Shown here: piece after piece, positions 1 to 42,005 of the stretch
Layout of the letters: every line of letters starts with the position of its first letter
Position numbering within the stretch: the first letter of the stretch is position 1
NCBI GenBank assembly: GCA_017421975.1
Contig: JAFOHE010000118.1
Location: forward strand, 1-42,005
Origin: Pseudomonadota bacterium
GTDB taxonomy: Bacteria > Myxococcota_A > Bradymonadia > UBA4248
Length of the DNA: 42,005 nt
Direction: 5' to 3'
Translations under genes and position numbers: made by a program
The notes under the pieces: model-generated
Databases searched by the model: none
Told to the model about the DNA's origin: nothing
Seen by the model: the letters and a program-made list of their open reading frames with translations, nothing else

Positions 1-428
1 TGATACATCAAACCTCGTCATGTTTAAAACATACGTAAACAATATAAACATGATGATTAGTTATCAACGAAAACCAAAGAAAACAACTATTTTGGGCATT
101 GCTGTCTGAAAGTTATCGTCACTATTATCGAGAATCCAGGGATTATGGGCGAGTAAAGACGATGTGAATACGTCGATACTCGCCCTTTTTATAACCACAT
201 GTCATTGTAAAACATTATATGGAATACATGTAGTAATAAGTGTGATATTGTAGTGTTAACGCGCACAAAAAAAGCTTTGGCTACGATTTGACATTGACAA
301 AGCAGACCCATTTGGTTGACAAGACAAAACAATCATCACTGTCGAATGGGCAATTCGGCAAGATATTATAACCGAGTGGCATAATGTCGTAGGAATGGTG
401 CCGCTCATTTTTTGCAAGGAGAAATGTC
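1..428. other. Intergenic region upstream of serC
   Basis: No gene is supported here. It holds an inverted repeat TCATGTTTA (18-26) / TAAACATGA (45-53), a strong terminator at 147-190, and three direct TTGACA hexamers at 288-293, 294-299 and 315-320. None of the three has a good -10 box at normal spacing, so I do not call a promoter. An AT-rich stretch with TACATGTAG lies near 223-232. The only open frame, on the minus strand, overlaps the serC start and has no coding character. Confidence 0.6.
147..190 (+). terminator. Rho-independent terminator
   Basis: The stem GGGCGAGTA (147-155) pairs with TACTCGCCC (177-185). An inner stem GACG/CGTC sits at 158-161 and 171-174, and TTTTT follows. It probably ends a plus-strand gene lying to the left of the window. 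Confidence 0.8.
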
Positions 429-1526
429 ATGGGGCGTGTTTTCAATTTTTCTGCCGGTCCTTCCACTTTACCGGAATCTGTCCTTGAGATTTGTGCGCGT
501 GAAATGATGGATTGCCATGGTACCGGCCAGTCAGTCATGGAAATGAGCCATCGTTCAAGCGCTTATAAGCCGATTATCGAAGGTGTGGAAGCCAAACTCC
601 GTGACCTGATGAACATCCCTGACAACTACAAAGTGCTTTTCCTTCAGGGTGGTGCAAGCTCCCAGTTTGCGATGATTCCACTTAACCTGAATAAAACGGG
701 TAAAGCAGCTTATGTGGATACGGGCGTATGGTCGAAAAAAGCCATCGAGGAAGCCCGCCGTTACCTCGATGTCGTCGATGTTGTTGCTTCATCCCGTGAT
801 CGTGGTTGCTGCTATATTCCCGAAATCCGCAAAATTGAAGGCGACTACGACTATGTCCACATTACGCTGAACAATACGATTTTTGGAACCAAGTGGAGTT
901 ACATTCCCGATACTGGCAATATTCCGCTCGTGGCTGATATTTCTTCTTGTGTTCTCTCGGAACCGCTTGATGTGACGAAATTTGGTCTGCTCTATGCCGG
1001 TGCCCAGAAAAACCTTGCGCCTGCGGGTGTCACGCTCGTCATCATTCGTGAAGACCTGATTCGCGAAGATTTGCCGAAGATGGTACCGACAATGTTCCGC
1101 TATGACACCCATTCGAAGAATGGTTCGATGTTCAACACGCCGCCGTGTTATTCGATCTATGTTATGGGCCTCGTCCTTGACTGGGTCAAAGAAAATGGTG
1201 GTGCCGAAGGGATGCTCAAACGCAATACCGAAAAAGCGGATTTGCTGTACAATTATCTCGACAATTCCGATTACTATCATGCCACGGTTGACAAGGGCAG
1301 CCGTTCGCTGATGAATGTTCCGTTTTTGACGAAAGAGACGGATCCCGACAAAGCTGCAGCTATTAACAAGAAATTCGTCGCCGAAGCTGCGGCAGCTGGT
1401 CTCGTCAATCTCGCTGGACATCGCCTCGTCGGTGGTATGCGTGCTTCCATTTATAACGCCATGTCCGTCGATGGCGTGAAAGCCCTCATCGCCTTTATGG
1501 ACAAATTCGCGAAAGAAAATGCCTAA
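429..1526 (+). CDS. serC: Phosphoserine aminotransferase
   Basis: SerC transfers an amino group from glutamate to 3-phosphohydroxypyruvate to give phosphoserine in serine synthesis; it also acts in pyridoxal phosphate synthesis in many bacteria. The 365-aa product is full length for this class-V aminotransferase family. The N-terminus NFSAGPSTLP (6-15), the GGASSQF loop (74-80) and the Schiff-base lysine K194 in GAQKN are all present. The start follows AAGGAG at 416-421. The gene stands alone, closed by a strong terminator at 1536-1564, and faces mutY convergently. A 252-aa minus-strand open frame across it is a shadow. Confidence 0.97.
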   Translation: MGRVFNFSAGPSTLPESVLEICAREMMDCHGTGQSVMEMSHRSSAYKPIIEGVEAKLRDLMNIPDNYKVLFLQGGASSQFAMIPLNLNKTGKAAYVDTGVWSKKAIEEARRYLDVVDVVASSRDRGCCYIPEIRKIEGDYDYVHITLNNTIFGTKWSYIPDTGNIPLVADISSCVLSEPLDVTKFGLLYAGAQKNLAPAGVTLVIIREDLIREDLPKMVPTMFRYDTHSKNGSMFNTPPCYSIYVMGLVLDWVKENGGAEGMLKRNTEKADLLYNYLDNSDYYHATVDKGSRSLMNVPFLTKETDPDKAAAINKKFVAEAAAAGLVNLAGHRLVGGMRASIYNAMSVDGVKALIAFMDKFAKENA

Positions 1527-1535
1527 TTGATCCTG

Positions 1536-1564
1536 GTCCTGCGCCACAAGCGCAGGACTTTTTT
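1536..1564 (+). terminator. serC terminator
   Basis: GTCCTGCGC (1536-1544) pairs perfectly with GCGCAGGAC (1550-1558) around a 5-nt loop. TTTTTT follows directly. Confidence 0.92.
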
Positions 1565-1596
1565 GTGCGTGTCGCCGTCAATGGCGTGATTGAGAA

Positions 1597-2715
1597 TTAT
1601 AATTTGGCAAGAATTTTCTTCATCAATGTCGATGATGGATGATCTTGCATATCGAGCGTGGATGACTTCTGCATGACGAGGTCAAATTGATCCAAAGCTG
1701 CGTCCGGTGTCAGCGCTTCCAAAGAAATGGACGTGTTATAATGCGCAATATCCCATGTCATGAGCATATCGATATGAGTGAAGATATGGCGTATCCACAC
1801 ATAAGATGGCGTACAGGATGTCAAGGGTGCTGTTAAGCCATGTGTCTTGAGCCAGGCATGCCATAACGCGATGCGTGGGCTTCGAAGCAAAAGCTCTTTG
1901 TTATGTTTCGATACGGTGTCATTGGCCAGTTCGAGCGTCGGAAACGTCCAAAGTCCACCTAAAAGTTGGTCGGGACGTTGGCGTGCAACGAGAACTTTGC
2001 CTGCCGTGTCTTTGAGGATGAGCGCAGCACAGATACGCGGTGTTTTGGCTGTCGGCGTGTGTTTTTGGGGGAGAACGTCTGTCATTTGCCTAAGGTTTGC
2101 CTGACAGTGCGTTGTGAGTGGACAAGTTTCACATTGCGCTTTTTTGCCACAAAGGCTTGCGCCGAGATCCATGATGGCTTGATTGATGATACCGGCACGG
2201 CCTTGGGCAGCAATGGCATGCGCGCATTGTTCGAGTGTTTGACGCGATGTGCCTTTTTTTAAATCCCCTTGAATCGCAAAGTAACGCCCAAGCACGCGTT
2301 CTGCATTACCGTCGATGGCTGGCACATTTTGACCGAATGCCATGGATGCTATGGCTCCAGCCGTATAAGCGCCAATGCCTGGCACTTTTTGAAGTGAGGC
2401 GAGCTCGACGGGAAAATCGCCATGACAATGTTCAATGATGTATTGGGCACCTTGATGGAGATAACGCGCACGCCGATAATAGCCGAGCCCTTGCCAAAGC
2501 GAAAAGACGTCGTTTTCATCGGCAACTGCGAGACTTTCGAGCGTAGGAAAACGCGTCATCCAACGCTCAAAATAAGGCATGACTGTTGCGACTTGTGTTT
2601 GCTGAAGCATGATCTCTGAAACCCAGACGCGGTAGGGCGTGACGTCATGTCTCCAGGGAAGATCGCGACCATGCGTTGCAAACCAGGCTGACAGTTGATC
2701 GACAAACCATTTCAA
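1597..2715 (-). CDS. mutY: A/G-specific adenine DNA glycosylase MutY
   Basis: MutY removes adenine mispaired with 8-oxoguanine. The 372-aa protein has the catalytic glutamate E34 (SEIMLQQTQ), a helix-hairpin-helix (VPGIGAYTAG, about 111-120), the catalytic aspartate D135 (PAIDGNAERV), and a four-cysteine Fe-S loop at C189, C195, C198 and C204. The C-terminal third is a NUDIX-like domain that reads 8-oxoG. The first cysteine spacing is five residues, where I recall six as canonical. The start is TTG (2713-2715), which overlaps the stop of the upstream methyltransferase by 4 bases and is preceded by GGAGG; no in-frame ATG is nearby. The two genes are translationally coupled. Confidence 0.95.
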   Translation of the reverse strand: MKWFVDQLSAWFATHGRDLPWRHDVTPYRVWVSEIMLQQTQVATVMPYFERWMTRFPTLESLAVADENDVFSLWQGLGYYRRARYLHQGAQYIIEHCHGDFPVELASLQKVPGIGAYTAGAIASMAFGQNVPAIDGNAERVLGRYFAIQGDLKKGTSRQTLEQCAHAIAAQGRAGIINQAIMDLGASLCGKKAQCETCPLTTHCQANLRQMTDVLPQKHTPTAKTPRICAALILKDTAGKVLVARQRPDQLLGGLWTFPTLELANDTVSKHNKELLLRSPRIALWHAWLKTHGLTAPLTSCTPSYVWIRHIFTHIDMLMTWDIAHYNTSISLEALTPDAALDQFDLVMQKSSTLDMQDHPSSTLMKKILAKL

Positions 2716-3347
2716 GATGGGCGCCTCCGAGCGATGACACGAACATATTGGGTGTGTTCCCCCGTATCCTCCAGAATGAAGCCATGAACGCGGTCAAATT
2801 GGCAGTTCTCGAAGCGTGCTCGCATCATTTGATGAATTTCGGTTTCGGGAAGGCGGTAGCGTTTCCAATCATCAAGGAAGGTGACGACGCGTGTATTGCC
2901 ATCTGGGCAATCGTCTCCACAGCGTTCAAAGACACCTAAAAATAGTCCGTCCGATTTGAGGACGCGGCAGAACTCATCCATGACGGCGGTGATATCGGGG
3001 AGATATTCGAGGCAGCCTAAGGCAATGATCGCATCGAAACGCTTGTCTTCAAAGGGAAGCGGCTCGTTGAGGTCATGCGGTAAAAACGGAATATTTTCAC
3101 TGCGCTCGGCTGCCGTCATACACATTTCTGGTGAAATATCGAGGCCAAAGGGATGAGCACCCTCTTTCTGAAGCAGACGGGCGATTTCGCCCGTACCGCA
3201 ACCAACGTCGAGGATGTGTTTATTTTGAAGCGGAAAATCCTTAAAAGCGCATTGAACGTGTTCGAATGGTGACCAATCGAGTTCATCGCGCATCGTTTCG
3301 TAATCTTCGGCTAATTCATCAAAGAGCTCGCGTGGAGTATGAGACAT
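2712..3347 (-). CDS. SAM-dependent methyltransferase, class I
   Basis: This is a soluble Rossmann-fold methyltransferase of about 211 aa. The SAM-binding motif I reads LDVGCGTGE, followed by the acidic FGLDISPEM and a post-motif LGCLEYLPD typical of UbiE/BioC-like enzymes. The substrate cannot be told from sequence. I place the start at the ATG at 3347 (MSHTPRELF); an alternative ATG lies four codons upstream at 3359. It is the first gene of a two-gene operon with mutY, overlapping it by 4 bases. Confidence 0.85.
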   Translation of the reverse strand: MSHTPRELFDELAEDYETMRDELDWSPFEHVQCAFKDFPLQNKHILDVGCGTGEIARLLQKEGAHPFGLDISPEMCMTAAERSENIPFLPHDLNEPLPFEDKRFDAIIALGCLEYLPDITAVMDEFCRVLKSDGLFLGVFERCGDDCPDGNTRVVTFLDDWKRYRLPETEIHQMMRARFENCQFDRVHGFILEDTGEHTQYVRVIARRRPS

Positions 3348-3550
3348 ATTCGCTTCCAAATCAGTGTTTTTGCTTCATGGCGTTAAGGTAAAACGCGTAA
3401 TCCTCGAATTGCATGATTCCAACAAGGCCCCCCAGGGGATGCGTGAAGCGTCATCAAGAGAATAGTGGTGAGACACGGCATCCATGGCGTATTGTAGCGT
3501 GTTGCGTGACATGGTGCAAGCGGTGTCCATGGCGGTTACGGAACACACCA

Positions 3551-3652
3551 GGGGAGAACGAGGGGGTAGCGGCGTATTTTCTGCAAGCAGAGACGTGTCG
3601 TGACACGGTCTCTGATTGCGGAAAATAGCCGCGTAGGGGGAGGCTTCCCCCG
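3551..3652. repeat. Palindromic element A (variable-core bulged hairpin)
   Basis: The left arm is GGGGAGAACGAGGGGGTAGC, the same as in element D. Then comes GGCG, a long imperfect palindrome beginning TATTTT and ending AAAATA, then GCCGCGTAGGGGG and a small G/C hairpin GGGGG-aggctt-CCCCC. In the minus-strand reading a single C is unpaired just outside ATA. It lies 3' of the minus-strand lipoprotein gene, beyond its terminator. Confidence 0.8.
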
Positions 3653-3653
3653 C

Positions 3654-3690
3654 AAAAAACAAAAAAAGCCCACTCGAATGAGCGGGCTTT
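3654..3690 (-). terminator. Terminator of the Cys-rich lipoprotein gene
   Basis: AAAGCCC (3665-3671) pairs with GGGCTTT (3684-3690), with an inner CTC/GAG pairing. On the minus strand the stem is followed by a U-rich tract, seen as A-runs at 3654-3667 on the plus strand. Confidence 0.85.
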
Positions 3691-3712
3691 TGAGACATAA
3701 ACTCAGCTAAGA

Positions 3713-4819
3713 TTAGATGTCGGTACCATCATCAATAACTTCTGTGAGTTCGGGAATTGTACTGGTAAGGACACCTCTGGTAACCGTACCTTTCATAACA
3801 AACGTCCATTCGCTACCAATTTTGGAACCTGTGGAAACCTGAACTTCCATACCTTCTACTTCGGCGACGGCATCTTTGCCATTTGAGTTATTGGTATTTG
3901 CCAATTGGCAGTCGGAGAGTTCGATGACGTCGAGGGTATCGCCTTCTTCAATGTCACCACCCATGCCGACGATGATGGCACCACCTTTGCCGCCGAGGGA
4001 GACGAAGGAGAATTTCGTGTTGGCATTTGTTTTGGGATCATCAACATAGTAGTTGCAGGTGTCGCTGGGGTAAGTGGGCATAGAATCCGGTTCATTGAGA
4101 ATGGCGTTGGAATCGAAAGCATGGGCTTTGTCTTCGGGCTTGGAGGACTCGCCATCGCCACGTTCATAGAAAACGACGCTTGTGGCATAAATCTTGGCAC
4201 CAGAGTCTTTTTTGGTCAGGACGACAGCGTCGATATCGACACCCGGATCTTCTTTTGTGGTTTTCAATTCATCCGGAGAAAGGTCTTCGATCTTGACGTA
4301 TTTGTAAGGTCTCGGTTTGTTGTCGACAGTTTTGGGGACGCATTTGAGCGTATCCTGGTTGCAGACATAGCCTACGTCACAGGATTCATTGTTACCATCT
4401 GGGCAATCACCATAATCGCCTTCGTCGGCGACACATCTTTCGAGGGTGGAGTTCCAGATGGTACCATTGAGGCAAACTTTGTCGTCATCAAGGCAACCAT
4501 AGGCACCTTCGGAGTCTACAACGCAGGTCTGACCATCGCCACAACCTTTCGTACGGCAATCTTCTGCAGCAGAGCCTTTGGCGACACATTCACCGTTTGT
4601 TTCATTGCATACCTGAGTATTAGGATCGCAGAAATAGCCTTTTTTGGTGGCACATGCGTCGGGCGTCTGACATTCACCAGCATAGGTATTGCAAACTAAA
4701 CCTTCAGAGCAATCAAGCAAAGTGGAAACGCAAGCAGCGCCTTCTTCACCATCACCGCAACCAACTGCAAAAAGACCAAGAGAAGCGATAGCGGCGAGAG
4801 CAAACAAAGATTTCTTCAT
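3713..4819 (-). CDS. Cysteine-rich lipoprotein
   Basis: I do not recognise a named gene. The 368-aa product has a lipoprotein signal peptide with lipobox AVGC (C21). A cysteine-rich region of about 140 residues follows, with repeated short Cys-X-Cys spacings (CNTYAGEC, CNETNGEC, CVDSEGAYGC) like the disulfide knots common in myxobacterial lipoproteins. The C-terminal half, about residues 175-368, looks like a beta-sandwich and includes FVSLGGKGGAIIVGMGGDI, which resembles a surface domain seen in Myxococcota proteins (inference from memory). It should sit in the outer membrane, facing the surface or the periplasm. GGAGG precedes the ATG by 7 bases, and a dyad TTTCACG/CGTGAAA (4851-4869) lies just upstream. 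Confidence 0.8.
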   Translation of the reverse strand: MKKSLFALAAIASLGLFAVGCGDGEEGAACVSTLLDCSEGLVCNTYAGECQTPDACATKKGYFCDPNTQVCNETNGECVAKGSAAEDCRTKGCGDGQTCVVDSEGAYGCLDDDKVCLNGTIWNSTLERCVADEGDYGDCPDGNNESCDVGYVCNQDTLKCVPKTVDNKPRPYKYVKIEDLSPDELKTTKEDPGVDIDAVVLTKKDSGAKIYATSVVFYERGDGESSKPEDKAHAFDSNAILNEPDSMPTYPSDTCNYYVDDPKTNANTKFSFVSLGGKGGAIIVGMGGDIEEGDTLDVIELSDCQLANTNNSNGKDAVAEVEGMEVQVSTGSKIGSEWTFVMKGTVTRGVLTSTIPELTEVIDDGTDI

Positions 4820-4850
4820 AAAAAGACCTCCAAATAATTGTTATCAATGA

Positions 4851-4869
4851 TTTCACGTCACGCGTGAAA
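4851..4869. promoter_or_regulatory. Dyad upstream of the Cys-rich lipoprotein gene
   Basis: TTTCACG and CGTGAAA are separated by five bases and centred about 40 bases before the start codon. They could be an operator. I found no clear -10/-35 pair around them. Confidence 0.35.
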
Positions 4870-5007
4870 CGATTATTCGCTTTATGACTCGGCCTAGCGA
4901 GCCATGACAGCTGATAATGTAGCAAAGTCATTTCTCAATGTAAAGAAGTCGGGATTTTTTTTGTGACCTATGACTTTGAATTTTCGCCAATTGATCCATG
5001 ACATCTA

Positions 5008-5057
5008 TATATAATGATGTTTATCATTTCATTATATAATGATATTTATCATTTCAT
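5008..5057. repeat. Tandem 25-bp repeat with an internal dyad
   Basis: Two adjacent 25-base units (5008-5032 and 5033-5057) differ at one position. Each carries the dyad AATGATR-TT-TATCATT. The second overlaps the last codons of the beta-barrel-like gene. It could be a tandem operator for the lipoprotein gene about 190 bases downstream on the minus strand, or a hairpin. Confidence 0.6.
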
Positions 5058-5776
5058 TGGGACATGAGACTTTCCTGTTCTTCTGAACGCGCAGTCATGC
5101 TTCGGCTTGAAAAACCGAACCCAATCGATATGACGTGCCAGGCGTGCGGATTGACCTGATGGAAGGTATAATCGATCCGCAGATGGAGATTCGATATATC
5201 GAAGCCAATGCCGCCGCGCAGACGAAGTTCCCACGCAAATGAAAATGGCAAAAAAGGATCTGTCTTTCGCGGGTTTTTATCGACATCAACGACGCCGTCG
5301 GCAAAAAGCGACCAACTCGGCTCTGCCATCAAATAAAAATACCAGCCCGGCGAAGGGTCAATCCAGAAACCCAGTGTAATGGGAATCCCCAGACCTGGCG
5401 CCACTTCATCGGCCTCTGAACTCGATGAAATCGAATGATACGCATCGCACATGAGGCCGGATGCAACGAAAAACACAAAATGATCGACGCCGAGACCAAC
5501 GCCAAGTTTGAGGCCGAGCGAGTATTCGACGAGTTTTCCGTCGAGGCCAATGCCGAGTGATGCGTAAAGTTCGCCGAATCGACCGATGATCGTGCCAGGA
5601 ACGCGGTCAACGGCCATGGCACGCACGTGGGTGCCAAGAACGCTCTTTTCGTTCATGCTGTAATGAAAATCTGCACCAAAATCGAGCGCGCCGGAGGGCA
5701 TCGCCTGCGCAGACGCCTGCACACAAAATAGCATGAAACATAAGCTGGAAAGCAAAAACGCAAATAATCGAGACAT
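5054..5776 (-). CDS. Predicted outer-membrane beta-barrel-like protein
   Basis: This is a 240-aa exported protein of unknown function. The signal peptide (residues 1-24) ends in ASAQ. The rest alternates polar and aromatic/hydrophobic residues in short strands such as VEYSLGLKLGVGLG, LHLRIDYTFHQ and HVISIGFGFSS, as in small beta-barrels. It lacks a terminal aromatic, and a charged tail (RSEEQESLMSQ) follows the last strand. It starts 3 bases after the stop of the small lipoprotein gene upstream, so the two form an operon. Confidence 0.7.
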   Translation of the reverse strand: MSRLFAFLLSSLCFMLFCVQASAQAMPSGALDFGADFHYSMNEKSVLGTHVRAMAVDRVPGTIIGRFGELYASLGIGLDGKLVEYSLGLKLGVGLGVDHFVFFVASGLMCDAYHSISSSSEADEVAPGLGIPITLGFWIDPSPGWYFYLMAEPSWSLFADGVVDVDKNPRKTDPFLPFSFAWELRLRGGIGFDISNLHLRIDYTFHQVNPHAWHVISIGFGFSSRSMTARSEEQESLMSQ

Positions 5777-5779
5777 CGT

Positions 5780-6127
5780 CTATTCCACAACAGGTTCTGT
5801 CGGTTGGGCGGTTTCCTGAAGACGGTTGGAAAAATGCATCTGATCCAATACCGGACGCATTGCAGGATCTGTTCCACACAGAGACAGAAGTTTGCGGGCA
5901 CCCTTGCGACAGGGAAGGCACGCCGTCGTCGTCTGACAAAGCGGGCTGTCCGATAGAAGAATGGGTTTGTCAATTTCATGCTGAATGGCCGCTGCCATCG
6001 CCGAACAATCGTCCGTTGACGCTATGGCTGCTTCAAAATTGAGGCAAAATTCAGCCATCCTGTCCGCATCGCTGCGACAACCCAAAACAAAAAAGGCTGT
6101 TATCATCATCCAAGTTTGTGCACGCAT
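5780..6127 (-). CDS. Small cysteine-containing lipoprotein
   Basis: The 115-aa product has a short signal peptide and lipobox VLGC (C17). Several more cysteines follow, including CQTTTACLPC, suggesting a disulfide-held periplasmic domain. No family is recognised. GGAGG lies 7 bases before the ATG. It is the first gene of a pair with the beta-barrel-like gene. Confidence 0.7.
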   Translation of the reverse strand: MRAQTWMMITAFFVLGCRSDADRMAEFCLNFEAAIASTDDCSAMAAAIQHEIDKPILLSDSPLCQTTTACLPCRKGARKLLSLCGTDPAMRPVLDQMHFSNRLQETAQPTEPVVE

Positions 6128-6182
6128 TGAAGCACCTCCATCGTTGATGAAAACAGCCTTTAATCATACGACAAAAAATTGT

Positions 6183-6353
6183 CTATATTTTGGCGTGTTG
6201 GCGGGTCTCGTTCTTCATCGTTTCAAAATACTTGAGTGAACGGGCCCAAAGAGCTTCCTGCTCTTCTTCCGAAAGACGAACGCGTGCGTTCGGCTCAGAA
6301 GGATGGGCGACAGGGCGCTCTTCTTTTACAACATGGGTTTTCGTTTCGGACAT
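6183..6353 (-). CDS. Small acidic/basic protein of unknown function
   Basis: The 56-aa product begins MSETKTHVVKEER and ends in a charged helix (LSEEEQEALWARSLKYFETM). It has no signal peptide or membrane segment. AAGGA lies 7 bases before this ATG. An upstream in-frame ATG at 6404 has no such site and would add AT-rich leader sequence. The function is unknown. Confidence 0.55.
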   Translation of the reverse strand: MSETKTHVVKEERPVAHPSEPNARVRLSEEEQEALWARSLKYFETMKNETRQHAKI

Positions 6354-6672
6354 AGTGCGTTCCTTCTCCAAATGGTATGATGGCAAAAATAAATTTTTTG
6401 CCATTCCCCCTGAACGCGCTTTTGCCTCGATTCTATTCCAAGGTCAAGAAAATAACGACAAATACCTACATGTGGTAGCCACAAAGACACTTTTTTCGGA
6501 TACATTCGACGCTTGTTCCAAAAGATAAAGGCCATTTGACAGGCACGTTTCAAAGTGAGGGGGGCGTTCCCCCCTACAGTGCGCTTTGCTTTCGCAAATG
6601 CGCACCTACCCCCTGAGCGGGGTTCCCCCGCAACGCCCCGAAAATAATGAAGGTGCTTAGCCAGAAAAAGTG
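6354..6672. other. Intergenic region with palindromic element B
   Basis: No gene is supported. It contains element B (6559-6640) and an imperfect palindrome CTAC-atgtg-GTAG near 6466-6478. Confidence 0.6.
6559..6640. repeat. Palindromic element B (divergent member)
   Basis: Read on the minus strand: GGGGCGTTGCGGGGG...CCCCGC, GGGGGTAG, a hairpin with stem GTGCGC and core TTTGC/GCAAA, then TGTAGGGGGG-aa-CGCCCCCC. The single unpaired base outside the core is T rather than C, and the core uses TTT/AAA instead of TAT/ATA. It lies 33 bases past the stop of the helix-hairpin-helix lipoprotein gene. Confidence 0.75.
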
Positions 6673-7296
6673 TTAGGGATCGCATAATTTGTCTTTCATG
6701 CGCTGAAACGTCTTTGGGCCAATGCCTTTGATTTTGGTGATATCTCGCTTATGCCTGAAGGGATGCCTGGCTCGCCGCAAAAGGATATCGTCCGCACGCC
6801 TGCCTCCAACGCCTGGAAGCGTCATAAGTGTTGCGCGATCCGCGTGATTCAGATCGACGCACGGGCGTGCTTCTTCCAATGCGTTATGCGTTGTCGTTGG
6901 CCATTGCGCGTCATGAGATGCGCTATCCTCGGAAAACGCTTGTACGCCAGCGTCTGCGCCTGGCGCGGGAATGTCATCTGTCGGCGTCACCGATGGCACT
7001 TGCATGGGCGATGCATCAGGCACTGTACCGTCTGCAATCAACGCGTCGTCTGATGCAGTCGGGGGCGTAGCCATAACCGCTTGTGTTTCGTCAAAAATGA
7101 CGTGCGTTGCTGTCACTGTGCGTGGCACATCCAGTTGCGTGAGAACCGCCTGTGATGACTGGTGATAAGAAGATACGTTCAACGGCTGCGTCGGACGAAT
7201 TTCATAGTGCTTCGACGCCGTCCAGTCGAATTTTGAACAGCCGCATGCGGTGAGCATGATCACGATATATAAGGATAAATGGGATGATGTCTGCAT
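6673..7296 (-). CDS. Lipoprotein with ComEA-like helix-hairpin-helix domain
   Basis: The 207-aa product has an N-terminal lipoprotein signal (LTAC, C18), then about 120 residues of low-complexity, Asp/Ala/Pro/Thr-rich linker. Two helix-hairpin-helix motifs close it (LPGVGGRRA and IKGIGPKTF, residues about 146-205), with flanking sequence like ComEA (VDLNHADRATLMTLPGVG). ComEA-type domains bind double-stranded DNA during uptake. An envelope-anchored version would fit DNA binding at the membrane, but the role is an inference. The start follows GAGGGGCT. Confidence 0.8.
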   Translation of the reverse strand: MQTSSHLSLYIVIMLTACGCSKFDWTASKHYEIRPTQPLNVSSYHQSSQAVLTQLDVPRTVTATHVIFDETQAVMATPPTASDDALIADGTVPDASPMQVPSVTPTDDIPAPGADAGVQAFSEDSASHDAQWPTTTHNALEEARPCVDLNHADRATLMTLPGVGGRRADDILLRRARHPFRHKRDITKIKGIGPKTFQRMKDKLCDP

Positions 7297-7490
7297 AGCC
7301 CCTCGTCGTCTTAATGTTTCTAACCTTAATGAGGGCAGTTTTCCGAAAAATTGACAAAAAAAATTTTAAAAAATGCATTTTTGCTGAAGGCTTGGAAATT
7401 TGTTTTGTACGGGAAAGTGTGCGACATTTCGAGATTATCAGTTTGATGGGGGCTTACATATCAGTCAATTTTCATTTGGAATCATGATAT

Positions 7491-9803
7491 ATGACGCGTT
7501 TTCAAGCAAGGATGCTTTCTGCAGTGGTCTATGTGTCGGCTGCTGCCCTCTTGGCTATCGGTAGTTTCGCTTTAGCTGACGATGGTCTTATCCTGAGAAC
7601 TTTGGATGGGCGTGATCCTGTGGCTGTCAACGACGCTGCGACGGATGCGCTCAAAATAAAAGTGGAAGCTTCGGAGGCATCGGCGACACCTTCGCTTGCC
7701 GAGCGTGAAGCCGAAAAGGCACTTGCGGCAGCGGCTTCTGTGCGTGATAAGGAGACACCCAAAAACACACGGCCGGCATCGACATCGCTTCCCGTTTCGG
7801 ATATCACGCTCGCTTCGCCGCCCAAAATGAATGTGGAACGCAAAAAAGCGATCGAAAACAAAATCGCCGGAATATTGAAAGAATCGGCTTTGCGCAACAC
7901 GCTTGTCACGATTGAAGTTCGCGATCTCGATGAGGGAAGCATCGTCTACGCGAAGGATGCGAATAAACTCGTCAAACCGGCTTCGAACAACAAATTGCTG
8001 ACGACGGCGGCGGCACTTCATATTCTGGGCGCGGATCATCAGTTTGAGACGAAGGTCTTTTCAACGGGAAAAATTGAAAAAGGCGTTTTGAAAGGTGATC
8101 TTCATGTCCATATCGACCATGATTTTACATGGAGTACGCGGTTTTACGATACTAACGGCACGCCGCTTCGCGGTCTTTTGCAGCAACTCAAAAATAAAGG
8201 CATCCGCAAGATTGCCGGCAAAATTATCTTTAGCGGTTACGTGGTTTATGGCGGCAAAACGACGGATGCACTCAATGTGCGTTCACATCTGAATCAGGCG
8301 GCGAACCAGTTCGCGGCTTTACTGCGAAAAGATAAAATCGGTTATGCCGGACTTTCGGTTCAGCCGGGCAATGTCAAACAGGCAGGTAATGTGCTGGCTT
8401 CCTGGAAATCTCCGGTTTTGTCGGAAGCCATTGTGCCGCTCAATCGGGCGAGCCACAATGGTTTTGCGGATATGTTGATGATGGCGATGGGACACAAGGA
8501 TTCCGGAAAAAGTACTTACGCCGCTGGTGCTGCCGCTGTCCAAAAATGGCTCTCCTCTGTCGGCATTGCTGCCAAAGGGGTCGTGCAGCATGACGGATCG
8601 GGATTGTCACATGATAATCGCGTCTCAGCGCACGTTCTTAACGATGTCACAGCTTATATGCTCGCTTCAAAATATGGACGCGAGTGGGCGGCTTCGCTGT
8701 CGATTTCGGGATATGATGGCACGTATGGCGGACGCCTCGCAACGGATGATGCTCTGGGACGCGTCTATGCCAAATCGGGAACCTTGCGCGATGTCATTTC
8801 AGGTTCCGGATTTTTCGTCAATAGCATCAACGGACACACCTACGCGTTTTCGATTATCGTCAACAATATGCGTCAGAAAAAAAATACACGTGTGGCGATT
8901 GACCGCATTGTGCGTGCCTTTTTGGGTGACAATGACAACGTTGAACGGCCGGCGATTCCTATGATGCAGTCGTTGCGCAAAGAAGCGGATGGACGCGTCG
9001 TGGCGCGTTGGAACCAGATTAGTGGCGTGAGCGGGTATCGCGTCTACACTTCCAGTGACGGCAATACCTGGAAAAAAAGGGCGGAGACGAAGGACACTGT
9101 GCTTATTATGCCCGATGAAACTGTCCATCTGCGCGTGACGGCTGTGAACGATCAGGGGGGCGAGAGCCTCTCTTCGCTCGTTTTTAGCTATCGTCCAGGC
9201 AAAGAAACGTGGAGTATCGTCGATGTTTCCCGTTGTCGTGCCGATGGTAATATGCGCCCTTCCAACCATTTGTTTACGCATGAAAGGCCTCTTTCTGGCT
9301 CTATTCCGCTAGAGTATGGTATCGAGACTGTGCGCGATCCTGCCGCCGTCTCTTCGCAAAGCAGCGGTATTCTCTGGCATGATGTCGCGTGTTCAAATCG
9401 CTTGGTAACGACAGATGAAGCGCTAGATGCTGTCGCACATAAAAATATCCCTTTGATTATCAATCTCGTGGATACGCCCAATGTCACGGGGAGACCAAGT
9501 ACCTGTGATCCGGCAAATGGGCATTATGTGGGCTGTTATGCAACAGGCGTCGTTACGATGGACAGGCGGATCGGTGCGCGTTCGGACAATCTTCGGCAGA
9601 GAAAAGCCGCAGGATCACTCTCGTCTAAGCCGACATCCGTTAAAACGTGGCAACAGGCAAAAAATTGTCTGGATATGGGGACAACCTCGGTCGCTGGATG
9701 CAGCGGAAAGAAAAATACGCGTCTGGCAGTCGTCGGGGTCGATATCGAAGCGCTCGACAGTGAACGGACACAGCACATGGTGTGGAAAGCAATCACTGAA
9801 TAA
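7491..9803 (+). CDS. PBP4-type D-alanyl-D-alanine carboxypeptidase (peptidase S13) with C-terminal FN3-like and Cys domains
   Basis: This periplasmic peptidoglycan hydrolase family trims or cleaves D-Ala-D-Ala peptides. The 770-aa protein has an N-terminal signal segment (1-30), an Ala/Glu-rich linker, and a catalytic domain (about 115-480) with all three motifs: S165-N-N-K168, S321-H-N323 and K428-S-G430. It continues beyond the usual end with a fibronectin-III-like sandwich (about 487-568, WNQISGVSGYRVYTSSDG) and a last region (about 569-770) with six cysteines that I do not recognise. The insertion that splits the catalytic domain in E. coli DacB appears shorter here. It is divergent from the helix-hairpin-helix lipoprotein gene and followed after about 50 bases by a HAD hydrolase gene. 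Confidence 0.88.
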   Translation: MTRFQARMLSAVVYVSAAALLAIGSFALADDGLILRTLDGRDPVAVNDAATDALKIKVEASEASATPSLAEREAEKALAAAASVRDKETPKNTRPASTSLPVSDITLASPPKMNVERKKAIENKIAGILKESALRNTLVTIEVRDLDEGSIVYAKDANKLVKPASNNKLLTTAAALHILGADHQFETKVFSTGKIEKGVLKGDLHVHIDHDFTWSTRFYDTNGTPLRGLLQQLKNKGIRKIAGKIIFSGYVVYGGKTTDALNVRSHLNQAANQFAALLRKDKIGYAGLSVQPGNVKQAGNVLASWKSPVLSEAIVPLNRASHNGFADMLMMAMGHKDSGKSTYAAGAAAVQKWLSSVGIAAKGVVQHDGSGLSHDNRVSAHVLNDVTAYMLASKYGREWAASLSISGYDGTYGGRLATDDALGRVYAKSGTLRDVISGSGFFVNSINGHTYAFSIIVNNMRQKKNTRVAIDRIVRAFLGDNDNVERPAIPMMQSLRKEADGRVVARWNQISGVSGYRVYTSSDGNTWKKRAETKDTVLIMPDETVHLRVTAVNDQGGESLSSLVFSYRPGKETWSIVDVSRCRADGNMRPSNHLFTHERPLSGSIPLEYGIETVRDPAAVSSQSSGILWHDVACSNRLVTTDEALDAVAHKNIPLIINLVDTPNVTGRPSTCDPANGHYVGCYATGVVTMDRRIGARSDNLRQRKAAGSLSSKPTSVKTWQQAKNCLDMGTTSVAGCSGKKNTRLAVVGVDIEALDSERTQHMVWKAITE

Positions 9804-9856
9804 AAAAGTGCGCAGAGCATGGCTGAATAGAATAGATAGTTTTGAGGCGTGAAAAA

Positions 9857-10507
9857 ATGGCTAATTCGGGGTTTCGGGATATTCGGTGTATCGTTTTCGA
9901 TATTGATGATACGCTTTATTTGGAGCGCGATTATGTGCGTTCAGGATTCGAAGCCATTGGCCGTGTCACGTGCGAATCGTTCGGTAAAAAATGTTGGGAG
10001 CTTTTTGAACAGGGCGTGCGTGGAAACACGTTTGATATCGCTCGCCAGTATTTTGCACATCTACCGCTACCTGAAACGAAAATCCTCGTCGATATTTATC
10101 GCGAACATCAGCCGAATATCCGTATGTGCGAGGATGCTGCTTGCTATTTCGAACAGTTTCATTGGATTCCTTCTGCCATTATTACGGATGGTCCCCTCGT
10201 TTCACAGCAGAAAAAAGTGGCCGCTTTGGGACTCGATAAGCTTATCTCAAGCTCCAGCATTATCTATACCGCTCAAACTGGGTATCCCAAACCCAATCAG
10301 GATGCCTTCAAACGCATAGAGCGGATTTTTGAGTGTTTTCCAGAGCAGTGCCTCTATGTCGCTGATAATCCGATGAAGGATTTTCAGGCACCCTACCAAC
10401 GCGGTTGGTTTACATACCGTATTCGTCGGCCGCAAAGTCTGCATTATGAGGAAGCGACGCCGAGTTATGTCACGACGGAATCGGAATCATTTCCGAAGTT
10501 CTTTTAA
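9857..10507 (+). CDS. HAD-superfamily hydrolase
   Basis: This is a cytoplasmic phosphatase-like protein of 216 aa. Motif I is FDIDDTLY (14-21), motif II is IITDG, and motif IV appears as LYVADNPMKDF near the C-terminus; the helical cap lies between I and II. This layout fits HAD subfamily IA (phosphoglycolate phosphatase-like or YjjG-like). The substrate is unknown. I chose the ATG at 9857, preceded by GAGGCG, over the in-frame TTG at 9842, which has no better site. Confidence 0.85.
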   Translation: MANSGFRDIRCIVFDIDDTLYLERDYVRSGFEAIGRVTCESFGKKCWELFEQGVRGNTFDIARQYFAHLPLPETKILVDIYREHQPNIRMCEDAACYFEQFHWIPSAIITDGPLVSQQKKVAALGLDKLISSSSIIYTAQTGYPKPNQDAFKRIERIFECFPEQCLYVADNPMKDFQAPYQRGWFTYRIRRPQSLHYEEATPSYVTTESESFPKFF

Positions 10508-10548
10508 CGGGGCTCGTCGGTGAGTAAAACAGCGGCTGGCTGTGTCGG

Positions 10549-11055
10549 CTACTTTGTGCTTGTGATGATCCAGCCAAAGGTTTTTAGCGCGTTATCGGAC
10601 AGATGTGAAACCGTCAAAATGCCAGGGTATCGCGTATAGTAGGTATCGTCTTTTTTGATAGGGGCCGAGGTCGATTTGTTGTTTTGTGCCCATGCGTCAA
10701 AATCCGCTTGGCATGTTTCAAAACGTTCTTCCGATGGATAAAGTTCAATCGTGCGGATCGTATTATTTTTATCGACATTAATGATCATGTCGCCGCCAAA
10801 ATGACGCCATACGGTCATATCGGGAACGGCATCGGTAATGGATTCCCACGTGTCGTCAAAGGTCGGTGCCGGTTTGCCAAGCACGTAATCACCGACGCTT
10901 TTACCAGGGGTCATGCATTGATAAACCCATGCTTTGGCTTTTGCTTTTTCTGCGTCTTTCTGGACTTCGCGTGCATAAAAACTAAAAAATATGCCGCCGC
11001 AAAAAAGTAGGACGAGGATGATGGTTTTGTATTCGGCAATGAGAAAATCTTTCAT
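10549..11055 (-). CDS. Membrane-anchored protein of unknown function
   Basis: The 168-aa protein has one N-terminal membrane segment (about 11-28, TIILVLLFCGGIFFSFYA). A periplasmic domain follows with GKSVGDYVLGKPAPTFDDTW, which resembles a substrate-recognition loop in small beta-rich exported domains, and two cysteines. No family is recognised. No good Shine-Dalgarno sequence precedes the ATG. It is convergent with the HAD gene, with no clear terminator between them. Confidence 0.65.
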   Translation of the reverse strand: MKDFLIAEYKTIILVLLFCGGIFFSFYAREVQKDAEKAKAKAWVYQCMTPGKSVGDYVLGKPAPTFDDTWESITDAVPDMTVWRHFGGDMIINVDKNNTIRTIELYPSEERFETCQADFDAWAQNNKSTSAPIKKDDTYYTRYPGILTVSHLSDNALKTFGWIITSTK

Positions 11056-11170
11056 AGTGATGTTGTGCGTTTAGGTCATGGATGACCGATGATTGGCGTA
11101 TGCTCAGCGACATACTTGTTTGCATTATAGCATATCGCTGGCATGGCGGCGAATGGCTGTATGTGAAAAC

Positions 11171-12766
11171 TTACATATCAAGCATCATGTCGAATTGCTT
11201 TTTGCGTTTTTTGAGCGTTTCAAGGATCGTTCTATCTTCGTCGGCAGTTGCATGGTCTTCCAGATATGAGATACATGGCATGAGCGTGTTTTCGTCTTCT
11301 GCGCCATGTCGGCAGATTTCTCGAATATACGTCGGTACGGTAGCAGCAGCTTCGATATGGTCACGGCGCATAAACCTTGAAAAGGTGAGCAAAAGACGGC
11401 GTTCAAAGGGGCGTTGGACGACGAGCCATTGTTGAAGGGTCTCGCGGGTGTCAGGATGCCAGTCGTAAATGGCTTCGGCAGTGGCTGCAATAAGGTCGAT
11501 GGGGGCTTCGTCTCGTTGAAGCGTGCCCATGTCTTTCAACGTGAGGTGGGCGGCTGTTTCCTGCGTTGCACTCAGATCTTCGAGGGCCGCCATGCGTGTG
11601 GCTGCCGTCAACGCAGAATTGAGCAATACCGCGTGCTTGAAGCGGGTGTCCGTCGAATGGGTGCTAAAGGCGCGGTAAAGTTTGAGTTGTGTTTCAGGCC
11701 AAAGCTCTTTTTCAAAGGCTTGACGCAGACGCGTTTCATCCATTGCCGAAAGGATGTCAGGGACACTTTCCAGCAACGTGGCTGCCATCAGACGCATGAT
11801 TTCATCACCCTCTGATAATGCCTGGTCAAGGATCGCCACGCTTTCAGCTGAAGTCGGTGCATTGAGAACGATGGCACGCATGGCGTGCGCTTTTTCCGTC
11901 GTGTTCTTCGCGTTTTCATAGCGGGCGTGCGTTTGCGGAAGATAGGCATGAAGTTTGAGCGTCGCTATCAAATCGAGAGCGACGATGCGACGTGAGACGG
12001 CCTTGTGCTCAAGATAATGCAACAGATCGCGTTCAAGCACTGCCGATGGTGGTAAGACGGCATCGGGATTTTCTTCACATGTGCGAATAATGGCGCGATA
12101 AAGCCTCAAATGGGTTGGCTCATCGTCGGAGGTAGCGCTTAGGCGTTCGCTGAGTGCTTCCAGTGCACCTTCGCGACGAAGGCCATACGTGACCACTTTG
12201 TCGAGTTTGGAAACCGGGTTATTTTCGATGAGCACTGCCCACAGTTTTAAAGCACTCTGCGGTTGATAGGTGCCAAGTTCACTCAACAGTTCATAGAGTC
12301 TTTGGGGGGAAGTGTTGGGTTGGCGAATCCAGGCCGAAAGAACGCTCGAAAAAGGACCGGGATATGACCTGAGGTGACGTTCCCATGTCGCTTGTATCGT
12401 GGGATTCTGGCTCTTCTTGGCCAACGCAACGAGGCGCGGACCGGATATTTGTATCGGCATGGCAAGAAGAATATCCCGCATGATCAGATTGTCTGATGCG
12501 TCCGGGTCGGTGTGTTCGATCCATGCGTCAATTTCATGAAGACGGTCGGATGAGGTACAAAAGGCACGGCCATATTTGGCGCGCTCCGGTGGCGTCGCCA
12601 AAAGCGCATTCGACAGCTCCTGGCTAACGGTATATGGCGTATTGTCTGATGACGTTGCGGATGACGTTGCCGTGGATACGGCTTCAGCAGATGGGGTCTG
12701 CGCGAAAACAGGTTGGCTCAAAAAACATAATAATAATATTGTTAACCGGATGGCGGTTCTGTTCAT
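11171..12766 (-). CDS. Exported helical repeat-like protein
   Basis: The 531-aa product has a signal peptide (MNRTAIRL...PVFA, residues 1-22) and then about 500 residues of Ala/Leu-rich paired helices with recurring turns (ALRREGALEALSERLSAT, VALDLIATLKLHAYL, LMAATLLESVPDILSAM). This is the look of an alpha-solenoid such as a HEAT-like fold, so a periplasmic scaffold role is plausible. No catalytic motif is seen. GAGAG precedes the ATG. No operon partner is evident; the 10549 gene lies about 115 bases downstream on the same strand. Confidence 0.65.
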   Translation of the reverse strand: MNRTAIRLTILLLCFLSQPVFAQTPSAEAVSTATSSATSSDNTPYTVSQELSNALLATPPERAKYGRAFCTSSDRLHEIDAWIEHTDPDASDNLIMRDILLAMPIQISGPRLVALAKKSQNPTIQATWERHLRSYPGPFSSVLSAWIRQPNTSPQRLYELLSELGTYQPQSALKLWAVLIENNPVSKLDKVVTYGLRREGALEALSERLSATSDDEPTHLRLYRAIIRTCEENPDAVLPPSAVLERDLLHYLEHKAVSRRIVALDLIATLKLHAYLPQTHARYENAKNTTEKAHAMRAIVLNAPTSAESVAILDQALSEGDEIMRLMAATLLESVPDILSAMDETRLRQAFEKELWPETQLKLYRAFSTHSTDTRFKHAVLLNSALTAATRMAALEDLSATQETAAHLTLKDMGTLQRDEAPIDLIAATAEAIYDWHPDTRETLQQWLVVQRPFERRLLLTFSRFMRRDHIEAAATVPTYIREICRHGAEDENTLMPCISYLEDHATADEDRTILETLKKRKKQFDMMLDM

Positions 12767-13097
12767 GGATGACTCTCAAGCTATGGGCGTGTATGGAATG
12801 GATAGAATGGTGCGACATCGAAGGTCTGTCGAAAACAGGCAGCATCCCATGAAAAACAGCATAGCACAAAAATGCGCTTTAGGCGTAGAGACAGAGGTGG
12901 TGCCTTATCACGACAAAGTATGCTCAGAAATGACGTGGGCGCCACCTGTAAATCCATGCGTCCCGCTTGCAAATATGGATTGGATGGTGCGGAATTTGGG
13001 GCGCTTCTTTAAATAAATCTTTACAAACTGTCTTAATTCGTGTATTAGCCTTCTTCGAGTTTCGATGCCCTTAAATGTTTTGGCATGTGAGACGCAT
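12767..13097. other. Intergenic region before the tRNA
   Basis: No gene is supported; open frames here have no ribosome-binding site or family resemblance. It contains a 24-base motif (12955-12978) that recurs near 16804 and sits inside a hairpin AATCCAT/ATGGATT, and then the tRNA promoter at 13020-13048. Confidence 0.55.
13020..13048 (+). promoter_or_regulatory. Sigma70-type promoter for the tRNA gene
   Basis: The -35 box TTTACA (13020-13025) and -10 box TATTAG (13043-13048) are 17 bases apart, about 50 bases before the tRNA. Confidence 0.6.
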
Positions 13098-13171
13098 GGA
13101 CCTATAGCTCAATCGGTTAGAGCAGCTGACTCATAATCAGCGGGTTCGGGGTTCAAGTCCCTGTGGGTCCA
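13098..13171 (+). tRNA. tRNA with anticodon CAU (Ile2 or elongator Met)
   Basis: The full cloverleaf can be drawn. The acceptor stem is GGACCTA/TGGGTCC with discriminator A171; the D stem is GCTC/GAGC; the anticodon stem is GCTGA/TCAGC around loop CTCATAA; the T stem closes a TTCAAGT loop. The anticodon CAT (13132-13134) fits elongator methionine or the lysidine-modified isoleucine tRNA for AUA. The loop occurs in both, and I cannot separate them safely. CCA is not encoded. It is not an initiator, since the anticodon stem lacks the three G-C pairs. Confidence 0.95.
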
Positions 13172-13290
13172 TCTTGAAATTGGAGTTTGGAGTCATGCGA
13201 AGTAGTGCTTTTAAAAACTATCTTCTGGCTTCGCGGCCGGAAATGATCGCTTCCGATTCTCCTAACAATCTGTGTCCAACAAGCAAAAAA

Positions 13291-13333
13291 AGGCTCGTAT
13301 CTGAATAACTCAGGTACGAGCCTTTTTATTTTT
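13291..13333 (+). terminator. Terminator or attenuator upstream of the zinc-ribbon gene
   Basis: AGGCTCGTATCTGA (13291-13304) pairs with TCAGGTACGAGCCT (13310-13323) through 14 base pairs including one G-T. TTTTTATTTTT follows. It ends about 16 bases before the next start codon, so it may end the tRNA transcript or act as an attenuator. Confidence 0.85.
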
Positions 13334-13348
13334 ACCGAGAGAACAACA

Positions 13349-14077
13349 TTGAAAGAACAGATGGCAGTACTGATCGAGCTCCAAAAACTCGATCTTGAAC
13401 AGGATAAGCTTCGTATCAACGTCGACAACAAAATTAAAAAAGTTGAAGAAGACCGTGAAAAATTGGTTGATCTCGAAGATAGTCTTAGGAGCGAAGAACA
13501 GGATCTCGAAGAAACGCAGAGCCTGCTAAGTAAACGTGAAAATGAACTCGTTGAAGCGCAAAACGGTTACAAACATACCGAAGATAAGCTCAATGCTGCA
13601 ACCAATTCACGTGATTTCGCAACGATTGAACAGGAACGCGAAACCTTCAAACGTACACAGGTTTCCATCGAAGAAGAAATCCGTACGCTCAAAGAAGCAA
13701 TCTCGAAAAAAGAAGTCGATATCAAAGATCATCGCAATGCTTATGCTGCGCTGAATGAGGAAAATCAAAAAATGGCTGCCGAGGCGGAAACAGAGGCTGC
13801 GTCGATTGAAGACAAAGTCAATGCGCTCAAGGAAAAAGTCGCTGAACTCTCAAAAAAAGTTAAACCCGAAATTCTCAAACGTTACAATTTCATTCGTAAA
13901 AAACGGCCTGGTCTCGCTGCCGTCGTTTCGGCTTCCAATGGCACGTGCGAAGGCTGTCACATGAAGCTTCAGCCGCAAGTCTATATCCGACTTCAACGAC
14001 AAAATTCCCTTGAATGTTGCCAGAACTGCCAGCGCATCCTCTACTTTGATGTCTCTGAACATCTTTCGCACGAATAA
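13349..14077 (+). CDS. Coiled-coil protein with C-terminal C4 zinc ribbon
   Basis: The 242-aa protein has about 170 residues of heptad-rich coiled coil, then a C4 zinc ribbon of the zf-RING_7 / CT398 type (CEGCHMKLQP ... CQNCQRILYF). Homologues are widespread in bacteria; their function is poorly defined, with links to nucleic acid or flagellar chaperone-like roles. The likely start is TTG at 13349, with GAGAG about 8 bases upstream. The alternative ATG at 13361 would be too far from that site. A terminator at 14146-14172 closes the unit. Confidence 0.85.
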   Translation: MKEQMAVLIELQKLDLEQDKLRINVDNKIKKVEEDREKLVDLEDSLRSEEQDLEETQSLLSKRENELVEAQNGYKHTEDKLNAATNSRDFATIEQERETFKRTQVSIEEEIRTLKEAISKKEVDIKDHRNAYAALNEENQKMAAEAETEAASIEDKVNALKEKVAELSKKVKPEILKRYNFIRKKRPGLAAVVSASNGTCEGCHMKLQPQVYIRLQRQNSLECCQNCQRILYFDVSEHLSHE

Positions 14078-14145
14078 CAATATAAGACAGACTTCTTCGC
14101 GTTGTCTGGCTTGCACTGTGTCGAAAAATCATTCATATTTCAAAG

Positions 14146-14172
14146 CTCGGCCTTTTAGACCGAGTTTTTTTT
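14146..14172 (+). terminator. Terminator after the zinc-ribbon gene
   Basis: CTCGG (14146-14150) pairs with CCGAG (14160-14164) and is followed by eight T residues. The stem is short but the U-tract is strong. Confidence 0.7.
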
Positions 14173-14241
14173 GGCTTGCAGTCAGCGCTTCGCGCATGAA
14201 CTGAAGTCGTTTTTTATAGACTTTTTTGCGGATGGATTTTC

Positions 14242-14481
14242 ATGAGACTCGAAATCGAAAAAACGCTCGAAACGCTTCGCCCCATGCTTCAGGCTGATGG
14301 CGGAGACGTCGAATTCGTCGATTATTTCAATCACGTCGTCTATGTGCGCTTGACTGGGGCTTGCGAAGGGTGCCCTCACGCAAACCTGACGCTTCAAAAT
14401 GGAATTGAGGCGAAGCTCGTCGAACAATTCCCTGAAATCGTGGCTGTGCGTGACCTCAATATCGATGGATTAGACTTCTAA
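14242..14481 (+). CDS. NifU-like C-terminal domain protein (Fe-S scaffold)
   Basis: The 79-aa protein consists only of the NifU C-terminal domain, which holds or transfers [4Fe-4S] clusters. LRPMLQADGGDVEFVDY (12-28) and the cluster-binding C41-E-G-C44 in TGACEGCPHA are typical. The size fits stand-alone Nfu-type scaffolds. It lies 40 bases upstream of an Mrp-type ATPase gene on the same strand, so the two likely work together in cluster assembly or delivery. Confidence 0.92.
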   Translation: MRLEIEKTLETLRPMLQADGGDVEFVDYFNHVVYVRLTGACEGCPHANLTLQNGIEAKLVEQFPEIVAVRDLNIDGLDF

Positions 14482-14521
14482 AACTGCGCGTCTGGTGACG
14501 CCATAACAAAGAGATTTAAGC

Positions 14522-15697
14522 ATGGAAGATAATATTCGACATATTGCAAATGCAATCTTGTTTGATGAAGATAAAGCGCTTCAGGGCGATCGTGAAGTGC
14601 GCGAAATCAGCGTCGATGGCGATATCATTCATGTCACTATCGCCGTCGAAAGCAAAAATAGCATCGATGATCGTCGTGCGATGGAAGACGAAATTCGCGA
14701 CGCAATCAAACGATGGCACGAGGATAAAATCGTGCGGATTACTTCTGTGGCCATGGATGACGTCGATGTGCCCTGTGCGCATCATCATGCGGACGCCAAC
14801 GCTTCAGGACACGATCTGCCGCCCAAAAAATCCATTCCAGGCGTGAAACACGTCTACCTCGTCTGTAGCGCCAAAGGGGGCGTCGGCAAATCCACTGTCG
14901 CTCTCAATACCGCGCTCGCACTATCATCTCTCGGCAAACGCGTGGCTCTCCTCGATCTCGACCTCTATGGGCCTTCGATTCCTTCGCTCGTCGGTCAGGA
15001 TCTCCCACCCATCGTCGTCGGAAATCTCATCGTTCCGCCCGAAATCCACGGTATGAGCGTCCTCTCTATCGGTTTCATGATCGAACAGGATCAGCCGCTC
15101 ATGTGGCGTGGACCCATGGTCGCCAGTGTCATTAATCAGCTCCTGTGGGAAGTCGATTGGTCCGGAAACGATATCATGATTATTGATATGCCACCTGGGA
15201 CCGGCGATACCTATCTCTCAATTCTGCAGAGCGTCAACGTCGATGCCTCCATTATCGTGACCACACCGTCTGAACTCGCTTTGGCCGATGTCAAACGCGG
15301 GGTCGGCGTGTTCTCGCCCTACCATGTTCCTGTCGCTGGCGTCGTCGAAAATATGGCCACTTACGATTGGGAAGGACGCGATGCCGTCTTGGGTTTGCTC
15401 GATAACGTCAAGGCCGATGATGACACTTCCAAAAAAGCGATCGAGCGCATCAAACGTATCCTCGATACCACAAAAGCCATTCGTATCTTCGGGGCGCGAA
15501 CGCAGGCGCTTTGCTCCAAAATGGGCCTCAATCTCATTACGTCCATCCCGCTTGATATCGCACTCCAAAATGATAACGATAGCGGTACGCCGTATATGCT
15601 TCAGCCCAAAAAAGCGGCCATTCGTGAGGCCTTCGAGACCATCGCTAAATTCATCATCGAACGCGATAAAGACACGGACGAGGATGAACAGGCATAG
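14522..15697 (+). CDS. Mrp/ApbC-family P-loop ATPase lacking the CxxC motif
   Basis: Mrp/NBP35-type ATPases carry Fe-S clusters to target proteins. This 391-aa member has an N-terminal region (1-80) laid out like the MIP18-type domain, a His-rich linker (HHHADANASGH), the deviant Walker A AKGGVGKS (117-124), a DMPPGTGD switch (222-229), and the family's ENM (276-278) and IFG (322-324) landmarks. The CPxC expected between ENM and IFG is missing. That stretch is instead a charged segment of about 40 residues (KADDDTSKKAIERIKRIL), and the protein's only other cysteines are isolated. It forms a unit with the NifU-like gene. Palindromic element C follows 9 bases after the stop. Confidence 0.9.
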   Translation: MEDNIRHIANAILFDEDKALQGDREVREISVDGDIIHVTIAVESKNSIDDRRAMEDEIRDAIKRWHEDKIVRITSVAMDDVDVPCAHHHADANASGHDLPPKKSIPGVKHVYLVCSAKGGVGKSTVALNTALALSSLGKRVALLDLDLYGPSIPSLVGQDLPPIVVGNLIVPPEIHGMSVLSIGFMIEQDQPLMWRGPMVASVINQLLWEVDWSGNDIMIIDMPPGTGDTYLSILQSVNVDASIIVTTPSELALADVKRGVGVFSPYHVPVAGVVENMATYDWEGRDAVLGLLDNVKADDDTSKKAIERIKRILDTTKAIRIFGARTQALCSKMGLNLITSIPLDIALQNDNDSGTPYMLQPKKAAIREAFETIAKFIIERDKDTDEDEQA

Positions 15698-15705
15698 GCT
15701 CGGAA

Positions 15706-15802
15706 GGGGGCGCAAGCCCCCTGCGCCGCTATGAGGATTCGACGCATCGAATCCTCATACGCGTCTACCCCCAGTACGGGGCGCGTGCCCCGTAACGCCC
15801 CC
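15706..15802. repeat. Palindromic element C
   Basis: GGGGG-cgcaag-CCCCC is followed by TGCGCCGC, a 13-bp perfect palindrome core TATGAGGATTCGA/TCGAATCCTCATA around a 4-nt loop, an unpaired C, GCGTCTACCCCC, and then CGGGG...CCCCG. It shows the same frame as A, D, E and F. It lies directly 3' of the Mrp gene. Confidence 0.82.
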
Positions 15803-15889
15803 GCGGTGACTTCTTGGGTACGCTCTTTAACACATGCGTGTCGCATGATGGCGGCGCGATTCATAAAAATCTCGTCGGAGACTAATACT

Positions 15890-16762
15890 ATGCGTGTAAA
15901 TGCGATCATTATTGGGGCTGGTCCCGCAGGCATCTCTGCTGCACTCTACTTGTTGCGTGCTGAAATTCCTGTCACCATCTTCTATAAAGATATGGGCGCG
16001 CTCGCGAAAGCCCATCTCATCGACAATTATTACGGTTTCGATACCCCTCCCTCCGGACCCGAGCTCTTCGAGCGCGGTTTGGCTCAGGCAAAACGACTCG
16101 GCGCAGAAATCCGACAGGAAGAAGTCGTCGGTATGGTGTGGGGAAACGAAAAAGCGATGGAAGTGTTGACGAAAAATGGCACTTTCCCCGCAGATGTCGT
16201 TATCATGGCGACGGGTACTTCAAGAATTGCACCCAAAATTCCTGGATTGAGAGAACTTGAAGGACATGGCGTGAGTTATTGTGCCATTTGCGATGCTTTC
16301 TTCTACCGACAAAAACGTGTCGCCGTCTTCGGTTCTGGCGAATATGCTTTGCATGAGGCCAATGTCCTTCTCCCAACTTCGGCTGAAGTGACCATCTTCA
16401 CTCAGGGAAAAACACCAGAATTCACCGATTTGCCAGAGGGCATGCGCATCGAAATGCGCAAAATTAAACAACTTAATGGAAGCGAAAAATTGACGTCCGT
16501 TGAACTCGAAGATGGTACCATCATTGAGGAAGATGGCTTTTTCGTCGCCGTAGGCACCGCTGGTACCGCCGATTTCGCTCGAAAATTGGGCGCTGAAATC
16601 GATGGTGCAAGAATTGTCGTCGATGAAAATTGTAAGACGACGATTGATGGTGTCTATGCTGTCGGTGATTGCAATGGCGGTTTGCTGCAAGTCGCAAAAG
16701 CCGTCGCCGATGGAGCCAAAGCGGGTACACATGCTATCAAATATCTCAAATCGTTGACTTAA
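15890..16762 (+). CDS. Thioredoxin-reductase-like flavoprotein
   Basis: This 290-aa FAD protein of the thioredoxin reductase fold is shorter than the usual 310-320 aa. Visible features are the FAD-binding GAGPAG (9-14), the redox pair C131-A-I-C134 followed by DAFF, the second nucleotide-binding GSGEYALHEA (148-157), and the C-terminal AVGDC FAD contact. The HRRxxxR motif that grips the 2'-phosphate of NADPH is absent; the equivalent region reads IFTQGKTPEF. The electron donor may therefore be NADH or something else. The open frame extends upstream through element C, but the real start is the ATG at 15890, where family similarity begins. Confidence 0.85.
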   Translation: MRVNAIIIGAGPAGISAALYLLRAEIPVTIFYKDMGALAKAHLIDNYYGFDTPPSGPELFERGLAQAKRLGAEIRQEEVVGMVWGNEKAMEVLTKNGTFPADVVIMATGTSRIAPKIPGLRELEGHGVSYCAICDAFFYRQKRVAVFGSGEYALHEANVLLPTSAEVTIFTQGKTPEFTDLPEGMRIEMRKIKQLNGSEKLTSVELEDGTIIEEDGFFVAVGTAGTADFARKLGAEIDGARIVVDENCKTTIDGVYAVGDCNGGLLQVAKAVADGAKAGTHAIKYLKSLT

Positions 16763-17107
16763 GATGGACTTTCGTGGCGTTGTTGGAATGTGTCACGAAA
16801 GTCATGCGGCCCGCTTGTAAATATGGGCTAAATATAGCTGAAAAAACAGGATTTCGATCCAACATAATGTATTGGCAACGTCTCCCTTGTCCTTTGTGAA
16901 AAAAATTAGGGATTAGCCAAACTGAGTTTCTGAATCCACGTCATAGATGTTAATTTACATTGACGAATACGGGGAAAAAGCGTAGAAAAAATGACGCGCT
17001 TTAAGGTGTCTGGTCCTAAGCCCGGACAAACTTGTATGGCGTCGTTGTTCTATCTCTTGATCCAAGGTTGGTTTGGGTCATTTTTTTATGCTTTAGGAGA
17101 GTTTTCA
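16763..17107. other. Intergenic region, rpsO leader
   Basis: No gene is supported. A 10-bp perfect stem GACTTTCGTG (16767-16776) / CACGAAAGTC (16794-16803) follows the reductase gene without a U-tract. Next comes the motif shared with 12955, here in a small GCCC/GGGC hairpin. The last 100 bases are the probable rpsO leader, where S15 autoregulates in several bacteria. I cannot assign a known leader class. Confidence 0.5.
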
Positions 17108-17374
17108 ATGCTTCATCGCAGTGTTAAAGCCGAGCTTGTCAAAAAATTTGGTCGTCACGAAGGTGATACGGGTTCCGCAGAAGTCCAGATCGCCCTTCTT
17201 ACTGAACGCATTAATGTTCTTACCGAACACTTCAAATCCAACAAAAATGACCACCACAGCCGCCGTGGTCTTTTGATGCTCGTCGGTCAGCGCCGTCGTC
17301 TTCTTGACTACCTCAAAGATAAAAACATTCAGCGTTATCGTGAATTGATTATCGAACTCGGTCTTCGTAAGTAA
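17108..17374 (+). CDS. rpsO: 30S ribosomal protein S15
   Basis: S15 binds the central domain of 16S rRNA early in 30S assembly. The 88-aa product has the family's full length and signatures: [18 protein letters not shown], the strongly conserved [18 protein letters not shown] (52-69), and the ending [12 protein letters not shown]. The start is fixed by AGGAG and by the MLHRS start. The open frame reaches 39 codons further upstream without family similarity. As in many bacteria, rpsO precedes pnp, but a terminator lies between them. Confidence 0.97.
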
Positions 17375-17389
17375 TTCCGAATCCTATAA

Positions 17390-17422
17390 AAGCCCGGCGT
17401 GCTTTGGCACTCGGGCTTTTAT
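17390..17422 (+). terminator. rpsO: rpsO terminator
   Basis: AAAGCCCG pairs with CGGGCTTT around a 15-nt loop, and TTATG follows. Its position directly after rpsO supports termination or partial read-through into pnp. Confidence 0.8.
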
Positions 17423-17656
17423 GTTATGTTCGCCAACGGATGTGTCCGTGGCAAACAAACTTATCGTATGCGTTTTAAGGCGAACCAGCGCCTGTTTATC
17501 AATAAATGGCAGTTGTTTGAAATGGCTGTGCAATGATCTGGGGTAATCTGTCGTGGTTGCCCAAGATGATTGTGCAGCAATCTGGTGTTTCGATCATAAC
17601 TGCCAAGCATTTGGCGGCACACCATCGTGCCGTGACTCAAAAAAAAAGGAGTGTTT
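17423..17656. other. pnp leader region
   Basis: This 234-base non-coding stretch holds a hairpin around GCCAACGGA/TCCGTGGC (about 17431-17452). The pnp leader is autoregulated through RNase III in enterobacteria. Whether the same holds here cannot be seen. Confidence 0.4.
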
Positions 17657-19753
17657 ATGGCGTTTATTAAAGAAAGTGCAATGCTGGGCAATCACGAAGT
17701 CTCCATCGAAACTGGTCGTATGGCAAAACAGGCTTCAGGTGCAGTTCTCATTCAGTGCGAAGAGACGATGGTTCTCGTGACATGCTGCACAAAGGCTTGC
17801 GACCACAGTGATCAGGACTTCTTCCCATTGACGTGTGAATACATTGAAAAAATGTATGCCGCAGGCAAAATTCCTGGTTCCTACTTCCGCAGAGAAGGCC
17901 GTCAGGGGGAACATGAAACGCTCGTTAGCCGTCTGATCGACCGCCCCGTGCGTCCCCTCTTCCCCGATGGCTTCCGCGATGAGGTTCAGGTCATTGCAAC
18001 CGTCGTCAGCTATGATCCTAACTGCGATCCCGATGTCATTGCCATTACCGGTGCTTCGGCGGCTTTGATGCTCTCCAATTTGCCTTGGGATGGCCCTGTG
18101 GCTGGCGTCCGTATCGGCCGTATTGATGGCAAATGGATTGCCAATCCCACAAACGATGAACGCGAAAAATCGGATACCGATATCGTCATGGTGGCGAGCG
18201 AGAACGCCATCGTCATGGTCGAAGGTGAGACAAAAGGTCTCACGGAAGCTGAGTTCCTCAATGCGATGGATTTTGGCTCCAATGCCGTCAAGGATGTCCT
18301 CGTCCTCCAGAAAAAATTGGCAGAAGTCGCGGGGAAACCTAAAAAATCTTTCCAGGCACCCAATCCCGATCCTGAAATAACCAACGCCGTTGCTGCCTAT
18401 TCTGATGAAACGATGAAGGCGATGACGATTCATGCTAAACTCGAACGTTATGCCGCACTTGATGCACTTCAGGCAAAAATTCTCAGCGAATTGGCCGAAC
18501 GCTTTGATGGGCGCGAAAAGGAAATCGTCGCCGCTTATGAATCACTCAAATACCATTTGATGCGCGGTTTGATTACCAATCAGCGCGTGCGTATTGATGG
18601 CAGAAAATTGAATCAGGTTCGTCCAATTACTTGCGAAGTCGGCGTCCTGCCTCGCGTACATGGGTCTGCCCTCTTTACGCGTGGTGAAACGCAGAGCCTC
18701 GCTTCCGTTACAATCGGTACGCTCACCGATGATCAGCGCATCGAAGCCCTCGATGGAACACATTCAAAGCGCTTTATGCTCCACTATAATTTCCCACCGT
18801 TCTCCGTCGGTGAAGTCAAAGCACTGCGTAGCCCCGGAAGACGCGAAATCGGACACGGTATGCTCGCTGAACGCGCTTTGACGCCCGTCATGCCGACGAT
18901 TGATCCCGATTATCCCTATACGCTTCGAATCGTTTCCGAGATCCTCGAATCCAATGGGTCGAGTTCAATGGCGACGGTTTGCGGTGGTACGCTCGCTGCT
19001 ATGGACGCCGGTCTCGAAATTAAAGCGCCTGTCGCTGGTGTCGCAATGGGACTCATCAAAGAAGGCGATAATATCGCTATCTTGACCGATATCTTGGGCG
19101 ACGAAGATCATCTGGGCGATATGGATTTCAAGGTCTGTGGTACGGAAGATAAAATTACTGCCATTCAGATGGATATCAAAATCTCAGGTATCACGCGCGA
19201 TATCATGGCACAGGCTCTCAAACAGGCGCATGAAGGGCGTAAACATATCCTGGGGTGCATGCTCAGCGCCATCGGTGAGGCTCGCAATTCGAAGAGCAAA
19301 TATGCGCCACGCATCGAAACGATTAAAGTTAAACAGGATAAAATTCGCGAAATCATCGGTGCTGGTGGCAAAAATATTAAGAATATCTGCGCTGTCTCTG
19401 GGGCGCAGGTTAACATCGATGACGACGGTACTGTGACCATCGCTTCCGATAACGGTATGGCCATCAACAAAGCCATTGAAATGATCAATGACATTATTCG
19501 TGAAGCAAAACCGGGTGACGTTTACCTCGGAACTGTGAAGAAAATTATGGACTTCGGTGCCTTCGTCGAGATCTTCCCCGGTACGGATGGTATGGTGCAT
19601 ATTTCTGAACTCACGGAAGGACACGTCGATAACGTCACCGATATCCTCAAAGAAGGCGAACAAGTCCTCGTCAAAGTCCTCTCCATTGATCCACGCGGAA
19701 AAATCAAACTCTCACGACGCGCTGCCATCGGTGAACAGCCGACAAACGCTTAA
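17657..19753 (+). CDS. pnp: Polyribonucleotide nucleotidyltransferase (PNPase)
   Basis: PNPase degrades RNA 3' to 5' by phosphorolysis and is part of degradosome-like complexes. The 698-aa protein has two RNase PH-like domains (ALFTRGETQSLASVT marks the second), a KH domain with IREIIGAGGKNIK (about residues 560-572), and a C-terminal S1 domain (GDVYLGTVKKIMDFGAFVEI ... DGMVHISEL). The length is normal. I chose the ATG at 17657, five bases after AGGAG. The in-frame GTG at 17651 lies inside that site. Confidence 0.97.
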   Translation: MAFIKESAMLGNHEVSIETGRMAKQASGAVLIQCEETMVLVTCCTKACDHSDQDFFPLTCEYIEKMYAAGKIPGSYFRREGRQGEHETLVSRLIDRPVRPLFPDGFRDEVQVIATVVSYDPNCDPDVIAITGASAALMLSNLPWDGPVAGVRIGRIDGKWIANPTNDEREKSDTDIVMVASENAIVMVEGETKGLTEAEFLNAMDFGSNAVKDVLVLQKKLAEVAGKPKKSFQAPNPDPEITNAVAAYSDETMKAMTIHAKLERYAALDALQAKILSELAERFDGREKEIVAAYESLKYHLMRGLITNQRVRIDGRKLNQVRPITCEVGVLPRVHGSALFTRGETQSLASVTIGTLTDDQRIEALDGTHSKRFMLHYNFPPFSVGEVKALRSPGRREIGHGMLAERALTPVMPTIDPDYPYTLRIVSEILESNGSSSMATVCGGTLAAMDAGLEIKAPVAGVAMGLIKEGDNIAILTDILGDEDHLGDMDFKVCGTEDKITAIQMDIKISGITRDIMAQALKQAHEGRKHILGCMLSAIGEARNSKSKYAPRIETIKVKQDKIREIIGAGGKNIKNICAVSGAQVNIDDDGTVTIASDNGMAINKAIEMINDIIREAKPGDVYLGTVKKIMDFGAFVEIFPGTDGMVHISELTEGHVDNVTDILKEGEQVLVKVLSIDPRGKIKLSRRAAIGEQPTNA

Positions 19754-19775
19754 TCTCTTAATTTCGTGATGACAT

Positions 19776-19826
19776 ACAACAAGGGCATTTCGGCATTGCT
19801 TGGCGAAATGCCCTTGTTGTATTTTT
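19776..19826 (+). terminator. pnp: pnp terminator
   Basis: A 17-bp perfect stem ACAACAAGGGCATTTCG (19776-19792) / CGAAATGCCCTTGTTGT (19804-19820) is followed by ATTTTTATG. Confidence 0.93.
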
Positions 19827-19906
19827 ATGCTGTTTTTGACATAATCTTTTTATGCTACATGTAGTTTGCATCGTTTGCGCTTTTTCTCAGTTTTTGATTT
19901 GTTTTT

Positions 19907-21592
19907 ATGAAGCAGGAAAGTCTTTCGTTTTATAAATTTGGGGTCATCTTGATGATCGTTTTGTTGCTCTCTGCATGCAGCTCAGAGGCTCCAAAAGAAA
20001 TGGAGGTACCCTCGGAACAAACGACCAACGTTGAGGAAAATAAAGATAATAAGCTGACACCGATTGTCAGACCGCCAAACCACGGCGCTTATTTTCTGAA
20101 CGAAAAAACGGGCGAATTCGTGCGACTCGATGCTGGGAAAAACGAAGATTTGCAAGTCACAAACGCTGATCGGGGGTTTGGTTTTCTACAACCTGTCGGT
20201 ACCGTGATCTCGGAGCCAGGAAAAATATGGACGATTTGGTCCAAAATGATGAACCTCAGAAATATGCAGATCACGCGTTATGATGGAAAGGTCATTTTGC
20301 AGGAAAATTGGATCGATGATCCTGGAATGGCCAATATTGCGTGGTTACCTTCCTTTACGTTGCCTGCAAATAAAAACGAAAAGGAAATCGAAGATGCTAT
20401 CGTTCAGGTCGAAATTGAAAAAACGCTCCGACCAGGGTTTTATATTCTACATGATGATTCATTTTTGATGGGACAGCAAAGAGAGGATGTGACGGCGTAC
20501 TATCCATTTATCATTTCGGCTGAAACGAAAAAGGAACAGGCGTGGTTGAATCTGGCAGATGGGTGTTTCAAAAAAATCTTCACGCAATACGAAAATGTCT
20601 TTCAGTCCGGTGTCCAAAATAACTACAAAGCTTTAAGGGCGTGCGCTGAAAAACAGCATCTTGCCATAAAAATGGCAAAGACAAATGAAATCAAACAAAA
20701 ACTCCGAAAACAGCTTTTGTTTTTAAGCAGTTTGGCGAATCCTTCAATGACGGAAGTCAAAAATATGCTCTTCGAACAAATGGATGCCAAGGGGGATGAA
20801 CTCAGTCTTTGGTTTTGGAAAAAAACACATTCCGATGCCCTCGACAAATTGACAAAAGTTGCTTCCTGTCTCAAGCGTGGCGTGGATTATGCCGATCTTT
20901 TGCCCGGATTGTACAGTTATTATTTGGGTACGCTGATGCCGCCTGTACTCGATTTGGAGGCTTTTATATGGATTCCTTTTACATACCTCGATAAAAATAG
21001 CGATGTCGTGAAACTCCTCTTTGCTTCTATCACAGAAAAAACTGACGATTGGAAGCTTTTACTCATACAGATTCTGGGCGCAATTGAGATTAGACACCTT
21101 CAAAATGTCGCGCAGACAACCCCGGAACTCAAGGATTGGATTGCTCAGTTGATGCAGAATAATGCACGCTATTTTTCTGAATTGCTTGAGGATTTGCGTG
21201 TGTTGGATAAACCGTTGACGGTTGCCATAGGGCCTTTCGAATTCCAGGGATTGACGCCGGAAGAAGAAGCGCTTGTCGAACAAAAATCCATGACACATGA
21301 AAAACAATTCATCTCGTGTTACCACTGTTTTGAACGTCGCATTGGTAAACGTGCGACGGCTTTTATGTTGGAAATTTTGCTCGATAAACAAATTATGGGG
21401 CGCGATTTGACGGCGACGATGAAGGATCCTTTTGAGGTGCATCGACGGATTCCTGCGGTTGATGCTGAGTTTATTCAATGCGCACGACACGTCTTGAGCG
21501 ATATTGCGCTCAGACCTTCGCTTGATCCCAATAAAAGCGTCACGATGATGGTTGCAACAAGCGGGCAAAAAATATCCCCGTGGCTCAAATAA
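19907..21592 (+). CDS. Large lipoprotein of unknown function
   Basis: The 561-aa product has a lipoprotein signal with lipobox LSAC (C24) and a Glu/Asn-rich linker. The body is mainly helical, with no catalytic motif I recognise. The start of the mature part contains AYFLNEKTGEFVRLDAG, a beta-rich segment, and the rest reads like stacked helices. The ATG has no Shine-Dalgarno sequence. A consensus -35 TTGACA (19836-19841) and the perfect palindrome CTACATGTAG (19855-19864) lie just upstream. It is a single-gene unit between pnp and ftsZ. Confidence 0.65.
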   Translation: MKQESLSFYKFGVILMIVLLLSACSSEAPKEMEVPSEQTTNVEENKDNKLTPIVRPPNHGAYFLNEKTGEFVRLDAGKNEDLQVTNADRGFGFLQPVGTVISEPGKIWTIWSKMMNLRNMQITRYDGKVILQENWIDDPGMANIAWLPSFTLPANKNEKEIEDAIVQVEIEKTLRPGFYILHDDSFLMGQQREDVTAYYPFIISAETKKEQAWLNLADGCFKKIFTQYENVFQSGVQNNYKALRACAEKQHLAIKMAKTNEIKQKLRKQLLFLSSLANPSMTEVKNMLFEQMDAKGDELSLWFWKKTHSDALDKLTKVASCLKRGVDYADLLPGLYSYYLGTLMPPVLDLEAFIWIPFTYLDKNSDVVKLLFASITEKTDDWKLLLIQILGAIEIRHLQNVAQTTPELKDWIAQLMQNNARYFSELLEDLRVLDKPLTVAIGPFEFQGLTPEEEALVEQKSMTHEKQFISCYHCFERRIGKRATAFMLEILLDKQIMGRDLTATMKDPFEVHRRIPAVDAEFIQCARHVLSDIALRPSLDPNKSVTMMVATSGQKISPWLK

Positions 21593-21850
21593 CGTTGATA
21601 GCACGATAGAAATCTCGTCGTGTTCAGTATTTTTCTTGCATCCATTTTAAGCCTGGAGTAAAATTCCACCATGAGAGGGCTTTTGTATTTTGCACCAACG
21701 GCTTTTCCTCGGAATGTCATGGCGTAAAGTAGACCTCATCATGGAAGATGAATACGCGCAGGGAAGGGCAATTTGTCTGCTTGAGTTTGTGGTTGACGAC
21801 GATCATGGTTCATGGGTTTGATCGGCGAAACGGGTTTGGGGAGAGCTGGA
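21593..21850. promoter_or_regulatory. ftsZ upstream region with candidate promoter
   Basis: This non-coding region has a sigma70-like pair: TTGCAT (21636-21641) and TAAAAT (21659-21664), 17 bases apart. If used, it gives a leader of about 180 bases. No terminator for the upstream lipoprotein gene is evident. Confidence 0.45.
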
Positions 21851-23305
21851 ATGATGTTGATTGATGACAATCAAAGTACAAACGCGATTATTAAGGTGAT
21901 TGGTGTCGGCGGCGCAGGTGGTAATGCCATTGATACGATGATTGAAGCTGGACTCGATGGTGTCGAGTTCATTGTCGCCAATACTGATAAACAGGCACTC
22001 GCAAAAAGTTTGGCCGATACGCCGATTCAAATCGGTGAATCGAGAACACAGGGACTTGGTGCCGGTTCTGATCCCAACGTCGGGCGTGAAGCTGCGCAGG
22101 AATCTCAGTCTATTATTGCTGAACAGCTTAAGGGCGCACACATGGTCTTCGTGACCGCCGGTATGGGCGGCGGTACGGGCACGGGCGCTGCACCCGTTAT
22201 CGCTAAAATTGCTAAGGATCTCGGCGCGCTCACTGTCGCCGTCGTCACAAAACCTTTCAACTTTGAAGGCCGAAAACGTAGACGTATTGCCGAAGAAGGG
22301 TTGCGCGCGCTACGCGGTTGTGTCGATACGTTGATCACAATCCCCAATGAAAGACTCCTCAAAACGGCAAACGAAAATCTTACCCTCGTCGATGCATTCA
22401 AAAATGCCGATAGCGTTTTGCTCAATGCCGTGCGTTCCATCAGCGATTTGATTACAAAACCTGGCCTCGTCAATACCGATTTCGCAGATGTCCGCACCGT
22501 TATGCTCAACAAAGGGACGGCGCTTATGGGAACGGGCTTCGGTTCCGGCCCGAACCGTATGGAAGAAGCTGCAATGATGGCTGTCAGCTCTCCGCTCCTC
22601 GACGACATCTCCATCGCCGGCGCGACGAGCGTGCTCCTCAATATCACTTCGCCTTCCAATACGACGATTATCGAACTCAGTCAGGCTGCTACGCTCATCG
22701 AAGAACAACTCGGCGAAGACAGCCATGTCATTTGGGGTCAGGTCCTCAACGACGAAAATACGGACGAAGTCAAAATTACCATTATTGCGACAGGCTTCGA
22801 TAACAATGAAGAAGATGACGGCCAGATGCCGCTTCCGTTCTCGTCCGCATCCAGTCCCAATGTCTATGGAAACCGAAGCGGTTCCTACGATAATCTGAAC
22901 AACAGTGGCTTTGTACCTAAATCCCCTGGCGTTCGCTCGCGACCTTCTCAGCCCGCTTTCTCGCCGGTGTCTCAGCCTTCCATGCCGCAACCTGCTGCGC
23001 CTTCTTATCCGGATGTTTCCTCAACGCCGAGTATTTCTTCGGCTGAGTTCGAAAAAATTAAACAGATCGATGAAGCTTCGAACCTCATTTATGCCGGTGA
23101 AGATACGACGCGTGCCAGTGGTTTCGCGCCGTCGGCTACGCGTTCCTATGCTCCAGGCGCCGCGCAGAAAAACGCCGATGCTTCGCGCGATTCCGGTTCG
23201 TCCAATAAGCGCGTCTCCTCTGGTGAAATGCCGACAGATGACGTCAATGATCTTGATACCCCCGCTTATCTGCGTCGTTCGGGAAATAAAACACCTTTCC
23301 TCTAA
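21851..23305 (+). CDS. ftsZ: Cell division protein FtsZ
   Basis: FtsZ is the tubulin-like GTPase that forms the division ring. The 484-aa protein has the nucleotide-binding GVGGAGGNA (18-26), the tubulin signature GGGTGTG (106-112) and the T7 loop NTDFADV. A long Pro/Ser-rich linker of about 140 residues follows, then the C-terminal partner-binding peptide DTPAYLRRSGNK. The linker is longer than in E. coli. I placed the start at the ATG at 21851, preceded by GGAGAG; an earlier in-frame ATG at 21812 adds 13 residues without family support. The gene stands alone, away from any ftsQ/ftsA/mur cluster. Confidence 0.96.
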   Translation: MMLIDDNQSTNAIIKVIGVGGAGGNAIDTMIEAGLDGVEFIVANTDKQALAKSLADTPIQIGESRTQGLGAGSDPNVGREAAQESQSIIAEQLKGAHMVFVTAGMGGGTGTGAAPVIAKIAKDLGALTVAVVTKPFNFEGRKRRRIAEEGLRALRGCVDTLITIPNERLLKTANENLTLVDAFKNADSVLLNAVRSISDLITKPGLVNTDFADVRTVMLNKGTALMGTGFGSGPNRMEEAAMMAVSSPLLDDISIAGATSVLLNITSPSNTTIIELSQAATLIEEQLGEDSHVIWGQVLNDENTDEVKITIIATGFDNNEEDDGQMPLPFSSASSPNVYGNRSGSYDNLNNSGFVPKSPGVRSRPSQPAFSPVSQPSMPQPAAPSYPDVSSTPSISSAEFEKIKQIDEASNLIYAGEDTTRASGFAPSATRSYAPGAAQKNADASRDSGSSNKRVSSGEMPTDDVNDLDTPAYLRRSGNKTPFL

Positions 23306-23321
23306 GCCGTGGAAGCGTTAA

Positions 23322-23422
23322 GGGGGTGGGGGGAAGTCTCCCCCTACGCGGCTATTTTTCTGTATGGACGTTCCATAGAATGTCCATACAGAAAAATACG
23401 CCGCTACCCCCTCGTTCTCCCC
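23322..23422. repeat. Palindromic element D
   Basis: GGGGGTGGGGGGAAGTCTCCCCC is broken into a G/C hairpin, then TACGCGGC, a 17-bp perfect core (TATTTTTCTG... / ...CAGAAAAATA), an unpaired C, GCCGCTACCCCC, and TCGTTCTCCCC. The outer arms match element A base for base over long stretches, while the core is unrelated. It begins 17 bases after the ftsZ stop. Confidence 0.85.
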
Positions 23423-23573
23423 AAAAAATGACGCGCCGTAGCACGGCGAATGACGTGGAAATCGTCTCCTGAAGGGACGTAAAATGGCGGCTGATGGCGT
23501 TTGTGCTGGAAATAAATGGCGATGCATGCCCTCAATGGCGCTAAACAGCGCGTGATTGGACGGAGCAAATTTT

Positions 23574-24377
23574 ATGAAGGACGCAGTTTCCATTATTCTG
23601 GTTGAGCCTCAAAATCCCATCAATTTAGGTACCGTGATACGTGCTATGAAAAATATGGGATTTGAGGCTCTCTCTCTCGTTAAACCGGCATCAATGGCGT
23701 TCGATAAAACACAGATTTCGGCGCACCATACAGAAGATTTCCTCGATAAAATACAGATTTTTGATTCGCTCGACGATGCCCTGAGCCAGTGCCATGAATC
23801 CTATGGCTTCAGTGCGCGTAAGCGGGCACAGACATGGGCTTCTGTCGAAGTCGGTGATGCTGTCACTCGCATGTTTGGTCTGGCAAGGGAACATAAAAAA
23901 ATGGCCCTCGTCTTTGGCAGAGAACAGACGGGACTCACGAATGAGGAACTGGAACGATGCACGTTTCAAGTTCATATTCCAACATCGGAATATGCCAGCC
24001 TTAATCTCGCTCAGGCCGTTTTGATCGCCATGTATGAGATTCAGCGTCAGGCAATGGGCATGCAAGCTGAAAATGCAGTTCAAATGCCTGCGATCATTGA
24101 TAATTATGTGCCAGGGTCAGCGCCTGCCACATTAGATCAGCAAAGGCGACTCGTTCAGGCGATTGCAGATGCGTTAGTCACTCTAGGCTACTATAAGTCG
24201 GATGCGCCGAATGCTGCCGTGCATCGTGTACAGAATATCCTGACGCGGGCACAGCTCCATGAGGACGAGGTTCATCTTTTGATGGGCATGTGCCGTGAAG
24301 TCGAGAATTATGCCAAACTCCTCAAAAGAGGCATTGAGCCGACGCAGTTTCGACCGAAAAATTCGCTTCTCAATTAG
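23574..24377 (+). CDS. trmJ: TrmJ-like SpoU-family tRNA/rRNA 2'-O-methyltransferase
   Basis: The SPOUT-fold enzyme methylates a ribose 2'-OH; the TrmJ group acts on tRNA position 32. The 267-aa protein has the family's three motifs: EPQNPINLGTVIRAMKNMGF (about 11-30), LVFGREQTGLTNEE, and YASLNLAQAV. Its C-terminal helical extension (about 185-267) matches TrmJ rather than TrmH length. The start at 23574 has GGAG at good spacing; an in-frame TTG six codons upstream is less likely. It is monocistronic between element D and the promoter of the next gene. Confidence 0.88.
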   Translation: MKDAVSIILVEPQNPINLGTVIRAMKNMGFEALSLVKPASMAFDKTQISAHHTEDFLDKIQIFDSLDDALSQCHESYGFSARKRAQTWASVEVGDAVTRMFGLAREHKKMALVFGREQTGLTNEELERCTFQVHIPTSEYASLNLAQAVLIAMYEIQRQAMGMQAENAVQMPAIIDNYVPGSAPATLDQQRRLVQAIADALVTLGYYKSDAPNAAVHRVQNILTRAQLHEDEVHLLMGMCREVENYAKLLKRGIEPTQFRPKNSLLN

Positions 24378-24434
24378 AAAATGGCTACGAACTGAAAATA
24401 ATCGGCTTCTAAAGAATAGGGCAAACCGTGAATG

Positions 24435-24463
24435 TTGAGGTTTGACAGAATGTGTGTTACAAT
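24435..24463 (+). promoter_or_regulatory. Sigma70-type promoter
   Basis: TTGAGG (24435-24440) and TACAAT (24458-24463) are 17 bases apart and about 45 bases before the next start codon. Confidence 0.6.
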
Positions 24464-24507
24464 GGAACGTCATTTTGGCCTAATGCCTTTTAAGGATGAG
24501 GTAACGA

Positions 24508-25902
24508 ATGAGGAAGTGTCCTAATTGTAAGAAAGCAATACCGGTGGGTGCCAAAAAATGCATCCATTGCCGTGCGAGTGTCGTTGACTATGAAGGTCAG
24601 GATGGATCTTGGGATAACGAAACCGTACGTAACAATACGACGGCTTTTGCTCGTCCGAACAGTGGTAACAGTTTAAACCCCATTGATGGCGGCGGACGCG
24701 GTTATGGCAGCGGGGGACGTATGGGGTCTTCCAGCAGCTATGATAGAATTTCTGGTGTCTCCGGACACATATCTTCTTCTGGCGGTTATGGTCGCATCAG
24801 CGGAGGATACAATACGCCTTTAAGCGGAAGTTATGGCCGTGCAAATGGTGGTTATGGCCGTGCCAATAGCTACAACAGCTATGAAGATACGCCGCATAAT
24901 ACCATGTTGGGGCTTGGGCCGATCGCTGCACCGGGTGGACGCGATTTCTACGATGAAGAAAAAAGTTCCGGAAACCGTGGTTCGAATACGATTGCCGGTA
25001 TGCCTGGTATCAAGTTCGACATGAGTCGCCGACAGGCCATGGAGCAGGATGCGCAGATTCCGTCGGGCAGCAGTATGCCGACGCCAGAGGCCTCTGCTCC
25101 CGTGCCCAAACCGCTCGATATCTCGTCATCAAAGCCAGTATCTCAAAAAGATGATTTCGATCCTTTGGCAGGATTGTCAGGTGTTGCACCGTCAGCTCCA
25201 AAAGATGATGTTGATCCTTTTGCTGGATTGCCCGGTGTTGCGCCGGCGCCTTCGTCGCTTGTCGATGAGGAATTTGACGATCTGACGGCGAAGCTCTTTG
25301 GTGATGAGTTTGCCGCTGGCGGCAATGATGTCGGTGATGAAGAAGGGTTCGATTTCGATTTCACTGAAGAACCGGAAGAAAAACCTGCAGAAACAAAACC
25401 GGTTGAGTCCGAAAAATCAGTCGAGGAAATTCTCAATACTTCGAATCCTTTGGGCATTAAGCCCAAAGATGAAAAGCCCAAAGAGAAAGAAGAAACTAAG
25501 CCAAAAGCAGAGACAAAGCCAACAACGGAGACGCACGTCGAGCCTGCCAAAGAAAATAAAGTGGCTAAAAAAGAGCCGAGTGTTCTCGACAAGGTGGCAC
25601 CCATAGCATCGATTGTGGCAGCGGTCTTGTCGATCGTGTGGCTCTTTGTGTTGCCAGATGGCGATAAATCTCTGGGATTCCCCATTGTGGCTTCTGTGCT
25701 CGCGATCGGCGTGGATGGTGCGTCTATCAAGATTGCGCCGAAGCTCAAAAATGTCGGTATGCTCGTGGCATTCCTCGTTTGCGCTGTCTTGCTTTTCGTT
25801 GCAATGGCAAATATTCCGGCTTCTGCAGCCAGAAATCTTATGACATGCGCTTCCGTGGCTCAGCTCGTATGTGGTATAATCTACTATTGCAGAAAATACT
25901 GA
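24508..25902 (+). CDS. Zinc-ribbon, Gly-rich protein with C-terminal membrane segments
   Basis: The 464-aa protein has an N-terminal zinc ribbon (C4-P-N-C7 ... C18-I-H-C21), then about 90 residues of Gly/Ser/Tyr-rich sequence with repeated YGRISGG, YGRANGG and YGRANSY units. A duplicated module follows, DDFDPLAGLSGVAP then DDVDPFAGLPGVAP. After that come an acidic Glu/Lys-rich stretch and three to four hydrophobic segments in the last 100 residues (VAPIASIVAAVLSIVWLF onward). No family is recognised. The low-complexity middle suggests a flexible or self-associating region between a cytoplasmic ribbon and the membrane (inference). The next gene's likely start lies inside its 3' end. Confidence 0.75.
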   Translation: MRKCPNCKKAIPVGAKKCIHCRASVVDYEGQDGSWDNETVRNNTTAFARPNSGNSLNPIDGGGRGYGSGGRMGSSSSYDRISGVSGHISSSGGYGRISGGYNTPLSGSYGRANGGYGRANSYNSYEDTPHNTMLGLGPIAAPGGRDFYDEEKSSGNRGSNTIAGMPGIKFDMSRRQAMEQDAQIPSGSSMPTPEASAPVPKPLDISSSKPVSQKDDFDPLAGLSGVAPSAPKDDVDPFAGLPGVAPAPSSLVDEEFDDLTAKLFGDEFAAGGNDVGDEEGFDFDFTEEPEEKPAETKPVESEKSVEEILNTSNPLGIKPKDEKPKEKEETKPKAETKPTTETHVEPAKENKVAKKEPSVLDKVAPIASIVAAVLSIVWLFVLPDGDKSLGFPIVASVLAIGVDGASIKIAPKLKNVGMLVAFLVCAVLLFVAMANIPASAARNLMTCASVAQLVCGIIYYCRKY

Positions 25903-26438
25903 TCATTGGTATGGCCGCGTGCGTCGCGCTGTTGACGACTTTTTCAGCCGATGCACAGGTCGCCGTGTCGGGGGATGAGACAGTTGTTGTGCCAGAACCT
26001 CGAACAATCACGGCGGCTTTGCCTCAAAAAGCCCCCGAACGTGTAGTTGAACTTTATTGGTACAGTGATGAGGGGGATATTTGCGTCGATACTTACAAGG
26101 TGACGTTGAGCCGAACCGACGTTGTTAAAAATAACCCTGTCTCCGTGCGTGTGCGCATTTCGAGAAAATGTGATGGACGCGCCAAAGCGGCACCCGTGCC
26201 AATAAAGGCTGTTTGTGCCACGCGCATCGGACAAAAAACGGGATCGAGCGAAACGCTTCAGCCAGGCAGTGCAGCATTTGCCTATACGGTGACATTCCCT
26301 TCAGCGGGAAATTGGTTTGTGACCGTCGTCAATCATTATGAGGGGAATGAAACCCACACTGTGACCGTTCCAGTCCATGTTTTAGCTGAACCTCCGATCG
26401 TGCCAGAAGAACAGCCTGTTGCCGAAGAAACGACATAG
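25869..26438 (+). CDS. Exported protein of unknown function
   Basis: This protein of about 189 aa has a signal peptide (MWYNLLLQKILIIG ... SADA) and a single beta-sandwich-like domain (about 45-175) with three cysteines, ending in a Pro/Glu tail (PPIVPEEQPVAEE). No family is recognised. The start is uncertain: ATG 25869 gives a complete signal peptide and overlaps the upstream gene by 34 bases; ATG 25845 adds an Arg-rich n-region; ATG 25911 shortens the hydrophobic core. The overlap implies translational coupling. Palindromic element E begins at the last base of the stop codon. Confidence 0.7.
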   Translation: MWYNLLLQKILIIGMAACVALLTTFSADAQVAVSGDETVVVPEPRTITAALPQKAPERVVELYWYSDEGDICVDTYKVTLSRTDVVKNNPVSVRVRISRKCDGRAKAAPVPIKAVCATRIGQKTGSSETLQPGSAAFAYTVTFPSAGNWFVTVVNHYEGNETHTVTVPVHVLAEPPIVPEEQPVAEETT

Positions 26439-26562
26439 GGGGTGTTGCGGGGGATTTGCCCCCGCAGAGGGGGTAGCGGTGTATTTTGAATTGTGCTAGA
26501 GACGTGCAGTTCGTGCGTCTCTAGCACAATTCAAAATAGCCGCGTAGGGGGAAACTTCCCCC
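26438..26562. repeat. Palindromic element E
   Basis: GTTGCGGGGG...CCCCCGC forms a first hairpin. GAGGGGGTAGCGG follows, then a 23-bp perfect core beginning TATTTTGAATTG and ending CAATTCAAAATA, then GCCGCGTAGGGGG-aaactt-CCCCC. This is the longest core in the window. Its orientation relative to the upstream gene is opposite to A, C, D, F, G and H. Confidence 0.85.
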
Positions 26563-26627
26563 ACCATAAAATCCATCATCAAATCCATAAGGTATGTTTG
26601 AAACCGCAATCGTGAGGGTGTCTTAAG

Positions 26628-28559
26628 ATGCTTTTGTCGAAACGCCCGCTTGACAGGGCTGTATCTTCTTCAGAAGAACGCGTAGAACCAAAAGATTATA
26701 CGTCCTCATTTCGATGGCTTGTTATTTTATTCGTCATTGCGTTTGGACTTCTGCTCAGTCGATTTTGGTATATCCAGATATTTGAGGGGGAGCGTTATGC
26801 GCAGCTTGCGTTTAATAATTTCATCAAGCGTCGCGTGATTCCAGCGGAACGCGGTCAAATATATGATATTAAGCGTCGTCCGGTGGCTGTCAATCGTCCG
26901 TCTTATGATGTGATGCTGACGCCGGCATTTTTTACGGATTCGAATGAGCCGGAAGATGAGCGAAATGGGCGTCTCAGACGGTTGGCTCAGTATTTGGCCA
27001 TGTCCGAAAAAGAGACGGAACAACTTGTTCAACGCGTGGCAAAGGTCAAACCAGCCGATCGATTTGCACCACTGAGCGTCAAAAAAGGCATTACGCGCGA
27101 TCAGCTTGCGCTTGTCGAGACGAATTCGCTCGAACTTCATGGCGTGGAAGTCGTTCCAACGAGCCAGCGGTATTACCCTTACAATGAGTTGGCGTCGCAT
27201 CTGATTGGTTATGTCAATCAGATTAACGACGAGGAATTGAAAAAACTCAGGATCTACGGATACAGGCTCGGGGATGTGACGGGGCGTATGGGGATTGAAC
27301 GCCAATATGAACCGATGCTTCGTGGTGCCAATGGGCTTTCGGCGGGGGTTGTCAATGCCAAGGGAATGCCACAGACGGACGCTGAATCGCTGGCACTCAT
27401 GAGCCATTGGCAAGATGTGGCGCCGATTTCAGGCAAAAATATCGTGCTGACCATAGACATGGAGCTTCAGCGCATTTTGAAACACGCGCTTAGGAATTAT
27501 GAATCAGGGGCAATTGTCGCCGTCGATCCCAAAAATGGCCATGTTCTGGCGATGGCATCAACGCCGACGTTTAATCCGAATAGTTGGTCCGGGCGATTGA
27601 GCCGTGATGAACATATTTTGTCCGACAATAATCCGTATAAGCCGATGCTCGACAAGAGCCTTTTGTCGTATTTTCCGGGGTCTATTTATAAGGTTGTGAC
27701 GGCGGCTGCGGCGCTTGAAGAGGGGTTGATGCTGCCTCAGGATACGCTCAACTGCCCTGGATATTATGAATACGGCAAACAGCACAGGCGGTTTCATTGT
27801 TGGAAGCACTCCGGACATGGTGCTGTCACGGTCACGGAAGCCATTGCATCGAGTTGTGACGTGTATTTTTATAAAGTTGGCGAAAAACTCGGCATTGATA
27901 CGCTCGCAGATTATGCGGGTTACTTTGGGTTTGGTTCAAAGACGGGGATTGGCATCAACAATGAATCTGCCGGCATTGTGCCGACGCGTGAATGGCATAA
28001 CAAGCGCTCAAAAGAGGGGTTCCAGGGGGGGTTTACGCTCTCGACATCGATTGGTCAGGGGGATACGAAGGTGACGCCGCTTCAGATGGCGATGGCGTAT
28101 GCTGCGATTGCCAATGGCGGGACGCTGTATTATCCGCAGATTATTGACCACATCGAGACGGCGGATGGTACGACGATCTTTAATTATCCGCCGCGTGTGC
28201 GTGCCATTTTGCCTTTTAAGCCGGAGACGCTCAAAGTCATTAAAGCCGGGCTCGATATGGTCGTCAATTCCGAAATCGGGACGGCGTATGCGTATCGTTT
28301 GCCCAATGTGAGTGTGGCTGGAAAAACGGGATCGGCGCAGGTCGTTTCACGGCGCGTTTCAAACAATGCCGTTGAATTCAAAGATCGTGACCACGCGTGG
28401 TTCGCGGGCTTTGCACCGATTGATCAGCCACAAATTGCGGTGGCGGTTTTTCTCGATCATGGCGGTTCCGGTTCTGCCAATGCGGGTCCGGTTATTATGG
28501 AAGTTTTTGATCAGTATTTTCGCGAAATTGCGCCTGCTCGCGTGAACGAGGCTCAATAG
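26628..28559 (+). CDS. mrdA: Penicillin-binding protein 2 (peptidoglycan transpeptidase)
   Basis: PBP2 cross-links peptidoglycan during rod elongation, working with RodA. The 643-aa protein has one membrane anchor (about 28-48), the dimerisation domain with IPAERGQIYD (71-80), and the transpeptidase motifs S352-I-Y-K355, S409-C-D411 and K566-T-G568. Length and order match the family. The start follows GAGGGTG. It lies 4 bases upstream of mrdB, the usual elongation operon, but mreBCD is not next to it here. Confidence 0.95.
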   Translation: MLLSKRPLDRAVSSSEERVEPKDYTSSFRWLVILFVIAFGLLLSRFWYIQIFEGERYAQLAFNNFIKRRVIPAERGQIYDIKRRPVAVNRPSYDVMLTPAFFTDSNEPEDERNGRLRRLAQYLAMSEKETEQLVQRVAKVKPADRFAPLSVKKGITRDQLALVETNSLELHGVEVVPTSQRYYPYNELASHLIGYVNQINDEELKKLRIYGYRLGDVTGRMGIERQYEPMLRGANGLSAGVVNAKGMPQTDAESLALMSHWQDVAPISGKNIVLTIDMELQRILKHALRNYESGAIVAVDPKNGHVLAMASTPTFNPNSWSGRLSRDEHILSDNNPYKPMLDKSLLSYFPGSIYKVVTAAAALEEGLMLPQDTLNCPGYYEYGKQHRRFHCWKHSGHGAVTVTEAIASSCDVYFYKVGEKLGIDTLADYAGYFGFGSKTGIGINNESAGIVPTREWHNKRSKEGFQGGFTLSTSIGQGDTKVTPLQMAMAYAAIANGGTLYYPQIIDHIETADGTTIFNYPPRVRAILPFKPETLKVIKAGLDMVVNSEIGTAYAYRLPNVSVAGKTGSAQVVSRRVSNNAVEFKDRDHAWFAGFAPIDQPQIAVAVFLDHGGSGSANAGPVIMEVFDQYFREIAPARVNEAQ

Positions 28560-28563
28560 GATC

Positions 28564-29700
28564 ATGAAATTTACAACTCGTCCCATCAAATCCTTTGCCT
28601 TCGTCTTTGACTGGGTGCTTTTGTTGCTCGTCGTGCTTATTGCCGGCATCGGGATTATCAATCTCACGAGTATTGCCAATATTTTGCCCAAGCCGCTTCA
28701 CAATACGCAAATGCTGTGGCTCGGTCTGGGATTTGTTTTTGTGGCGCTGCCGTGTGCCCTCTTTGATTACAGGCATTATGCGCGTTTCGGAAACATCATT
28801 TATGGCATTGGCATCGCTTTCCTTGTCATCGTTCTCATCTTCGGCACGGAATTTAATGGTTCCAAGCGCTGGCTCAACATGGGATTTTTCCACATGCAGC
28901 CGTCGGAACTCATGAAAGTGGCGATGGTTATCTTTTTGGCAAAATATTTTTCGGAACACGAACACCGACAGCATTACAATTTGAAGACGCTTTTACCCGT
29001 CTTTGCCGCCATTGGCCTTCCGATGTTGCTCATCTTTTTGGAACCGGATCTTGGCACGGCTCTTTTGGTTGGACTTGTTGCCGGTATTATGACGCTCTTT
29101 GAAGGCGTAAAGAAAAAGACGATTGCGGCGCTCGTTTGCATTATGATTGCGAGTGCGCCGCTCGCATGGACGGTCATGCATGATTATCAGCGTTCGCGCG
29201 TGCTGACCTTTTTACAAATCGAAGAAGACCCCTATGGCAGTGACTGGCAGGTTAAGAACTCGGTTATTGCCGTCGGCTCCGGTGGCTTGGCTGGACGTGG
29301 ATACGGGCAATCGACGCAGGTGCAGAAGGGGTTTGTGCCGGAGCCCGAAAACGACTTCGCGCTTGCCAACTGGGCGGAAGAATACGGTTTTCTGGGTGTT
29401 CTGACGCTTCTTATGATCTATTTTATGCTGCTCATGTGGGCGATCTATATTGCCTGGACGGCGCGGGATCGCTTTGGGATGCTTCTTGCGATTGGCATGG
29501 CGACGATTATTTTTTGGCAGGTACTCGTCAATACGGCCATGGTCGTGCGTTGGGCGCCCGTCGTCGGAATCACGCTTCCGCTCATCTCTTATGGCGGTTC
29601 GTCCGTTCTTTGTATGATGTTTTGCATTGGCATTTTGATGAATGTTTCGATTCATCGACGCATTAGCCAATCGAATCGCGCGGCTGCGGCATTGAAGTAG
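28564..29700 (+). CDS. mrdB: RodA, SEDS-family peptidoglycan glycosyltransferase
   Basis: RodA polymerises lipid II with PBP2. The 378-aa protein is almost entirely membrane helices. It carries the family landmarks: NGSKRWLNMGFFHMQPSEL near the fourth helix, FLEPDLGTALL, the periplasmic loop VAVGSGGLAGRGYGQSTQ (here IAVGSGGLAGRGYGQST), the motif FVPEPENDFALANWAEEYGF, and the C-terminal LPLISYGGSS. The last two are hallmarks of SEDS proteins. It forms an operon with mrdA. Element G follows 9 bases after the stop. Confidence 0.95.
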   Translation: MKFTTRPIKSFAFVFDWVLLLLVVLIAGIGIINLTSIANILPKPLHNTQMLWLGLGFVFVALPCALFDYRHYARFGNIIYGIGIAFLVIVLIFGTEFNGSKRWLNMGFFHMQPSELMKVAMVIFLAKYFSEHEHRQHYNLKTLLPVFAAIGLPMLLIFLEPDLGTALLVGLVAGIMTLFEGVKKKTIAALVCIMIASAPLAWTVMHDYQRSRVLTFLQIEEDPYGSDWQVKNSVIAVGSGGLAGRGYGQSTQVQKGFVPEPENDFALANWAEEYGFLGVLTLLMIYFMLLMWAIYIAWTARDRFGMLLAIGMATIIFWQVLVNTAMVVRWAPVVGITLPLISYGGSSVLCMMFCIGILMNVSIHRRISQSNRAAAALK

Positions 29701-29708
29701 TTTTTTGT

Positions 29709-29783
29709 GGGGGGCGGCCTATTGGCTTACGCAATACGGCCGCCTGCGTCGGCTATTGGCGGCAAAGCCACCAATACGCCGAC
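29709..29783. repeat. Palindromic element G (two hairpins, divergent arms)
   Basis: The first hairpin is GGCC-TATTG ... CAATA-C-GGCC (about 29716-29742). The second is GTCGGC-TATTGGCGGC-aaa-GCCACCAATA-C-GCCGAC (29748-29783), with one mismatch in the core. Both have the unpaired C just outside ATA, as in the other elements. The G-rich GTAG arms are missing. It lies between the convergent mrdB and PrcB-like lipoprotein genes. Confidence 0.75.
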
Positions 29784-29809
29784 GATTTGATATTGCAAAA
29801 GCGCGTGGA

Positions 29810-30904
29810 TTATTCACAGATGATATCGCGAGATTGGAACGTAACTTCATAGACGTTGCTCGGAAGCTGTATGAGCAGGATGGGGTCCGCTTCCGCATCA
29901 TCTTCTGGTTGGCCGGCACAATGCTGGACATAAGCGTTGATTTTGGCATCATCACAGATTGCATCAATATGAAGGCTATAACCCGTCGTCGGTTTTGTGC
30001 CAGCCGAGAGTGCTATGACGATATTTTGTGAAAAATCGATGGTTTGGATGACGCTGTCGGCTAAACCAAAGGCTTTGAAGGGAGCCAGGTCTTCGGCAGA
30101 TGAAAGTATTTGATAAGATGTCGTGGATGGCTGTGCATCAATATTATAATTGAGGGTATTGAGCAGCGTTTGGTATTCAATCGCTTTTGAACATGTCGTG
30201 GGTTCAGTGTTATCAACGATGGCACGCAATTCGACGATATCGAGAATTGTTTTATTTTTATCGATAAAAGCAGACCAATCACAGGCATTGAGTTTGATAT
30301 TCATGCCACCGTACGAGGCATCAAGGTAAGCTTTAGCCATCGCCTGGCTAACGAGGTCCGGGTTTGCAGCCATGAATGTATCTAGCGCAGACTTTCTGGC
30401 GGTTTGTAGCGCTGTTTTTAATTGATCGAGATATTGGTTGTTGATGGCGATGGCTTCTTCTTCCGATACTTCGTTTCCGTCGCAGGAAATGATGCTCTTG
30501 TCTTCGTTTGCCCAAAAACAAAATTCGGATGTATCAATTTGAGGCATGGTCAGCTTGGGTTCAACGAGAAGCAGGAGGGTTTTGTCATCGCACCCGGCTT
30601 CTAAAGATGATTCGATTTTGGGATCGATTTGCAATTGATGCATGGCTTCATTCACCTGATTGGCGGATGCGGCTTCGCCATTGGCGTATGTACCGACACA
30701 AACGTGGTTGGCCGTTTCATCAAGGGTACAAGTCACATGAAGGGAGGTATTGTTCATGGGAATGACGCTGTCACGCAAGGTGAGCATATTTGTGGTATAA
30801 CCAACGATGGAAAGGTTTTGGTTTTCCTGGTCTGTGGTTTCATCCGATGAACCACAGGCTTGCATACAGAGGGCAAGCGTGAGAATAACAAATACGTTTT
30901 TCAT
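29810..30904 (-). CDS. Lipoprotein with PrcB-like C-terminal domain
   Basis: The 364-aa product has a lipoprotein signal (lipobox MQAC, C17) and a mostly helical middle with several cysteines. The C-terminal segment, ALSAGTKPTTGYSLHIDAI followed by a LPSNVYEVTFQ strand, matches the pattern of the PrcB C-terminal domain (GxKxTGGY), named from a spirochaete protease-complex subunit. Its role here is unknown. GGAGG lies 7 bases before the ATG. Confidence 0.75.
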   Translation of the reverse strand: MKNVFVILTLALCMQACGSSDETTDQENQNLSIVGYTTNMLTLRDSVIPMNNTSLHVTCTLDETANHVCVGTYANGEAASANQVNEAMHQLQIDPKIESSLEAGCDDKTLLLLVEPKLTMPQIDTSEFCFWANEDKSIISCDGNEVSEEEAIAINNQYLDQLKTALQTARKSALDTFMAANPDLVSQAMAKAYLDASYGGMNIKLNACDWSAFIDKNKTILDIVELRAIVDNTEPTTCSKAIEYQTLLNTLNYNIDAQPSTTSYQILSSAEDLAPFKAFGLADSVIQTIDFSQNIVIALSAGTKPTTGYSLHIDAICDDAKINAYVQHCAGQPEDDAEADPILLIQLPSNVYEVTFQSRDIICE

Positions 30905-31372
30905 GGATAAGCCTCCAAAAAAATGAAGAATTCATTGAATGTAACTACCCATGCCATTTTAAAGCGTCAGTGTCTCTATTAGCAGTGTGACTTATTTGAA
31001 ATTTATATTCACCAATTTTTGGTGTGTTAAAATCTAAAACTGCAAAACCATCAACCAGTTGCTAAACTGGCTGTAACGCTCTTTTAGTAGTGTGTTTGGA
31101 TGATGTCAAATGATTGTTGAAATATTGGTTGATTGTATCGTTGTTTGTAACATCTATGCGTAACACGAGGAAGGTGGAAGGGACAGACCTCTATTCATTC
31201 GCCCAAAGGCTGGCTTTATCCTGTTCCGAAGCGAGTGTTCATATAAAAATTTCTATTTAACATGAACAAAGTGCAGAAAGATCGAAAAAATCGTAACGCC
31301 GCGTGTATTGAGGGCATAATATTTAAAGGGGGCGTATGTATAGACCTGCATGTAGGTCTATGTTTCCATAGG
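30905..31372. other. AT-rich intergenic region
   Basis: No gene is supported. It holds small hairpins (CCAGTT/AACTGG at 31053-31068; ACCAA/TTGGT near 31010), copy 1 of a GTTCA...TGAAC repeat (31237-31302), and the palindrome ATAGACCT-gcatgt-AGGTCTAT (31340-31361). It marks the left side of an accessory island. Confidence 0.55.
31237..31302. repeat. GTTCA repeat, copy 1
   Basis: GTTCATATAAAAATTT ... TGAACAAAGTG is followed by AAAAAATCGTAACGCCG. Similar units occur at 33438-33520 and 33775-33838. Confidence 0.55.
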
Positions 31373-31825
31373 TTATGCTGGCTCCAGACCGACTCTTGGT
31401 GCGACGAGGTCATAAGGCGTACCATCGAATGAGGAAAACTCTTTGCCTTCATAATGTTTAAATTTTTCGGCATTTCGAAGAACGGCCGCTTTGGCTGCTT
31501 CACGGCAATCGCTAAAATCAATTCGGAATGGCAAATCATAAAAAAGGCGCATCATTCGATAACCATGGATACATTCAAGTGCACCGTAAATGGAGAGTAC
31601 GTCGTCGGTTTCGAAAAGTTGTTTGACGTATGTTTTGATTCGATTGGGAATATCGTGATCACCTTCATTGTAAAGAGGGAGAATGCATCTTTGCCACAAA
31701 ACCTGCATATCAGTCAGTCCGATCATAAAAGAGTCGCGCTCACAGAAGATATTTTTGTTGTTGTAGCAATCGATTTCACGTCCAGCAGCGATGGCGTCTT
31801 TATATTGTTGAAGCAAGGCGTCCAT
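31373..31825 (-). CDS. Small cytoplasmic protein of unknown function
   Basis: The 150-aa protein is acidic, helical and rich in Asp, Tyr and Phe, with four cysteines and no signal peptide or membrane segment. No family is recognised. Its size and its place beside an unrecognised 396-aa gene could fit an accessory or immunity-type protein, but nothing in the sequence proves that. AAAGGA lies 10 bases before the ATG. A perfect 10-bp hairpin GATTATCTAT/ATAGATAATC (31885-31916) lies 60 bases upstream of the start. Confidence 0.6.
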   Translation of the reverse strand: MDALLQQYKDAIAAGREIDCYNNKNIFCERDSFMIGLTDMQVLWQRCILPLYNEGDHDIPNRIKTYVKQLFETDDVLSIYGALECIHGYRMMRLFYDLPFRIDFSDCREAAKAAVLRNAEKFKHYEGKEFSSFDGTPYDLVAPRVGLEPA

Positions 31826-31884
31826 AATAACGATGTCCTTTATGGCATTATTTTAAAATGAGTGAATGTATTTTATATGCTTTC

Positions 31885-31916
31885 GATTATCTATTGTTAA
31901 AATATGATAGATAATC
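31885..31916. promoter_or_regulatory. AT-rich dyad upstream of the 150-aa gene
   Basis: GATTATCTAT (31885-31894) and ATAGATAATC (31907-31916) are perfect inverted repeats 12 bases apart. They could be an operator or an RNA hairpin. Confidence 0.45.
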
Positions 31917-32002
31917 AAAATGTAATTATCATGTAAACAAATTTGATTCGAATGACACCATTATTTGTAGCGAGTTACAGAAGATAAAATTTTTATTTAA
32001 TG

Positions 32003-32031
32003 ACCTCTCTCTTGATTATCAGAGAGAGGAC
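32003..32031 (-). terminator. Probable terminator of the 396-aa gene
   Basis: CCTCTCTCT (32006-32014) pairs with AGAGAGAGG (32023-32031). On the minus strand the following sequence is AT-rich but not a clean U-run, so termination is likely but not certain. Confidence 0.6.
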
Positions 32032-32051
32032 TCAAAAATATTATATAATAA

Positions 32052-33242
32052 CTATTTCTTCGCTTCCTTCGCTTTTTTTTCGGCGTCTTTCTTGACCTGA
32101 TCTGTTGTCCAATCTCCAGGCGTTTGTAATTTGGCAGGTTTGAGAACCTGAACGCTGACTTTGCCTTTAATTTCTCCCTTAAAGACCTCGGTTCCATTTT
32201 TATCTTTTACAAAGCAGTCTTTTGTACTCAACGATGGACGACCGTTTGTCAACAATTCTTTCATATCGTCGATATCTTTATCTTCAAAATCGTCGACAGC
32301 GAAATTAAAGCAAGCCTCGGGTTGTAATTTGATGGTTGGAACCATCAATTCGGATTCAGAATTTTTGACATTTTCTGCTATGGCAGTTTTCTTGATATCG
32401 TTATTGGCGTGTTTGGCTGTTTGCTCTTTGTCTTCGACCCACGTCATCATGCCTGGCAGATTGAGTGGATTGGCTCCATTCATGTCGCCATTGGCTGTAA
32501 ACAAAGCGCTTTCGCCATTGGATTTCGTTTTGTTGTTTGCATTGCGGATGAACTCGGGCGAGTAGACGTATTGGTACATACCTGTTTCGAATTTTGATGC
32601 CTTAAGTCCTTTGGCCAGAGCGACTTTTTTGGCATTCTCAGCCGTAATATTCGATGAAGCGGCAGGAGTGTATTTTTTTCCGATCAGCTTTTTCAGATTA
32701 ATGCCCTGGGTGTTGAAAATATCAATGTCCTCTTTAAGACTGGTGACAAAGTTGCCCTCATCGCGTCCGATCTGTTTCCATAGGCCAAAGGCATTGAGAA
32801 TGTCCCAGCCATTGACGATGGCTGAGGCTCCCGTCGTGAGGTAGTTTTGTTTGACCTCATTTTTCTTTTGTGCGGTGTATTGGTATTGCGCATGAATGTA
32901 TTGATCATAAAAAGCATAGGCTGGATTGGCTTGGTATTCGGGGTTGGAGTTATCGACAACGATTCGATTTTCGTCAATGGCCTTTTTGCAGTACGAAGGC
33001 ATGGTCTGCATAAACCGTGCCTTGGAACCGTCGTCTTTGGGTTTGCCCGCATCATCTTTCCAGCCTGAACGTACCGCTCTTACATCATATTGGTCTGAAA
33101 TCTTATCACGGCGTTTTAGGAAGGCTTCATTGCATTGTTTTAGGCTGATACCACGCTTCACTGCCGGCTCTTTGGCAGCAGGATTTGTGCCGGTGGGTTT
33201 ACCTTCTTGGGTGAAGGCCTGTTTGTTGTCAAGTGTATTCAT
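32052..33242 (-). CDS. Lysine-rich protein of unknown function
   Basis: The 396-aa product is hydrophilic, rich in Lys, Asn, Asp and Ala, with four cysteines. It has no signal peptide, no membrane segment and no family I recognise. Segments such as QYIHAQYQYTAQKKNEV and the Lys/Ala tail KKDAEKKAKEAKK are helical. AAGGAG lies 7 bases before the ATG and a perfect -10 TATAAT lies about 25 bases before it, so it is a real, expressed-looking gene. AT-rich surroundings and flanking repeats suggest acquisition. A secreted effector is possible but unproven. Confidence 0.65.
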   Translation of the reverse strand: MNTLDNKQAFTQEGKPTGTNPAAKEPAVKRGISLKQCNEAFLKRRDKISDQYDVRAVRSGWKDDAGKPKDDGSKARFMQTMPSYCKKAIDENRIVVDNSNPEYQANPAYAFYDQYIHAQYQYTAQKKNEVKQNYLTTGASAIVNGWDILNAFGLWKQIGRDEGNFVTSLKEDIDIFNTQGINLKKLIGKKYTPAASSNITAENAKKVALAKGLKASKFETGMYQYVYSPEFIRNANNKTKSNGESALFTANGDMNGANPLNLPGMMTWVEDKEQTAKHANNDIKKTAIAENVKNSESELMVPTIKLQPEACFNFAVDDFEDKDIDDMKELLTNGRPSLSTKDCFVKDKNGTEVFKGEIKGKVSVQVLKPAKLQTPGDWTTDQVKKDAEKKAKEAKK

Positions 33243-33268
33243 GCGTTTTCTCCTTGTGTTGGAGGTTT

Positions 33269-33305
33269 ATTATATCCATTATGATCTATTATGATATGTT
33301 ATGAA
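33269..33305 (-). promoter_or_regulatory. Promoter and phased repeats of the 396-aa gene
   Basis: On the minus strand a perfect TATAAT (33269-33274) is preceded by three 8-base boxes starting exactly 10 bases apart: ATTATGAT at 33278-33285 and 33288-33295, and GTTATGAA at 33298-33305 in plus-strand reading. The boxes occupy the space where a -35 would lie, and no -35 consensus is present. This suggests a regulator binding one face of the helix. Confidence 0.55.
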
Positions 33306-33437
33306 ATAAAAATCAAATGTTTCTCGCGTCAGCAGTGACCATTCCGCATAATGGTGAATTAAACTACATGTAGGTGTGTTAATAATCCCCCACTTGTAAT
33401 AATCCCCCACTTGTAATAATGCCCATCGTGTATCCCT

Positions 33438-33520
33438 CGTTACGGTCAAAGTGCGATTTTTTATGTTTGTTCAAGTAAAATAAAATATTTTATCTGAACA
33501 AGTAATAAAAAAGCGTAACG
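33438..33520. repeat. GTTCA repeat, copy 2
   Basis: CGTTACG ... GTTCA ... TGAAC ... CGTAACG makes an overall inverted repeat of about 83 bases with an AT-rich centre. It resembles copies at 31237 and 33775. Confidence 0.55.
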
Positions 33521-33642
33521 TCGTGCGATGTCTTGGCATTAATTTAAGTGGGGGTCGAGCGATAGACCTACATGCAGGTGTGTTGATAATCCTCTGATTG
33601 AAATAATGCCCTTTGCGCTTAGGAGTTCAATCATCACAAATT

Positions 33643-33720
33643 GGGGCGTTGCGGGGTAAAACCCCGCACAGAGGGTAGCGGCGTATGGCAAAGCCATAGC
33701 CGCGTAGGGGGCTTTCCCCC
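33643..33720. repeat. Palindromic element F (short core)
   Basis: GGGGCGTTGCGGGG-taaaa-CCCCGC, then GAGGGTAGCGGCG, the short core TATGGC-aaa-GCCATA, GCCGCGTAGGGGG and CCCCC. The frame is complete but the core is only 6 bp. It lies 128 bases past the truB stop. Confidence 0.85.
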
Positions 33721-33774
33721 TGCCATTAAAAAACAAATCAAGATTATCTCGGTAACTTTGTCAGTTATCGTTAA

Positions 33775-33838
33775 GGTTACGCGGTTATTTTTTCGTATGT
33801 TCATGTAAAAAATATTTGAACAAAGGTGTTACGCGCGG
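33775..33838. repeat. GTTCA repeat, copy 3
   Basis: GGTTACGCGG ... GTTCATGTAAAAAATATTTGAAC ... GTTACGCGCGG is visible in pieces. It is the shortest copy and sits at the 3' end of truB. Confidence 0.5.
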
Positions 33839-33847
33839 CTGGATGCC

Positions 33848-34744
33848 TTATGCTCTATCTGTTTCAATGCGTGTGATGTTGAGCGTTCGGTCTGTGGCAA
33901 TTTCGACGACGGCAAGGAGTTTTGGATTGTCATGACATTGAATACGATAGGTAGCCGGAGCATAGGCCGAAAGATCGACGGCATAGCCGTGCATGATTTC
34001 AAAAGCATCGTGCGCGTTGAGCTGGATTGCTTCGAAGTGCGAGAGTGCTTTTTCACAAGGAAGCAGGAGATCATCAAGAGCAGTATGATCCAAAATATCA
34101 TTGAGCGCGTGAGCCTGGGAAATATCGAATCGGCAGGATTGTGTGCGTCTGAGGGCACACAAATGGGCGTAGGTGCCAAGCGCTTGGCCCAAGTCGCGTG
34201 CAATCGAACGAATATAAGTCCCTCCGCTGCAGGCAATGGAGAGGGAAATGACGGGTGATACAGGAAGATCGCAGTGTGTGAGCGTATTTCCATAGATAGT
34301 GACGCTTCGTGGCTCGAGATGTACAGGTTTGCCTTCCGCAGCGAGGTGATAGGCGCGTTTGCCTTGAACGTGAAGTGCTGAAAAATCAGGGGGGATCTGT
34401 TGAATGGTGCCACGAAATTGGGTCAACGCATTTTCGACGTCATGTCGGCTGAGATGTTGCCACGGGCCTTCTTGGCGTGTTTCTCCTGTGGCGTCGTCGG
34501 TTGTGGTGGAACGGCCTAGACAGATATCGGCAAGATAGTGTTTGTCGCTGCCGAGGAAGTATTTGAGAAGACGTGTCGCACGACCGATGGCGGCAACGAG
34601 GAGACCGGATGCTTCGGGATCAAGTGTCCCGCCGTGGCCGATTTTTTGTCCGTTACGCGAGATGTGAAAGTGATGATCAATCTTTCGGAGAACCTGAAAC
34701 GAAGAAAGACCGGTGGGTTTGTCGATAAGAAGAAATCCGTTCAT
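33848..34744 (-). CDS. truB: tRNA pseudouridine(55) synthase
   Basis: TruB makes pseudouridine 55 in the T loop of tRNA. The 298-aa protein begins with the family's MNGFLLIDKPTGLSS. It has the catalytic aspartate D42 in GHGGTLDPEASGLL and the later GTYIRSIARDLG motif, with a PUA-like C-terminal region (about 230-298). The start could be the ATG at 34744 or two codons earlier at 34750; the weak site CGGAT suits 34744 better. The open frame continues further upstream without family similarity. It is divergent from the outer-membrane protein gene. Confidence 0.95.
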   Translation of the reverse strand: MNGFLLIDKPTGLSSFQVLRKIDHHFHISRNGQKIGHGGTLDPEASGLLVAAIGRATRLLKYFLGSDKHYLADICLGRSTTTDDATGETRQEGPWQHLSRHDVENALTQFRGTIQQIPPDFSALHVQGKRAYHLAAEGKPVHLEPRSVTIYGNTLTHCDLPVSPVISLSIACSGGTYIRSIARDLGQALGTYAHLCALRRTQSCRFDISQAHALNDILDHTALDDLLLPCEKALSHFEAIQLNAHDAFEIMHGYAVDLSAYAPATYRIQCHDNPKLLAVVEIATDRTLNITRIETDRA

Positions 34745-34985
34745 TGACATATCCGTTTCTGCCAAATAATAGGGTAGAATGACTTCTGCCGATTTTCGGA
34801 AGACGGCAGGAAGGAATGAATCATGCCTTAAATTTGTTCGGAATTTAAGACTGATTTTGGACAATGTTGCCAAATCGTTGCGACGAAAGGGCACTCAGAG
34901 TATAATAAGAACTGATTTGCGAGTAGTCGGGAATAACCCGGGATCGTTTTTGACATCATACAGGAATTGAAGTTTGGATAAGAAT

Positions 34986-36968
34986 ATGAAACGCGTTGTC
35001 ATGGTGTTGGCAACAATGATAGTGATGCCGGGGCTTGCATCGGCACAGGATACTGTTTCGACGGATGTGGTGCAGCCTGCGGAGGTGGCACAAAATGAGG
35101 TGGCTCAAACGGCAGTTGAACAAGAAAAAGCAGCCGACACTTCAACGTCTTCGTCTGTGAATATGGCTCAGACTGTTAAGGATAGTCAGTCGAATAAAGC
35201 AGCTCGAAAAGAGGCAATGCGGAATTTGTCTGCGGCTTATCCCGAAAATAGTGAAGCTGTGCCGGCCCCTGCCCCTGTCGCAGAGGCGAATGTGCAGGAA
35301 ACGCCAGCAAAATATGTTCCGCCTTCTTTTAAGACAACGGAACGTCTGCCTCGTTTTGAACACCATGGCTATTTCAGAACCCGCCTTAATTATTTCGGAA
35401 ATTACGATCTTGATACGCGCGGTACATCGCCAGTCGGCGTTCCGCTCAATGCTGATCAGCGCGGTTCGGATGCACAGGAAAATATCGAGATGGGGGATGC
35501 GGATGCGCATTTGAGCGGTAACATTCGCTTCCGTTATCAGCCGACGATCCATATTACCGAATCCGTGAGAATTTCCGGTACGTTCGATGTGATGGATAAT
35601 TTGACGCTCGGTACTTCGCCAAACGGATTGCGTGAAAATTGGGGAGCCAATGTCTTTTTCACGTTTGATGGTGCAGATGCCGTGAAGGGCGATTCGCTTC
35701 TCTCGGATGCGATTTCGATTAAAGCATTATATGGCGAAGCTGATACGATTTTAGGTACGTTCCGCGTTGGTCGTGTCCCGACCCATTGGGGTATGGGACT
35801 CGTCTATAACGACGGTGGCGTGTACAAACGCGATCAGCAAATTACCGAAGGACATGCATGGAAATGCCTCGATTGTGACGGCGGCGATGCTGTTGATAAA
35901 GTCGAGTGGCGTATCAGAGATCCTTTCTACGATATGCTATATCTCGCTTTTTCATGGGATTTCATCAATTCAGGATTGTCAAGTTATAAGCAGGATTCTA
36001 TGGCTCAGGCCTTTGATCTGGCTGAATCAGATGATGTCCTTCAGTTTACGTTGTCTATCTTCGATCGTCCCATTTCTCAGCAGGAAATCGACACGCGGTA
36101 TCGAAAAATGTTTGAGACGCGTGAATGGACGGCGGATTGGGGAATCCTCTACTCGTATCGTGAACAAAATCAAGCTCCGGAAGTAAATGCAGCTTTGCAG
36201 GATGACGGTGCTGCTGCCACATATCTCCTGTACGAAAAAAGTGCCAAGGCGCATGTCTTCGATTTGTGGGGAAGGTTTTATATCCCATTGCCCAAAGAAG
36301 TCATGTTACGACTTGAAGCTGAGTTCGTTGGTGTGGCAGGTTCTGTCAAACTTGACCTGAACGACGAAGGGGATAAGCGTGATATTTTGCAGTTTGGGTT
36401 GGGCTTCGAGGGCGAGGTCTGGTGGCGCGACCTTGTGACAGGCATTAAAACCGGATTCGCATGGGCCGATAATATGAAGTTTAGTGGTCATTCCATGATC
36501 GAGAACTATAATCTCGGCGTCGTGCCCATGGGATCCATCTTACGCTTCGATCCAAGTTACCGTATTGATGATATCATGTTCCATGAACTCATGGACGGCA
36601 TCAACAATGCGTGGTATCTTAACATCTATGGTGAGTACAAGTTCCCACTTGAGCTTTCGCAAATGACAATGGCGCTTGGCGCAAGACTCGATCTCTCTAC
36701 GGCTGCCGCCCTCGTCAAAGATGCTACGCCCGGGGATTCGAGTTGGTACGGATTCGAAGCCGATCTCAAGCTCTTTTATGAAGAATCGGATCGCTTCCGG
36801 TTTGAGATCGGTGCTGGCGTTTTCGTGCCAGGAAATGCTTGGCAGCATAAGCCTGCAAGCGATTATCCTATCCTCCCAAGCCAGAGCGTCTATAAAGATT
36901 CCACTTCGGATACGTATGATCCAGAAGTCGCTTGGAATGTCATTGCCAATCTCTATTTCATGTTTTAA
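34986..36968 (+). CDS. Large outer-membrane protein, TIGR04551-like
   Basis: The 660-aa product has a signal peptide (residues 1-21, ending ASAQ), a low-complexity Ala/Glu/Thr linker to about 105, and a long beta-rich domain beginning FEHHGYFRTRLNYFGNYDL. The segment NIRFRYQPTIHITESVRISG matches the pattern of the myxobacterial TIGR04551 outer-membrane family as I remember it. Alternating aromatic strands and a terminal IANLYFMF ending in phenylalanine support a beta-barrel inserted by the BAM complex. I chose the ATG at 34986; the in-frame TTG at 34974 lacks a better site. The function is unknown. Confidence 0.8.
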   Translation: MKRVVMVLATMIVMPGLASAQDTVSTDVVQPAEVAQNEVAQTAVEQEKAADTSTSSSVNMAQTVKDSQSNKAARKEAMRNLSAAYPENSEAVPAPAPVAEANVQETPAKYVPPSFKTTERLPRFEHHGYFRTRLNYFGNYDLDTRGTSPVGVPLNADQRGSDAQENIEMGDADAHLSGNIRFRYQPTIHITESVRISGTFDVMDNLTLGTSPNGLRENWGANVFFTFDGADAVKGDSLLSDAISIKALYGEADTILGTFRVGRVPTHWGMGLVYNDGGVYKRDQQITEGHAWKCLDCDGGDAVDKVEWRIRDPFYDMLYLAFSWDFINSGLSSYKQDSMAQAFDLAESDDVLQFTLSIFDRPISQQEIDTRYRKMFETREWTADWGILYSYREQNQAPEVNAALQDDGAAATYLLYEKSAKAHVFDLWGRFYIPLPKEVMLRLEAEFVGVAGSVKLDLNDEGDKRDILQFGLGFEGEVWWRDLVTGIKTGFAWADNMKFSGHSMIENYNLGVVPMGSILRFDPSYRIDDIMFHELMDGINNAWYLNIYGEYKFPLELSQMTMALGARLDLSTAAALVKDATPGDSSWYGFEADLKLFYEESDRFRFEIGAGVFVPGNAWQHKPASDYPILPSQSVYKDSTSDTYDPEVAWNVIANLYFMF

Positions 36969-37096
36969 GACGTTCGCTTGTTTATGATTTGAACGATCTA
37001 GCGCGTTTGATGCTTGTGCCAAAAAGGGCAAAGGGGACAAACGCGTTTCAGTTGATAATGTGAATCACAATGCGAATCTCTCTGAGGGTGTTTTGA

Positions 37097-37960
37097 ATGA
37101 TGAAGTTTCAGCGTTTTGCTTTCATCCTGTTGAGTATCATGCTCGTCTTAGCAGCTTGTTCCAAGTCCGAAGATAAGCCAGAAAAACGGCAGCGTCCCGC
37201 TGCTGCAAAAGTTGTCGATCTCGGTGAAGATAATCATGAGGAAAAGGATGAACCCGCAGCAGATGAGGTGAAAAAAGTAGCAAATCGTCAGCGTCCTGCA
37301 ATCTCCAGTAAAAAAGCACCTAGCCGAGGCCGTAACGCAGAGCGTCAGGCCGAAAAGCGTGATGACGATAACAAAAAGGATGATGCTCCAAAGGATGAGC
37401 CGAAACCTGAAGTCACTAAAAAAACAGATGAAAAATCGGAAAACGCCAAGCCCGTTGAACAGACAAAAATAGAGAACGCCGAAAATTTCGATTTCTCCAA
37501 TGAACAAACAAACGAAGAACCAACGCCGCGTATCGTTAAAAAACGTGAAGGCCTTGATATCGAAAATATCATCAATATCCGAGAGCTCCGCGAACAAACT
37601 GGGTACGTCGGTGCGCTGACTCAGACGGATCTCGTTGGACAAGCTTCCGATGCCAGATATAACGTCATTCGTTTGTCAACGGACAAAACTTCGGAACTCG
37701 GGTTTACAGTTCAGGTCTGGAAACCTGGAAACGAATCGGCTGCTTCAAAACGCTATGAAGAGATTTATAAACAGTCCTTCGGTGGCATCAAACAAAAAGA
37801 TGTCGCGTCCGATGCCTTTATCGCCTCTCATCATAGTATCACTGAACTCGGATTTTATGATAAGGCAAAACGAACTGTGGTGCTCATTTCGTGTTCTGAT
37901 ACGGTCTGTAAGGCTGATCAGCTTAAAAGTATTGCTACGACGATTCAACGCCGTCTCTAA
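37097..37960 (+). CDS. Lipoprotein with charged linker
   Basis: The 287-aa product has a lipoprotein signal (lipobox LAAC, C21) and about 130 residues of Lys/Glu/Pro-rich, probably disordered linker (QRPAAAKVVD, KKDDAPKDEPKPE). A compact C-terminal domain (about 155-287) contains two cysteines near its end (SCSDTVCKADQLKSI). No family is recognised. The long charged tether would let the domain reach across the periplasm (inference). GAGGGTG precedes two consecutive ATGs. It is followed after 50 bases by deoC on the same strand. Confidence 0.75.
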   Translation: MMKFQRFAFILLSIMLVLAACSKSEDKPEKRQRPAAAKVVDLGEDNHEEKDEPAADEVKKVANRQRPAISSKKAPSRGRNAERQAEKRDDDNKKDDAPKDEPKPEVTKKTDEKSENAKPVEQTKIENAENFDFSNEQTNEEPTPRIVKKREGLDIENIINIRELREQTGYVGALTQTDLVGQASDARYNVIRLSTDKTSELGFTVQVWKPGNESAASKRYEEIYKQSFGGIKQKDVASDAFIASHHSITELGFYDKAKRTVVLISCSDTVCKADQLKSIATTIQRRL

Positions 37961-38011
37961 TATTGGCTGCCTTTGCCGCCTGTTACCTACCTCTCGATAA
38001 GGAGAAAAAAC

Positions 38012-38785
38012 ATGTCTGATTGTAAATGTCACTGTGCGAATGGAATCGATTCCGTAAAAGATATCGACCCTCGTACGCTCGGCGTTAAGGATGTGGATCA
38101 TATCACGGGAAAAGATCTCGCTGGTATCATTGATCATACTTACCTCAAACCCGATGCCGATCGTAAAACAATCGAAAAACTCTGTGCTGAAGCGCGTGAA
38201 CATCATTTTGCAAGCGTTTGCGTCAATACGACGATGGTTCACCTCGCAGCTGAACTCCTTCAGGATTCTGGCGTGAATGTCTGCGCCGTCATTGGCTTTC
38301 CCTTGGGCGCTGCTACGACAGCATCCAAATGCTACGAAGCTCAGGAAGCTGTCCGTTGCGGTGCCGTCGAAGTCGATATGGTCATTAATATTGGGGCGCT
38401 CAAAAGCAAAGATTATGCACTCGTCGAGTACGATATTCGTAAAGTCGTCGAAAGCGTCGAAGGGACACTCGTTAAAGTCATTATCGAAACTTGCTTCCTC
38501 ACAGATGAAGAAAAAGTCATCGCTTGCGCACTCTCAAAAGCCGCTGGTGCTCATTTCGTCAAAACAAGCACCGGTTTCGCCAAAGTCGGTGACAAGAGTG
38601 GCGCTACAGTGGAAGACATTGCACTCATGCGACGTGTTGTCGGTCCCGAAATGGGCGTGAAAGCTTCCGGTGGTATCCGCGATACCGAAACGGCAATCGC
38701 TATGGTCAAAGCCGGCGCAACGAGACTCGGCGTCTCCGCTGGTATCGCTATTATTAGTGGTGCTAAATCCGATTCCGATTATTAA
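38012..38785 (+). CDS. deoC: Deoxyribose-phosphate aldolase
   Basis: DeoC splits 2-deoxyribose 5-phosphate into glyceraldehyde 3-phosphate and acetaldehyde in nucleoside breakdown. The 257-aa protein shows [12 protein letters not shown] (39-50), IGFPLGA (94-100), the proton-relay D122 (EVDMVIN), and the Schiff-base lysine K184 in FVKTSTGF. A Cys-rich N-terminal stretch (MSDCKCHC) precedes the conserved core. AAGGAG lies 6 bases before the ATG; the open frame upstream of this is not supported. No other deo genes are nearby. Confidence 0.96.
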
Positions 38786-38798
38786 GAGTTTCAGATAG

Positions 38799-38867
38799 GC
38801 GCACATGCCGAGATGCCGGTTACCGTTACTTTTATGACGTTTCCGCTCTCGGCTGGGCGCTTTTTTT
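38799..38867 (+). terminator. deoC terminator with a long loop
   Basis: GCGC (38799-38802) and GCCGAGA pair with TCTCGGC and GCGC (ending 38860), and TTTTTTT follows. The loop of about 33 bases is unusually long. Confidence 0.65.
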
Positions 38868-38871
38868 GTTG

Positions 38872-38901
38872 CTGGATTTCTTTTCTCTGGATTTCTTTTC
38901 T
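38872..38901. repeat. Perfect 15-bp tandem duplication
   Basis: CTGGATTTCTTTTCT occurs twice in direct succession (38872-38886, 38887-38901), between the deoC terminator and the next start codon. Confidence 0.8.
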
Positions 38902-38933
38902 CAAGACAGGCCTTCTCGCCATTGGATGTCCTC

Positions 38934-40397
38934 ATGATTCCTCAGCATCATTACGTTTCCTGTGTCGGATGCGGTACGCGCGTCCATGCTTACGATTACG
39001 CCACTTTCAGTTGCCCAAACCGCGACGATCTGCCTGAAGCAAATCACATTCTTCAGAAAAAACACATGATCACTGCGGCTCTTTGGCAACGCAGTGAACT
39101 CGAAGATTCCAAAAATCCTTTTGTCCGATATCGTCATCGTCTCTTAGGTTATCATCGGACGCTTAACGCACGACACTCCGATGTCGATTACCTCGAACGC
39201 ATCGCTCAGCTCGATGGCGCACTTAAAGCAATCGACGGAAGAACGTTCTCCGAAACGCCTATGTCGATTGAACGTGAACTCGCCGATGCCATCAATCTCG
39301 CGCCCACGCAGAATCTTTATGTTAAAGATGAAACGAATAATGTCGCAGGCTCACATAAAGCGCGTCATTTGTTCGGAATCTTGCTCAATCTTGCACCTGA
39401 ATCGCTCAAAAAACCTTTTGCTATCGCAAGTTGCGGTAATGCTGCGCTCGCCGCTGCTGTCGTCGCAAAAGCCGCTGGCGCAAAACTCGAAGTCTATATC
39501 CCGACGGATGCAGAACCCTCTGTCGTCGAAAAATTAAAATCTCTCGGCGCAAATCTCCACATCTGCGAACGCGTCGATGGACAATTGGGTGATCCTTGCT
39601 ATCTCCAATCACTTGAAGCTGTCAAAAATGGCGCGATTCCTTTTACTTGCCAGGGACCCGATAATGGACTGAGTATCGAAGGGGGCTCCACACTCGCTTA
39701 CGAAATCTTCGATTGGTGGAAAGCAAATAAATATGATTGCCATCACATGTTTGTTCAGGTCGGTGGCGGCGCGCTTGCTTCAAGCTCCGCTCAGGCTCTC
39801 GCGGATGTCATGCGCTATGACCCGCTTAACAATCTCCCGCGTTTCCATACTGTTCAGACGCGTGGTGCGTTCCCGCTCGCTCGCGCTTACGATCGCGTTG
39901 TCAAACTCATCGATGCGAGACTCAAAGGATTGCCTTTGCCTGACCTTAAACCCATGACCGATGACATGGAACCTGCTCTACGCGCTGAAATGCACAGCGT
40001 CGCTGCAGTCCAGGAGCGACTCACAATGGCAGATTGCATCCGCTCTGCTTGGGATTCCACGGAGGTGCAGTCCGTCATTCGTATCGCCGCAAATCGAAAA
40101 AATATTTTCATGTGGCCTTGGGAATCCACACCACATTCCGTCGCACATGGCATCCTCGATGACGAAACTTACGATTGGTTCGCTATCCTCTGCACCATGT
40201 TGCGAACAGGCGGCATCCCACTCGTCGCAGACGAAGAACACCTCGTCCGCGCACACGAACTCGCACACAATTACACCGCAATTCGACCTTCCGCTACTGG
40301 CTCTGCCGGTTTGGCTGGCGTCATGCTCATGAAAGAAGCAAACGCAATTCCCGATTACGAAAATATTCAGATCTATTTTACGGGGATAGAACGCTAG
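38934..40397 (+). CDS. Threonine-synthase-like PLP enzyme
   Basis: This 487-aa fold-type II pyridoxal-phosphate enzyme may be a threonine synthase or a related lyase. It has an N-terminal cysteine knuckle (C10-V-G-C13, C27) as in threonine synthases, the PLP lysine K142 in AGSHKARH, the SCGNAALAAAV loop and a phosphate-binding GGGALASS. The C-terminal STEVQSVIRIAANR and STPHSVAHGILDDETYDW regions are not standard short threonine synthase sequence, so the substrate is uncertain. I chose the ATG at 38934, with GGAT 7 bases upstream, over the in-frame TTG at 38922. Element H follows 20 bases after the stop. Confidence 0.8.
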   Translation: MIPQHHYVSCVGCGTRVHAYDYATFSCPNRDDLPEANHILQKKHMITAALWQRSELEDSKNPFVRYRHRLLGYHRTLNARHSDVDYLERIAQLDGALKAIDGRTFSETPMSIERELADAINLAPTQNLYVKDETNNVAGSHKARHLFGILLNLAPESLKKPFAIASCGNAALAAAVVAKAAGAKLEVYIPTDAEPSVVEKLKSLGANLHICERVDGQLGDPCYLQSLEAVKNGAIPFTCQGPDNGLSIEGGSTLAYEIFDWWKANKYDCHHMFVQVGGGALASSSAQALADVMRYDPLNNLPRFHTVQTRGAFPLARAYDRVVKLIDARLKGLPLPDLKPMTDDMEPALRAEMHSVAAVQERLTMADCIRSAWDSTEVQSVIRIAANRKNIFMWPWESTPHSVAHGILDDETYDWFAILCTMLRTGGIPLVADEEHLVRAHELAHNYTAIRPSATGSAGLAGVMLMKEANAIPDYENIQIYFTGIER

Positions 40398-40416
40398 TCG
40401 TGGTGTTGAAAATGGG

Positions 40417-40526
40417 GTTCTGCCTATGCCTGCGGCATACGGCAGAACGCGTACGCTATGGTCTATGACCATACGCGTACGCCAAAACTGCTATTTCAGT
40501 GCTACGCTCTGAAATACGCAGTTTTG
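40417..40526. repeat. Palindromic element H (three contiguous bulged hairpins)
   Basis: Three hairpins abut exactly. The first is GTTCTGCC-TATGCC / GGCATA-C-GGCAGAAC (40417-40448). The second is GCGTACGC-TATGGTC / GACCATA-C-GCGTACGC (40449-40482). The third is CAAAACTGC-TATTTCAG / CTGAAATA-C-GCAGTTTTG (40483-40526). Stems differ completely, yet each has TAT...ATA and one unpaired C outside ATA. The G-rich arms of the other elements are absent. Confidence 0.85.
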
Positions 40527-40540
40527 ATACTCTGCTTAAG

Positions 40541-40572
40541 ATATAAATATATTTTATATAATATATTTATAT
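40541..40572. repeat. AT-only inverted repeat
   Basis: ATATAAATATATT and AATATATTTATAT are perfect reverse complements around a 6-base loop, about 170 bases upstream of the ATP-grasp gene. Confidence 0.7.
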
Positions 40573-40740
40573 ATACTCCGCCTTGGTATTATAATAAATT
40601 GCATGTAATGAATAGATATGGGTAGAATGTTCTGTGAAACGTCCAAATAATGTGGAATATACCCATTTCGTAAAATGGATAAAAATGTTTTCTTGAAATT
40701 TTTTGGTGTAATGTTATAACGAATGAGGAGGTGCTTTGAC

Positions 40741-41622
40741 ATGAAAAATAAGTTGTTAAAAAAATGGATCTTAAAAGGTTATCATTTGAGTTTGCGTTTG
40801 ACAGAATCTGTTTTTGGAACTGTTAAGGCTAAAGAACTTGATTCGTATGTGCGTTTTAGACGTAAGCTTCACATTGCCTCTCCAAAATCACTCGCAGATA
40901 AGATTGCATGGCTCGAATATCATGAAATAACGCCATTAAAAGCTGAATGTACGGATAAATGGGCTGTGCGTGAGTATATTCGCGCCAAGGGGTATGGTGA
41001 AATCTTGGTGCCCGTTTATGGTGGCGTTTATACTTCTGCTGATGAATTGGATGTGTCGGCTCTGCCAGATGCTTTCGTCATTAAGGCGACACATGGCTGC
41101 AAAATGAATTATATTTGTGCAGACAAAAAAAAGATGAATATCCATGAGGTAAAAGCAAAAATTGCGGATTGGCTATCGACAACTTATGGCATCTATTCTT
41201 TTGAAACACACTATAAGGAGATCCCGCATCGCTTTTATATTGAAAAATACCTCGGCGACGGCGATGAAATCGTGGATTATAAGTTTTTTTGCTACCATGG
41301 TGAGCCTTCTTTTGTTGAGATTTGTAGTCAGCGTAAATCTGGCTTGAAATTAGCACTTTATGATATGTCGTGGAATCGTATTCGATGTATTACAAGTAAA
41401 CGTGATCATGCACGAGAATTTGTTTGCCCGGATCAATTTGAAAAAATGAAAGAGATTGCACGTCATCTGTCTAAAGACTTTTCATTTGTTCGCGTTGATC
41501 TGTACGATATACATGGATCAGTTTATTTCAGCGAGTTGACGTTTACGCCTGCTGCATGTGTCCTGTCGAATTTTAAAGAATCTTTTTTATTGTCCGAAGG
41601 AAAAAAACTGACGCTTAAATAA
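40741..41622 (+). CDS. TupA-like ATP-grasp protein
   Basis: The 293-aa protein fits the ATP-grasp TupA-like family, first named from teichuronopeptide synthesis; members are common in surface polysaccharide loci, where they may attach amino acids. Family-type features are SLADKIAWLEYHEITPLKAECTDKWAVREYI, VIKATHGC (ATP-grasp strand), the Lys-rich loop, DYKFFCYHGEP, and FVRVDLYDIHGSVYFSELTFTPAA carrying the metal-binding acidic residues. The start at 40741 follows GAGGAGGTG; an in-frame ATG at 40723 precedes that site. AT-rich codon use differs from most neighbours and suggests acquisition. No partner polysaccharide genes are in view. Confidence 0.85.
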   Translation: MKNKLLKKWILKGYHLSLRLTESVFGTVKAKELDSYVRFRRKLHIASPKSLADKIAWLEYHEITPLKAECTDKWAVREYIRAKGYGEILVPVYGGVYTSADELDVSALPDAFVIKATHGCKMNYICADKKKMNIHEVKAKIADWLSTTYGIYSFETHYKEIPHRFYIEKYLGDGDEIVDYKFFCYHGEPSFVEICSQRKSGLKLALYDMSWNRIRCITSKRDHAREFVCPDQFEKMKEIARHLSKDFSFVRVDLYDIHGSVYFSELTFTPAACVLSNFKESFLLSEGKKLTLK

Positions 41623-41694
41623 GGACGTCACGTGCAACGTCCCAGTGCATTCTCCTCTGTTAGGTCTCGCCACATGCGTCTCTCCTGTATTGTA

Positions 41695-42005
41695 CCATCG
41701 TCGTAAGCGTATCCCCGCGTAGTCTCCATCGTCGTAAGCCTATCCGCGTGTATGTCCGTCCCCCCGGTATCCACATGCCGTGTGAAGCCCAATGCCGTGT
41801 GAAGCCCACAGCTTTGTAAGGCCGTTCCATGGAACGGCCATCGCCGTAAGCGTATCCCCGCGTGTAGTCTCCATCGCCGTAAGCGTATCCCCGCGTAGTC
41901 TCCATCGTCGTAAGCCTATCCGCGTGTATGTCCGTCCCCCCGGTATCCACATGCCGTGTGAAGCCCAATGCCGTGTGAAGCCCACAGCTTTGTAAGGCCG
42001 TTCCA
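41695..42005. repeat. Tandem repeat array, 176-bp period, truncated by window end
   Basis: A 135-base block (41695-41829) recurs at 41871-42005 with one visible change, giving a period of 176 bases. Inside are sub-repeats of 31-33 bases starting CCATCGYCGTAAGCGTATCC (41695, 41726, 41838, 41871, 41902) and a 17-base tandem ATGCCGTGTGAAGCCCA (41775, 41792). A perfect 20-bp palindrome GGCCGTTCCATGGAACGGCC (41820-41839) separates the blocks. Open frames in several phases exist across it, so it is not convincing as coding sequence. Confidence 0.85.

Follow-up and report, generated by a model that had tools for sequence, protein, structure and literature searches.

Intergenic DNA in one bacterial family (f1) carries small hairpins built to a common shape. 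An invariant junction, C-TAT opposite ATA-bulge-G, separates two free stems. The evidence consists of this junction rule, its distribution among genomes, compensated changes in the stems, three strand asymmetries and the relative orientation of neighbouring copies. We read the hairpins as an intergenic DNA element specific to this lineage and conserved in shape rather than in sequence. The sequence data suggest, at a probability of about 0.55, that it acts as a single-stranded DNA site read by a candidate protein.

In the window (the whole 42,005-nucleotide stretch of DNA that we analysed), three such hairpins stand in an array at 40417-40526, behind a gene for a PLP-dependent enzyme. The bulged base is given in brackets.

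38922-40397, plus strand: PLP-dependent enzyme gene (PF00291), directly upstream of the array and the anchor of the orthologue comparison
40417-40448, plus strand: hairpin 1, GTTCTGCC-TATGCC-TGC-GGCATA-[C]-GGCAGAAC, the top covariance-model match
40449-40482, plus strand: hairpin 2, GCGTACGC-TATGGTC-TAT-GACCATA-[C]-GCGTACGC, from the hairpin scan and the covariance model
40483-40526, plus strand: hairpin 3, CAAAACTGC-TATTTCAG-9 nt-CTGAAATA-[C]-GCAGTTTTG, from the hairpin scan

The stems are all exact. From the first to the third hairpin, the outer stem measures 8, 8 and 9 bp, the inner stem 6, 7 and 8 bp, and the loop 3, 3 and 9 nt. A single unpaired C follows ATA in each, and the spacing between hairpins is zero. 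This confirms the sequence-only reading of this DNA, which had described zero-spaced hairpins with unrelated stems and a common bulge. The array folded better than shuffled sequences, with z scores of -12 (DNA) and -10.6 (RNA). Read on the minus strand, hairpin 1 presents a GCA triloop and a bulged G, and the loop of hairpin 3 can fold further (GC-GTA-GC). An Rfam search of the window returned a single match, a tRNA, and none for the hairpins. An AT-only palindrome without a loop (40541-40572, 16-bp arms) starts 14 nt past the array.

Other copies in the window are a pair and four elements of a composite type:

29713-29744, plus strand: bulged hairpin, unit 1 of the pair, 12 nt past an FtsW/RodA-type gene
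29747-29784, plus strand: bulged hairpin, unit 2 of the pair, from the hairpin scan
3569-3632, minus strand: composite-frame bulged hairpin with a long inner segment
23348-23404, plus strand: composite-frame bulged hairpin, inner stem of 17 bp
26476-26543, minus strand: composite-frame bulged hairpin, inner stem of 23 bp, closing pair broken to C.A
33678-33703, minus strand: composite-frame bulged hairpin, CCCCCTAC-GCGGC-TAT..ATA-C-GCCGC-TACC

The composite subset is set in a sequence-conserved, G-rich frame, CCCCCTAC-GCGGC-TAT..ATA-C-GCCGC-TACCCCC. It has CTAC/GTAG at the stem foot and inner palindromes of 4-23 bp (6-23 bp in the four window copies), different in every copy. The GTAG and G-rich arms described earlier correspond to this subset and are not required for the element. 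The earlier proposal that the structural rule, and not the stem sequence or the flanking arms, defines the unit is supported. Two other repeats were seen in the window. AATAATCCCCCACTTGT repeats (33364-33611) adjoin a minus-strand gene at 32052-33242, whose protein matches an NAD glycohydrolase domain (PF07461, E 5e-17). At 41695-42005, a direct duplication of 135 bp (99%) containing CCATCGYCGTAAGCGTATCCCCGCGT subrepeats reaches the contig end and is possibly an assembly-breaking repeat.

We searched the window for hairpins of any kind that carry a single bulged base on the 3' side. TAT..ATA-C accounted for five of the eight matches. The same unbiased scan in 447 kb of G000, the genome that contains the window, gave TAT..ATA + C in 38 of 59 matches, and its shuffled control gave three matches, none of this type. 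We then counted all 1,024 combinations of closing pair, trinucleotide and bulge. C-TAT..ATA-C-G had 69 matches in G000 (447 kb), where the runner-up had 7 and the mean was 0.32. Likewise, it had 78 matches in G006, from a different genus of the same family (runner-up 5, mean 0.23). The TAT...ATA-C rule proposed earlier is genuine and genome-wide, with a core that also includes the closing pair. The exact core occurs in 174 distinct elements in 1.74 Mb; all one-letter variants sum to 11, and the commonest is CTTT (n=5).

Most outer stems have 7-8 bp (range 5-10) and most inner stems 5-7 bp (range 3-22); loops are mostly 3-4 nt, and the element measures 26-57 nt as a rule. Among 325 perfect elements, 309 had distinct sequences. 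Random pairs of elements share a longest run of 7 nt (median), and array neighbours also 7, with a run of at least 16 nt in only 19 of 133. Most arrays therefore did not arise by recent tandem duplication. The flanks (15 nt on each side) have no conserved base, and the 3' side is only T-rich. Densities were 180-290 elements per Mb; they may be overestimates, because the regions were partly picked for containing matches. The genomes are fragmented assemblies, and some orthologous regions were counted in more than one genome.

A covariance-model search found the element in all eight family genomes examined, with from at least 29 to more than 150 matches each. In a sample of 237 genomes of the phylum, only two genomes outside the family gave matches, and these were weak. 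The three matches inspected in G028, one of these two genomes, were palindromes without a bulge. The bulged hairpins are thus family-wide and nearly family-restricted in these eight genomes and the phylum sample. G028 belongs to another family of the class. Its long perfect palindromes (L080, L089 and L098, at 1490-1540) have varied outer stems around a common CTATTGC-TGC-GCAATAG, which is the same inner core lacking the bulge.

The number of units downstream of the orthologous PLP-enzyme gene varies between species; the sequence-only reading had proposed to compare it between strains and to search for other arrays. There are three in G000 and one or two in G005, G007, G003 and G006, with unrelated stems and some degenerate hairpins. 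The same spot has an ordinary terminator in G004 and nothing in G001. For the orthologue comparison we used the synteny of G003 and G006, at ~82% identity. Orthologous hairpins of these genomes keep the core and the bulge, though the intergenic flanks barely align. In 11 orthologous pairs, seven outer base pairs were compensated versus five changed on one side, with about 0.04 compensated changes expected by chance (arithmetic from the single-side rate); two misaligned G005 rows were excluded from the substitution counts. Ordinary diverging sequence without conservation of the bulges had been named as the outcome that would refute the sequence-only reading. It was not what we found, because orthologues keep core and bulge while the stems change with pairing kept. 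A gene block at 18979-19961 of L141 is relocated and inverted between species (~18620-18980 versus G005:C173 and G004:C13), and the gap before it in G006 holds three bulged elements.

The two strands of the element are not equivalent. We call C-strand the one read in the earlier work, and G-strand its complement, which carries the bulged G. Among 142 triloops, the GNA type lies on the G-strand in 75 and on the C-strand in 6. Among 58 tetraloops, GNNA lies on the G-strand in 35 (13 of them GNRA) and on the C-strand in 1. Plain hairpins of the same DNA were near-symmetrical in their triloops (20 to 26). GNA and GNNA loops produce very stable DNA mini-hairpins (PMC4686876). Arm mismatches in the C-strand reading were C.T, A.C or C.C in 52 cases versus 5 of the mirror types, and the control hairpins had 15 G.T and 13 A.C. 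On the G-strand these mismatches become G.A, G.T and G.G, the more stable ones in DNA. Finally, DNA folding energy came out in favour of the G-strand for 218 elements, against 53 for the C-strand; the tests are partly interdependent, because loops and mismatches enter the energy. The three asymmetries probably point to the folded, single-stranded G-strand, with its extrahelical G, as the selected form. For the mismatches, strand-biased mutation could be the cause instead of selection on folding, as could mismatch repair on a C-strand hairpin. The earlier idea that an extrahelical base sets the choice of strand gains from these asymmetries, with the correction that the informative strand is probably the opposite one, with the bulged G.

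The elements are almost exclusively intergenic. They overlap predicted genes in three clusters in G000 and in none in the g2 genomes, in surveyed DNA that is ~80% coding according to a simple in-house gene caller. Their position after genes might suggest that they act at the RNA level in the transcribed C-strand, as intrinsic terminators or as hairpins of the 3' UTR. In the g2 genomes, a T-rich tract follows 41% of the sense and 46% of the convergent-gap copies versus 9% of the antisense ones, and the PLP spot of G004 has its ordinary terminator. Some copies therefore serve as terminators, and the 41% figure shows an RNA role for part of the family. As an explanation of the whole family, however, this reading seems unlikely. 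In co-directional gaps, antisense copies are nearly as common as sense copies in the g2 genomes (45 and 51; 8 and 19 in G000), and copies are also present in divergent gaps, so the combination of sense orientation and T tract that marks intrinsic terminators is not general. G.U-type mismatches are nearly absent from the C-strand (4 of 59), and on the opposite strand the loops follow the DNA patterns GNA/GNNA without restriction to GNRA. Moreover, termination does not need an invariant bulge, and no Rfam family matched. The elements resemble intrinsic terminators as GC-rich hairpins after genes, in part followed by a T tract. They differ in occurring in both orientations and in divergent gaps, in their DNA-type loops, and in a bulge and core that are invariant.

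Neighbours less than 60 nt apart share their orientation in 133 of 144 pairs (133:11), which agrees with the claim that the units can be arrayed; these arrays are direct, with spacings of 0-7 nt. Between 0.3 and 5 kb, neighbours are opposite in 84 cases and the same in 19 (p = 6e-11), with 41 inward and 43 outward pairs. The trend was present in seven of the seven genomes sampled. Beyond 5 kb, 59 pairs were opposite and 36 the same, and ordinary terminators, taken as an orientation control, gave 6 and 8. The orientation rule does not track transcription. Replication-strand bias was weak and of opposite sign in two data sets. A rule that copies point away from the nearest gene was discarded, since its ratio of 35:5 in G000 fell to 39:27 in the g2 genomes. 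Homology-driven deletion of direct pairs was ruled out as well, since these have at least as much sequence in common as inverted pairs. Neighbouring paralogues of 1240-1300 aa with an ALK/LTK glycine-rich domain (L135 16031-19786; L136 4182-7907 and 8347-12249) are bracketed by bulged hairpins.

Several of these signatures and tests were defined post hoc. As a held-out check we used 335 kb of G005, obtained after the tests were designed. It holds 51 distinct elements, with GNA loops at 20:1, mismatches at 5:1 (too few for significance alone) and orientation at 13:4 (p = 0.05). This DNA agrees in direction with the loop, mismatch and orientation signatures.

REP/BIME repeats and REPtrons are also short intergenic hairpins, clustered and with hundreds of copies per genome; in some, the enzyme contacts the base of a conserved bulge, and single-stranded DNA is recognized strand-specifically (PMC8266576, PMC3733652). 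A Y1 HUH transposase (RAYT/TnpA-REP) that recognizes the bulged hairpins could likewise mobilise them as REP-type non-autonomous repeats. In G000, two lie ~25 nt past the stop codon of the single Y1 gene. Composite-frame copies have CTAC (GTAG) at the stem foot, and TnpA-REP of E. coli contacts a bulged C (PMC8266576). Nevertheless, we give this origin a low probability. The element-rich genomes G003 (99% complete) and G004 have no Y1 match, and many genomes with Y1 genes have no elements. No element lies near the Y1 genes of G001, G006 and G007, and in G005 and G007 the Y1 genes adjoin GTAG-headed CCCCCGG palindromes of another kind. A Y1/RAYT protein was thus rejected as the general cognate enzyme, being linked to elements in G000 only. 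Named relatives of the Y1 protein have 29-39% identity and are spread over phyla. REPs are sequence families with GTAG/CGTC at the stem foot. In the bulged hairpins, the stems are free and the copies share almost no sequence, the flanks have no conserved base, the tetranucleotide is not conserved (CTAC occurs only in the composite frame), and many sites are stable between species. Directly oriented arrays with minimal spacing, and carriers without a Y1 gene, are further differences from REP systems. The palindromes flanking the Y1 genes of G007 and G005 (L105/L108, ~1240-2100), of the form GTAG-headed CCCCCGG...CCGGGGG, are of the classical REP type and distinct from the bulged hairpins. PMC8266576 also describes the end hairpins of IS200/IS605 elements (IS608, ISDra2), single-stranded DNA hairpins recognised through a base that is extrahelical or mismatched. 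In contact at a bulged base, the element would work somewhat like the substrates of TnpA-REP or IS608. The bulged hairpins, however, do not lie at element ends and as a rule have no transposase nearby.

The sequence-only reading had compared the array with integron attC sites. These are sequence-diverse palindromes that function as a single folded strand, which is selected by extrahelical bases (PMC2727003, PMC3053210). In an integron-like system, an enzyme would recombine folded strands at the hairpins, so that direct pairs are deleted and inverted ones survive. The strand-specific fold with an extrahelical base, which governs strand choice in attC (PMC2727003), the sequence-free stems, the direct arrays and the depletion of direct pairs around genes would all fit. 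Even so, an integron-like system is improbable. No integron integrase (TIGR02249) was over the cut-off in the eight family genomes, and the weak matches are general tyrosine recombinases, because they also occur in all 14 control genomes. The R' and R'' boxes (RYYYAAC / GTTRRRY) are absent, the only conserved core being C-TAT/ATA-C-G. An attC site has 57-142 nt, R boxes, two or three extrahelical bases, and cassettes and IntI beside it; the bulged hairpins are shorter, with one bulge and no cassette. Genes inside inverted pairs, inward and outward alike, include TGT, RsmB/F, PTA, SHMT, thymidine kinase and a Mur ligase. They are largely housekeeping where a family was recognised, which ruled out mobile gene cassettes. 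The attC comparison thus holds for a possible way of working, and fails for membership.

Least probable of all is that the hairpins lack a function and owe their origin and repair to template switching in replication, with both arms rewritten together: it can create and mend hairpins and give compensated blocks (PMC8794818) and would suit a constant frame with unrelated long inner palindromes, but it would erase the bulge, which with the TAT/ATA core is the sole invariant part, hairpins persist in gaps with barely alignable flanks, and it predicts neither family restriction nor the orientation rule.

The mitochondrial double-hairpin elements of Allomyces are similar in having abutting hairpins in many copies, and are thought to be mobile (cited in PMC7218506). 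However, they are organellar. To our knowledge, no common bulge rule is known for them. We found no matching sequence-free family of bulged hairpins in the open literature. Conservatively, we file the bulged hairpins among intergenic palindromic DNA elements.

Returning to the single-stranded site, its working form would be the G-strand as 5'-stem-C-[G]-TAT-stem-GNA loop-stem-ATA-G-stem. This hairpin could be extruded, or exposed in replication or transcription. A putative protein would read the extrahelical G together with the TAT/ATA step, and the stems would merely hold the junction in place; they may drift if pairing is kept, because they only support the junction. Copies in both orientations, and inverted neighbours around housekeeping genes, suggest site pairing or a boundary role. 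We infer that the recogniser may bring two sites together, by recombination or bridging, so that direct pairs around needed genes would be lost. Alternatively, the sites may work as opposed pairs that bound transcription units. Some copies have turned secondarily into intrinsic terminators. Against this reading, the orientation rule is without a demonstrated mechanism, and no recognising protein was found among the Y1 transposases and integron integrase examined in the family genomes. The hairpins may even represent a class of genomic element of their own, and we propose this tentatively: a chromosomal repeat family whose sole definition is the shape of a folded strand (an extrahelical G between two free stems, with a GNA cap), with a dedicated protein synapsing its sites and an orientation rule around essential genes.

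Repeat families are normally recognised through shared sequence. Ordinary repeat finders would miss the bulged hairpins, because a shape and a split core of nine bases are all that their hundreds of copies per genome have in common. Similar shape-only families may be hidden elsewhere. The strand-specific loop, mismatch and energy signatures offer a sequence-only readout for the in vivo action of one strand as folded single-stranded DNA. Should synapsis or recombination underlie the orientation rule, it would point to an unknown chromosome-wide system of site recognition.
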